From the NCBI RefSeq assembly GCF_921293095.1, contig NC_060252.1, positions 5,952,001 to 6,016,000 of the forward strand: DNA of 64,000 nucleotides. Reading direction: 5' to 3'. Origin of the DNA: Ischnura elegans (Eukaryota > Arthropoda > Insecta > Odonata > Coenagrionidae). The position numbers and the translations under genes are program-made. The stretch's first letter is position 1. The number at the start of each line of letters is the position of its first letter. Positions 1 to 64,000 of the stretch are shown piece after piece. Under the pieces are notes generated by a model. That model did not search any database, was not told the origin of the DNA, and saw only the letters and a program-made list of their open reading frames with translations.

Positions 1-240
1 GCGGCGGCAGCAGCGGGAAAGAGAGAGAGGACTCATTTGAGGAGGGGGGGGGGTCGGGAGGGGAGGGGCACTGCGGCGTCGCCCCCCCTTTATATGTGTG
101 CCGCCGCCGCAGTCTCTTTCCCCTCCGCCGCCTCACCCTCTGTCCCCTTTATCGGCCAGGGTCTGGGGGAGGGGTCAGGGATAAGGGACATGCGCAAGGG
201 ACGGGCTCAGCGCCGCGCCGCGGACGCCGCCGAAAACCAT
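1..240. promoter_or_regulatory. CpG-rich island at left edge, possible promoter or first exon
   Basis: This stretch is far richer in G+C and CpG than the AT-rich DNA that follows. It carries GCC/CGG runs, purine-rich AGAGAG tracts and a matching CTCTTTCCC tract on the other arm. An octamer motif (ATTTGCAT) lies at 239-246, on its edge. Islands like this usually mark a promoter or 5' UTR exon in such genomes. No start codon context, splice donor or conserved peptide fixes a direction, and the short ORFs across it are low in complexity. It may belong to a gene mostly outside the window. Promoter identity is inference. Confidence 0.4.
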
Positions 241-1139
241 TTGCATACAAAAGTCATCTTCTTTCTCCTTCCTATTTCCCTGATTTCTAGAACATTTTTT
301 TAAATTTCCCTTAATCTATAGCAATGGAAAGCAGTTGTATGAGAGACTTTGCAGAGAAATAGGAAAGTATGCTGTTGAATAAAATTTTTTTTTTCCAGTA
401 ATGTAACTTATTCCGGTCAAAATACATGCAAACTCTAAGCAGTCTATTCTTAAAAATCTGAGATTTTTTATTTAAAAAATATTTAAAAATCATTAAAACA
501 TTCCACTTATCCTAGACTTGCCTACTTATTTAAAATTACTTTACCTAAACTTAAATTTATCTTGCCCCCTAAAAAAATATGCTACATACACTACTGCTAC
601 AATATGTGTCTTTCTCTTAAGTTTTAGCCCAAAGTGATTAGTCAAGTTATCCCTCTAGTGATGTTTCTTTATATCAATTACATTTTAAAATATTGAAATT
701 CATTGCCTTCTGCGGAGGTTGGAATTTTAACCATGCTAACATGCGGTGCAAAACTTCATGCAATGCAGAGTTACTTCATTTTAGAACTATTTTTTTCCTA
801 GGAATAACTTTTACACAATATGTTAAAGTAGTTAACCCTTAGGCTGCAGGAGTTCACGATTTTATCTGCCAGCCAGTGTAGAAGAGACCCCTTTTGCAGG
901 AGGCACCCCCTGCCACAAGGGCTGGTAGGACATAGAGTTAAGCCCCTTAGCGATCCTTATACAGCGAGGGAAAGTGCCCCAGTGCAAGATATCCAAGTAG
1001 CAATAAAAATTTTGGGTAAATGCAATTTTGAGTCAGCGCACAAAACGTATAAAAACGTTCCCACACACTAAGGATCAAAACGCAAAGAAGCCAACACGTG
1101 AATTCAATGGATTCGGCTTTTACTTTGTGAAAATCCATG
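241..1139. other. AT-rich non-coding DNA, nothing recognised
   Basis: Long A and T runs, no conserved peptide and no clear repeat ends. The ORFs here are short and look like chance. Confidence 0.6.
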
Positions 1140-1270
1140 TTGAAATGAAAATACACAACCCTGGTAACTTTACACTGGAAAATTAATTTATTTGCACTAG
1201 GTACTAGGTATAGGTACCAATAAATAATTTTCCAGAGAAAAGTTACCTGGGTTGTGTATTTTCATTTCAA
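1140..1270. repeat. Fold-back element with ~52-bp arms
   Basis: The left end (TTGAAATGAAAATACACAAC) is repeated inverted at the right end, and pairing continues for about 52 bp per arm with a few mismatches. A ~26-bp loop contains CTAGGTACTAGG-type direct repeats. The arms would form a stable hairpin. This is typical of a fold-back MITE. No clear target duplication is visible. Confidence 0.75.
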
Positions 1271-1311
1271 GCCAATACCTACATTTTTCCCAATGTCAGC
1301 AGAGAGATAAA

Positions 1312-1568
1312 CAGGTTCAAATCCCAGCGGTGACAGAGAATTTTCAGAGAATACCCGATCCCTGCTTTAATGTGGTGTGGAGGACATTTCAAGCGTAACA
1401 CTCCGTCCGTTGGATGGGACGTTAAGCCATGGTCCCCTTGGAGCCTTTCGTTAAGAGCAGGCTAATGCTGACGCCAGGTTTCTCTCCATCCTTCCCACCA
1501 TATTCCTTCCTTTGTGGTGCAAGTGACCTCAGCTGTCAGACACCTCCTCCAAATACCATACCAAACCA
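1312..1568 (+). mobile_element. tRNA-derived SINE family A, 5'-truncated copy
   Basis: It begins at the box B-like GGTTCAAATCCC and shares the family body (CGTCCGTTGGATGGGACGTT, then GGTCCCCTTGG and TTCGTTAAGAGCAGGCTAA). It ends in the family's CCAAATACCATACCA tail. It matches the full copy at 3055-3354 almost throughout but lacks the box A head. Confidence 0.85.
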
Positions 1569-1809
1569 TATGATAACCAGACTACCTAATCACTCTTGGC
1601 CAAAACTCAGCAGAAAGATGTATTATTATTATTTATAATAATACCACAAAGATGTGTGGAAAGGCACTCAAAACAAATTGTTGGGAATAACACCTGAGGA
1701 ATGTATTAATGAAGCAAGCATATTAGCTTTTGTCTTTCCTTGCCAGTACAGTCAAATCAGCCAGCCCTTGTCCAGGCATGCATGCCTTCACGATTCAACT
1801 TCAGGGATT

Positions 1810-1967
1810 TACCGTATATGTCTGAATATAGTCCCCCCTTTTTTTCCAAAAATGCCCATGGCAAAAGTTAAGGGGGGGACTATATTCAAATGCATTTTTT
1901 TAACTTTTCCTGAAACTGAAGCCTCAAAATTAGGGGGGGGGGGGACTATATTCGGAGTAATACGGTA
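1810..1967. mobile_element. Tc1/mariner- or pogo-like MITE with TA flanks
   Basis: The ends are TACCGTATATGTCTGAATAT and, inverted, TACCGTATTACTCCGAATAT, each followed inward by ATAGTCCCCCC. TA dinucleotides bound the element. A further internal GGGGGGACTATATTCA block repeats the TIR. TA targets and ACCGTAT ends are typical of non-autonomous mariner/pogo elements; the superfamily assignment is inference. Confidence 0.7.
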
Positions 1968-2630
1968 CTGTCCATGAATGCCACACAATTCCACCGCAGA
2001 TGGTTTTCAGGCCATCATAGAAACTCTGGGAAGAAAACCTTTTGTCTATTCATATATTTATGGCAACACCTTTAATTCTTCGCATACATTCACTGACTTT
2101 GGCATGAGTTACGGCTATCTCTTGCAGGGAATTCTGACAATCGTTACTCTACTACGTAAAAATATAGCATAGGCCAAAGTGTGGGTCTAGACTCTCCACT
2201 TTCATCTTTGCTGTTAACCAAGTATACAACGAGGATGGTAAAAGAGGCGGCGAAAGAAATGTAGCCGACTCAACCTGAGTAAATTGATGTTTATACCACT
2301 GAGGTTTGCGTACGATATGCCATTGATTTGGCAGGGGTCAAAAGGTCTTCATGCATTGGAGGATGCACAAAATGAACAATGTCATGAACACCACAAGAAG
2401 ATGAAAACAACAAAGTCACATTTTTTTTAAAACTAAGAGAACATGGAACTTGAGACTCATCCATAGGTAAGGATTTATTCTTGGAGGTTCCAAGCATGCT
2501 CATGAGCCCCCATCACATACAAATTTAGTGTGAATCGAATGAATTAAGCCCCCTGATGTATTACAAGGTTTGGAAGTTATGGCTTTTGCATACTGCTTAT
2601 CTTGGATTATTAGGATTAAAATTTATTGTA
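1968..2630. other. Non-coding DNA, nothing recognised
   Basis: No conserved peptide, RNA motif or repeat terminus was seen here. Confidence 0.5.
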
Positions 2631-2638
2631 AGGCCATT

Positions 2639-2895
2639 CAGTGGCATAGCCAAGGGGGCCTGGGAGTCCGGACCCCCCTGAAATATAAAAACACAATTAT
2701 TTTTCTTCATAAAAGAAAACAAAGAATGGAAAAATCATGAATTTAAAGATATTTCTTTAAAAAATGAAGTTTTTTGATTATGAAAAGTGTTAAAATTAGT
2801 TTATAACCGTCCACTTAGTACCCTGTTTTTCAAAAATTTCCCCCCTGTTTTTGGACCCCTCCCTCCCCCAAAGGAAATTCCTGGCTAAGCCACTG
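2639..2895. mobile_element. hAT-type MITE, family 1, copy 1 (perfect 8-bp TSD)
   Basis: The ends are CAGTGGCATAGCCAAGG and GGCTAAGCCACTG, an inverted pair. The 8-bp AGGCCATT is duplicated exactly on both sides (2631-2638 and 2896-2903). The 257-bp body is AT-rich with no ORF. An 8-bp TSD with a CAGTGGC(A/G)TAGCC end is the signature of non-autonomous hAT elements. A second copy sits at 38987-39247. Confidence 0.92.
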
Positions 2896-3054
2896 AGGCC
2901 ATTCAAATTCATGCATAAGCGTGGTGTTGGTTATTTTCTATCTTGAACTTCCAAAAAAAAGAGTTGCTATTAAACGAAGTGGAAAATAAAGAAAAATTTT
3001 TTTAGCCTAAAAAGCTAAAGCTAAGTTATATATGTAGTTTGTTCGCTTCATCCA

Positions 3055-3354
3055 GGGGATCGGGTTGGTGTGGTGGCTGGAGTGTTGGCTTCCCATCCCG
3101 TGGGCTCGGGTTCAAATCCCGGCAGTGGCAGAGAATTTTCAGAGACTGCCCGATCCCTGCTTGAATACCGTGTGGAGGACATTTCAAGCGCAACACTCCG
3201 TCCGTCGGATGGGACATTAAGCCGTGGTCCCCTTGGCGCCTTTCGTTAAGAGCACGCTAATGCCGAGGCCGGGTTTCTCTCCACCCATCCTTCCCTCACG
3301 GCACAAATGACCTAAGCTGTCGGTCGCCTCCTCCAAACACCATACCATACCATT
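3055..3354 (+). mobile_element. tRNA-derived SINE family A, full-length copy with 10-bp TSD
   Basis: A complete 300-bp SINE flanked by the perfect 10-bp repeat GCTTCATCCA (3045-3054 and 3355-3364). The head holds a box A-like GGTTGGTGTGGTGGC and box B GGTTCAAATCCC, so it descends from a tRNA. The body carries CGTCCGTCGGATGGGACATT, GTGGTCCCCTTGGCGCC and TTCGTTAAGAGCACGCTAA. The tail ends CACCATACCATACCAT. Target duplication shows LINE-assisted insertion. It is the reference copy for this family in the window. Confidence 0.93.
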
Positions 3355-3364
3355 GCTTCATCCA

Positions 3365-4045
3365 CCTAAATTCCATTAAGATACAAGATCCAAAAAATTG
3401 TTGATGTAATATTTTACAAAAATTAATTAGATTCCCAAATCTTACAATTTGTCAAGAAATTACTTGTCCTGTCACACAAGTGTGCAGAGAAAGACAATTT
3501 TCTGCAGGGAATAATATTGCAATATAAAGACGTCAAAACCTGCTGCCTGAGCATGTAGATGAAATGGTTTTTGTGCATGAGAATTTGAAAGGGTCCGATG
3601 GTGCCATGGTACGAAGGTGCCCGATGTTACATGATTCATTTACGTATAAAATATTTATTACAACTTTACAAATACCTTTACTCAGGGCTCTTCCTGGCAG
3701 ATTGGATACATTTAATAATTAAATTATCGACATATTACTAGAGATTAACACATTTCAATTGTGCTTATGGAACTGTTTAAGACAGATTAATTTCCATTCA
3801 TCTCCTACTTCTTACATAATTACCATCAATGTTCCTTATTATTTTTCCTTTTTGCGTCAGGCTTAGTATTCAGAATGGAAAATTCACTAGGGCATAGTGA
3901 AATTAGAATATGTTGGTGTATGCATTGTTGTATTGCCTGCTCTAGAAATTATCATACTCAACTCGAGTCGACTTGATACTTGCGAGTAGTTTTCAACTCA
4001 ACTTCATACTTGACTCAAGATCAAAAAGTGCTACTTGCACACCCC
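3365..4045. other. AT-rich non-coding DNA, nothing recognised
   Basis: No conserved peptide was seen. Around 3960-4015 there are short degenerate repeats of ACTCGA/ACTTGA type (ACTCGAGTCGACTTGATACT). Otherwise unremarkable. Confidence 0.5.
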
Positions 4046-4162
4046 CAGCACCTTTCATTAAGAGCAGGCGATTGTCGACTCTGAGTTTCTCTCCTTCCTC
4101 AACCCTACCTAATGGTGTAAATGATCTTAGCCATCGGTCGCCTTCTCCAGACACCATACCAT
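4046..4162 (+). mobile_element. SINE family A, 3' fragment
   Basis: Only the 3' third of the family is present, from CACCTTTCATTAAGAGCAGG through a TTTCTCTCC stretch to the CCAGACACCATACCAT tail. The head and middle are missing. Confidence 0.75.
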
Positions 4163-4479
4163 TTCATATAGGCAACCTGCATAGCACCCACAAACCCCCA
4201 AACCAAATTTCTGGCTATGTGCGTGATGGAAGACATGAGTTGATGCTTTGAAAAACCAAAGAAGGAGGCAACAGAAACAGGTAAGAGGGGAGATCAGGGA
4301 AATGATGGGTTTGATTGAGATGAACAAACGTACAAGTAAAGCACAAAGCAGTTAATTCATAGTAAACATTGCAATCCTCAGATTGGTATGTACTACATCT
4401 ATTGTAAACCTCCATTTCTCCTCATCTTTCCCATGCCAGTCCTTTCACCTCCCTGAGGTTCTTATCCTTCTTCATCTGT

Positions 4480-4850
4480 CTTCTTCTCAAGTCTTCCTCT
4501 AAGGACTTCTCCATCAATTTTCCCTTCCATAACATTTCTCTTGTGTCTGCTGGTGTATACTTCTCTGAGTTCACTCACCAGTGCCATCAAATATCTGGTG
4601 GCGGTCTTCTCTTCTTTTCTCTCGCGTAAAGTTAGGGGCTGTTGCTTCCAAAGGCCCTCAGTGGTGGACGGAGTGTGCCTTCTGGGCAGGGAGGCCACCA
4701 CTTGTATTGCTGACCATGGGCTACTCCACTAGGGGTTATTCCGAAGTTGAGTGATAGGCGGTAAATTCCTACTTATGGAAGGCGGGCCCACGCACTTTGA
4801 ATTTTGAGAAAAAATGGGAAGTGGAGGTGCTAGAAACTGTTCTTGGAATC
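4480..4850. repeat. Unclassified dispersed repeat family B, copy 1
   Basis: This stretch matches 10600-10998 at moderate identity. Shared blocks include TTTCCNTTCCATAACATTTC, GTGTGCC(T/C)TCTGGGCAGGG, CCATGGGC(T/C)ACTC and CTTTGAATTTTGAGA. Neither copy has an intact ORF or clear ends. A LINE 3' region is possible, but I cannot classify it. Confidence 0.75.
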
Positions 4851-4974
4851 AGTAACCAGTGGCAGCTCGTTAGTCAAATGCTCGGGGGGGCACACTTCAA
4901 AGGGGGACAATTGAATATTTTGTGAATTTTAGTTAGTTTTTAAGGCTATTTAGGAATTAAATTTGCTTAATTAA

Positions 4975-5804
4975 CCCTTTCGAGACCGCGGAGTTTTCGT
5001 CTTAGCTTGACTGCTGTACCGCTCCCTAAGAGACTCTTCTTTCTCGTGGTACGGAGCATTTTTGGAGGGCATTCATTAAGAAGGGTCTCGCTGAACCTTT
5101 TTCGACCCCTCCACGGTGGGACTCCGTATTATCTCGGACTCCAAGAGTAGTTGTGCTCCCTCCTTTCTGGGTTTACGACCATACCTGCGGCATTGGTTCG
5201 CGGTCAACTTATGTATTGCTTATATGTATTTAGCAAATGGATAATTGTTGCTTGCACGTAAATTACAGACATTGAATATAATTCCTCATTTTTATCTGAG
5301 CATTGTCAAATTTTAAACGAAGTTCTAAGGCCATTATCAAATCATTTAACGCAGCAACAATTTCCATGTTGATGTTTATACATAACTCAAGATATAAGTT
5401 AATATTTGTCGTAGAATTTCGTTTAAAAATTGTAAACGCTGCTCAAAAGACAAACAATTCAATTCTTAGTTTATATTTCTTGAGAAATGAACAAATATTT
5501 ATTTCGAAAATTGACTCTATAAACAATTGTATGACCGCAGTCCCTTACCGCTGAGAGAGGTTATAAAAGACGAAGGGTCCGGGTACCTGCTCCCGGATTC
5601 GGAGGGTTAATCCTAAACCCCGAAGCGTTGGGTCCCGAGACAAAGGCGACCTAAACCCACGACCATCCTGAAAGGGGGAGAGCTCGAAAACGTATATATA
5701 CGGGTTTCGTTTTCTTGACCGGGAAAATCTCACACGTATACGCCCGTGGTCTCCCGGGTCAGGAAACGTCCACACGTATATATAAGTGTACGGTAGGGAA
5801 AAGG
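4975..5804. mobile_element. piggyBac-like non-autonomous element (TTAA flanks)
   Basis: The tetranucleotide TTAA bounds both ends (4971-4974 and 5805-5808). The termini read CCCTTTCGAGACCG and, inverted, CCTTTTCCCTACCG. CCCTTT-type ends with a TTAA duplication are the piggyBac signature. The internal ORF on the - strand looks like chance coding, and no transposase is visible. Inverted terminal identity is short, so the right boundary is less certain. Confidence 0.5.
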
Positions 5805-5927
5805 TTAAAAATAACATAATGTAAATATTTATAATGATAAAATTTAAACCAAAGCAAGGTATTCTGCAACACTGCAGCACCTAGTAGATGCCAGATTATA
5901 AGATTATATAAGATTATTATAGATTAT

Positions 5928-6640
5928 TTGTCATACTCCTCTCTAACCCCATCCTCAGTTTTCCCAAGCCCCGTGACTGTACACCCTCCCTCCATCCCCT
6001 TCCCCCGCCCTACCGCCCACCACCCCCTCCTACCTTCCTATTTAAGCACAGCGCACTTGATATTTTTGTACCTGATGATGCTGAAAAGCGAAACCGGTCG
6101 TATTAATAAATGTAAAATTGTGGAAATTGCTCCTGCTTTTTCATTATCATTACTGACTTTTTGGTCAATCTCTCTCCCCTAATCCACACAAAAAAACACC
6201 TTATTTCAACGACAAACACAGTCTATTGATCAAAGGCTGCACCATAGGAAGCAGATTCAGCCCCTTGTATGCAATTTTATTTCTGCCTCCTGGAAGAATC
6301 TCTCATTTCCTCCTACCCACTTGCACGCTTAATTAGGCTCCACTTCATTGATGATATCTTCCTTCCCTGTCCTCATGGAGCAAACTCACTAGAGGACTCA
6401 TTCATTTCAGCACTCTATCACTTCTCTGAACTATCCTTCACCTCCCATTAATCCTTCTCCCGAAAGACATTTACAGATGATTCAGCTTCCTTAGAAAATC
6501 AAAAATTCAACTCTTCAGTCCATATTAAACCCACCAATAAACAGCAATACTTGTACTACATTAGCAGTCATCCGCCACACACTATATAAGCTCTAACCTC
6601 CTCTATCTATTAGAGGCCATAGAATCTGCTACAACCCTAA
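5928..6640 (+). mobile_element. Penelope-like element relic (RT fragment)
   Basis: Translation around 6330-6450 gives a reverse transcriptase active-site block, HFIDDIFLPCPHG, followed by a degraded LxxF-type stretch. Further on, near 6520-6590, there is IKPTNKQQYLYY followed by SSHPPHT, a motif pair characteristic of Penelope-like RTs. Stops and frameshifts break the frame (for example after 6451 and near 6590). The C-rich stretch at 5930-6060 and the CTGATGATGCTGAAAAGCGA block near 6071-6095 look like the tail or pseudo-LTR of the same kind of element. The GIY-YIG endonuclease domain was not seen. Clearly non-functional. Confidence 0.75.
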
Positions 6641-7029
6641 CTACCTACAATTTTTTCTTAAAAACCTACACCAATCTCTTCTTCATCAACCTGCCAGTGG
6701 GAGCCTGCACCCCCCCTCCTCTCCCCAGCTTAAATGGTATGTAGGTACCTACTTTGTCTGATAAAAGTATGTAACCTTTAAATTCAAGTACAATGAAAAC
6801 AGAAACATCAAGAGCTTAAATACATTTTAGTCTTAGATTTAAAATGCTGTTTTAGAGGCTAATTTAAACATATTTTCTAGGGGAGGGCCCTTGGTAACCC
6901 CCATATCACTGGAGGATATTCCATAGTCCCTACACCCCCGGCAGGATTGCTGCCCTTCCCCCAACATAAAACTGTAAACTCTGCTCATGCTTGTACAACA
7001 ATACATAGATAACATGCTTGTACAAGCAT

Positions 7030-7527
7030 CGTGCTACACGGGGCTAACAAGAAGGCACTGGAGGACACTGTCTTGGGCCCATTGGCGCCCCAGCCATCCA
7101 CACCGAGGCGACTCCAGGTCGCCCACAAAGCAGACAAGACCTCTGGAGCCATCTCCTCTTCACCCATCTTGTGGCCATTCCTGTCAAAAAGGTCAAGGCT
7201 TTTGGGCATTGAAGATGCAATGAATCGTAGTGCAGCCACTGCGACACTATTATAGATATGCCAGGGTTTGCGTTTACGTCATATACATTGTAATGCCTGG
7301 ATGACTAAGGCTGCAGACCCAGTTCCTCCATCATCATCTCACCCAGAATAAGGGGTAGGTATTTTGAGTATGTGATGTGCTGTATCTCGGCTCCAACGAT
7401 CCTCCTCGCCTCATGGAAAAGCGTCCTTCCAGTGCAGGCTGATCTTGGCCAACTCCTTACCAACGCGGTTTGGCTCTCCCATGAACAGTGTGCGCAGAAC
7501 AATGAGGACACATTGTTCATTGGCTAA
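7030..7527 (-). pseudogene. Animal haem peroxidase pseudogene fragment
   Basis: Read on the - strand, pieces in two or more frames give [19 protein letters not shown], then [20 protein letters not shown] followed by LPLILG, then YDVNANPG, then AALRFIASSMPKSLDLFDRN. In order these match the animal haem peroxidase domain of chorion peroxidase and peroxidasin relatives, with the LhTLFMREHNR region, the EARRiV.AEmQHITY.eyLP block and the NP.i.n..a.AAlRf block. One stop follows LGLQP, and at least two frameshifts break it (near 7430 and 7255). About 155 residues run without introns, so it could be a retrocopy or a single-exon remnant. The Arg of REHNR is changed (GEPNR). No promoter is evident, and it points away from SPCS3. 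Confidence 0.8.
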
Positions 7528-8199
7528 ATTAAAATTAAAATGGATGACGAAGAATTCTTTACTTGTGCAACTACACTGAGTTATATCATCTTAGTATCAT
7601 TTACCTGTATTTAAAAATGAGATAACGCTGTCATAATAATAATGTTTGAGTTAGACCCCGAGGGTTGGATTGCATAATGATAATGATCAAAACCCCACAA
7701 AAGAACTGTTCAGTGAACACCATAATATCAACAATCTGAGAATGGACGATAATACTTCTGACTATGTCCAAGTGCACTAGGTGGCCATTTCGTCAATAAT
7801 AATATGAATATCCTCAAATTCAGTATACATAGCTATCTCATCAACTTCTTTTATAAGAGGTAATGCAAACCTATTAAATTTTATATAAGAAATATATTAT
7901 GCACGATGACCTATTATACAATATTAAAGGTCTTTGTCGACTAACCTTCGTAAAAGATGTTTTTTACAATAATTTAGTGTAATACAGATCAATATAGACC
8001 TTAGGTTTTAGGTGTACTTTTTCTTTTTCCATCACAGCACCTTTCCTAAGCAGGATATTGCTTGCTATTGAAGTATTGAAGTAGAGAGTTTTCACAGCGT
8101 GTTCTAACACCAAAGACGATAAATTTAGTTTATGAAAGCGAAATTCTCTTCATCGCATGTATATACTTATGGATGAGCTGCATTTACAGATTTGTATTC
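7528..8199. other. Intergenic DNA between peroxidase pseudogene and SPCS3
   Basis: AT-rich with no conserved peptide. It separates the divergent pseudogene from the SPCS3 promoter region. Confidence 0.5.
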
Positions 8200-8428
8200 C
8201 TTCTATCAAGCTAGTTCCGCCCGCCGCCGTTGGGAGCGTGCGCGTTTTCGAATCGCGAATCTCGCTAAAGGTGGATGGAGTACTGATATGTCTGGGTTGG
8301 TGTTGGCTCGCCTCGATAGGTAGTTGCCGAAGTGTCCCTTTGTTGTTGCATTTTCTGTGTGTTGTGGTGTAGTCGGGTGGATTGGGTATTTTTATAAACA
8401 GCTCACTTTTGCGGAGTGTTTTATCACC
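8200..8428 (+). promoter_or_regulatory. SPCS3: Probable SPCS3 promoter and 5' UTR
   Basis: A CpG-rich patch (CCGCCCGCCGCCGTTGGGAG, then GCGTGCGCGTTTTCGAATCG) lies 130-210 bp upstream of the SPCS3 start codon in otherwise AT-rich DNA. No convincing TATA box was seen, which fits a housekeeping CpG-type promoter. The start codon context is ATCACCATGC, close to a good initiation context. The exact transcription start cannot be placed. Confidence 0.5.
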
Positions 8429-8571
8429 ATGCATTCCATTTTAACAAGAGGGAATGCGATACTGGCGTACACGTTGACTGTGTTAGCCGGGCTGACATTT
8501 TGCTGCTTTATATCAACTGTATTTATCGACTATCGGACGAAAACAACTATGGATACCGTTAAAGTACTTGT
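8429..8571 (+). CDS. SPCS3: SPCS3 coding exon 1
   Basis: Encodes residues 1-47 and two bases of codon 48, covering the N-terminus and membrane anchor through TVKVL. The donor is CTTGT|GTACGT. The exon ends two bases into a Val codon, which the first base of exon 2 completes. The 129-bp intron 1 ends TATTTTTCAG. Confidence 0.95.
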
Positions 8572-11500
8572 GTACGTTATTGAATTATTTGAAATGCCTC
8601 TTAGAGAATCATTACTTACTTAAGATACTGTGTAACAGATGCCAATTTTGTGCTACGGTCTAATGTTTTGTTTCATCTTATTTAATTTTATATTTTTCAG
8701 GAAGAATGTTCCAGATTACAGTGCATCCAGAGAGAAAAACGACTTGGGATACTTAACGTTCGATTTACGAACAGATATCCTTTCTAAAATTTTGTGGATA
8801 TACTTTACAATTGAAACTGTTCTTTGCCACGTTCAAGTTTTAGAAGGTGTTGGGCATAGTGATGGATGCTTATGCTTTCTTTGTTGAAATACTTGTATTA
8901 CCTTAATTCAAAGCCTGCCGTGATAGCTTGATTTGCAGTAAGTGGAATCGTTCAGCGTATGATATGAAATTATAGTAGATTTAATCTTCATCTGGCCCTG
9001 CGACCTGCAATCATAGCAATACGATAACAGTAATGGATATACAATTACATAGGAACGGAAGTAGTAAATATTTTATACATTTTTTACAGATTAGTTATAA
9101 TATTGTTCATCCTCACAGTAATACATTTCTCTTGTTAAAATTGCACATATCGTACCTGAATCGTGTAAAAATTAGATTTCAGAGAGCTTGGTATTTTGGG
9201 GCCTTGATAAAGCGCTTCGATCCTAAATTATTGTTAATTGTGACCAATCTGATAAACTGTTATCTACCACATGTCATTTTTTTCATGCTACTGTTTGATC
9301 GGAGCAGAAAAAGATTATTTTTACTAAAAAAATAACACACTGAATGCTCTAGGACTGAAACATCAAAATAAGCTTTGACTGACGTTTTTGTTACAAGAGA
9401 GCCTTATCAGCTCCCAGTGGAAACCTGATAAAATAAATTCTGTCCTCCATAAGGGGGTGGAAATAGTTGACTAAGAGCTAATGCTTTCCCGGCAAATATA
9501 GTTGAAGAAGGCTATTTGGACTTCTATGGAGTTATCTCACTCCATAGAGGGCTATAAAATCCAAATAGCCTTGTTTGATTGGTATATTTCATCATTTTTA
9601 GTGTTGTAATAGTTGTGGTTGGTTTTCCGGAAGCTCTGTGAAGCCCATAAAAAATAGTAATTAATCTTGAATAGCCTGAGCAAGTAAATTTTGTCTTATT
9701 TGAATCAAATGAAGTTACATGAATTTCTTGATAAATCAACTCTACCATTAGGGGTAAATACATTGTTTAAACGTGTCTTAACATCTGCTGGGGTATTCCT
9801 TGCAGTGTGGACGTGCATATTAAATACCAAACAATTCCATTATCTATTTACACTATGAGCATTGTGTGTGTTCTTACTGCACTTGAAAATTCTGAAAATT
9901 ATACCTTCATGCTTTATCGCATAATTAAGGAAGGAATTATTTATTGCTACCAACAGTTACGCCATGTCATCTCCTTTTCCCTTTAAATGCTTGATTAGCT
10001 GAGATGGGCCCTGGATTTAAGCTTTCCTTTGTACCTGGTCCTGTGTGGGCATGAGAAAATTGAAGGGCTGGAATAATGGCTGGCATGTAAGGGCGAGTAT
10101 TGAGCATTTAAATCTAGTGGGTTACATTTAAACTTGCTATTCTAGTTCAAAAAGCATTTAATCTCCAGTTATCTTGTGATTGAACTGCTGATTGGATAGC
10201 TCTTGAAATTATAATGCATATGTTATTGCATCTAACCCCTCTATCCAATAAATTGTCTCGTTCACTGTTTTTGCTGTCACTTTAAATGTTGAAACTGTGT
10301 GAATCACTGAAGAAACTAAATCTGTTCACTGCTGTAGCATTCATACTAAAAATAGGCCTGGGTCAGAACTGATAGCCGAGGGAAAATTATTTTCTTAGCA
10401 AGTTCGTCTATCTCCTTCCCATTGAAGACGATGTCCAACTGAGGATGTGAAGGAGACTACCAAAGGATAGGTATTTTCACTGTTGTGAGCTAGTTCCTAG
10501 TCAAGCCAGAGGTGCTCTACACTTTTTTCTCCACTATAGTTAATTTCTCATGGACTGAACCCATTCATTTTCTAGATATATCACTTTTCATCTAGCATTA
10601 GACTCCCAACAGTCTCCTCTTGGGGCTTTTCCACTAATGTTTCCTTCCATAACATTTCCCTCGTGCCTGATGTATTCCTCTTATGAGATCACTACATGGT
10701 GGCATCTAAAATTTGGTGGCTGTCTTCTTCTCATCTTTTCACTGGGGTCAAATTAGGGCTCTAAACCTTCTTCCTTTCTTAACAAAGGCCCTCTGTGTCG
10801 GAGGGAGTGTGCCCTCTGGGCAGGGAGGCTGCCGCTTGGATTAGGCACTGGCCATGGGCCACTCACTCCACTGAGGGTTATTCTGGAGTTGATTGGGGGG
10901 TAGGCAGTGAATTACCGTTCATGGAAGGGGAGCACACGACTTTGAATTTTGAGAGAATATGGGAAGGGGTGGTGGTAGAAACTATTCCAGTTCCTACAGA
11001 GCCCCCTCTTCCCATTCTTCCTGCAGCAAGGAAACTAAGTCTACTAAGCTGGCTTGATAATTCAACATCCTAATCTCCATGGCTATGACATGAGATCCCA
11101 AAGCCCTCCAGTTGCATTTTAATGATACCTAGGTGGCTTAGTTAGGTTTTGGCCCTTGAGGTGTGGTAACAGATATTACGAAGCACTACTATAGCACTGC
11201 ATGAAGTATTGGTTTTTAAGTAAGCTACTGGTTATCCAGCAATATGATCGGTGTTGTGGATTATTATTTGATTTGCATGTATTTCACTACATCTAGATTG
11301 TCGCGTTTTAATGCAAGGATATACAAGGCTTATTGTTTTCATTAGAATGGGGAACTTGCATGAATTTTTTTTATTTCATAGGCGGACAGAAAATTATTTT
11401 CTGAATACAACAAAGAAAACCTCATGTAAATCTGAGTTTTCCTTCGCGAGATATTTAATGATAAATATAACGAATTTTAAAGCGCGGGAAAAACTCCCTC

Positions 11501-14500
11501 ACCCCCCAAGCCACTGCCGACGAAGCCTCGATGACGTCAAAGGTGCCTAAACATCACGCGAAGCTATTGTTGTGATTGTTTGTAATAGTTGCCAGCAGTT
11601 GTGAGAGCTTCGTTTGTTAGACGTGTTGATTATTTTATATTTAAAGATAAATATCCGACGATAGAGGCTTAGAAGCCCTCGCATTTTGCATTATTTATAA
11701 TATTAATATCTGAGTAAGGGCATAAAATATAAAACTGGAGCAGTTAAACCAAAAATTTGATAATACCTAAATAACATCGTTGTAGGAGTCTGAGCCACGG
11801 CCATTGGAAGGGGGATACGTTAATTGTAAGTTTATGTTATCGACGGCATATGATTCATTTAAGTATGTAATTAGAACGATTTTGATGTTTACTAATGTCC
11901 GCTTAGCTTTTATACACAATAAATTCATCCGTTTATTCGTAGGTACCGGAGAATTCGTCGTTTAGGACTGTCTGTGCTTGTATTATAGGGTGAATTCCAG
12001 TCAATGCAACTTTTGCTCGCTGATTGGAGACATCTTGGAACATTTTTGTGCCAAAATAGTGTTATTTTCAACGTGACATCTCCCGTTAAGCTACTGCTAA
12101 TAATCACAGTGCCAGTGGTTGTAATGCACAAAGTTTGACAAGGTTGAAAAATATCGGCCAAGAGTTATCAGTGTTCCATCGTGATTGAATTGTAAAAAGT
12201 GCTATTACGCTATCGATAAATGTCTAACAGTAGTGTAAAAATTGTCAGTGGCGTGCTAATCTCCGTTGTTCACCGTAGATATGACATTTCACGATCACGC
12301 TATTGAAATAAAAACTGGGTGTGAAGTTTGTTATTCCATTATTTCAACGAATAGTAGTGAGAAATGTCACTTGTGTGGGCTAATTTAAGGGTTTAAATCA
12401 GTGAATAAATAGTTGTATTCATCATAACGAGTTCTGTTATTGTAAGTTGTACCTACGTGATGAATATAAGAATGTGATAGTGACATCCAGTTTTTGATAA
12501 GAGTATTTGCCTATTTCCCACTATATTTTAATGGTATATGCTAGTATATTGTTTATGGATTTACCTATATCATTGAAATAGGTTGTAGCTTGTGTGTGTG
12601 TTGGCAGCGGAACCGATTCGTGATCTCACATGTGGATTGTGTGCAGACTGTTTTGCTGTGAATTCGTACCGTAGGACGGATAGGACTACCTTCTCCGTTA
12701 ATCCGGCGTTGCCAAATTCAACAGCACAGCTTACTCTAATGTCAACAGCACAGCTTACGATCGTTATCCTCCAGTATTACAAGTTTCTTTTACAACTCGA
12801 TTTGCCGCCGACGTATAGCAATAATTTGTCTCAACAAATTCCATGAGGGTCGTGGCATCAATTTTTGGTGTCCTAAAAAAAGGCTGGTGTCCTAACACCC
12901 CATGCCACACGCCTTTTAGGCGGCTTGCGGGGTATTATGTAGACGTAGATGAATTTCAGGTGTACTATTGAGTGGCAACGTTATCATCCATTTTTCTGAT
13001 AACCAAAACACACGAAGTGAAACGCTTGTACTTCATCATCCCGATGCCGCATTATTAATATCCCAAGTAATAATCTAGGCACAACAGCAATAGGAAAACT
13101 TGCCCAAGAATAACAGAACAAAATAAAGTGACGATGAGCGGCTAAATACTCCCTCAAAACAAATTTTACACCATGCGCTCAGCGTATTTCCCTACTCCCT
13201 ACGGTTGTTTAGGCACCTATGACGTCACGCCTGGCCTCGGCAACGCTCGGGTGTCTTCGCGCAGTGGTCGGCTCAGAGAAATTTTTCTCGATTTTAAATG
13301 CAATTTTTTTATTTCCTTTGATGTTGAATGGAGAAACTGAAGGTATTTTTGCGAGCTAATGTATCCATTTGACTTATTCAAAATAGTTTTTAGAGCAATC
13401 TACGACCCATGCAAGTTCCTCATTCCCCTCGTAAAATTAATTACATACCTACTTTCTTTGCTTGTCTACAAGGAATGTTTCTAGTCTAGTCAAGGAATGT
13501 CTGCTCAAATATTGCTAAAGGGGATGAGTGGTAGAAAAAAACTGGATTAATTTTGTAAGATTTCTTCAATGAATAAACAATTTTAAATTAAGAAAATGAT
13601 GTCTACGATCTGTAGATGAATTTTCCATAATGCAAATGCTCAATTATTGCCGCGGCCATGCATACAGCTGAAGGGAACTGGAGATTTTGTTGCTCTCAGC
13701 CATGGTTACGGTTGAATGGGAGAGGAACTAAGTATTGAATGTGAAGGCAGGCTCTGGGTGGAAGTGGAAGCAGCGATGAAGGGAGTAACGATGAGTCTTA
13801 GGCAGGTGCTCGCATGTGAAGGCAGTTTGCTGGGGGATTTGGAGCTGTGGAAATATAAGTACAATGACATTTTCACCAATAAAAAGATCCTCTGTCCGTT
13901 AGTTACAGCTATCAATGGGTCTTTGAAGCTATCTTAAATAGTAGACTATGTGCATTAATAATTATAAATTGTTTCATTGGAATTATGAACAGAAATATAA
14001 GTTAAAGTTTGGATTATTCATGGTCTCTCTCCCCATCATTAGCCTGTGTAATCAGGAGTTTAAATACTTAATGAGGTAGCTGGGATAATCCACTTCAAAT
14101 TCCAGAAGAGTAAGTCTGTAGCTCATAGAAAGGTGGGTTTATTGGAGCAGGTGAAGAGGGCCTGTTTCACGTGACTTATACAGCTTTAAAAACCGGCAGC
14201 TGGTTTCTGGGTGGTTAGCAGATTATTTAAATTTCTCAAAGGAAAGGATTTAGGTGATTTAGGTACATTTAAGATTTACTGTTTCACTGGATGTTTTTTT
14301 TTTTGGCAATTTGACAATTAGGATGTGAGCCACTTTTTAAATATTGTTTAGCTTGAGATGTTCTGATAGTTGATTATTTTTTAGTTGTTGCTATTCCAGA
14401 GCTTAGGATTATGAGTGTTAGAGTTGACAAAAAGTGTTGGGGAGTAAAGATTGTTTCATGTTTTTTCATGTGGTTTTATTTCCCATTCCTTGGTCAGAAT

Positions 14501-17500
14501 CAGAGCCATCTCTACCATTTCTTCAGAGTCCCCTTCCACTGGCTTTTCATTCCCTTGCTCTCAACTTTTTTTTGGAAACCCATTCTTTTTTTACTTATCT
14601 AGTTCCATACTTGGGCTTTCTGAATTTTTTAAAGTACTTTCCTTAGCTGTCTTACATCTATCTCATCTTTTCAACTGGAATGTGAAGCAACTATTTTTAT
14701 ATTTAACCGCTGAGTACTCAACTGCCAACAATAAATTAAATCAGGTAATTCAAGCATATTAATCACTGCTATGTTGCTGGTGGTTATTGATGAGGAGTTC
14801 ACTAAGTTTGTTATTCTCGATGCAATTTCAGGTTGTTCTGTGGGACAAGATCATACAGAGAGGAGAGAATGCTGTTCTTGATTTCAAGAATATCAATACC
14901 AAGTATTATTTTTGGGATGACGGAAACGGATTGAGGTGAGATTAATCACTTTATACGATGAACTCAGCTTCATTTTTTATTCTTTTTTCTTCCCACAATA
15001 ATGCATTCATTTTGAAATGAAATATTTCTGAAACAAGGGTCTTAAAAGCTGACAACATATTCTAGGCATATTCAACGAGACCAGTGCAAAGTTTAACCCT
15101 TTGAGTGCGGATGGCATAGCGTTGATGCCCAGCGTAGGTCCTGCCAACGGGCGGGTGGCATCACATTGATGCCACACCACTCTATGTCCTTCAATCGCTC
15201 CCTACGCTCCTCCACTCTGTTCTTTCTACTCTCATGATGGTTTCCCGCACACGCAGTGGATTAGGCTACCTGGATATGACTTCCGTTTTTGAAAAAAGTT
15301 TATATTTTTTTAATACTTTTTTTTACATTTATGGAGTACTTTTTAATTTGTAAGATTTTTCGCCATTACAAAAAAATTTAAATGTGATATTTTCTTTACT
15401 CTTCTGAATATTTGTACTAAATATTGCCACATTTGAATATTATTATTCTCGTTTTAGTCCTTTTAAAGTTTTTGTAAACGATATTTAGTCATAATCTTCC
15501 TTCCACCTCATCGACGAAAAATATTTTCGTATTTCAAAATACGGTCACTATACACACGCTAAACACAGTTGAATAATCTACTGCTGTTTTTATTAATGTT
15601 TAAACTTAATATTTACATAATGCCGTTATAACTCATAACATCTTCCATAGTATATTTGCAACTCATTTCCTGAACGATCCTTTCAATAGAGGTGTGGTTA
15701 TATTGTTTACGGAAAAAGAAATAGATTTTTTCGACTTTTTCTCATTTATTTCGTTTGAGTTTGTTAAAGTTACTAGGTGGGAATAATTACGACCACCAAT
15801 TCGTTAATCACGGGAAATAATGAAGGTTCTAGGAAAACTTTTATATTTTTTTCATTCTGAATGAGAAATTAGAATTGGGGAAATCCTTGGGTAAATAATC
15901 GAATTTCGGGGCTCAAATAAAAGAGTCGTTTTATGTCACCGCGGAACAGACTACAAATCGCTCTGTGTCGCCTGTTATCTCTATTTTTAGAAGTATTTTT
16001 GCCATTCTTATTATTAATGCATCAAAGTATTCTGTTTTGTGCATGTCGTGGAGAAGGTCAGCTCTTCCTTCTCAGTTTTTGTGACTCTCGCCATTAGTGC
16101 AGTCTTTCCTTCGGACTTCTTTCGATTGCGTGCATTTTCACTCCTCTATAGAGATTTTATTTTTTCTAATATTACCGTACGGCCTTTTTCTATTAGATAT
16201 TTCAGTATTTTACATACATTTAGCCACTTACGTGGAATATGGGAGAAACCTTTATTTTTAATTTTATTCCTATTTTCAAACCCCAAGGACCGTATAGGTA
16301 TGTATCAGCTTTTGGTGAACTAGGCTTAGAATATCTCCTCGCAATAAAACTACTTCTGGTACAATTTACTCAAGTGTGTACATGAAACACTGCATTGGGT
16401 CTTCTACGCCAAGGTTTTTTTTAACTTTGAAGCAATTTGCGTATTTTACTTCGACCAAATAGAGCTATTATAATCAGAAAAGAAAGTCTCCAAGACTGTT
16501 ATGTTAAGACATGTATTTAGTCCATTTCTTAACATTTTTATGGTAAAGAAATTTCTATGCGCAAAGAAAAAATTATTTTTGGATTATTATACATTTCCAT
16601 TTTATCTGGAACATACACGTTTAGATATTTCTTGTACGTCGGTTCTAAATGCTAACGCTTACATCTCTTTCGGAAACCCATAACCCCCCCTCCCGTGACT
16701 ACCCTACTGAGTTTATACATGGAAATTATAATAATCTGTTCAAATATCTATTGAGTTACTCAAAAGAGACGCTCACACCACTGAAACTCTAAGGACAAAC
16801 ATAAGAAATAACTCTCCTCCTCACGTCCTAAGAACGACTAAGAAGTGGCGAATAAGTATACCTCTGATGGTGTATGATGTGCAGAAGTTCAAGGACTGTG
16901 TTTGAACACTTTTTTCAAAGAATTTCACAATTATTAGTTAATTTTTGCAGATTCAACGCAAAAGAAAATGTCAAAAAGCTAAAAATAATTTTCATATGTT
17001 TGCATGCAAATCTAAGTTACTTGTAAATTTAAAAATTTAGAAATGTGAAAATTAAAATTCGAAAACTTTATTTACCCAAAACTTGATGCATGGATAGTGG
17101 ATGACATCTGAAAAAATATTAGTCTTATTTTATAATTCAATTCCGCCATCATTTCAGAAATTATTTCAAACTTCTTAGTTGCTACATAAAAATATGTTGC
17201 CCGTCGTTCCGAATTTTTGTGTAACGGGTTGCATAAATATCCGGAGCATTTATCATATGGGTGCGGATGGCATCACTGTGATGCCATAAACAAATTGTTT
17301 AATAAATGAATGCAATGGCAAATGAATATAAAAATCCTTTTTTTATTGTAATTGTTTTCATATTTTCGAAAAATAAAGTGAATGCAGTGAAAAAAAATTC
17401 TCCGCCTATGTGAAACAACTCTGAGAAAATGTTACGCAATGAAAGGGTTAACCTCATTTTCACTTATTTTCTCATTTTTGGACATGCCCACTGCATGGTT

Positions 17501-20500
17501 AATTAGTTACAGTTCTTCTGAGCTCTTCAATTTAAGCTTCATTCATGGCAGACAGGGTGGAAGTGTTGAGAGTGAAACACCCTCTGCAAAATATTTCCTT
17601 TTTAAGTTATTGAATATGGTTTATATGTATCACCCATTTGTATGGCTTCTTATCCCAGTCAGCACAAAAGATATTTTACCCCATTACTACCCTAATTTTA
17701 CACGGGTAGAATGGAGGTAAAAGATGGGTAACCTGCGTGTTAACGGGTAAAATATCTGTAAATTTAAGTGGTAAAATTTGGGTAATTTCATGGTAAAACA
17801 CTGGTAAAATTCATACTTTTTCCGGGTAAAACTTCCCAATGCGACATCAGAACCATCTGTGGAGCTTTAAAATAAACGTGATGACACTCACTCTATCGGT
17901 GCTGTTGTGAACTAACAGTACATAGCTTTAATGCGCTATAGGCGTTCATATGCACAATAAATGAACGAAATCGACATAGATATTAAAGAATGACTGTTTA
18001 TTGAACGACGAAAAGTTACTAAATATACAAATACGACATTTATATTAGGATATAACCACTTGGTGAAAGAGAAATAATAACAAAAATAAAATCCACATTC
18101 ATGAGGACGTACGTGCTCGAAGAAAGAGAAATGACCAAAATAAATAACAGTTATGTTTCAAGAGTAATTGCAGATTTGATTTCTTTTAAAACATAAATAA
18201 TTTTCTTCCGTTGGAACTTCTTGGAACTAATTTTCTTCCGTTGAGCACTTGGTGACAACAGCTTCCACACCGAACTCTTGAGAGCATGATTACGAGGAAA
18301 CAAATTCGCCCAAGTGAGAATCCTAAAAACTGCTTTTCCAAAGTTTTTCACCTGAAATTTTCAATGAAATCACTGTAAATAAAGAGCGCTATACTTAAGC
18401 AGAGGTTGAGGGAACCAAATTTCAGTTACATTGGTTATTAAAAGGTATATTGTCTCACCATGACGTCACAACAAAAAGTGATGCAACTCTGTGATTAAAT
18501 TTTCCGCTGCATTATATTTTACTATTTTCAGCATTGTATCCGGTAACTTAGTTTAGTTACTTCATGATCCAGTAATAGCTATAAATTATAATTGCCAGGC
18601 ATGTTACTTCTTACAGTTGCGTTCATGTTCTTCCTTCATTGTTTATTTGTCCACTCGTAGCCAACATTACGGTCCACTAGTCGCAAATCGCAGTTGAGGA
18701 TCCTAAATAGCCAACCGTCAAGATGTGAATTCGATCTTTCATACAATTATTTTAACAAAAATAATTATCTTTATAATGAAAATTAGTACTCTTCTCTATT
18801 TATTTACGAAAATAATCAGGTAATTTTTAAGTACTTGAATTTTTGTTAATGACCATAGCCTTTCATTGATAGCATGTATATAATGTGGAACTATTTGCGA
18901 AATGAAATCAAAATTAATTTGAAAAATATGACTACCTTTTCGCTGTGGATATATTGAACTTTACTTTTCTACTTTAAACTTTTCTCAAACTCATACAATT
19001 AAATAAATATGCCTCACTTTTTATTTTTTATGCTTCACTGTTGGCAATTCTGCATGCGAGTAATTAGGTACATGGTGAAGAAAGTGTAAAGGTTGCCAGG
19101 GTAAATTTGCCCCAAATTACCTAAATAATTTCCGTCTAAATTATCTTTTGTGCTGACTGGGGTAATAGTGTCTACCAATGCTGATCAATCATTGAGTGAC
19201 CAAGCTCAGTCAGTTTCCAATGCAATCAGTAGATAGTCACAGGATAACTTTTTAACTATCAACCCTAACAAAAGCAAATTGATGCACTTTAAAACTAGTG
19301 GCCCACCATCTGAGAACATTAAGTGTAAGTCTGAATAGGAAACCTTTTGAGCAGGTGGAATTCCTAGGAATATCTCTGGATTACAGAATGTCCTGGAATG
19401 AGCATATTGCATACAACAGCAGCAAACTCAGTTCTACATGTTACTTACTAAGGCAGCTCAGTTCCACTGTGGAAAGAAAAAGTATTACAGTGACTTCTAC
19501 TCTCATGTCACCTACAGTGTAATTTTTTGAGGATCAACTCATCATTTTATCAAAATATTTCATTTACAAAAACGTGGCATGAGAATCATTGCACATAAAG
19601 GTTACAAATCTCCCAGCAGACCAATCTTTAATGACATTCTTATCCTTATGATTCTGTGTGTATATATATTGTTAACTATTAAATCCCTTAATTGCCTCAC
19701 ACTCTTTCCCCTCCCCCATTTGGACCCTACCTCCCCACTATTTCCCCCTCCCTCAGCTATCTTTCATCCTTAACCTACAGTCTCCTACCTAACTCTGAGG
19801 AAGGTGGATGTATACCACCGAAAATGTATTACTTTGAGTGTTTTTCATCTTTGAGTCTTTTCATCTCATTCTTTTTAAAATATTTATGCTTTGAATAATA
19901 ATGTGCACAGTCATTATACAAATACTTGTGAGTGATGATGCTTTTGCAGTGACGCCCCAAGCAGTGTGGTGGATAAAGCTGCCATTTGTGGAAGAATTTT
20001 GCTTTCAATGGGCTAGTCTACTCGGATACAAAATGAAAGTTCAGTGAACGAATTCTAAGTTTGGAAGGGAAAAGTAAAATGTGATAAAATATTTTGCTCA
20101 TCCCACCATGCTCCCATAAGTTTAAAATAAAGCAAAAACACTACAGTTGCTGCTCATTTTTTATGATTTGGTGGCGTACTTAAAGAGTCTTGGTGCATTA
20201 ACTGTTCAAGGAGAACCTTTCATTGCAAGGGAAAAGAGTGTAAATAATATTGAATTACTTGAGGCCCATAAACAAGACTGAGGAGTAGAAAAAATTATGG
20301 TGGCACGAAAGACACGAGTTCATGGCTAAATCAACGTAGGTATTTGCAAAAGGGTCAAGGCCACTGCTTTTTCTCTGTGAACACGTCAAGAATTATGCGA
20401 TGGATTGAAAAATGGGAAAGTACATATATGTGTGTTTATTTTTCGCACTCTGACTGTCAATAGTGAAAGTAAGTCTGTGAACGAGCGCATTAAGGAGTAT

Positions 20501-22295
20501 GTGAGATGCATGCACTTACTGCATGGCCACCTCTTAGGCTGTCCTAGACGGAGTGGTTCATCACAGGAATTCGCTCATTTATGCGCTCTTGAAAGAGTAA
20601 ATGCTATACCTGGAGTGAAATGCATAAATGTAAAAAGACTCATTCAGAATGGAAGTCAGTGCTCCCCCTATAATAAAACACATAATTTGTCATGACTCCA
20701 TGTATTTATTGTACTATTGGGGTGGCTGCCAGAGTTTGCTGTTGGATAGGTTAGGGTATTGCTCACCCCAGACTAAGCTATGGGTTTGTGATAGCACACA
20801 TTCAGGATCAGGTTGGCCAGTTCCTTTCCCTATGCCATCTCTCTCTTCTCTTTGAAGATTTTTGTTTGGGGGTGTCTAAAAACTATGTCTGGGATGTGAA
20901 CCCAAGACCCCCCTATAATCAGTAGCGAGTGAGGCCACCTTCTTGGCTACCACACTCTCTCTTATATATACACTACACTCACGATTATCCTAATGGCTAA
21001 CGATGGGGAGAGACGGCACGAATAATCGGAAAACACAGATAACCCAAACTTTTACTTTTATGTCTTGCAATGTTCATAATTTACCTAAAACAAACAATAT
21101 ATTATTATTTATGCAGATATTCTGTTAATTTAGAGAGCTTCCTGGACTCAATGAGAGCTTTCTTCCCCAGCTTTGCGATCTTTTTAGCGGAGCGCAGTCG
21201 CACACTGCGAGGCTTGGAAAAGAGGAACACGGTGCTCCCGTGAATGCAGCTATTGGGCGATCGCTTCCGTTTTACGCAGGGGATTCTAATGGGAATAATA
21301 AGCCCGGTGTATCGTAGCATTAATGCAGTAATTCCGATGATTTTGCATCCGATTTTATTTTTTTATAAAGATCGTGGAAAAAATTGAGCGAGAGTAAAAG
21401 TCATGCACGGATAATCCGCAACCCGGACAAACCACAGCCGGATAATTGGAAGTCTGCTGTGTGTATATATGTCGTATCAATGGCTGGAATTCAACACTTT
21501 CCCAAACCATTTGCTTTGACAGTTTTCCAGGCTATTTGATGATGTGTATTTTACTAAGTACTTATTCATATTTATAGGAGATTCAAATTTCATTTTGTGC
21601 AGGGAAGTATTTACCTTAATTTAAGATATACTGCAGTATAAAGGTGAAATTTTTCAATGTATTGTGGACACCACCTGTGTAAGATTTTTGGCAATGTTGA
21701 AATATCAAACATGTCACTTAAAGATGTGGGGTGGTTGGACATTTTTACATTCCTGTGCCCATATTCCTGTTACACCTGCACATACAGTACACCGAAAATA
21801 AATAAGGTGATCTTTACAAGATTTTATCAGGAATATGTAATCACTGTAAGGCTGGACTCGTAAATGCATCAGGTCATGCTGGTGTGGCTGTCTCTGTGGA
21901 TGTGGGCATTCAGGGCTTTCCTGGGCATGCCTGGGTTTTATGCATATGCATGTATCCGTGGCTGCAGTTGGTAGCATCAGCAAGCATAAAAGCCAGCCTG
22001 GGGTTGGACTTCAAGTGTAATTTGATTGAGTATAAAATACTAGAAAAGCATATTAGAGTGGGAAAAGATTTTTTAATAAATTGATTGTCTACCCTCGTGA
22101 GATTCAAGTGCTTGTTCAAAATGTATCAATACTTATTGCGTTGCGTTTGTTGTGCTATTTTGCAGGGGTCATCCCAACATCACGCTGACACTCTCGTGGA
22201 ACATGATCCCAAATGCAGGATTGTTGCCCAACATCTTTGCCATCGGGAAGCACTCCTTCCCCTTCCCGTCAGAGTACACAACGTCACGTGTCTAA
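8429..22295 (+). CDS. SPCS3: Signal peptidase complex subunit 3 (SPC22/23), five exons
   Basis: The coding exons are 8429-8571, 8701-8774, 14656-14744, 14832-14935 and 22166-22295. They join in frame to 540 nt, a 179-residue protein; the family is usually about 180. It is the non-catalytic, single-pass type II ER membrane subunit of signal peptidase, which helps cleave signal peptides in the ER lumen. A short cytosolic N-terminus ([10 protein letters not shown]) precedes one membrane segment at about residues 11-33. The lumenal domain carries [47 protein letters not shown] and FPFPSEY, all hallmarks of the family. N141-I-T is an N-glycosylation sequon at the position used in the family. The start at 8429 is the only Met matching the family N-terminus. 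Introns 1, 3 and 4 are GT-AG; intron 2 is AT-AC. No damage is seen, so the gene looks functional. Confidence 0.96.
8701..8774 (+). CDS. SPCS3: SPCS3 coding exon 2
   Basis: Encodes [20 protein letters not shown] followed by DLRT, after the TTTTTCAG acceptor. It ends one base into an Asp codon at ACAG|ATATCCTTT, a U12-type AT-AC donor. Reading on through the apparent ORF loses the conserved FNWN block, which supports this exon end. Confidence 0.94.
9508..9572. repeat. 65-bp hairpin
   Basis: AAGGCTATTTGGA at 9508-9520 is repeated inverted as TCCAAATAGCCTT at 9560-9572, and the centre adds CTATGGAGT with ACTCCATAG. It would fold into an interrupted stem-loop. It lies inside SPCS3 intron 2 and may be a tiny MITE. 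Confidence 0.75.
10600..10998. repeat. Unclassified dispersed repeat family B, copy 2
   Basis: It matches 4480-4850 along its length in the same orientation, with shared blocks such as GGAGTGTGCCCTCTGGGCAG and CTTTGAATTTTGAGAGAATA. It lies in SPCS3 intron 2. Confidence 0.75.
11345..13425. mobile_element. 2.1-kb non-autonomous element with long imperfect TIRs
   Basis: The outer ends read GAATGGGGAACTTGCATG and, inverted, GAATGAGGAACTTGCATG. Deeper in, the left arm (TGACGTCAAAGGTGCCTAAA at ~11532) pairs with the right arm (inverted, TGACGTCATAGGTGCCTAAA at ~13224). The arms are therefore about 200 bp long but diverged. No transposase ORF is visible. Long TIRs suggest a Mutator-like or fold-back type, but no target duplication was found, so the superfamily is open. 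A family C repeat tail lies inside it. Confidence 0.6.
12826..12955 (+). repeat. Dispersed repeat family C, copy 1 (retroelement 3' end-like)
   Basis: The core CCATGCCACACGCCTTTTAG followed by GCGGCTTGCGGGGTATTATG ends in a TAGACGTAGATGAA tail. The same core appears inverted at 28110, 37388 and 54100. A conserved core followed by a (TAGATG)-like simple tail suggests a non-LTR retroelement 3' end or a SINE. Confidence 0.65.
14656..14744 (+). CDS. SPCS3: SPCS3 coding exon 3
   Basis: Starts after the AC of the U12-type intron and encodes the rest of Asp73, then [20 protein letters not shown] followed by STANNKLNQ. It ends in phase 0 at AATCAG|GTAATT. Confidence 0.95.
14832..14935 (+). CDS. SPCS3: SPCS3 coding exon 4
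   Basis: Follows an 87-bp GT-AG intron ending AATTTCAG. Encodes [20 protein letters not shown], then [14 protein letters not shown] and two bases of an Arg codon. The donor is TTGAG|GTGAG. Confidence 0.96.
15097..17447. mobile_element. piggyBac-like relic, 2.35 kb (TTAA flanks)
   Basis: TTAA lies at both ends (15093-15096 and 17448-17451), with CCCTTTGAGTGCGGATGGCA on the left and, inverted, CCCTTTCATTGCG on the right. Subterminal GTGCGGATGGCATCA-type repeats recur near both ends (15106-15170 and 17260-17287). Internal ORFs are short and match no transposase that I can recognise. The element sits in SPCS3 intron 4. Confidence 0.55.
17654..19161. mobile_element. 1.5-kb TIR element, superfamily unknown
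   Basis: CCCAGTCAGCACAAAAGATA at 17654 is repeated inverted at 19141-19161 (ATCTTTTGTGCTGACTGGG). Just inside the left end there is a cluster of GGGTAAAA-type motifs. No transposase is visible and no target duplication could be fixed. It lies in SPCS3 intron 4, directly before a LINE fragment. Confidence 0.65.
19163..19870 (+). mobile_element. Non-LTR retrotransposon RT fragment (LINE)
   Basis: Broken frames give [20 protein letters not shown], then [10 protein letters not shown], then [17 protein letters not shown] with [13 protein letters not shown], then [19 protein letters not shown]. These match, in order, the C-terminal half of a LINE RT (NP.KT..m.F, FLGi.lD..l.W..Hi, and the QkRaiRii block). 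Several stops and frameshifts are present. A C-rich stretch and CTGAGGAAGGTGGATGTATA with an ACCACCGAAAATG block form a 3' UTR-like tail. Located in SPCS3 intron 4. Confidence 0.75.
19871..20883. other. SPCS3 intron 4, nothing recognised
   Basis: No conserved peptide. The 96-residue ORF near 20405 does not resemble a known family. Confidence 0.5.
20884..20958 (-). repeat. tRNA-like SINE head
   Basis: On the - strand GGTAGCCAAGAAGG looks like box A, and GGGTTCACATCCC looks like box B and the T-arm, correctly ordered. It is a degraded tRNA-derived sequence in SPCS3 intron 4, unlike family A. It is unlikely to be a working tRNA gene. Confidence 0.5.
20973..21460. mobile_element. pogo/Tigger-like MITE
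   Basis: The left end has CTACACTCACGATTATCC and, 40 bp in, GAATAATCGGAAAACACAGA. The right end has GGATAATCCGCAACCCGGAC and CCGGATAATTGGAAGTCTGC. Repeated subterminal GGATAATC(C)G motifs facing inward are characteristic of Tigger/pogo elements. The - strand ORF at 21105-21320 is not a recognisable transposase. Confidence 0.5.
22166..22295 (+). CDS. SPCS3: SPCS3 coding exon 5
   Basis: Follows a 7230-bp GT-AG intron ending TATTTTGCAG. Encodes the glycosylation sequon (PNIT), [26 protein letters not shown] and the stop TAA at 22293. The C-terminus TTSRV is the expected end of the protein. Confidence 0.95.
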
Positions 22296-23594
22296 TAACT
22301 TTGTGATGTGAAGGTTGTGCAAAGTGCAGTAATGTTTTCACAGTAGTGGTGCACCGCTTCACCTCATGTGGTGTCAGGTGTGGTCATGCTGGGAGTCGTT
22401 GCTGAACTCCATTTCAAAGGCGAGTGAGGGACAGTCGGTGCTGGACAGGTCTATTTGGCCTTCCTCTGTTGCCGAATGTCATTGGCCTCTATTCGTCAAG
22501 AGTTGAATGCCTCAGTGCATTGAAACTCATTACCAACAGTTCAAATGTTTAATTATTTGGTGTCCAGAATATTGCTCCTTGGTGATAGCAGATTGAAGAT
22601 TGGCAGTAAAGCCTCATTGAAATAAGTATCTTTTATTCCATACGAATTCCTTTCCCTGTTCTTATCGTTCACAAGGTGTGTGAAATTATTGTTTGGTGAT
22701 TGTTTTGGCTAATTTTTGTATGTATATATGAGTTTCATGCAGTGCATGTGGTAGGTGAGAAATTAAAAAAAAAAAATATTTTGATGGTATCCATGGGATG
22801 ATGAAATGTGATTGCTAAATATTAGCTCCCATATGCCAACCTGCTGCATAAATAATTGCAATTTAGTGTGAGTGAAAAATGTAATTACATATTTAGACTT
22901 GATATGTGGTTAAGGTTTATGCATTATCTTCAAAGGTTGGAACAACTGATATGACAATTTAGGTGGTCCTTACTCATCAGTCTCAATGCCTTTCCGAAGA
23001 TCTGTAAATCAGTGAAATGTATGAGAGTTCAATGGTAATTTGGAGTTAATGATTACCCACAGTATAGTACATACGTGCACAAATTCATGATGTCCCTTTC
23101 TCACAACAGCTGTATGCATTTGTAAGTAGGTTCAAGTTGCTGTTCCAGCTAGTGCCCTGGAAAAATATTTGTAATAAGAGTTCACAGTAAAGATTTAAAA
23201 AAGAACTTCATGCAGTATTGTAGGCACAAAGCCAGCCAGTTATTTATTTTGGGGCCTCAGCCTACTACAATTCAATTTCCCCTTCATGTGCCAAAAGTGA
23301 ACAAATTCTATTGGCATACAGACCATTTTATTGCGACATTTATGAAGAACTGTAGAAATAAAGCACTATTTAACACAGTTATTGTAAAAACTACAATTTT
23401 TTACAAACGTTATGAACTTAAGCGTTGCCCAAAAAAAAGTATCATAGCATTTTGAGAAAGCTGATTAAATTTTGGTAAAACCGTTATAGCATTCCAAGAT
23501 AAAATAGGGCAGGAAAGCCCCTGATCGTACTTCTAAAAAATCAACAACATTTTATAAACACTTTTGTATTATGGCTTAATAAAATTGTATGAGC
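22296..23594 (+). other. SPCS3: SPCS3 3' UTR and downstream flank
   Basis: No further coding match. Canonical AATAAA hexamers lie at 23357-23362 and 23578-23583, and an AGTAAA variant lies near 22606. Which one ends the transcript cannot be decided from sequence alone. Confidence 0.45.
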
Positions 23595-23607
23595 ACTTGG
23601 AATAGAA

Positions 23608-23794
23608 TGATAACTGAAAATGAAAAACTTTGTGTATGTCCACAGTATTTATTATTGTACAACGCGTTTCAGCGAATCACCTTTGCTGAAGCACGTAGTA
23701 CAATAATAAATACTGTGGACATACACAAAGTTTTTCATTTTCAGTTATCATTGTAATATGTTCCTCAACATCTCGCCGAACACCATTGAATACA
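23608..23794. mobile_element. Palindromic insertion flanked by 13-bp direct repeats
   Basis: ACTTGGAATAGAA is duplicated at 23595-23607 and 23795-23807. The insert begins with a near-perfect inverted repeat with 53-bp arms (23608-23660 and 23698-23750), starting TGATAACTGAAAATGAAAAA. The loop contains CGCGTTTCAGC and GCTGAAGCACG, typical of the hairpin near a LINE 3' end. A short unpaired tail (23751-23794) follows. The 13-bp TSD and inverted 5' half fit a twin-primed, truncated LINE insertion. Confidence 0.8.
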
Positions 23795-23807
23795 ACTTGG
23801 AATAGAA

Positions 23808-26290
23808 GTTAACTGATTTTGAATGTTCATTGGTCTTGAAGTGAGTGGCTGCTTTGGCGGCATCTTCAAGTATGGAATGGACACAATGCTGCCTAACCCT
23901 GAATCACGCAATTGTTTATTCATCCCTCAGAGTGATTGCTTGAGCGATAGTTCTTCAGGGACCGAAAGAGTTGTGGCATTTTTTAGTGTTCCCAACCCCC
24001 CAAAATTCCTGGTACCCCCCCAGAAATTCCTCCGAACTTATCCGCAGAACTTCTCCCGCTAAGGACTTTTCGCGCAAAGGCTTTTTCGACTCAAAGGCTC
24101 GGAGACTCTAAGTCTCGGAAACTCCTGTCTCCGGGAAATCCTGTCTCCGGAAACAGCACCGAACCAGCCTACCTGCTATGCAAGACTTATATAGGACTAC
24201 TGCGGAGGAGTACTTACTCCTTGGCAATCAAGGGGAAATGGGTGGTGAGTCCCTAGTATGCAGTTTGGAGTGAGAAGTATTACCATAGTCCTATCACAAC
24301 TCTCTCTCCCTCCAACACCTCACCCCACTATGTCTCTCCCTTCCTTGTGTTCCAATGAATATCCCTCTGATTCGACTGATGTCTCCAACCCAGAAGTTTG
24401 AGGGGAAAATTCTGGCTTGTATGCTGTTCACTCCAACCCAGGGATGATGTTTTGCGGAGCAGCCTGTCAACAGGGGCAGTGACGCAGCTGATAGAACATC
24501 GCCCTCACTACCCCTCCGCTCCTTGGAAAAACCCCTCCCCTCAATCCTGTCTCGTGGTGGAATAGCCAAGCTCTCTTCTGCTTGGGCGCTCTTGTTGGAC
24601 AGACGGCTAGTGGGACATGGCCGATTTTAGAAAAATTATACTGCTGGTATTTAGTTTGGTAATGTTTCCTATGGGATCATTAGTTATCATCGTTGTTTTC
24701 TGTAATAGTTCTGATTTTGAATACTCTACTTTCGAATAGATATTGAACAAAAATAACTTAAATTATTTTTGGCAATTTTTTTCTGGTGTGCTGATTTCTT
24801 GTTTGTGGAGTTTTTCCCTGATCCAGCTTGTGACCGACGGTTGGAGTTTCCCTATGTCTGGGCTTACGTCAACAATCTCCTAGATTAATGAACTATTGCC
24901 CCTGAGTGATCACTCGAACTATCATTTTCTGAATCATGCCGTCATTCTGCAGTACCTTTTCCCACTTCTTTTTCTCAAGTGCCGACTGTTCACAGCTGTC
25001 ATTCCATCCAAAGCCTCGCGTGGCATTTCAGTCAATATCAGTGGCCGTGGGTTCTGATTGGCTGAAAGATTGTGCCAGGGATGATTTCAGAGATGGAAAA
25101 AGGGATTTGCCAAGTGATGGAGCCATCACAAAAGATAATCGTGAGCAATGGTCATTTTTATGACATCATTGGAGAGATCACTAGAGCTGTCTCACCAAAG
25201 GAATAGAAAAAAATGGAAATGGTGTGATTGAGGCTTTTATGAAGCAGAAACCTCCATTGCAGTCATTTTAAACAGCACAGTGACTCATATCAATGGTATG
25301 TGAGTTCAAATGGTGGTAATTAATCCTATTAAAAAGAGGGACAGCTAGATAATTTCCCCCACTATATTATTCACTCTACCAGTCTCACATCATTTATAAG
25401 AGTTGTTTATATAGCCAAATGAATGAAAGTGGGTTGGGGATTGATTTAGGTACTGACACTGTTGCCAAACCATTCTAAATCAATGGGCAGTATGGTGCAG
25501 GAACCAATGACGTCAGTCAACTAATGACATTCCCTGCTGTGGAATATACTGTGGCCATTGCGTGCCAAGCGCTGCAGTAGTGGCAGTAAGCATGCAAGAA
25601 GCGATAAAATTTTTAATCGGCAGTGTATTTTGTTAAGTTTTTGTGCTCTTGATGTTGAAGGTGCAACTTATAATAAATGAACCTGGTGAGAATTGCCTCA
25701 TCACTACCACTAAAGAAGAAGTGGAAAAGGCATTGAAAGGTTTGTTAAGAATAATAATTAATATTAGAATAACTAATAGTATTAGAATATCTACTATTTA
25801 AAAGTCGATATTGATTATAGACTATTTAGCAACTGGTAATTATTATTTTCTTTGGGGCTGATGGTCAGTTGGCCAGCTTTGTCATCTTCTCTATGAATCA
25901 CTGGTCCAGTCAAAGTTAATATATATTCCATTACTACTTAATGAATTCTGTTTACAGTGTGAAATAGATCTACATGTGACCATAATGTCTTCACTTTGAC
26001 AATGCCAATTCAGCTCCTGAATTACTCCTACTAATCTTTTAAAGCCTAAAGAAATATGATTTTTTGTGACAAAGCATTAAAAGAACAGGAAATTGTGAAT
26101 CTCTAGTTGACATTGTGCTTGAAATTGAAAATTTAAATGAAAAATTGCCATGAGAATGAAGGCTCAGCTCGCTTGAGAAAAGTCTATTGCTGAGGCAAAG
26201 AGCTCATAGACCCACATAAATTTTCAGTGAGATATTGGTTATTCAGGAGATAAAGATCTTTATCATAGTCCAGGTCCTTCAGAAAATGAT
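23808..26290. other. Intergenic DNA, nothing recognised
   Basis: No conserved peptide. A short run of CTC(T/G)GAGACT/CTGTCTCCGG-like near-repeats occurs at 24095-24160. ORFs of 75-91 codons look random. Confidence 0.45.
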
Positions 26291-26332
26291 CTTCCTCACA
26301 AGAGGAGTCATATGACTCCTCTTGTGAGGAAG
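26291..26332. repeat. Perfect 42-bp palindrome
   Basis: The 21-base arm (CTTCCTCACAAGAGGAGTCA plus T) is followed immediately by its exact reverse complement, with no spacer. It would extrude as a cruciform. No flanking TSD or related copy was found. Confidence 0.9.
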
Positions 26333-26643
26333 TAATATTATCGGTAGAACAAAATAATTTTGCTAGTCTCCAACCATAAAATAAATATCAAGTCAACTCA
26401 ACCACATAAATATCTCACCTGGGAGTAACCATTGCCTATTATGCTCAACACTCAGAAACTGAATGATAGCAATTAGTAATGGTTGATGGAGTAACAAATT
26501 AATTTCGTGCATATCATCGTTTATGTGGGATCTAATTGTCAAAAGCTACTTCCCGTTAAGTATAGAGAGAGGGATCTTTAAACATTAACTTTAGATACAT
26601 CATTTATTCTATTTTCCAAGAAGGTGTAGGCTTATGTGTACAC

Positions 26644-26988
26644 CAGTGGCGCCGACTCCATGGGGCCTGAGGGGGCCCGAGCCCCCTCAAAGATTCGTTT
26701 TGGGGGGCGGAGCCCCCTCAATAATTCAAGAAAATAATTAAGTTATATTATGCTTTGTGAAATCACAAAAATATATTCGTAATTTTTATTTCCCATGTTT
26801 GACGATAGTTACCTATTTAACAATGAGTGTTGAAACAAATAATTATAAGGTTAAGTAGGTTAACTGAATGAAGTGGTGTGAATCATGGTAATGTTTTGGT
26901 GCTGCGACACACTTTGAATTTAACCTCTTCCCGGGGAAAGACCTCCGATATGGGCCCCCCCAATATTTTTTATAAGTCGGCGCCCCTG
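26644..26988. mobile_element. hAT-type MITE, family 2, copy 1 (perfect 8-bp TSD)
   Basis: The ends are CAGTGGCGCCGACTCCAT and, inverted, CAGGGGCGCCGACTTAT. The 8-bp GTGTACAC is duplicated at 26636-26643 and 26989-26996. The 345-bp body has no transposase. Near the left end GGGGGCCCGAGCCCCCTCA and GGCGGAGCCCCCTCA form a GC-rich subterminal repeat. A decayed copy is at 41964-42205. Confidence 0.9.
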
Positions 26989-26996
26989 GTGTACAC

Positions 26997-28109
26997 TGGT
27001 ATGAATAACTACATTGATTCAGTAATTCAAATAGGATACTCAATAAATTCATACATTCATTTCGGATGTGTATGGTTCCAACCATCTTTGGCTTGCTTTC
27101 ATCATTTTTTTTATATTCTTTTTATAGATGGGAAACTTTTCTTTTGAAACCATTTTGCCAGTGGCATTTCTGTGTGTGCTTATATTTTTATTTCTTTTGG
27201 AAGATAGCGATCTTAAAATTTATATAAGTAAATCTTTTCCACAATTTCATGCATTATTCCATCAATTTCAAGTTTTCTGGAATACTTCTGGTTCATTCAC
27301 TTGACTTCGAAAGTCATTGTTGCAATTACCATGTCATGGCCGACAGCAGCTGGTTGCTCACTCCAGATATACTGCTTTAGCTTCAGTGGCAGAACTGTAT
27401 GTCGTTCCGATGCATGGCAGTGCAGTCAGCACTGCCAGTGAATTTTGAAGTGTGCACCAAGAAGGAAGGATTGGGGCTTCAAGAATCTGTTCTAGATGGG
27501 TGAGGTACTTGGGCAGAAAGAAAGCATTTGTCATCTGCAGCTCATATTTCACAAGATTTTCACCATACATTTTATGCGATTCCCCAAATTTGAGTTTCAA
27601 GAAAGGCCATTCTGGCATCGTCACCAACTATGTGTAAAATATGAAAATATAAATCAGATGAATGTTTACAATTATGCAAAGGTGAATATGATGTCAAACT
27701 CTAAAAATTATTTTTTATGTTCAATTATTTTAAATAATATTTCTTCCCAGTTATGTACAGTATAAAGATAATTGCAGTTATTTGAATTGCATTTCAAGAG
27801 GTATCCTCGATTTTTTCTTTGTCATTGATGCAATATTTAGAATTATTAGAATAATCCCTTGCAGTGACCTACAGGCTGCACCTACCTGTACTTCAAGTAT
27901 ATTTTCTATGAGTACTTACCTGAGTAGATTTTGCAGTACATGTACTACAAGTATGCAGTCATTTATCACAAAATGAAAGCAGGCCTCTAGCGGAGGGGGT
28001 ATTGCACATATCACGGTCACGTCTCTCCCAACTTTGATGCTGAATCCGTCCCTGGATGTGGGGGAGGATGAGGAGCTGGATGCGCTTCAAGGTGGGGTGC
28101 AAAAGAGGT
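26997..28109. other. Intergenic DNA, nothing recognised
   Basis: Overlapping ORFs on both strands at 27358-27637 do not resemble a known protein and look like chance. Confidence 0.45.
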
Positions 28110-28215
28110 CATCCACATCTTCGAGGTACCGTGCAAGCCACCACCAGGGTGTGTGGCACAGGGTGATGGCACACCTGGCATTCACACAGCACTCATCCCT
28201 GCCTTAATCGGAATT
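28110..28215 (-). repeat. Repeat family C, degraded copy
   Basis: CATCCACATCTTCGAGGTAC, then GTGCAAGCCACCACCAGGGT and GTGTGGCACAGGGTG follow the inverted family C core in order, with several changes. Confidence 0.5.
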
Positions 28216-29303
28216 ACTTGCCAGGCATGCAGTCTAGAAACTAGGAGAGTGCTAAGGTCGAAGTGTAGTTTTATTTCAGAAAGTCCACCAGTGATTAATG
28301 ACGAATTCAACTTTCAGCAAACAAAATAAATAGCTGAGTCAATGGAATCCATGGTTTTCAGCTGCGTGCGAATGGACAACACAATGTCAGAGAAGAGGCC
28401 GGCAAAAGGAATTTTCTTGCTACAAGCGAGAGAGCCCAGGGTAGGGTGATAAACGTAAGAATGTATTAGGAGGCCAACGGGACCACGGAGCAGCTGATTA
28501 AAAGGAAACGGATTGGTCCATGGTTGGGAGAAGAGCAAAGAGCGTAGGTGAGAGAAACAGCATTCGGAAGGGTGTGAGCCATAGTGAATAGAAAAAAGCC
28601 GCCTGCTATCTTGGTGGATCCACGGAGAAGTGACTTATTAGGGGGAGGTAGTAGCATCTAGAAGACTGTAAAAAATGGCAATCATTAATATATCACCTAA
28701 AACAAAAGATTCCTCCTTTGGGTCCTTAACATTCGTCGTCCCTTCTGGCTTCTTTCTTAAGGGAACCCTTTTGACATGTGACGACGTGGGCGTTTCCCTT
28801 TCTTACATGGCAACCTTGCCCCCTACACCAAAGGGTGAGGGATATGGAGAGGGTCTTTGAGTGGCCTAGTGGGGCCAAGGAATCTAGGGGACGCACAGTA
28901 GGGTGGTGCGAAAAAACTCAAGTTACAAATTTCGTGTCGTAATAGCGCGGAAAAGTTGCGATACGTTAGTACAAGAAAAACAAAAAAAGAATTATTAAAA
29001 TCGGACGTCATCTTCCGATCCCGCAAAGCACCTGAAAAAATGACAAAAATGAAAGAAATTGTTTTTTTTTTGTTGTAAAAAAATGAAATAAAATTAATAT
29101 CTTTTAACGCAACAACAAAAAATGGTTACAAATAGCATAGTTTATTATTAATATATGCATATTTATGGTTTTAAACTGTTATTACTGATCACACCAGATC
29201 ATTAAAAATGTATAAATTTTGCAATTTTGCCGGTTTTTCAGAGTTTTGTAATAATTACTTGAGGATAATTTTTGCGAAGTTTTAAATAGTCCTTTAGATC
29301 AAA

Positions 29304-31071
29304 ATGACAATAAAACTGGCCACTAGAATTGAAAGGCAAAATTGCACCTTAAAAAGGCAGCATGTTAACCCTATTGAAACCGAAAGTGAAGATGTTGAGG
29401 TTTTAAATGACGCAACGCAAAGTTCAACAATCAAGGAGAAATTTGTTGACCAGGAAGATCACATGCCTAGTACACCCAAAAAAATATAAATCACCATGGC
29501 AAATTAGGGTAAATTTATAAACTACAGCTTTTCATTGTGATCAATACGGGGTATCTCACCGTGCAGCTGCTGCTATAGCATCAAGTGTATTTGTAGACAA
29601 TGGTGTTATAACTGAAGAATATACTTCTAAGTTCATTGACTGATGTAGAATTAGAAGGGAAAAGAGAAATATTATTAGCGATATACAGCAAATCCATCTT
29701 GATCTAGGTGAGCTACATAGTCTATACTTTGACGGAAGGATATACAATACCATAGTAATAGAAATGATTGAATTGAAAGAGTACTGCCGGACAGTTAAAG
29801 CGGATCACCAGTCTCTAATAAAAGAACCGGATTTTGTGTATTTGAGTCATGTTTCTCCAAGCTCCGGGTCTGCTAAAGATATAGTGGTCTCCATATTATC
29901 TTATCTCTCTGATCAAGGAGTATCATTAGAGTACTTAGGGTTAGTTTGCTGTGATGGCACGAACATCAACATTAGATGGAAAGGTGCACTATCAGAAAGC
30001 TCGTAGGAAACATTGGACCTTCGCTGCAGTGGGCAGTTGGTTTACTTCATTTCATTGAATTACTTTTGTTATATTTTTCAGTATTTAGATGGTGAAACAA
30101 GTGGCCAAAAATCATTTAGTGGGCCAATTGGACTAATCTGAATGGTTATGGAAAGCTTCCAATTCTGCATTTCCAAGCAATTCAATGTGAAATTCTACAA
30201 GTTGATAGATAAATTTTGAGCAAGGACAAAAGATACCTTATTGACATTAGACAAGCAATCACAAGTGCTGAATTTCCAAATGACTTACCAAACCATGATC
30301 CTGGACCAATTTCACATGCTCGATGACTCGTGTGGACAGAGCAATGGAAACCTGCTCTCGATACATACCTGAATATTAAAAGAAAGTAGTTTTCCCTGTA
30401 ATTGAATGGAACTCTAAATTTGACCACGCAGAGAACGTATTGATGGCGATGGTTTTTGATTACAGAAGGCACATTAGAGAGCTAGGGCTAAAAAGAGTAT
30501 TTAAGGCCAGACAGACTTAACTAAAAGCAAACCTATCGTAAACTTCATTACTCCTGCCATGAACTTCGAAATAAATGACTGTATAGAATTGATTGCCTGG
30601 AATAGGTGCTTTCCATTCATTGACACAAGTCGACTTGGGTCGCGGTTTTCGTGTTCCATTCTGTGTGTGTCGCCGACTGTTGTGACACAAGTCAACAAAC
30701 GGTAACGCACAGGAATAGGAGAGTTTTAAACAGTTTCCGTGAGTCGACACAAGTCGACTCGTGAGTCACATGAATGGAAAGCACCCAATGTAGTCAAACT
30801 ATCTACTCAACTTCTTCTTATGAGAATAATTGCTAATGAAGAAATAGCTTCCTTCATTGAATCTGGTGATAAACAAGATTGGGATATTATAACTTCCTAC
30901 ATCACGTACAGGCAAGCAATGGAGCCGTGTGTGAAATTGGTAACAGAGGCATCCCTTAAGCTTTGTGGCTATCGATCCAGAGATGGATTTATTAGGGCTA
31001 TATTCAAATCAAGGTCCATTATGCCCGACTTCACCACAAAATCGCAGTACAAAGTAGTTTTCACAAGCTAA
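29304..31071 (+). pseudogene. Broken transposase of the 2.7-kb element
   Basis: The reading frame begins with MTIKLATRIERQNCTLKRQH and ends near KSQYKVVFTS. It is interrupted by a stop at 29487, further stops near 29515 and 29640, frameshifts between 30004 and 30500, and a MITE at 30604-30786. The intact pieces are 29304-29489, 29646-30006 and the segment after the MITE to 31071. No DDE triad can be assigned with confidence. Lys- and Glu-rich stretches near the N-terminus could be DNA-contacting, but that is inference. Confidence 0.65.
30604..30786. mobile_element. Nested MITE with 3-bp AAT duplication (PIF/Harbinger-like)
   Basis: The ends are AGGTGCTTTCCATTCAT and, inverted, GGGTGCTTTCCATTCAT, followed inside by repeats of ACACAAGTCGACT. 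AAT flanks both sides (30601-30603 and 30787-30789). Deleting the element and one AAT puts the interrupted transposase frame back in register (...TGG AAT GTA GTC...), which supports these boundaries. A 3-bp target fits PIF/Harbinger, though AAT is not the usual TWA. Confidence 0.75.
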
Positions 31072-31643
31072 AATTTAAAAGAAGGACAAAAAATTTTAAT
31101 ATTATAAATAGCAGTAACCCTCATTAGTTGGATGGATGGAGGGTGTGGGTAGAACTCAAAGTGCAGCCACCTATCCGCGGTGAGTTCTGGATTGTTTAAA
31201 TATAATTAAATCATATATAAACAAAGGAAGAGCTGCATAATCAAATATGTATTTTAGCCTAAAATATTACCTTAAGTAATTATTACACAACTCTGAAAAA
31301 CCGGCAAAATTGCAAAATTTATACATTTTTAATGATCTGGTGCGATCGGTAATAACAGTTAAAAACCATAAATATGCATATATTAATAATAACCTATGCT
31401 GTTTGTAACCATTTTTTGCTGTGGCGTTAAAAGATATTAATTTTATTTCATTTTTTTACAACGAAAAAAAAAACATTTTTTTTTCATTTTCGTCATTTTT
31501 TCAGGTGCTTTGCGGGATCGGAAGATGACGTCCGATTTTATTAATTCTTTTTTTGTTTTTCTTGTACTAACGTATCGCAACTTTTCCGCGCTATTACGAC
31601 ACGAAATTTGTAACTTGAGTTTTTTCGCACCAGCCTAACGCAC

Positions 31644-31700
31644 AGTGGGTGGAAATCAGAAATGGTGGCCAAAATTACAAAATGGCTTTTTTTGAGTTAT
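31644..31700. repeat. CAGTGGG-type element end, left in flank
   Basis: CAGTGGGTGGAAATCAGAAA, then GGTGGCCAAAATTAC resembles the ends at 52676 and, inverted, 57702. The 2.7-kb transposon inserted at its very edge, so the first bases coincide with that element's target duplication. The other end of this element was not found. Confidence 0.5.
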
Positions 31701-31872
31701 AAATTTGAAATTTCGCATGTTAACTTGAAAATGATTGAAATTTATGAAAATGGACCTGAATTGATATTATTCTTGCCTGTTATTGATACAGAGTCTCAAA
31801 TACGAGCAAATTTCAATAAAAACGCCTGCTTTCGATTTTCTCTTAAAATCTTCCAACTGAAGTAGACGGTGA

Positions 31873-32176
31873 CAGGGGCGCAGCTAGGAATTAAGGCTGG
31901 GGGGGTTTAGATGCGACTAATACTGGGGTGTGTGGGGGTATGAAATACCCACCAGGATAAGCAGTAGCTGCGAGATTAATAAACTGCGGAATTTTAAGAT
32001 AAACGGTTCAAAATGGAGAGTTTTACGGCTTTATAAGGGATATTTTATTAATCCTTACACTATTCCATTAGTAATATGAATCCAATGAACTAAAATGGAT
32101 TAAACTTAAAAATTTCTCTGAGTGTTGGGGGGGGGGGGTGGTTTATCCCCCAAACCCCCCCCTCGGTACACCACTG
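31873..32176 (+). mobile_element. hAT-type MITE, family 3, copy 1 (perfect 8-bp TSD)
   Basis: Starts CAGGGGCGCAGCTAGGAATT and ends GGTACACCACTG. GACGGTGA is duplicated at 31865-31872 and 32177-32184. A G-run followed by TTTATCCCCCAAACCCCCCC lies near the right end. It shares its whole 304-bp body with copies 2 and 3. Confidence 0.93.
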
Positions 32177-32534
32177 GACGGTGAAGTTAATTGTGGATTC
32201 TTAAGGAATAAAAAACTATAAGCTGTTATTGTGGTATTTTTTTCTTTTAATTTCCGTAATATTAACGAATATCTTCGATAAAATCTTACTGTGCAGTTAC
32301 AAAATGGCGTACACTGCGTCTGTGGCGTAATTGGCCCTGAGCTGTCCTACAGAGAGAGCTATATTGACTCTTGGTCAACTCAGAGGAAACATTATCAATG
32401 ACAGTGCCTCCTCCACTGCCATCTCAGCGTGGACCTTTTTACTTATCTTCCTCTTGGAAAGAACTCTCTTAGCCCGATTAGGGGTCTTCGTTGTTATTTC
32501 TCTCTCTAAGCAGTGCTGTTGAAGTATCTCCCTT

Positions 32535-32844
32535 CAGGGGCGCAGCTAAGAATTAAGGCTGGGGGAGGTTTAAGTGCAACTAATACCGGGGTGTGTGGGG
32601 TATGGTATACCCACCAGGATAAGTGGTAGGTGCGAGATTAGTAAATTGCGGAATTTTAAGATAAATGGTTCAAAACGGTGAGTTTTACGGCTTTCTGAGG
32701 GGTATTTTATTACTCCCTACGCTATTCTATTGGTAATATCAAATCAATTAAGCAAAATGGATTAAACTTAAAAAAATCTCTGAACTCGGGGGGGGGGGGG
32801 GGTTTATCCCCCAAACCCCCCCCCCCACCCTCGCTGCGCCACTG
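32535..32844 (+). mobile_element. hAT-type MITE, family 3, copy 2 (perfect 8-bp TSD)
   Basis: Starts CAGGGGCGCAGCTAAGAATT and ends CGCTGCGCCACTG. TCTCCCTT is duplicated at 32527-32534 and 32845-32852. It has the same orientation as copy 1 and lies about 360 bp from it. Confidence 0.93.
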
Positions 32845-33112
32845 TCTCCCTTCTCTTTAAAACTCACAGATGCCGCGAGAGCAAGCTCAGTCGTAAAAAA
32901 AGAAGTTTTTAAAGTTTTAATTTTTCTTCTACGTGATGTAACACTTGAGCTGGGCCGCCGGGACACCGTGACGTATCCCGGTGCGCCCTGGAAATATTCG
33001 TCGCCCTCCGGAATATCCGTCCCTGTATAGTGCTGGCGCCCTCTGGCCACGGCCGTCCACCGCCCTAAGAGGGGGTCCAACACGGGCCTGCATTTGAAGG
33101 GTGCGATAGGGA

Positions 33113-34378
33113 AGTTTTTTTATTGCCTAAATTGAAAGATTATTACTCCTGGAGTACGTATTTCACGCTTTTAGAGTTTTAAATGATGATACCTATTTTT
33201 CGCGATTTAATGAAAAGTGAAAATTTTCAAACGCGCGAAAACACGACGGCTAAGCATTTATGCTGGGAAAAGCCCGTGTGACGTCTGGCTGCTGCTGTGT
33301 GAGACAACCTGGTTGCGAGGCTATGAACGCCGCTACGATGCAGGCTGCTTGCTGCCCAGCATGGCGGTCAATGGCGGTAGCGTAGAGTACCCTGCTAGCA
33401 GGTAGCACTTGGCTTAAATAATGATTATTAATACCCATCAAACGAAGGAAGCTTTGCGACCATGGGCAATTTAATAGGTAATTATTAAGAAATTTTTCCC
33501 TGAGCTCTGTGCCTCATGCATGCATTGGTAATCTCAGACGATTTAAAACTCCCATCTACTCGGTCCCTAGGTCCCTGTGCCGACACGTGGTGTGGCATCG
33601 CATGGGCGCCAATCTGGCCGTTTTCAAATGAGGTTAAAATTGACTACATATTAACATTCGTCTAAACTGGGATATCTAAAACCAAATAATTTATACATTA
33701 TGGATACACTAATGGTGGGTAACGAATCGAAATCGAATCGAAAAATAGGGTGGCTTCCTATTATTTTTTTATTGCCTAAATCGAAAGATTATTACCCCTG
33801 GAGTACGTATTTCACGAATTTAGATTTTTAAATGACGATATCTATTTTTCGCGATTTAATGAAAACTGAACATTTTCAAGCGCGCGAAAACGCGACGGCT
33901 AAGTATGAATGCCGGGAAATCTCCGTGTGACGTCGTTCTGGTTCCCGCTGCCGCAAGCGAGGTGACCTTGGGGCGAGCCTTTGAGCGCTGATACGACGCA
34001 GGATGCTAGTACGTAGCAGAGTACCATGCTAGCTGGTAGCGCTTGGCTTAAATAAGGATTATTAATACCTTATCAAACGAAGGAAACTTTCCGACCTTGG
34101 CCAGTTTTAATAGGTGATTATTAAGGCATGTTTCCCTGAGCTCTGTGCCTCATGCATGCATTGGTAATCTCAGACGATGTAAAAATCCTATCTACTCGTG
34201 TAGAAACTAGGTCCCTGTGACGTCACTTCGAGTGGTATCGCATGGGCGCCAATGTGGCCTTTTTCAAATGAGGATAAAATTGACCGTTAACATTCGTTTA
34301 AAGTGGGATTTCTAAAACCAAATAATTTGTATATCATGAAAGCACTAATTGTGGGTAACGGATCGCAATCAATGCCTT
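33113..34378. repeat. Tandem duplication of a ~630-bp unit
   Basis: Unit 1 is about 33113-33745 and unit 2 about 33763-34378. Both run from TTATTGCCTAAATYGAAAGA and GGAGTACGTATTTCACG through TATTTTTCGCGATTTAATGA, GCGCGAAAACRCGACGGCTA, GCATGGGCGCCAAT and CAAATAATTT to GTGGGTAACGRATCG. Many substitutions and small indels separate them, including about 17 bp missing from unit 2. No matching TIR or coding region is visible. A transposable unit inserted or amplified in tandem is possible. Confidence 0.85.
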
Positions 34379-35141
34379 TCGTTTTCTTTGATGAAGGAAA
34401 CTACCCTTTTCTTTTCTTGGCCACTCGAGAGTGCCTGGCTAATGAAATATAAATATTGTATATACATATAGGGCTAAAGGTAGGATAGTAATGAATCAAT
34501 CAATTTGAAAAGAATACAATTTTACAAAAATGCAAACCGGCTCCTGTAGAAGTACCGGGAGACTACTGAAAGACAGATTCCGGAAATTTTAAGATGTGTG
34601 CGAGCCAATTTTTGTAGCGACAAAAAAATCCTTAATTGCTTCGGGATATCTCTGCCTATTTCTTAAGGTATGGCAATTTGGTTGCGTTTTGTCAGGAAAT
34701 CACTAAGATATTTCGGAGCGTCTGGGTTGTGTCTTAAGTTCAGTCTCCTAGATAAATAATCTAGCAATTTTTCTCGGGGTCAATGATTTTTTCTCCGATT
34801 TCCATAGGTTATGCACGTCTTGACGTGTAACCAAGTGAGGAGGCAATTTTTATAGGATGACTTAAGGAGTCTATATAAAATTAAAAAATAGATTTCAAAT
34901 TGATAGAAGCCGAGGTTAGCTAATGTCCTACTAAGTGCACGGGGAAGAACGCGTATCATAGGAATGAGTTATCTAATAAATATCTTTCGCAGCACGAGTA
35001 GAAATATTGGTAAAAAACAGACGTGGCGATGAAAATGTTGAAAAAAGTAAACGCTTGGCATACCTCATAGAATGGTCAGGCGTGCAGCCAAAATAAATTA
35101 CCGCTGACGAACGCCAGTTAATGACGGAAAAATCATTTGCA
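34379..35141. other. Non-coding DNA, nothing recognised
   Basis: No conserved peptide or repeat end seen. Confidence 0.45.
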
Positions 35142-35149
35142 CCCTTCAC

Positions 35150-35450
35150 CATTGGCGCAGCGAAGGGGGGGAATAAACCCCCCCCCCCCAGAGCTCAGAG
35201 AAATTTTTAAGTTTAATCCATTTTACTTTATTGGATTGATATTACTAATAGAATAGTGTAATGATTAATAACATATCCCCTCAGAAAGCCGTAAAACTCA
35301 CTATTTTGAACCATTTATCTTAAAATTCGGTAATTTATTAATCTCGCACCTACCGCTTATCCTGGTGGGTATTCCATACCCCCCACACACCCCGGTATTA
35401 GTTGCACCTAAACCCTCCCCTTCCAACATTAATTCCTTGCTGCACCCCTG
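35150..35450 (-). mobile_element. hAT-type MITE, family 3, copy 3 (inverted)
   Basis: This is the same element as 31873-32176 in reverse. It begins CATTGGCGCAGCG and ends TGCTGCACCCCTG. The flanking octamers CCCTTCAC (35142-35149) and CTGTTCAC (35451-35458) agree at six of eight positions, a decayed TSD. The body matches the other copies along its length. Confidence 0.88.
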
Positions 35451-35458
35451 CTGTTCAC

Positions 35459-36834
35459 AAGCTAATTTAAAACACTTCAACAAATTCTGAGCACTCAAGG
35501 GAACTCAACTTTCCATCACTATAGCCCAAGTAGAACTGAGAGGATGATGTACGTTTTGAATAAGTCAGAAGAAGTCCCCCTGGAAATACTCCTTTAAGCC
35601 TGTTAAAGGTTTTCTCACCGCGGTGTCATATAACTCCTGTTTTCGCACTAGAATCCTGGGGGTTAGGTATGGGAGAGTAAAGAAGGTACACAGATCTCAG
35701 CTGGTATCTTTTTAGGGGGTCTCTTTGTAAGAGACAATTTTGGCCGGCTTTTTCCGATTTCCGTCGACGGTGGGTCGATTAGTCAGGATTAAGGAGCATA
35801 GATTGGGTCGAGGGTCGTAGCCTGTCAGGAATCCTATGTCTTTAGCCTAGGAAAGTGTGAGAATCCTATGAATGGGCAAATGGCCTAGGGAGACCATAGA
35901 GAAAAAAAAGGGGTGGAGGGTAACTGTCCAAGGCCAGGATGAGAAGGCAAATGGACAGGGTGGAGCCTAGGATGTCCTATCAGATAGAATAGCCCCAAAC
36001 CCAACGTGGGGAGCACTCATGTGAAATATTAGTGCCAGTGCCGTGAAGAAGCCAGTATTCGTCTAGCACGTTGTTGGAAGGTCCTCGGGGAAAAGGTGAA
36101 TTATAAGTGCTACTTTTCACTCGTCCGGCCATTACATGGTGAGCATTTAGGATCCGGTGAAGATAGACTTAATCTATGAGATTGATAAATAGAAATTATG
36201 GCGGCGCGTTTCGTACCAAACGGAACATTAAAAATTCCCCTTCCAAGTGCTATTTATAGTGCTATATTTAGAAAAAATGCCTGTTTTTTAAGCGTAAAAT
36301 TGATTACCCTACTTTAGGTTTAATAAAGCATCTCCTTTAGTTTTGGATTTAAAACTTAAAGTATGTACTTATTGATTCTTATTTTTCTCCATAGATTTAT
36401 TTTATCATAAGTGGTGCGACAAACGTGGAAAGCATGATCGTATTTCGCCAAAAAGAAAAAGTTGCAGCTCTAAAGTGGATCACATGAGACCGATGCGCCA
36501 GGATAAGGGGTGACTGAGAAGCGGTGACCCTCAAGGCAGGTGTGCGTGACGTCAGAAAATTATCTTCGATGGATAATTTTTTGACGTAGACTTGATTTTT
36601 CTACGCGAAATAATAATTTATTTAGTTAACAATGAACCCTAAATGAGTTTTAAAAGTAAAACTAAACTTAGGCAAGAGGAAATGTTGGTTAACATTTTAC
36701 CAAATCCTCAAAACTTAGATAAAAGGGAAGTCAAAGGAAGAGTCATTAAAATAAATCATTCTAAAATTTCGTGTTTCACACTGTCTTAAAAGAACAATTT
36801 GAGAAATCTTTTGAACCACTTAAATAAAAAACTT
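35459..36834. other. Non-coding DNA, nothing recognised
   Basis: Several short purine-rich tracts and no conserved peptide. Confidence 0.45.
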
Positions 36835-36936
36835 CTTAAACTTTTCATGTGACTTGATTATATTTTATTACGAGAAAAGTAAAGGTAACTCAAGGAATCT
36901 TTTGCGGCCCCCCTCCCTGAGTTTTTTCGGTATCTG
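36835..36936. mobile_element. hAT-type MITE, family 4, right-end fragment
   Basis: Matches 43976-44075: TGGCTTGATTA-like, AAAGTAAAGGTAACTCAAGG, CTTTTGCGGCCCCCCTCCCT, then GAGTTTTTTC and TATCTGCTACTG. The left TIR was not found, so this copy is truncated or badly decayed. Confidence 0.65.
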
Positions 36937-37387
36937 CTACTGTCACAGTGAATCACGGTGAATCACTCCGACTTCAATTCATTTTTGTTTACCGAACCGG
37001 GATTCGACTGCCTTTCCAGGGCCTCAAAATGGCATTGAAACTTGGGTCGGGCGATATTAAGAATGGAGGATTTCCACTGCGTCTCAGTATATCTCTAAGC
37101 GCTTGGAATAGTGCCTGCCTCATGACTGCCGATCTCTTAGTTTTTAACAAAATCTGCGGAGTACGAATGCAACGCTGGAATCTGCCTTCCCCCCCTTCCA
37201 TGGCTGTAAATGTTTTCAGGGGCGTTCATTTCGAGAGGGAGTGAATTTTGAGGGGGTTCATTATTGGGGTGGGGGGACACTTGTGAACGATTTACAAAAA
37301 AAAATCAATGGGGGTTTGGACACCATCACTACTCCCAATAAGTCTTGATCTCCGTTAGACGACGGAAATACGTTTTTTTTCAAGTTA

Positions 37388-37545
37388 TCTACATCTACAT
37401 GTCCATAATACCCTGCGGGCCACCTCTAGGGTGTTTGGCAGGGGGTGATCAATCACCAGCTTGCAGCATGCAATTTGACTCCCACATGCACACCACACGG
37501 TCCATAAAACGTCACGCATACTAACAAATTATATTACCATATGCT
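37388..37545 (-). repeat. Repeat family C, copy 2
   Basis: Reads ATCTACATCTACATGTCCAT, AATACCCTGCGGGCCACCTC and TAGGGTGTTTGGCAGGGGGTG, the inverted family C core with its TAGATG-type tail at the low-coordinate end. Confidence 0.65.
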
Positions 37546-38080
37546 GTTAGAAATAATAATAAAATTAAGAAACATGCATTAAGTTTTACAGAAGTTAGTA
37601 GGCCACGCTACTAGTCATCTGATCTATTTATGTGTTATATCGCTGCCGTTATAATTTCTTACGAGCGTGCTTCCCCCGCTCCCAGCGGGCTTCCCCCGCT
37701 CTTTTCAATGCAGGTCCACAGAGGGATAGGCGTTTTTCTAATTTTAAAATGTAGAAAAAAAGGCAGGGTCTTATGCACAAATTTAATTGGAATGTACAAA
37801 TTGAGGTCAGACGACCTCTTTAAACACAACATTGTAAGTATATTTACACCATCCTCTGTTAAACGCACATGATGACTCATACTTACGTAGGTATCAACAG
37901 GAGACTTGAATGCAAATGAACAAATGTATCAGTTTGTGTGCCGTTAACGTCAGGAATATGTACAGTTTTTTAAAATTATTTTCTGATAATTATTATGTTT
38001 TTCTCTGATAAATTCTGTGAATTTTGGTACCTCATTTGTAGATGTTTGGTTGCGTATAAGTTTAGAAAAAGGTATCTATA

Positions 38081-38106
38081 CTATATATATATATATATAT
38101 ATATAA
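38081..38106. repeat. (TA)n microsatellite
   Basis: An uninterrupted alternating TA tract of about 25 bp. A shorter one lies at about 38271-38285. Confidence 0.9.
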
Positions 38107-38289
38107 ATAATGTAAAGGAACTTCTTCTTGCCCTAGGGTGGGCACACAAAAAAACTTAGAAATTGACAGAAAAACGAAAAATAAAATAAAAGTGAGGAAC
38201 TTACGGGGAAAGGTTGTTTTTACAAATTTTCGATGGGACGCAGCCCATCTTTCTCAAGTGAGAAGAGGAGTATATATATATATATTTAG

Positions 38290-38590
38290 AAATAATATGG
38301 AAGATAGGTTGATGGTGGAAAAAAGACATTCTGAACCTGTCTGTTCTACAGTCTATTCCTCTTATTCTATTTATATGATCTGATCTTCCGTTGTATGTTG
38401 GCGTCCTTAAGATATGGCTAACTTCGTTAGAAAAGACACCTCTCTTGGATTTATCTAAAAGGTTTAGTATATTTTTCAATCTACGGTCTGACAGAGAGTC
38501 CCATCCGAGTTTATCTAAGAGGTCAGTTACACTAACAAGACTATCGTAACGGCCTTTCACACACCTGGCAGCTCCTCTTTGCACGTTGAC
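38290..38590 (-). mobile_element. LINE reverse transcriptase C-terminal fragment
   Basis: The - strand gives QRGAARCVKGRYDSLVSVTD, LLDKLGWDSLSDRRLKNIL and IDCRTDRFRMSFFHH in one open frame. This matches the C-terminal end of CR1/Jockey-like RTs (QrrAARfv..dY....SVt.ml..LgW..L..RR, and then t.ryr.SFFPrt). The frame is open, but the 5' side stops at a TGTGG-rich minisatellite (38585-38655) and the catalytic domain is missing. It is a fragment, not a gene. Confidence 0.8.
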
Positions 38591-38986
38591 CTGTGGTCTG
38601 TGTGGTGGTCTGTATTTTGACCTGTGGACAGGGAATGTTTTGACCTGTGGTGGTGTTTAGAAAGGCTGTCTGGAAACAGTAAATGGGTGCTTTCGGGGGT
38701 AGATAGCGCTTACAGCGCTGCCAAAATGATAGCTGCGGAACTACCCTGAGTGAGCACAGCGGCACAGTACCGTGTGAGCACACGACTCATTTCTCGGAGC
38801 GGTCTATTCGAACGTTATTTGCCAGAGCACTCTTCGCTGATTGGTGGGAGTTCAAACAGTAGTCCCAGGCGACCACTGGTATGTTCCTACATGATTGAAA
38901 AGGCCCTACGTACCCAGATTTCTCCCCATTTCCATTTTTCCGTGGTGAGCAATAACTCAGAGCGCTGACTCCCACTGAATGCGACC

Positions 38987-39247
38987 CAGTGACGTAGCCA
39001 GGGGGGGGAGGGTCAAGGGGGTCCCTCTTCGAAACATAAAAACACAATTATTTTCCTTCATAAGAGAAAACAAAATATCGAAAAATCATGAATTTACAAA
39101 ATAATTCTTTAACAAATGAAGTTTTTCGATTATGGAAAGTGTTAAAATTAGTTTAAAACCCGTTCTTTAGTACCTCGTTTTAAAAAAAGTTTCCCCCCTG
39201 GATTTGGACCCCCCCCCCACCAAACGAAATTCCTGGCTACGCCACTA
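38987..39247. mobile_element. hAT-type MITE, family 1, copy 2 (perfect 8-bp TSD)
   Basis: The 261-bp element begins CAGTGACGTAGCCAGG and ends CTGGCTACGCCACTA. ATGCGACC is duplicated at 38979-38986 and 39248-39255. The body (AAACATAAAAACACAATTAT and the right-hand CCCCCTGGATTTGGACCCCC) matches the copy at 2639-2895. Confidence 0.92.
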
Positions 39248-39255
39248 ATGCGACC

Positions 39256-40409
39256 AATTTGTACAATATGCAAGAGCGTTTCAGGTAGACACGTAAAGTA
39301 ATCAAAAGCTGACGTGAGACCAACGTTGAAATCCTATTGGTGGCCTATCCAGCGCAGTGTTATTATGCGAAGTGGAAATAGCAAATGGTATTATTTATGG
39401 ATAATTTATTGTTAAATAAAGATATTTATCCTAATTCGTGAGCAGTACATTTAATGAATTGGAGAATTTCCCATCGAAATTTGGCAGCAAACTCTACCGT
39501 GGTAGTAGAAAATGAGGCCCAACAGGCCATCACAATGCCATCACTTATTCTCGCTCGGATTTTGTCATTTGGTCCCTGCGCTCTTGAAAGCGGGCATTCA
39601 GTTTAGGGGAGGGGGCGAGAGGGGTCAAGCCGATTCTCACCCTATCTCAGGAAGGGCAGGGGGGGGTCCTGGTAAGTCTCACGCAATTTTTTACCGAAGG
39701 AAACAGTTTAAAATTACTATCTTACAAATCTTAAATCCTAGTCTTAACTAATGTTAAATAAAAATAATTAAACAGTAAATAACAAAGCCAACGCAATGAA
39801 GCATGGATTAACGCATTCACACTGAAAATACGCATTTCGAACAATCTCAAGTGAGATTAGAGAGAGAGGGGGTCGAGCCAAATCTCACGATATCTCAACA
39901 ATGGGGGGAGGGCAACAATCGCCAAAATCACCTAATCACGTATTTAATGGGCACACCAAAAGCAGAAAATCGCTCTTATCTATGTCCTTTATGTCCTAAA
40001 CCTTTCGCCGTCCGTGGCTGTCCAGCGGTGTCGCTGTCGGGTTAGTTGCCGCGACAAGTATTGAAATTCCAACGTTCGTCCCGAATGCAGAGGATCTCCT
40101 CAGGACTAATGTTGTGGCTTTATTGCTCATGGAGTGTGTATCATCTTGGGGGTGTGAGGGGTTGAGGGCTGGTTTGGGGCTTTCTGGGAGTTTCTTTCTT
40201 TTCTGGGGTGTTGGTTTGGGGCTTTCCTTATCTCCAACGCCCCTCTCAATAATCTGGTTTTAAAATGTACGAGGATACTGGAACAAAGCACAACCATTCG
40301 GTAGGGACAACTTCAAAACATCAGCAGTCGCAGAACACACTGATTTGGGCCAGGACGTCGACGCGACGAACGCATAATTCCTAGCTAAGGTCAAAGGTCA
40401 ACGTGTCGC
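39256..40409. other. Non-coding DNA with two related G-rich stretches
   Basis: The stretches near 39603-39690 and 39845-39915 share GAGRGGGTCRAGCC, then ATTCTCAC/AATCTCAC and a TATCTCA-GGGGGG motif, suggesting an old duplication. No coding match. Confidence 0.4.
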
Positions 40410-41044
40410 ATAAATATGTATGAGGGAAGTCTTTCCAGTCTTCGAGGCCTTTTCGCTTCTTGCTTTTCCTTTGTCCACTCCGAACGTTTGTGTGTGTCCA
40501 CGGTCTCTTGTGCGTGCGTGTGCCCCTTCGTCGTGTGGCCGGGCGAATTTTTGCGCGTCCGGTCACAGATTGCGTCACACACTCACTCACCAAAGCACTC
40601 GGTGTGGGGGTCAGCGGCCGCCCCGCGCTGCGTTTCGCCCTTGTTTCTTTCGCGTCCCCCCTCTCCCCTTCCTCTCCTGCAGAGCGCGACCCCCACCCCC
40701 GCCAGACTAGTTCCGCGCGCCCGCCACCGCCTCGCGCGCCACCGCCTCCTCCTCCGTCGCCGACGACTCTTCCTCTATTCTTCAGATCTCAATCGGCGGC
40801 CCGACATCATCCCGCCGATCGCTCTGTGTCCTTGTGGTCTCGTGCCTGCCAGACTACCATTGTTGTCAGGCGGGAATATCAACAACAGCTTCATCCGTTA
40901 GTGTGTATTTGTTGTTGTTGGGGCTGTGTTGCCGTTTGTGCGTGTGAGTTCTTTGTTGTGTGAGTGTGTTTATTGTTGCGTTGCCTGCCGTGTTGCCGTG
41001 TGTTCTTCTGCCGCGAGGTCGCCTGTACTCGGAGGAGTCTCAAG
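40410..41044 (+). promoter_or_regulatory. CpG island and putative non-coding first exon
   Basis: About 630 bp of CpG- and pyrimidine-rich DNA stand out from an AT-rich background. CATAAATATGTATGAGG near 40409 could serve as a weak TATA. The island ends at GGAGTCTCAAG|GTGAGTGGGC, a near-ideal splice donor at 41045. The open frames across it (up to 167 codons at 40460-40963) are runs of Pro, Arg, Cys and Val typical of translated GC-rich UTR, with no conserved domain. I read it as the promoter plus 5' UTR exon of a + strand gene whose coding exons lie beyond the window, or were not recognised. This is inference. Confidence 0.5.
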
Positions 41045-41963
41045 GTGAGTGGGCGGTGTTGCGCTTCGCATACCACACTCCCATTGTGTGCCTCGGCCGT
41101 GCCGTGTGCACGAATTCGTGCCTTCCTGCGACCGTTATCAATGTACCATCTCCATTTGTGTTGCTATTGCTGTTGCCTGAGTGCGGAACGTAAGATGCAT
41201 CCGTCGGGCGCCGTATAAATTGGCATTGCAACTCCTTTAGGAATCACGTACCGAAATCTGCTATTAGTTTCGTGTGGGATTAATTAATGTAATCTATTTT
41301 TAAATTTACGTACATTAATATATAATCCGTTTTGCCGCCTACAGAGTTTAAGACTTCAGTCGAGGGTGGCGGAAGTTTTAAGTGATACCTAGGCCGTGTG
41401 ATCACCGGTAGGTAGGTAGAGGGTGTGTCTACGGCTGAAGAAGTTCGCGTCGCTCGGTGACAGCCGGTCGCTGCGGCATTGTCGGACCCGGTTTTTCCAC
41501 CTTCCAACAATGGAAATTGTCGGACAGTGAATCGTAATCTGTCCGGTAACTTCCGTTGTTGGGTGGTGGAAAGAGCGGGATTGATTGTGGCAACTGGCAG
41601 TTTTGCGGTTATTGCTTGGGAAGGTAAATAAAGAAAGTTTCATTTCGGACACTCTGACCTCCAGCAAATGGAAAGAGGCACTTGGAGAGATACGTCGGAT
41701 TGACAGATTCTTAAGTTAAATCAGCCAAAGCGAAGCATTATACACGGAACAAATCGCATCATAAGATGTCATGTGTTCACGTGTGAATGCATGCATTTCG
41801 AAGGATTCGTCGTGGAGAAACTACTAGACCGAGAGTCGAATATTTCGCTCCTAGTGTAGGTCACGTCACGCGTGGTTCCCACTCGTCGCCACCAAACCGT
41901 ATTCTTCCGAAGCGATTCGGGTTCAGATCTCGTTCAAGTCAATTGAAATCCCACTAATTGGAG
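41045..41963. other. Possible first-intron DNA, nothing recognised
   Basis: Moderate G+C declining to AT-rich; no conserved peptide or repeat end was seen. Confidence 0.4.
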
Positions 41964-42205
41964 CAGTGGTGGAGGCACATTGACTCCATGGGGCAAAAAT
42001 TCGTTATGGGTGTGAGGAAAAAATGTGTCAGACTTTTCGATTTTCCCCGGAGTGTCCAGATATCGAGATTCGAGTTATCAAGGTTCTAATGTTGATCATG
42101 TGACTATTCTAAAATGCTTAAAAAACTTAAAATTCACTACTTAAAAACTTTATAGTGGCAAGATCCCCGGTTTGCCCCCTCATTTTTTGTAAGTCGGCAT
42201 CCCTG
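41964..42205. mobile_element. hAT-type MITE, family 2, decayed copy
   Basis: Left CAGTGGTGGAGGCACATTGA then CTCCATGGGGC, and right GTAAGTCGGCATCCCTG, follow the ends of the 26644-26988 element. The flanking octamers agree at only five of eight bases, so the target duplication is largely lost. Confidence 0.55.
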
Positions 42206-43204
42206 CATTGGCAGTAATGTCATCCAGGTGTGCTCACTGAAATAAACTTTTAATGCGGAATGTGAATTAATTCCATTGGCGGTGAGACCACTCATGTTAG
42301 TTAAAGATTTTGGCAAAGCTGTAGAAATAGACATTCATAAGCAAAACAAATCTTCGTATAAGTTTTCGTCCGCAAACTGACATTGTATTTATGCCGGTCG
42401 TATTCTGTAGTTTTGTGATTGCCGAATATGTTTAGAGGGGTGCTTTAGCACTTTTATTAGCTCCGTATCTGGCTGCATGAAAACATGGAAAATGCGTTGT
42501 ATGAATTCATTTTACACTTAGGTTGGATTTAATCCCCTATTAGGCGAAATGTGAGAGTTGAATATTCATTCAGAATGAGGCTCGTAGTAAGTATAAGTAT
42601 ATTTTAGGGAAAGTATAATTGCAATTTCTGCTTACGTTTAGCGAAGAAAAATAATTGAAATGTGAAAGGCCAATGCATTTTCAGGAAATTGAGGACATAA
42701 ATGAGACAATTAAATATTCCTCGCGGGCAGGTTGATCGAATGTAGGACAGTGGGGGAAAAGAGGGCATATGGCCGGCTGCGAGCCACACACGGAGCACCT
42801 GTGGCTCTTTCCATCGGGGAAACGTGCACCATCTATTGAGGCACTCGGATGTCGCTAAGGTAACATCGTAATTTATTTGTTTAGTAAAGCACGCGCTCAC
42901 GTTTCTTATGTCAGTACCTACAGTATTTGTAGCTAATGGCATAAGGAAAATTTTAAATGCATAAAAATATTAATTAAGCTTCCATTTCGCGTTGAATAAG
43001 AAAGCAGAGCCAGATAACAGAGTATTCAGAAATTAATTTTGGAGAATATGCAAGTAATAGAATATATAGAGTGCAGAATGCATCATGACTGTAATTAAAA
43101 ATTTTTTTAATAATGGCAGATTTTTAATTTTTTTAGGAAATTATCATCCATATGGGCCTAGAACCTTGTACCATGATCCCCGGTCTCTGGCTATGGGAAT
43201 TCAG
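42206..43204. other. Non-coding DNA, nothing recognised
   Basis: AT-rich; the 112-codon - strand ORF at 42604-42942 has no recognisable similarity. Confidence 0.4.
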
Positions 43205-43213
43205 TAACATGAG

Positions 43214-43280
43214 TACTTAACGTAGTTGACTGCGCAGCGGCCCTGGTAGCCAATGGCCCGCGGTTCGATTCCCGGTTTGG
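43214..43280 (+). repeat. tRNA-like sequence with oligo-T end
   Basis: GTTGACTGCGCAGCGGCC has box A character, and CGGTTCGATTCCCGG is a perfect box B/T-arm. A T-run follows about 11 nt after it, as for RNA polymerase III. The spacing between boxes (about 21 nt) is too short for a normal cloverleaf, so this is likely a SINE head or tRNA relic. Confidence 0.45.
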
Positions 43281-43811
43281 GGGAATTTTTTTTTCGTGGC
43301 AATTCATGTATGCTAGCCCTATGTTTGAATTTGTTAAATTTTCCTACAATTCACATGTATGGGAAGAGTGTAGTGAACGGAAGTCATTCTATCTTGTTCC
43401 TGTATTTTTACTTGCCAAACTTCTCGTTCAAAACTAATTTAATCACCTTGAAGTTTTTATATTTGGGATGAATGCAAATATTAGTTAGGGCTTACTTTAT
43501 ACAGCATGAAAATATCCTGATTAAACACTAGTTCTTTAAGCCATGTGTTAATCCCATTGATTGTCCCGGCGTTGGCAAACTTTCCGTCTTGTAATACATG
43601 CACATAATACTTCAACTATAAATACAACCACAGATATTCGTGGCCTATGATTGATAAAAACTACCGAGACGGTATACGAACCCATGATTGGCGGACGAGG
43701 TCGTCACCCTTGCGACCACCGATATCAATGATCGTAAACGGAAATCCACGAATAAGTTGACCGGATGATTTCTCGGGCTTTCAGCCGGGCTAGACGGTCG
43801 TCATCGCCCAT

Positions 43812-44075
43812 CAGTGGCGGATACAGATGGGGGGCCCAGGGAGCGCGCGCCCCCCTCCTTGTGGGGCCCCCTTTATTGCCAAACATTGCAGAACCACAAT
43901 TTTAACTTTTTTATATCATAAGATGGCATTGTCTTGTACTTTTACATAATCAATTTAATTAAAACCTTCGTAAACTTTGAATGTGGCTTGATTATTTTTT
44001 ATTACGATAAAAGTAGAGGTAACTCAAGGTACCTTTTGCGCCCCCCCCCTTGAGTTTTTTCTCTATCCGCTGCTG
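43812..44075. mobile_element. hAT-type MITE, family 4 (perfect 8-bp TSD)
   Basis: Left CAGTGGCGGATACAGATGGG and right, inverted, CAGCAGCGGATAGAGAAAAA. TCGCCCAT is duplicated at 43804-43811 and 44076-44083. No ORF. A right-end fragment of the family is at 36835-36936. Confidence 0.9.
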
Positions 44076-44911
44076 TCGCCCATCCCACCCGAATTAAAAC
44101 TCCGTAGGAATTTGTCTTGTTAATTGCAAAGGAACGTTCCTGTTTTGAAAGTCAGCCAATTCGAATCGCGTGCGACAAAAGCCGTTCTCTTTACCTGTGA
44201 CATACGAGTAAGCTGCATGCTCTGGTGAAGATGTCAATATTAAGAGGACGCATCACTCATGCTTGGCTGGTCGCATCTTGTCGTTTTTTTCATCATGTAT
44301 TGTTTGTTTAAAACTTAAACTTAATGTATAATTTGTTTAAAAGCAATTTGTTTGAAATTTTTATTTTTTATTAAATAAAAACCATTGTCTACGTTTTCCT
44401 GCACATCAAATTTAAAAATTTCACCTCTGAGAAAATCATGGGTTAAAATGTTTTGGACTGGTATGCATGTAAATGTTGACTCTATAGTTCCTGGAAATTG
44501 TAAGATGATAGCTTAAATTTTGTACATCGTCGTTAAAAGGAACGGTGGTGAGGGGGAATAGTGCGCCTTCTCAAATGTACGTCCCTTGCAATTCCACTCT
44601 TTCGTATTATCAGGGATAATGATCGCAAATGGACGGAAGTGGAGAAAAACCACCTGCCATTTTGCTTTTTGCTTTGGGGGGTTGGCAATTCGCTTTAAAG
44701 CGGATTCCCGGAGCTATAAATAGCGTTTTCCCTCTCCCCGTCCGAGTCGTGCGCATGCTGCAGAACACGCTGCGTGTGTTACGTCTGGCGTGAATTAAAA
44801 AAAAAACCTCCCGGGCAGTTTCTTCTTCTAAACATTACCATTTGTGCATTATGAAAAATATAAATGTGTTACTTTCCCAAATTGTCGCCATTGCAACACA
44901 TATTGTTTTAA

Positions 44912-45142
44912 GGCCGTTTTACACGGGGCACGGATTGCGCAGGTTAGAACTGCATTAATTTCTAAAATGGCGTGGAATTGCGCGAATGCATGAACGAAAT
45001 TAGAACAGGGGCTATTTTGCCATCTCACGTCCACGCATTCTCGCATGTGTTCTAGCAATTCAGCGCTTTACAAGACGCAATTTTGACTGCGCCTTCGTAC
45101 ACACGTCAGATTGTGCAATTACGTGCCCCATGTAAAACGGCC
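44912..45142. mobile_element. MITE with GGCCGTTTTACA ends
   Basis: Left GGCCGTTTTACACGGGGCAC and right, inverted, GGCCGTTTTACATGGGGCAC continue as near-matching inverted repeats of about 35 bp. TTTAA flanks both sides (44907-44911 and 45143-45147). The 231-bp body has no ORF. The superfamily cannot be fixed. Confidence 0.8.
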
Positions 45143-45192
45143 TTTAAATACTGCGGAGCAGCAAATCAAGAATGAGAAGTACATAATAATAG

Positions 45193-45466
45193 AATGGGCG
45201 TACCCAGCGGGGGACAGATTAAAAGCAAAAGTAAATTTAGATCAAAACGATTGTTTTGAAAAAGATTTCTTTAAATCCAGTGATATTAGTATGAGACAGG
45301 CGATAGAAATAAAACTATTTTCGAACTAATTCTTTTAAAAGCTAATGTAGCGCTGTTATACTTTTCTTGAAATTTTGGTTTCCTTAACTTTATCTGAGTG
45401 TCAAGGTGAACGAACACGGCTTGTAGTCTTAAGGCCCCTATAGTTTAAATCCTGGCTACGCCCTTG
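45193..45466. mobile_element. Probable hAT-type MITE with decayed TSD
   Basis: Left AATGGGCGTACCCAGCGGGG and right, inverted, CAAGGGCGTAGCCAGGATTT resemble hAT ends. Flanking AATAATAG and AATTGTAG agree at six of eight positions. No ORF match. Confidence 0.5.
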
Positions 45467-45474
45467 AATTGTAG

Positions 45475-48214
45475 GAATGCCGGTCATGGGCAGGAGGGGG
45501 CAGCTCACCCCTCCCTATAAACAAAAATCGCAAATGTATTTAAGGAAAATAGTATTTTTTCAAGAAAATAATTTTAAAAACTAATAAAGAGCTATTACAG
45601 TTTCGTTAAATTGTTTATTTCATTCACCTTTTCCATGCTTAAATCTTGAACTTGAACAACCATGGCTTCCCTCCCCCCCTAATTTTCACCCTGGGTACGT
45701 CCTCGGTGCCGGTATAGATTGAGACCCATTTGGGTAATCTTTGTCACTTGCTGTTGCGTGAAAAAGAACAAGATCGCTCTTGGCCAATCGGAATTCACCG
45801 TATAGGTCGACGAAAATACGGCCCTGTGTGAATGGCTTTCCCATGTAATGTTCTGGATTACTGGACACAAGAAGTACTAGATAATTATTCCACTTGGATT
45901 TCACGCTGGCGGCTATTTCCATGGGAGAAATTGTGACTGTTCTAGTCTATACTTCCAATATAATTTACGAATGGTTATAATGTGTAAAATAAGAAATGCC
46001 CGCCCTCAGCCATGCCCGTTCCCAACCGTGCCGTCCTCAGCCGGTCCGAAACCATTATACATAAGCGTCCTTCGAGAATTTCGTCTCCTCTCGTGACGAC
46101 AGCTCCTTCAATTTTACTGCCAACGGGGGTTCATTGCGACAGAAAAACTAGGCGTCATTTTGAACTCTATTTTTCATAAGATTATTATCATGACATCTGC
46201 AGAGTATTGTGAGGAAGAGTTTTCATTGCGCTCGGAAGAATATATTTAATTTAAAGTTGACAGTAAAACCGGGATATTATCGTAATTTCCTGAAGATGCA
46301 TATAATGAGCCATTGCATTTCTATTGATTCATCCTTAGTTTAGTGATCGATATGTATCTCACAATTAGAATTTATGTAGCCGAGTTGTCTAATTAAATAT
46401 ATTTATCGCGATTTAAAGCTGTACCGGTGAGCCTTGACTCACTCCAACCAGCCAGTTACAATGACCAATTTAAAAACGGCGCACGTGTTCTGTGGTGGGT
46501 GTACTGTGTTGTTCGTGTGGAAGTCTAAAGGGACCAGTGTAACATTTCTAGTGTCAGTGAAGGAGAATTATAAAAACAGGCTTCTAGTGAGCGCGTGCAA
46601 AAGCACACTAAAATTAAGAAGACTAAACCTAGCCGACATCGGAAATCGGGAACGGCCCTGATTGGCCCAAAACATGTGATAATTAGAAGTACAATTTCTT
46701 TGATAGATTTTTCTCGATTTTATCACTTTTCGATGCATTAGTATGCATTTTGTTCATTTTATAAGTTTTTTTGCAGTTCTTTTTTTTTCATTTCATAATT
46801 TTTTTCTTATTGAACAATTTTATATATTTTTTGCTTGTGCAGTATTTTTCTTTTTCTTTTCAAACAACAGTAGGTATTACAATTGATTAATTCCGGCAAA
46901 GGCTGGCGGCCAATGCCTGGATAAGGAAGTACATTGATGACAGAATAAAACGATAATAATGAAAGCAAAGACATAGGAAAGAATTCGGCATTAGCGAATT
47001 AATATTTATTTTGTAAGTCTGTAGCCGTGCTTTGACAGAATCTTCTAAGCATATATATCGTCAACTGACGTCAGGTCGTATTATCAACATGGCCTCGCGT
47101 TTTCAATATTAGTGGAAAGTCCTCTTGCCAGAGTAGTTCGCGACAGCGTTGAATAATGTCTATATTGCTATTCTGTAAATTGAAAATTTGGACCAATAAT
47201 GGCGGCCGCGCGCACGATGACCGTATTTAATAATTCAAACGGGCCCGCTCAAAAGCGCCACCGAATGCGCAATGAATGTGAATTTAAAAAACTCGGAATT
47301 TGGAACGACAAGGCGTGTGGAGTTGTGGTTCTTGATGTGAGGTTCAAGACGGTTTCATTTGCGGGGAGGGGCACGGGGCGACCTCTACGCGTGCATGCAC
47401 GTGCCGCACGCTATGCTATGCGATGCACCGATAGTCGGAGATAGCCAGCGTCCAAAATACCTCGACATACTGCCGCGCAATAATGGCCTCCCCGATTGCC
47501 ATGCGACGGGGGGGAGTTTTGGGACACCATCCTTTGACAAACCGGTCACTTACTGGTCTCGCCTAAGGCGCGTCGATATTTACATTACCGGTGGGTCAAC
47601 CTCACCTCAACCAGTCACACAGAATTACAATGATACAGGTGACGTGCGCATACATATGTTCTGTTGTTGCTTGAAGTGTTGTTTGTGTGAAGAGGAAACT
47701 TAAGCACTAAATAATAGTGCAATTGCAAGAGATAGTGATACAATATAGCTTATTTATTATTTCTTTTTATTTATTTATATTTTTTATTTTTAATATTTTT
47801 TCATTTGTATATTATTGCTTTTTTTAATTTTTTCCTTTTGAACAATTGTTCTGTAAATAACAATTGATTTTTTTATTTTTATGGATTTTTTTACTCTTGC
47901 CATTGCATTGATATTTTTACTTATATTTTTGTTTTTATGCGTCAAGTTTACAATAAAGAAAAATAAACAAATGATTTGACAATACATTACAGATGGCTCT
48001 GTGATTTGAAGAAGTAAAAGACGTAGAAAAGGCTCATAGACCAGTGATTTGGTGAGGCAGTGTATATGTTGTTTAGAGACTTGGGTCGTAGTCCCATAAG
48101 TCTGAAACTACTTAGTGTATTACCTGTGGCCTTCAGCCTTTGACAAAAAAATAAGCAAAATAGAAAAGTAAAAATTTGCATTTCCATATACGAAGTTCCA
48201 CTGAGCACTTATCA
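45475..48214. other. Non-coding DNA, nothing recognised
   Basis: Mostly AT-rich. A small CpG-rich patch at 47190-47430 includes an 81-codon ORF starting ATGGCGGCCGCGCGCACG, with no recognisable similarity. T-rich tracts dominate 46780-46870 and 47750-47960. Confidence 0.4.
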
Positions 48215-48545
48215 AAGTCCATCTTTGCTCGGGGTACATAAGAATTCGTATGACTATCTGTTCGGCAAAATATATTTCTTAATTTATCGTTTCTGTCCGA
48301 CCTGGAAATGTATTGGGATTTTATATGCTGTTCTCCTTGTCCTTCTGAAAGATATCTATTCCAGATTACGAAAGGAATCTAAGCCTAGTACAAGTCTCTT
48401 GCGGCTCCCGACCTAATTCATATAAAAGCTCGTGGCGGGTTTTGACGAATCGAGCTGCTTTTCTTTCTATTCTTTGGAATTTACGGATTACGTCTTTCTG
48501 CGTCGGATATCACATTCTCGCTCGGTATGATAACTCACACAGGAG
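48215..48545 (-). mobile_element. LINE RT C-terminal fragment, same family as 38290-38590
   Basis: The - strand in shifting frames gives ELGREPQETCTRLRF near the start and YISRSDRNDKLRNIFCRTDS near the end. It corresponds to the LgW..l..RR..rL and ..RsD...ki..i.crTD.. parts of the fragment at 38 kb, but it is more decayed, with several stops. Confidence 0.6.
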
Positions 48546-48613
48546 GAAATCATTCCTGATTGGTCTCCGGCGAAGCTGATACACGGATTAACAGCGGCAG
48601 TACCGGACTCGAA

Positions 48614-48685
48614 TGAAGCAGAATATTATGGTAGGAAGTAGAATATTATGGTAGACGACGAATAAAGCAGAATATTATGGTAGGT
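48614..48685. repeat. Three imperfect copies of an ~18-bp motif
   Basis: AGCAGAATATTATGGTAGG, AGTAGAATATTATGGTAGA and AGCAGAATATTATGGTAGG occur in this stretch at uneven spacing, a short minisatellite. Confidence 0.75.
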
Positions 48686-48785
48686 TCCACGGCACTTGTG
48701 TTAGTTTCATGCTATTCCGTAACCACAAGCGAGCGTATTTTTTGAACATAAAGTACAGACAAAGGAGGCGAATTCGGTGGTCAGA

Positions 48786-49060
48786 GGGAGATCGGGTTGA
48801 TGTGCTGGATTCACACCCCGTGGTCCCGGGCTCAAAGCCGGGCGGTGGTAGAGAATGCTTGGGTGTTGTGTTTCAAGTGCGGCATTAGTCCGTCGGATGG
48901 GACGTTAGGCCGTGGTCCTCTTGGCGCATTTCGTTGAGAGCAGGTAAATGCCGGGTGCGTCTCATCACCCTCCCTTCCTTTATCAACACTTCCTAATGTG
49001 CAAATGACGTCATAAACTGTCCCTGGCCCCCTCCTCCTCCTCCTCCTCCCTAGATCTCCT
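48786..49060 (+). mobile_element. SINE family A, copy with (TCC)n tail
   Basis: Head GAGATCGGGTTGATGTGCTG, then the family body CCGTCGGATGGGACGTTAGG, CGTGGTCCTCTTGGCGCATT and GAGAGCAGGTAAATGCCGGG. About 45 bp of the middle (the ATTTTCAGAGACTGCCCGAT block) is missing. The 3' end runs into a (CTC)n tract. Confidence 0.85.
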
Positions 49061-49399
49061 CCCCCCTCCATCATACATCTCTCCTGCCCAATACGATGTA
49101 GCGTCCCCACCAAACCACTCGAATCGATTAAATTATACATTATGTGAAAATATAAAGTTTACCATTTCAACCCACCTCTAGGCTCAGGTCAAACTCGTGA
49201 GTTTTGTGTTCAATTTTCCCCTCTATAATATCCCACAAGTCATTGCCTAGTCTTTTATGACATGGCCTATGTCCACCTATCTATGAATTTTCTCTTTCGT
49301 ATGTTGCTCATTATCTCTCTTTCTTCTTATTATTCGCGACACCTCCTTAGTTATCACCTCTCAATACTCAGCTAATCTTGTCTCACCAACTTATTTCTT

Positions 49400-49506
49400 G
49401 TATGATCTTAGGTTTTCCCGGCGTATCAGTTGCAGAAAAGTTTCTCGGGTTTTCCAAGAGAGACATGGCCGACATCAACCGGTGGAAAACCCGAGAAACT
49501 TTTCTG
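49400..49506. mobile_element. Palindromic insertion flanked by 13-bp direct repeats, inside a LINE fragment
   Basis: CAACTTATTTCTT is duplicated at 49387-49399 and 49507-49519. Between them, a 27-bp arm (49429-49455, starting GTTGCAGAAAAGTTTCTCGG) is repeated inverted at 49484-49510, around a 28-bp loop. The right arm overlaps the repeated flank by four bases. The layout is like that of the 23608-23794 insertion. Confidence 0.75.
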
Positions 49507-49990
49507 CAACTTATTTCTTCCTTTTCATATCTTTCTTTATCTGTTCCATGTATTTGATTCGAGGTCTTCCTTTTCCGTTCTTGCCATCCAGTTGTCCCTT
49601 GACAATCGTCTTCATCGGGCATTCATGTCTCATGGCCTATAATGTTGCTCCGTCTTCATGTTAGGGTTTCCACGAGGCTTCTCTCCTGATGTGAGGACTC
49701 ACTCATTTCTCATTCGGTCGATCCATTTGTTCCTCATCATTCTTCTGAAGCGCCACAATCCGAAGTTATCCACTCTCGACTTCTCCGCTGCCCATGTCAT
49801 TGTTTATGCCTCACTTCCGTATAGGAGCATACTCGAAATGTAGATTCTTGTGAACTGTTTCTTTACTTCCACATTTAAGTCTCCCGCTTTAATTTTCCGA
49901 CTTACATCCAGTCTAAATATTCTGTGTTATGTCTGCCTGTTGCGTGGTATCCCATAGTATTTGTAAACAGTCGTCCTCTCGCTTCTCGCT
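49507..49990 (-). mobile_element. Non-LTR retrotransposon ORF2 C-terminal fragment
   Basis: On the - strand, pieces in more than one frame read LLYGSEA followed by TMTWAAEKSRVDNFGLWRFR and RMMRNKWIDRMRNE, SGERSLVETL, RRSNIIGHE, and TIVKGQLDGKNGKGRPRIKY followed by MEQIKKDM. These match the end of a widespread arthropod endonuclease/RT LINE (sW.dr..NeeVL.r..e.rsl..tl..Rr..miGH.lRh, then GRPR..y..qi..dm). Stops replace some Trp codons, so it is dead. Confidence 0.75.
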
Positions 49991-52030
49991 GAGATATCCG
50001 TTTCTTAGAGACATATCTATATAATAACGCACCTCAATTATTGAAGGAGAATGAGCTGTCGCATCATGAAATTTGGGATGCTTATTTCTCGTAGACTGTG
50101 CGAAGGATATAATATAATAAGGAAGGATAAATACCGATTTATCAATTTGAGATGATTGTTACTAATTTTATCGTGAATGCTTTTGTTTTTTAACGTGGGC
50201 AATTATAAACAAATACTTAGTTGAAATTCGCACAATTTACACATTCGCAAATTCACACATGTCATTTAAAAGCTCTTTGTGGACGACATCCATTGTGCTT
50301 TAAAAGCAAAATGAGGGTCCAGGAAACGTGGGCATTTCAATTCTATTATTTTGAATCTAACTTTTATTCCAGATACGGTCATTGTGTCATTTTCGTGCAA
50401 CAAACATGATGTGACTTCAATTAAAACATTTATTGGCTAATATTTCTAAAATTAGTCCGATAGTGACCCTATGTTTGGCTTGATTTATACGATGAACCCA
50501 ACATTGTATCAGTTTTTTGTCGAGACCATGTATATATTTTGGCATTATTCATTATTCTTTTATTTATTATGAAATATGTCGGCTGTCGGCTGGTAATATA
50601 AAGCGCATAGAGTCCAAAATAAAGTGAAAAAAATGTGTCGAAGAAAGCAAATATTTTCTCAGGGTATTAATTCAACTGTTGCTGGTTTAAAAGAGCATGC
50701 ATGATGGTGGCTTGTTATAGTAACCAAAAGCTGTGTCCAAAAGCCAAACCTCAACTTCAGTATTATTGTGGGAATTATTTCGAAATGTACATAATAAGAT
50801 AAATAGATATTTATTAAAATTCTGAAATTTTTTATTCATATCGAGTGTTAGTTTATTTTATGTTAGCTAAAATTTCCAATAGAAATGAAATAATACATTC
50901 AGAATAAAGGCTGTCATCGTAGACATTCAATCGGGCCTATTAGATTCGTCACGTGATGTGTGCAATCGCTGATTGCATTGAGTCCATTGCGCAGAAGCCG
51001 ATTCTCACCCCCGCCATGTATATCTGTGGCGGTCTCACTTTGTGCAGTATTACCGTTTTCGTGTCGGTCGAAGAGTTAAAGTAAGTTTTATTAGTTTTTT
51101 GAGATTCGCAGAATGGACACATTCAAGGCGCCCGCGAACCGGGAAGACACAGGGAAACGTCTGGGATCTCGGAATCTTTCGTGGAAATGTGGGAATTGGT
51201 AATTAGTGATTGCCATGTCGTGGCGTGCAGCGCGCGCAGTGTGTTGCCTCCCCCCCCCCCCCCACGGCTCGGCCCCCCTCCCTCACTCTCTTCATCTGAA
51301 AATATTTAGAAGACGAAGAAAGGAAAATCTTTGCTTTATTTCAGTGAAATATGCTGGTGTATTGTGGTCATTTAATGTTAGACGGCAATACTATTACACA
51401 AAATTCATTATTGTTTAATTAGTTTTGTTCGATCTTCAAGTTAGAGGATCTATTGCTATGTTTATTTATCTTTCTGTCCATATTGTTTAATTTTTTTAAA
51501 GAAGACTTCCAGCGAATATACTGGGAAATAATTTACCATTACAATCTTACAACATAATCTTCTACAATTTAGCCAAATTAATGGATACCCCAGAGGACCA
51601 ACACCTTAATTGGGATTATCATTGCAATTAATCTAACAAGGGGAATACACGACCTTCGCATCGCCGATCGAGCTCAAATTTTGCGAATCGGTAGTTTATG
51701 GGTACAAATGTAATATGCCGAAGCGAGACGACGCTTTTCTCGTAAAATTCCGAGAAAAAAGCAATTAAAAATCGTTAAAAATGAAGGTACGCTATATAAG
51801 CTGTTTTGAACGCCCGCGTTAAGTAATAGGGCGACAGCCCAGTGGATACGGTGTCCGACTGTGGAGACGAAGGTAGAGAGATCTATGCTCGCTCAGGGAA
51901 CTATTTTTTTGTGTTAATTTTTAAGAATTTTATTGTTTAAATTTTTAAAGTTCGTTTTCTTATCTTCGTTACTACTATGGAATATATTTTTAAAAGAGTT
52001 TTTTAAAATATTTAAATCAGGAATGGATCA
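49991..52030. other. Non-coding DNA with a small CpG-rich patch
   Basis: Mostly AT-rich. 50985-51095 is richer in CpG and ends GAAGAGTTAAAGTAAGTTTT, a possible weak donor, so an alternative first exon is conceivable. A C-run lies at 51251-51263. No conserved peptide. Confidence 0.35.
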
Positions 52031-52034
52031 GCTT

Positions 52035-52268
52035 GGGATTAGGAACTGGGGATGAAGGGTGGATAGAAACCCGGCGTCGGCATTAGCCTGCTCTTAACGA
52101 AAGGCGCCAAGGGGACCACGGCTTAACGTCCCATCCGACGGACGGTGTACTGCAAAACTAGTGTAATCCACATTACACGCAGGGATTGAATTTAGGAATG
52201 CCCCTTAATTCTTTACCGAGATATGGATGTGGAAGGCCAGTGCACTGCCTCACCACTCCAGTTAATCC
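52035..52268 (-). mobile_element. SINE family A, inverted diverged copy
   Basis: Reading the + strand, CCGGCGTCGGCATTAGCCTG, CTCTTAACGAAAGGCGCCAA and GGGGACCACGGCTTAACGTC are the inverse of the family body. The head and middle are diverged, but an AATTCAATCCCTG box B-like stretch remains. Confidence 0.75.
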
Positions 52269-52675
52269 TTTATTTGCAATTTTGAGGATGGAACTCATCA
52301 TAAAGACATGTAAAGCAAAGTGATTTGCGGCATTTTTGCTTATCGAAAGTGACAAAGGCAGTGCCAGGACAATGCATGCGGGTGCGGTGAGCTATGAAAC
52401 TCGAATGGAGGCCATTTACGAAGGGATGGTGAGCAGATTCGGACTTGAGATGGCTGATTTACTCACGTGACGGCAAACCCTAGATAAACTCATTAATATA
52501 ACGAAACGAAAAGTGTCGAGCAAGGAATGACGTCATCACCGAAACCAAATAAATTCTGCAATCAGCAGAAATTCTCGTTCAGATGTCTTGAAATACCATC
52601 TTCGCCCTGCAATCAGGTGTAATGGTCGAGGACTCACGACTTCGAGAGTATTACTAATAACATGGCAACGCCCCA

Positions 52676-52730
52676 CAGTGGGCGGAAATCGAAAAAAGCT
52701 GGCCTAAACCACAATTTTTCACTTTTTTTC
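52676..52730. repeat. CAGTGGG-type element end
   Basis: CAGTGGGCGGAAATCGAAAA then AAGCTGGCCTAAACCACAA matches the inverted right end of the 57065-57702 element. No partner end was found downstream. Confidence 0.45.
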
Positions 52731-54099
52731 AATCCAAAAGTTGTGTCGTATTGTTCTAGAATAACTATACACCAAAATACGTTAAATTTTATTTATTTAT
52801 GTTTATTAGACGTATAATATCCTTTGAAAAGTGATAAAAATCGCGAAATTCCAAATCTACGTTTCTTTTTCAAAAAATCTCTGTTTGTTACCCTGGTGTG
52901 CTAACAAAACATACATATTGTTCTATTCGCGAAAACACAACGGTAATGTATATATTTTACACATTTCACATATTCCCTTTAATCATTTTATGGGCTATTC
53001 CCAGCTACTGTGTTTAAATCCTTTCCTAGAACTCCGCAGTGTCCAGACCCTGCCCGCGGTTCACCCAGACCAGGTTCAATAAATAGCCCTTATCACTGTC
53101 CCTTGCCGTCTTTTGTCTACAGCGTTAACTGGTTCCTTAGTGCGATAGCTTAAGGGACACGTGCTAGGAGTATTGGTCATAAATTGCCTTTTCCTAAAAT
53201 TGTTTCCTCGCTATTGGTTGAAGATATTCCACTATGTCGTGTATAATGAACAATCTAAATAAAATGAAAAAAAATGAAGGCCAACGAATCCAAATATTCC
53301 TTTGGACTCTCGGTACTTCATTCGTACGATACATTACATTTTTTTATTTCCTGTTGCAAATTTCTTACCGATTGAAAATTAAAAAATGGAAAGTGAGGAA
53401 AGCATGAACATTTTCCTCAACACATGTGATAAAACTGTGTAAAAAAGTGTTTTTATGAAAACTCCAACCTTACCCTCGCTAAAATCTTTCAACTTATTCA
53501 TAGACGAAATCGAGTGATAGAAGTACACAGATTATGGTAAATAGAAAAAAATATTTTACAAAACGCATTCCATAGCAGGATGGGACTTATAGTTGACCAC
53601 CCGAAGCCAGGTTATGGAACGACAAATGACGGTAACACCGCAAAGCGTTTTTGGCAGTCCTGAGTTATCCGCAGAAATATCAGGTGAATAGGAATAAGGG
53701 GTAATAAATTGAATAGAATATCCTAAAGTGTGAAAAGGGCCTACGTTCAGGAATTTTTTAAACCACACATTTGATGAATTCCCCTCATCAAAAATTTTCT
53801 TTTGGTATAACTAAAAAAATGCATACTTCAACTGAAAATTTCAAGCTAGTTCTTTCTGTTGATTATACTAATGATTGATTTTATAAATACGCTTCAAAAC
53901 CTTTTGAATATTGCAAACTAATCACGTTTTCTTAAAATTTTTATTTGAGGCATTGATAAGCCCGCCCGCTCCGTTTTACGGTTCAGGCTATCCAGGATAT
54001 CAATTTTCAATGCCGTATAAACATTGAAATTTACTACACTTCGCTCTAGGTGAATTTCAAGCTGACGAAGAGGTGATAACCTCAGAGCACGTGTGGTTA
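52731..54099. other. Non-coding DNA, nothing recognised
   Basis: AT-rich. A - strand ORF at 53918-54112 may be a retroelement remnant attached to the family C tail, but similarity is not convincing. Confidence 0.4.
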
Positions 54100-54200
54100 C
54101 GTCTACATCCATATAATACCGTGCGAGCCACCTCTAAGGTTTTTGGCAGTGGGTGAACAATCACCAGCATATGAACAATTACGTACACAATTAAAAGATT
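54100..54200 (-). repeat. Repeat family C, copy 3
   Basis: CGTCTACATCCATATAATAC, CGTGCGAGCCACCTCTAAGG then TTTTTGGCAGTGGGTGAACA follow the inverted family C core. Confidence 0.65.
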
Positions 54201-57064
54201 TCTTCGAACGAGGAATCGTCTGTGCATTTCAAAAATGTAAGTTAACTTATATTGAATGCCTGGAGGCTATGTAGAATAATGATATGATAAAGTTTTTCCT
54301 TAAGTTGCAAGAGTTACGTGATGATTGTGATGGCAGCGATAACGTACACGGAAAAAAAGTTTAGTTAGAACTATCGATTTCTGATGAAATTTATCAAACT
54401 TTTGGGTTCATATGGCACATTGAAAAATTCAGTAATAATTAATAAACAGGTTTGGTAAATTCTATCAAACTGATTTGGTAATTGTTACCGAAATGGCCAC
54501 AGCAGTTCGATAAAAACTATCAAAATGGAAAGGATAATAAAAACAATTTAGCGTGCACATGTGAAAGATTTTCAACCCAGAAAACACTATTCTGATTGAA
54601 AATCATAAAATTATAAGTTTAACGCAAGTTTCTACAAAAGAAATACAAACAAAAAGTGGAAAAATGATACGCCTGCATGAGCGTTTTTTCATGCATTTTG
54701 AAATCTCATCTGGGTATTTGAGTGGACAATCTAGTGTATCTCTCATGGAGGGGCCTATTGTTGTATTTACTAGATACATTATTCCAACACTTTCATTATA
54801 TTCTAGTGGTTCCATTGCAGTAAAATTATCGATGTGTTAATTTTCGACTTCGTTGAGTTGAATCGATTAGAGCTCGTGATCTTCCGTGCAGCTGTTCAAC
54901 AACGAGAGGTATAAAATTTGAAATTGAGCCCTTAGTTGTACAGAAAAGATTAAATCACCTTTATTGTGCTCATAGTAATAAATTTAAGGGCAATGCGGAT
55001 CATTACGTTCTTTCCAGCCGTATTTTTCATTACCGTGTAAATCATCAATATATGTTCAAAATGCTCGTCTGGAAGTCATTACATCCAGGTAAGCCTTTGC
55101 AATTTATCCAGAGAGAAAAGTACCATCAGACGTATTAAATTTCAAATTTATTACACGTCAATCATGTCAAGTTGTTCACTTTCATGCTAATTTCTCTATA
55201 TCTTTCATTTCAATCATGGATTCAATTTATTACGGGACGGAATCTTATTTCTGCTATCGTTTCAAAACTTTCAAAGTAGGTTTTATTCATCATCATGGTG
55301 GTGGTTTTATGACATCATCAGAATTTATGGAATATGTTATTATCACCCAAATATGCAATTCGGCATTGCGTAAGCGGTAAAATGTACCACGAGCCTTCTT
55401 GCGTGAGAGAAATTGCAGATGAGTTGCTGAGGTAACAAAATGAAATGGGCCCATCAGCAAGAGATTCAATCCTCAGTTGGGTCACACCTTTTCATCCATT
55501 GTTTTTTATTTTAATTTTATGTTAGTGTTGTTAAAATAAGATAGTATAGTTATAGCTTCTTCATTTTTGAGTTCTGGTCATTTTATTATAAGTTCTATTC
55601 TTAGCTAAATGTTCGATAAATTTATTTATCATCTCCAGGGCTAAAACATCATTATAGCAACATTAACAAGTGATAAAGGTTGATGACAGTGATGTATTTG
55701 CGTTATAAATTATCCTTTTTTTATGTGTGACAACATATTTTGAATATAATAACGATGATGACCTTGGGATTTTATATGAACATTGGAAATAAGAACAATC
55801 CTTTCGTAAATCTCAATAAAATAACGTATGAAAAAATAAAATGACAAAAATCCGCCAATAGCTACGTATCCATTTTGATTTATTTTGGTAAACCTACAAA
55901 AAATTGTCAATGTGTGTTCTAAAATTACATGTATTTGTATTTTTTTCTACTGGGTATCATTTATTTGAAAATTATTATGTAGTAAATTTATGTCACGATC
56001 TAAAATCTTGGTATTTATGAATGAAATCGAAGATCATTACTGATAGCACTATCGCCTAAGGCTTCTGTATTTCTTCCCTGGTTAATTTATCGAGACGTTG
56101 GAGAAGAATTGAACTTATTATGCAGTGGTCAGAACTCAAAAAAGAAGAATCTATGACAACTAATACGGCGATAGCGTTTGTTTCATTATATGGATTGTAA
56201 ATTTAATTCCTATTAAATTTCATGCTCGTGAAGAAATAAAAAGTTTGAATGAATTCCAAGGCAATATATTAATCGGTAGCTGTTTACTTTGCCGATGGTT
56301 CCCAAGTGCTTTAATAATATGGAAGTCGGAGTTTCTATGGTAACCTCGGCTTTTGTTTACTTATCAGCTAACTTCAGTGCTCTTTCTTGTGTTACCTAGG
56401 AGTTTGCTTGAAGTTTATTTTTATTGATTATTTTATTACCGTTTAATTTAAATGCCACGCGGTATCAATGAATTTATTTATTTGAATGAATCACTCCTCC
56501 CTCGAAGTCATTTACAGTCGGTCAAGAAATTAATAACGCCTCATGAGATCAGCAATGAATTAAGAAAACATGCGTGTCCGGACCGTGGTGCATAAACACG
56601 GCGTCTTTAAGAAGCGACTCAGCAAAAGCGAAGATCATGATTCGCGTTAGTGCTGTTCTGTGGAGTCGTTCGTCGAAAAGTGACGAGCTTTCACGTTCTT
56701 CTGAAGATGATGATGACTAATTCGTCATTTGGTCGCGACTGACGATGGCACTCGAAGGGAAGACGACTGAATTCCTTCTGAACGACATCCGAATGTCGCT
56801 TCTCTGAATTCGTTAAAGTGCTCTCGGGTTTCCAACCGGGTGAGAGAGTCCATTTAGAGATACGTTGGCGTACCTATCTTGAAATGCTGATGTAGACGCA
56901 TCTCATGATGCTGGTTCCTTGGTATTGTCCTGTACTTTGCGCAACTTTCTTCTCATTGGATGGAGTTTCCCGGGAGCCTGCTAGCCTATTTCGAGGGCAT
57001 TCTGTGCTATTCGCACTGAGTTGCTTGGCGCGAATCCGGTGTCTCGGGCAATTGAAACGTCGCA
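54201..57064. other. Non-coding DNA, nothing recognised
   Basis: AT-rich with no conserved peptide. The G+C rises from about 56570. Confidence 0.4.
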
Positions 57065-57702
57065 CAGTGGGCTAGAATCGAAAAAAGTGAATGAGACCAT
57101 ATTGCAGCCACACGCTCTGCCGCGTCGCCGTAATCTCCGCCGTCGCCAGCCAGAATCGGAGTCGACCGCACGCTCGAAAAAACGATTTAAAATTCGGGGT
57201 TGCAAGTCGGTGCAAGGTTTTACTTTAGATCCACAATGTAGAAGCTTCATAGAACGACGTGGTATCAGTCACTTGGCGGAACTCCGGGGTAATATCTACT
57301 TTTTCTCTACGTTTATGTAAAAAAAACGGGCTGAAAACAGGCTCCGCCATTTTGTTATATATCTATGGTTTTTGATGAAACAAAATCTTTAAAAACCCTT
57401 CAAATGAAAGAAAAAGAAGTATCAATTAAGATGGTATAACAGTTTTGTCGATAAAACTATTCATGAAACCACTGCACGAGGATAAAGTTGGCAATTTTCA
57501 GAAAAAATCGAGGGTAGTCGTTTTTCGCTAAATTTGTTCAACTTTGACCTCACATATTTTGTTAATGTGAAAACACAGGAAATAAATAATCTGGAAACTT
57601 ATGCACAATTCATTTGAGAATATGAATGCGAGGTTTCAACTTCCTAACTCAAGAAAATCGTTTTTGAGGTTTTGGCCAGCTATTTTCGATTCTAGCCCAC
57701 TG
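57065..57702. mobile_element. 640-bp TIR element with CAGTGGGCTAGAATCG ends
   Basis: Left CAGTGGGCTAGAATCGAAAA (57065) is matched inverted at 57683-57702 (CGATTCTAGCCCACTG). The left 150 bp are CpG-rich, the rest AT-rich. No clear TSD could be found. Single ends of related elements lie at 31644 and 52676. Confidence 0.7.
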
Positions 57703-59994
57703 AGCGACGCGACGTCGAAACATCGCCTCTTCAATCGCATTTCCATTGTCTCCGCGGAAATCCTGTCTCAAATGGCTTGAGGTGCGACAGAATATTTCTG
57801 CTTTGTCTATTCGAATTTCTGAAATACTCCGCAGTGGTCTGCTTCAGACGTCAGACATAAGTAATGGACTCTTCTCATCCATTTGGAAACGTGAGAGAAT
57901 TTATTCCAGTCAATTCGCCTGGAAAGCACCTGATTATCCTGGTGCACTGAAGCGCTCCAATTACCCCTATCCAGATCCATTCGGCTCCCACTCAAAACAT
58001 ATACTTCTCGTTAAAATTATTTTAAAACTATATTTTTCCATCATAAAAGACCCCTATCGAAGTTAAAAAGGGCACTCAGAAATTTGTTGCTTTAATCCTT
58101 GTTTTTAATTCGACACGAAAAATTTTCCACCTTTAATAGGCGACCGTAGCGACATTATCATATGATTATCGCTGTTTGACCTCATCAATAGCCTAAAGTT
58201 GCGAATACCCAAAAATTAACGTGGTCATTACCCTTTTTACCATTAATATTATGGTATAAGGAACGTTATATCGATTTTTTTGCTAAAATGATGTCTATTC
58301 TGTTAGTAATCAATGTTTTTCGTATGCGTAGACAAGTGTCGCCATTTATCACTACAGAAATATTTGTGGAAAATTTCGTCTCTTATAATTTAAGCACAAT
58401 CTCACGCCTGGGGATAATTGCTTAGTTTGTTTCTCACTCGATTGTTGCCGAATAAAGCTTCCGGTCGTCATGGGTGCACCTGTCGAGGGGTGGGGGATCA
58501 ACGGCTGTCTGCATTGAAAGCCACCCGCTGATTGGCTTGACGCGCCTCGCTGCTTAGAGACAAGGGGGGGGGGGGGGGAGCATGTCGTTAAGGAGGGAAC
58601 AGTATAGGGGTTGGACGAGAACCTGCGGGTATGCATGAAATATTCCGTTTCCGTGATACTATATAACAATCGTGTATATCTCGTGTTTATTATACTGTGG
58701 GTCCTCAAGTCTTGGGGAAATCCTCTCTTTAACTTCAATGTAAGGGAAATTGAGCTCAGCTTCGGAGAATATGGCATTATATCTTAGGTTTTGACGAAAT
58801 TTTCAATTAACTGGGTAGGATAGTACTGCAATGGATTTGCTGAAATGATATGCTCGTCCCAAGTGTTAGCCTTACATTAGGGGTCGAATTATTCTATCCA
58901 CATTGCCAGGAATATTCTCTGGAGTGAGCGTGGAATTTGTGCGGGTGGTTTTGCCTCTATTAGTAATTTGTTGTCGATTATCGAGCATCGGAAGACCATA
59001 ATTTTCATTAATTCACCGATATTTATGGTGTATAGCGATTTCGTTTGCCTGGTGCTGTAAGTTAAATTCATAGTTAGCTTTTTGCAGTCGTAATTCAATG
59101 TAATAATATAAAAAAATTGTAGTGTTAAACGATAGATGCCCTTCTGCTGGTTTGTACATGTATCGCGGGTAGTCACCTCAAGGGAAAAATTTCGGAGGGG
59201 GGTGATGATGCCCAAAAGAGCCCCCCACCTGTTACGTGCCTGAATACAGCAAAGGACTGTGTCTTCGATGCCACGTAGCTACGATGTTCCCATACGGTAA
59301 TACTCTCCTTGTATTGTTTATAAGTAATAGCATGCCTAACTATTTTATGGACTTACCGCCTGTTATTTTATTTCTGCGTACTCTTGCATGTATCAAATTA
59401 TCAATTCTGATATACGAAAAACAAAGCGTCCCTTGTTAACCTAGCAACAAACCCAAAGAAGTCGTTTAAAATCATATTAAAATCATACAAGTCATACGCC
59501 AAAAATTACATTATCAATGAAATAGTCCACATTTCGCGAAGTATTTCTCTAATTTATGCACCACCCCGGTTTTATCATCCTTCGCTGCCATCACGAACCG
59601 GATTGGAAAGCTGAAATTGTCATCAGTTATCAATTTGGAGAATTTACGTTTAAGTATCACTCACTTTTCCCTCTTTGAATACATAATTTAAAGCTTCATA
59701 TTGATTACCGTCATCAACAAATTGTAGGGTTCCGTAATGTGCAGCCCCTATCATCCAGCCCTTTAACTGTTTAGGGACAATGTGTAACTGCAAACTGAGG
59801 TGCAAACGACACAAAAAACATGTGCGCATTTTAGCATAATTAACTCAGTAATTTTCATCACATTTAGGCGGAATTACCATCTTCAAATAATGGCTACCAT
59901 CCGAGGCTTACGGTGCTGTCGAAATACGGATCCTAACAAGTGGTTATATCCCATAGAAGGTTTTATATAGGAATATAAAATTTTCTTACAGGGA
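57703..59994. other. Non-coding DNA, nothing recognised
   Basis: Contains the longest - strand ORF of the area (58352-58777, 141 codons), but it crosses a 15-base G-run and shows no recognisable domain, so I do not call it a gene. Confidence 0.4.
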
Positions 59995-60401
59995 AAGTCC
60001 CTTAGGTGTCACCACTGGATCTCGTTCAAATTTCGCTTGGTGATAGAAAATGGATACCCATCAGATTTAGTGATGTTTTGTTTCAACCGCCAACGCTCAA
60101 TACTTTTCGAGATATTCGCGACAAAAAGTGTGTACCAGGAATACGCTTCCATTTATGCCACCCAAAGAGCAACAGTAGACCCTTATACTCCGTTGCTAGG
60201 ACGAAGAGTATGAGCCTTGACGATGAATTGTTGTGCTGCGTATCGCACACATTTAGGTGTTTACCTTGTACTTTCCGTCGCAAATATCTCGAAAAGTATT
60301 GAGCGTTGGAAGCTGAAACTATAACTACATCTCATGAGTATCCATTTCCTATATTTTTTTCATAATTTGAAAGAGATCTGGTGGTAACACTTGAGGGACT
60401 T
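59995..60401. mobile_element. Fold-back element with ~130-bp arms
   Basis: Left AAGTCCCTTAGGTGTCACCAC and right, inverted, AAGTCCCTCAAGTGTTACCAC. Farther in, CCAACGCTCAATACTTTTCG, then AGATATTCGCGAC pairs with its inverted copy at 60275-60307. The unpaired middle is about 150 bp and holds no coding match. No TSD could be fixed. Confidence 0.75.
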
Positions 60402-62270
60402 GTTAGCATTAGTAGTTCACTGAAATTGTCTAGAAGATGATGTATCCATTGGCTACGAAGCTCAGGTTTTATGTCAACACAAGTTGCCTCTTCGAAACAG
60501 TATTTCTGTTTATTCAAATGCAAGTCGTGTTCTTTGTCACTCCGTTGGAGGGAGGAGATAGAACGAAAACAAAATTCTACATTCAGCCAAAAAAAAACGC
60601 ACTAGTTGCCGACCGCTTTTCATAAGTTGTTGACGTCATTGGAGTTTTTTCATTCATACCTTTGAGGAAAATCCGTCATTGAGGGAAGGAAATGCTCACA
60701 AGAGTTAACAACAAAAAAAGCGCACAACAATCTTGATGAAGAAGGCGAGAAGACAGTGGCATGCATCATAGTCACCGTAATAGATATTTGATACTTACCA
60801 GGTATATTTTCTCATTCCGGTATTTAACTCTCAATTCTGATATTCGCTGTACGCGCTCCAGTGAGGTCATTTCTGAATTTACAAATCATTTTCTCTCAAC
60901 TACGACCACGAAATCTTCATTTCGCCAAAATCGCATCCGCGGTGTCATCTTCAGCACAAAATTCGTTTTTGACGACGTGATTTATACGTAATGTCGCTGC
61001 ATTGGTTTGATGCAGCTGTTACATCGACCGCGTCAGTATGGATAGAAATAATTTCGACCTTTTGAAAATGTTTTTACAAAGCATTAAAATCAATATTTTT
61101 TTAATTAATTTATTTTAGTGCTAGTTCCTGATTAAAGTAAGAATTTTATATCATAAAAATGGTTCTAATTTCTTTCGAGTTCCTTTTACTATTATGATTT
61201 GTAATGCAAAGAAGAAATCCATCTACAGATACCCGTGCATCGGATGTAGATGCATGCAGAGCTTGATCTTGCGATATTCATATAATAATCAATCGAGTCA
61301 GGTGTTCCTCACTCCAATGACTCCAACTCAAAACTCCAGAGGTCACTTATAATGACTAACCCTCTTAAAGACTGCCAAAGCCTTAAATCTTTACTAACTC
61401 AGCTTTGTTCAGGGTGGAGTCGCGAGGGCCAGCGAAATAGTTTTCGTACCTCACCAGGTGGCCGTTGCGGCGCTAGAGTAATTGTCCACTGCCCGTTGCT
61501 TAGAGCTATCACAGTACGTCCCATTCATTACTATTAATAGCATCAAACTTCCTTTTGTTTTTTTAAAATTCAAGTTTATTTTAACCCTACCTGTTCTAAA
61601 CATCTTTCTGGGGCACTGACGAGAAATGGTGAGGGAGATTTCATAAAAAGTGACACTGCTGAAATAAAACATTAATCCAATTTTTTGCTTCGATATGATT
61701 CGATTCGATTATGGTTCGATTTATGCTTCTTATTTTTCATGCTCCGATGTGAGCATTTTTTTCATTATTTATGTTTAACCAGTGAGTGATGATTATTTGT
61801 TTCATTACCTTTAAAAGATAATATAATTATATCAGTACTAATCAATTTAAGAGCATATTCTCGCGGTGAGCCAAAATATTGAACTTTTGCCGAAGATATG
61901 TACCATCATTATGGCCAGCCGCATAAAGAGAATTTTGTGTGAATATCGTGGGGAGTCCTTAATTATGGTGAGGTGTGATATAAATTACCTCACCTAACGT
62001 TTAATCGATCTTGCCACTTCAAAGATCCTCGCCTCTGTAATAGTGTGTGTGTGTTTACCTGCTTATAATGCTAGATATGATGATGTCATCGTTGGCACTT
62101 TCGAAAGCGGCCTCTTTACTCGAAGGGAGTTGTCTGCAGCCGTGTGTCGAGCACATTTTTACGTACCAATAGTGTAGTGTTCACTTTGAATCGGCTTCGA
62201 CTGCTTTCGCTGTCCATATCGTCGCATCGCGAGGACTGCCTCGCGTAACGGTGCATTCGCTGGATATGGC
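60402..62270. other. Non-coding DNA, nothing recognised
   Basis: AT-rich, several chance ORFs of 60-76 codons, and no conserved peptide. Confidence 0.4.
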
Positions 62271-62364
62271 TGCCGCTGCGTGTCATTGACCTTTGCCGCC
62301 CCCCTCCCTCCCCCTTCCCTCCCGCCAATCACACAATAACTAAGCGCCTCTTTTCGCCATTTTA
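62271..62364 (+). promoter_or_regulatory. Possible compact promoter before small ORF
   Basis: A pyrimidine-rich GC patch (CCGCCCCCCTCCCTCCCCCT) is followed by a CCAAT box (CGCCAATCA, 62325-62329), 36 bp before the ATG. Inference from motif only. Confidence 0.3.
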
Positions 62365-62601
62365 ATGCGAATGGCTCCCGAGAAAAATCAACTCTATCGC
62401 CACCTCATTTGCGATCATCATCAATTTCATCGATATCTGTTTGATAGCAACCAAACAATCGAGGAAATCGTCGAGGAGTTGTATCTGGCACATCGGAGAG
62501 AACGCGGCTTGAATATTTTAAGAGAAGGCGACCTCAGAGACGCTGAGAGAATTTGGACTTATCATACGACGCGAACCTCAAGGAATATAACCGTTGAATA
62601 A
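62365..62601 (+). CDS. Hypothetical 78-residue protein, single exon
   Basis: The ORF starts MRMAPEKNQLYRHLICDHHQ and ends TTRTSRNITVE. It is charged, with an IEEIVEELYLAHRRERG stretch that would form a mixed-charge helix. It has no signal peptide, no membrane segment and no motif I recognise. A CCAAT box lies just upstream, and AATAAA (62597-62602) overlaps the stop, so a very compact transcription unit is conceivable. Codon use and composition look more protein-like than the chance ORFs around it. It may equally be a fragment of a mobile element or a retrocopy. There is no direct evidence that it is expressed. Confidence 0.25.
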   Translation: MRMAPEKNQLYRHLICDHHQFHRYLFDSNQTIEEIVEELYLAHRRERGLNILREGDLRDAERIWTYHTTRTSRNITVE

Positions 62602-62775
62602 AACTGTTTTTGCTCTATCGACCACTTCTTCATTCATCTTCTTTTTATGACGATTGTTTCAGGTTTAAGATTTACAAAAATACTTTTCCAAAGCTTAGCA
62701 TATAATTTTTTTCTCAATTTTGATATCTCGTACTTATATGTTTTCAGCTTAGTTACGGAAGTACATTGATATTTG

Positions 62776-62850
62776 CCGTTCTCGGTGGCGCTGGGGTAAA
62801 GTCCCAGACTGCTAACCTTTAGGTCGCGGGTTCGTATCCCGCCTGGATGG
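62776..62850 (+). repeat. tRNA-derived SINE head
   Basis: TGGCGCTGGGGT is box A-like, GCGGGTTCGTATCCCGC is a perfect five-base-pair T-arm with box B, and ACTGCTAAC in the anticodon region resembles tRNA-Ser(GCT). The acceptor and anticodon stems pair poorly. An (ATT)n tail at about 62953-62970 suggests the SINE runs to there. Confidence 0.6.
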
Positions 62851-62970
62851 CTTGGCCACCATCCAGCGCATGGATGTTTGTGATTGTCAATCAAGTTAAT
62901 TGTAAGAGAGGACAATGTTGACCTAAATTCGCTTGAAAACTAAAGACGAAGTTATTATTATTATTAAATA

Positions 62971-63500
62971 TTAATTTCTTTTGTTCTCATAGATGTTGTT
63001 GTAAAATGAAATAAGAATGTGTCAATAACCCTTTGTTGGTGTGTTGAATATTTTTTTATGATATTTTAAAACTAAATGCTTAAAAGAATGGTATGTTGAT
63101 TAAAGTTTTATATTTCGTATTTTTTTGGTTTGTCTGATTGCTAATTTGTAATTTCTGAGCGCTGATGCTTTCAAAATAAAACGAAGCCTATTCGAGGAAG
63201 TGTTTTTCTTAATTTTTGCCGAATCCTTAAAATTTAATTAAATATAATAATAAGAGGGAATATTAAATATTTTGAAATTTTGTCATGGGCTTACTTCCCA
63301 TGCACATCTGGAAATGGATAATTGCATCTGAACCATTCAAATGCTGAGAGAGCAAGTATATAGCTGATCTGTATACTTGCGCCATTCTCTGTATTGTTTC
63401 ACTTGTCTTCAAATGTATAATTGATTATCGTTTCCAACCGCTAGGCGGAAGCGGTTATTTTGACTCCCCCTCCTGGCCGTCTGCTTTCACCGGCAGCCGC
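62971..63500. other. Non-coding DNA, nothing recognised
   Basis: AT-rich at first, then CpG-rich from 63420, where the RT fragment begins. Confidence 0.4.
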
Positions 63501-63913
63501 CGCCGTGCGGTTAAACCCGATATGGTGATATCTTAGCCTCGGGCGATAGACGCGCTCAGGTTGGCGCGATATTTTTGGACTTCCCGAAGCGCACTCGATA
63601 AAGGTCCGCGTCGATGGAAATGTTGGAAGCGCATGGAATACCACGAGATGGGTCTGATCACTTTCATAACGATCTTGAACATTGGATTGCTTTCCATGGA
63701 GCTAGTATGGACACTGTATACGTTAACTCAAATTTACCGCAAGGAAGTCTTATAGGACTGCTTTTGTTCTTAATTCGAATTAATGGAGTTATTACTGATG
63801 TTGTTTCCGTTAGGAGAATATTAGAAAATGACGCTGCCGTAAGCATTGAAATCCTTTCCAGGAAAACTATATCTTCCCAAGTGGAAGCGATACTATTGAC
63901 GGAGTTCAACTAA
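63501..63913 (+). mobile_element. LINE reverse transcriptase fragment (central RT motifs)
   Basis: Broken frames give GAIFLDFPK, then MEMLEAHGIPRDGS, then NLPQGSLIGLLLFLIRING and VRRILENDAAVSI. These follow RT motifs in order: (d)aiFLDFsKAFD, L...GI, vPQGSvLGPLLFLiyIND and the yADDtav active site. Here the active site reads LENDAAV, so one catalytic Asp is lost. A stop and a frameshift occur before 63614. It may continue beyond the window. Confidence 0.7.
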
Positions 63914-64000
63914 CCGATGCCGAGTTTCTGAAATACTTTGAAATTCTTGAAAACCCTCGTAAGTGAAAACACGGAGGTGTAATCTGCGATAAAGACAGCT

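Follow-up and report, generated by a model that had tools for sequence, protein, structure and literature searches.

A putative U12-type AT-AC intron in the signal peptidase gene SPCS3 of the damselfly Ischnura elegans

Minor-spliceosome introns have been described before in genes of the signal peptidase complex. In RNPC3 patients, human SPCS3 is reported among the genes whose U12-type splicing is defective, with raised retention and alternative transcripts, and the third intron of human SPCS2 is reported as U12-type (PMC3958305). An AT-AC U12 intron is also recorded for Trichinella SPC25 (SPCS2), which lies in the same complex as SPCS3 but is a different subunit (PMC2846911). Among insects, the U12 state has been found in 31 of 161 human U12 introns with detectable orthologues in Apis and, after manual checking, in 16 of 198 in Drosophila; the 19 U12 introns tabulated for Drosophila melanogaster do not include a signal peptidase gene (PMC2831892). 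A further survey presents the Diptera as a classic case of extreme U12 intron loss, describes strong reduction in Diptera, Collembola and Acari, and infers pronounced losses in the ancestors of Diptera and of Pancrustacea (PMC10639083).

The present locus concerns the second intron of SPCS3 in an odonate, an order for which no paper on U12 introns was among the literature matches listed. A text-term search found a single paper that links SPCS3 with U12-type or minor introns, and no literature linking U12 with Spase22-23, which we take to be CG5677, or with AT3G05230. The paper on the fly U6atac mutant, searched by term, contains neither CG5677 nor Spase in its main text (PMC2952598).

Structure of SPCS3 and the signals of its second intron

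The window, by which we mean the whole 64-kb stretch of DNA analysed, is chromosome 7 of Ischnura elegans, 5,952,001-6,016,000. It holds, on the + strand, the gene for signal peptidase complex subunit 3 (SPCS3), with five coding exons and a 179-residue product. The features discussed below are, in window positions:

8429..8571, + strand: SPCS3 exon 1, coding part (ATG through a split Val codon), with GTACGT as donor
8572..8700, + strand: intron 1, GT-AG, 129 bp
8701..8774, + strand: exon 2, ending ...FDLRT plus the first base of an Asp codon (phase 1)
8775..14655, + strand: intron 2, predicted U12-type AT-AC, 5,881 bp
8775..8783, + strand: putative U12-type 5' splice site ATATCCTTT, 9/9 against RTATCCTTT
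11346..13424, + strand: high-copy repeat inside intron 2, 2,079 bp; at least 39 other copies, 97-99% identity
14639..14647, + strand: putative U12-type branch site TTCCTTAGC, 8/9 against TTCCTTRAY
14654..14655, + strand: predicted 3' splice site AC of intron 2
14656..14744, + strand: exon 3
14745..14831, + strand: intron 3, GT-AG, 87 bp
14832..14935, + strand: exon 4
14936..22165, + strand: intron 4, GT-AG, 7,230 bp
22166..22295, + strand: exon 5, through the stop codon

Read with the AT-AC junction, the product matches PF04573 (SPC22) over positions 1-173 of 173 (E 3.9e-64), and exons 1-4, queried without the split Val, align with PDB chains that carry the name signal peptidase complex subunit 3, which we take to be human (E 1.3e-48). 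A search of the genome with the joined coding sequence returned the five exons, each at 100%, and no other match, the pieces flanking intron 2 sharing only a 2-base register ambiguity; this spliced-cDNA search thus revealed no retrocopy of the spliced mRNA. A family search of the genome listed a single SPCS3 locus, and a scan confirmed no stray SPCS3 relatives in viral contigs.

Intron 2 opens with ATATCCTTTC and closes with TTCCTTAGCTGTCTTAC, so that its donor reads ACAG/ATATCCTTT and its acceptor TTCCTTAGCTGTCTTAC/AT, with the last intron base at 14655. U12 branch sites follow the consensus TTCCTTRAY and lie about 10-30 nt from the intron 3' end. In the candidate site TTCCTTAGC the single departure is a G at position 8, where the consensus has A, and the candidate branch adenosine, A14645, stands 10 nt upstream of the last base of the intron. 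The preliminary description of this locus had placed the donor and acceptor exactly here, with a branch-like site 10 nt upstream of the AC, and its positions are confirmed.

The strength of these signals was gauged against 100,000 random sequences with the dinucleotide make-up of intron 2, allowing three donor registers. A donor matching RTATCCTTT at eight or more of nine positions and a branch site of 8/9 or better arose jointly in 2 of the 100,000, with the terminal AC not yet demanded, and a 9/9 donor by itself arose in 3. The word ATATCCTTT occurs twice in the window against 1.04 occurrences expected, and its weight therefore rests on its position at an exon edge. The second occurrence, at 52817 and followed by TTCCTTAGT at 53133, was rejected as an intron, since by eye neither a gene context nor a suitable AC end was seen.

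The repeat within intron 2, whose copy number is a lower bound drawn from 40 scored candidates of 3,767, has imperfect inverted ends, AATGGGGAACTTGCATG and CATGCAAGTTCCTCATT, and no listed open reading frame over about 90 aa; when the window copy and two further copies were inspected by eye, none showed an evident target-site duplication. It resembles a non-autonomous element that inserted recently into the U12 intron, which without it would measure about 3.8 kb. Elsewhere in the window, open reading frame fragments at 38201-38656 (-) and 19283-19522 (+) resemble by eye the coding sequence of non-LTR retrotransposons, and the two pieces of them that were tried gave no Pfam match.

Minor-spliceosome genes and other candidate introns in the genome

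Genes for U11, U12, U4atac and U6atac are all present in the genome, with Rfam scores above the gathering thresholds (93.1, 118.8, 82.4 and 98.8 bits, respectively); their absence had been named beforehand as an outcome that would speak against a U12-type intron. Copy numbers, which are lower bounds from 40-49 candidates scored per family, are at least one each for U11, U12 and U4atac and at least three for U6atac (98.8, 63.2 and 46.3 bits). The two weaker U6atac-like matches, C10:65485019-65485124 and C10:46961229-46961361 (63.2 and 46.3 bits), are changed in conserved parts and are probably variants or pseudogenes. Protein components are less clear-cut. A CHHC zinc-finger exon at C5:68150358, reading CPYDGGHVMPKSSLPSHVESC, resembles, in our judgement, U11-48K; CHHC fingers occur in further proteins as well, and a pair of CHHC matches on C8 may be a GTSF1-like gene. 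CENATAC, a factor for AT-AN introns, gave no match to its profile (PF14968) in the genome search, a null that does not show absence.

The snRNAs of this genome fit the intron. U11 starts at its 5' end with AAAAAGGG, U6atac contains GAAAGGAGAGA and U12 contains GAGTAAGGAAAA; the SPCS3 donor ATATCCTTT is complementary to the U11 5' end and to the AAAGGA of U6atac. Predicted duplex energies, with the GT donors of SPCS3, the PHB2 sites and a consensus branch site as references, are -7.8 kcal/mol with U11 and -9.4 with U6atac for the intron 2 donor, against -0.6 to -5.3 and -0.4 to -2.8 kcal/mol for the three GT donors of the gene; for the PHB2 donor the values are -8.2 and -7.1. With U12, the SPCS3 branch site is predicted to pair at -9.4 with A14645 bulged, where the consensus site reaches -9.8 and that of PHB2 -5.7.

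PHB2 itself, a gene with an AT-AC U12 intron in both fly and human (PMC2831892, Table 2), provides a second candidate in Ischnura. Its AT-AC intron (C4:77642504-77652143, 9,640 bp) carries a U12 donor and a branch-like site, and the junction reads ATG/ATATCCTTTT ... ACCTTAACTAGTTTTAC/TTG between ...EAARM and LGEAM..., the exon ...EAEAARM being followed by ATATCCTTTTCA and the exon LGEAMSKNPG standing directly after ACCTTAACTAGTTTTAC. The two introns are thus alike in their AT-AC ends, U12 donor, branch-like site and length of several kilobases, and they differ in phase (0 in PHB2, 1 in SPCS3) and in branch site, ACCTTAAC in PHB2 against TTCCTTAGC in SPCS3, that of PHB2 pairing less well with U12.

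For Ischnura SPCS2 (C11:102176526-102176918), two exons were located; the introns adjoining them read GT-AG by eye, and the word RTATCYTH occurs in neither SPCS2 locus (about 3.2 kb), with profile positions 11-106 of 159 covered. It is possible that SPCS2 lost or converted its U12 intron while SPCS3 kept its own. Sodium channels, which in human (the SCN genes) contain a minor intron, were searched as a control: the 14 matches, at 12 loci, had no U12-like donor at their printed ends. Some of these loci hold donor-like words away from the match ends; of those inspected further, the words in L020, L024 and L026 have no coding context, and an exact ATATCCTTT in L025 lies within an inverted repeat, also without coding context. 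The control is negative or uninformative.

Junction, class and proposed mechanism of intron 2

Which junction is used was addressed by enumerating every join of a donor in 8705-8889 with an acceptor in 14440-14734 and scoring the products by alignment to human SPCS3. Among the 17,190 joins that were in frame and free of stops, AT-AC at 8775/14655 reached the top score of 425, tied with two joins whose register is moved by 1-2 nt and from which protein alignment alone does not separate it; these yield an identical mRNA and have the ends TA-CA and AT-AT, which are not usual splice-site pairs. The GT-AG, GC-AG and AT-AG alternatives were ruled out by lower protein scores. A true GT-AG junction, which would imply an insect-specific variant of the protein carrying an insertion, can be written in 38 in-frame, stop-free ways within the range tested, for example 8847/14646 (a 27-residue insert) or 8794/14602 (a 24-residue insert). 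The best of them scores 391 (rank 1,640, with a 24-residue insert), so that every such join is at least 34 points worse than AT-AC, the donor at 8847 (GTGTTG) is weak by eye, and the conserved core of the protein would be broken up or cut at the junction; we regard this possibility as extremely improbable. The preliminary description had claimed that AT-AC splicing gives an unbroken match to the family and that no GT-AG choice does. The full-length PF04573 match and the top-tied rank bear out the first point, and the second holds for an unbroken match, although GT-AG joins that stay in frame do exist.

A splice from the same donor to the AG at 14646 would add three residues in frame and scores 405, which is 20 points below AT-AC. 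It would run into the branch site and leave it no room, and AT-AG combinations are reported to be disfavoured and poorly spliced (PMC3584512); there is next to no chance that this is the junction. The same AG, which falls inside the U12 branch site, also ends the nested GT-AG pair 8847/14646, whose phase agrees with that of intron 2. This arrangement resembles the prospero twintron of Drosophila (PMC3564746), an AT-AC U12 intron, as we propose for SPCS3 intron 2, with a nested in-frame GT-AG pair of 29 residues where a hypothetical pair of 27 can be written in SPCS3. The SPCS3 pair is one of the 38 in-frame GT-AG joins in the range tested. A U12/U2 twintron that inserts 27 residues is very improbable, if slightly less so than the two preceding readings. 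If it were true, the two spliceosomes would be mutually exclusive at the shared bases, and the choice of SPCS3 isoform would report minor-spliceosome activity. The remaining rival accepts the AT-AC ends and assigns them to the major (U2) spliceosome, as for intron 21 of human SCN4A, and it draws on the fact that AT-AC ends alone do not determine the spliceosome (PMC2831892). In sodium channel genes, however, every U2-type intron with AT-AC ends has G at +5 (PMC2831892), whereas SPCS3 intron 2 has C there; moreover, its entire donor is the U12 word and its branch site fits U12, which leaves removal by the U2 machinery only a very small probability.

We therefore consider it nearly certain, on sequence grounds, that intron 2 is U12-type of the AT-AC subtype, because it combines a 9/9 donor, an 8/9 branch site, an AC end, a top-tied join and a full PF04573 match in a genome that contains the snRNA genes. 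The main sequence-level predictions for such an intron are borne out, and the interpretation in the preliminary description is supported at that level. Splicing at these sites, with the branch point at A14645, would then proceed in the order of snRNA events generally known for minor splicing. U11 would pair with the donor ATATCCTTT, and pairing of U12 to the branch site TTCCTTAGC would leave A14645 bulged; U11 would be exchanged for U6atac at the donor; a lariat would form at A14645; and cleavage after the AC at 14655 would allow the phase-1 exon ends to be joined and the conserved core to be read through. With an intron of this type, SPCS3 would depend on the minor spliceosome for its expression.

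Evolutionary setting

The reported human U12-type intron (PMC3958305) lies in the same gene as the damselfly intron, given the full-length PF04573 match, and the two may be orthologous in position. Since a U12-type intron has been reported for human SPCS3 as well, intron 2 most likely represents an ancestral U12 intron that the damselfly has retained, and the simplest and most likely history is that it was lost or converted towards flies. The preliminary description had based its interest on U12 intron loss among insects, on retention in this gene and on length. The Apis and Drosophila counts and the extreme state of the Diptera uphold the premise of loss; the surprise was overstated, human SPCS3 having already been reported among genes with U12-type defects (PMC3958305). 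A length of 5.9 kb is not remarkable beside the 7,230 bp of intron 4 and the 9,640 bp of the PHB2 intron.

The evolutionary interest of the intron looks modest, that of an old feature kept and not of a novelty. The locus contributes a well-supported record from a damselfly to what is known of U12 intron history, in a gene that is also reported as U12-containing in human and is missing from the fly list, and with it an odonate is shown to possess all four minor snRNA genes, along with two or more AT-AC introns bearing U12 signals. This makes it plausible that SPCS3 is a housekeeping gene dependent on the minor spliceosome in insects, in line with what has been suggested for human pituitary disease (PMC3958305).
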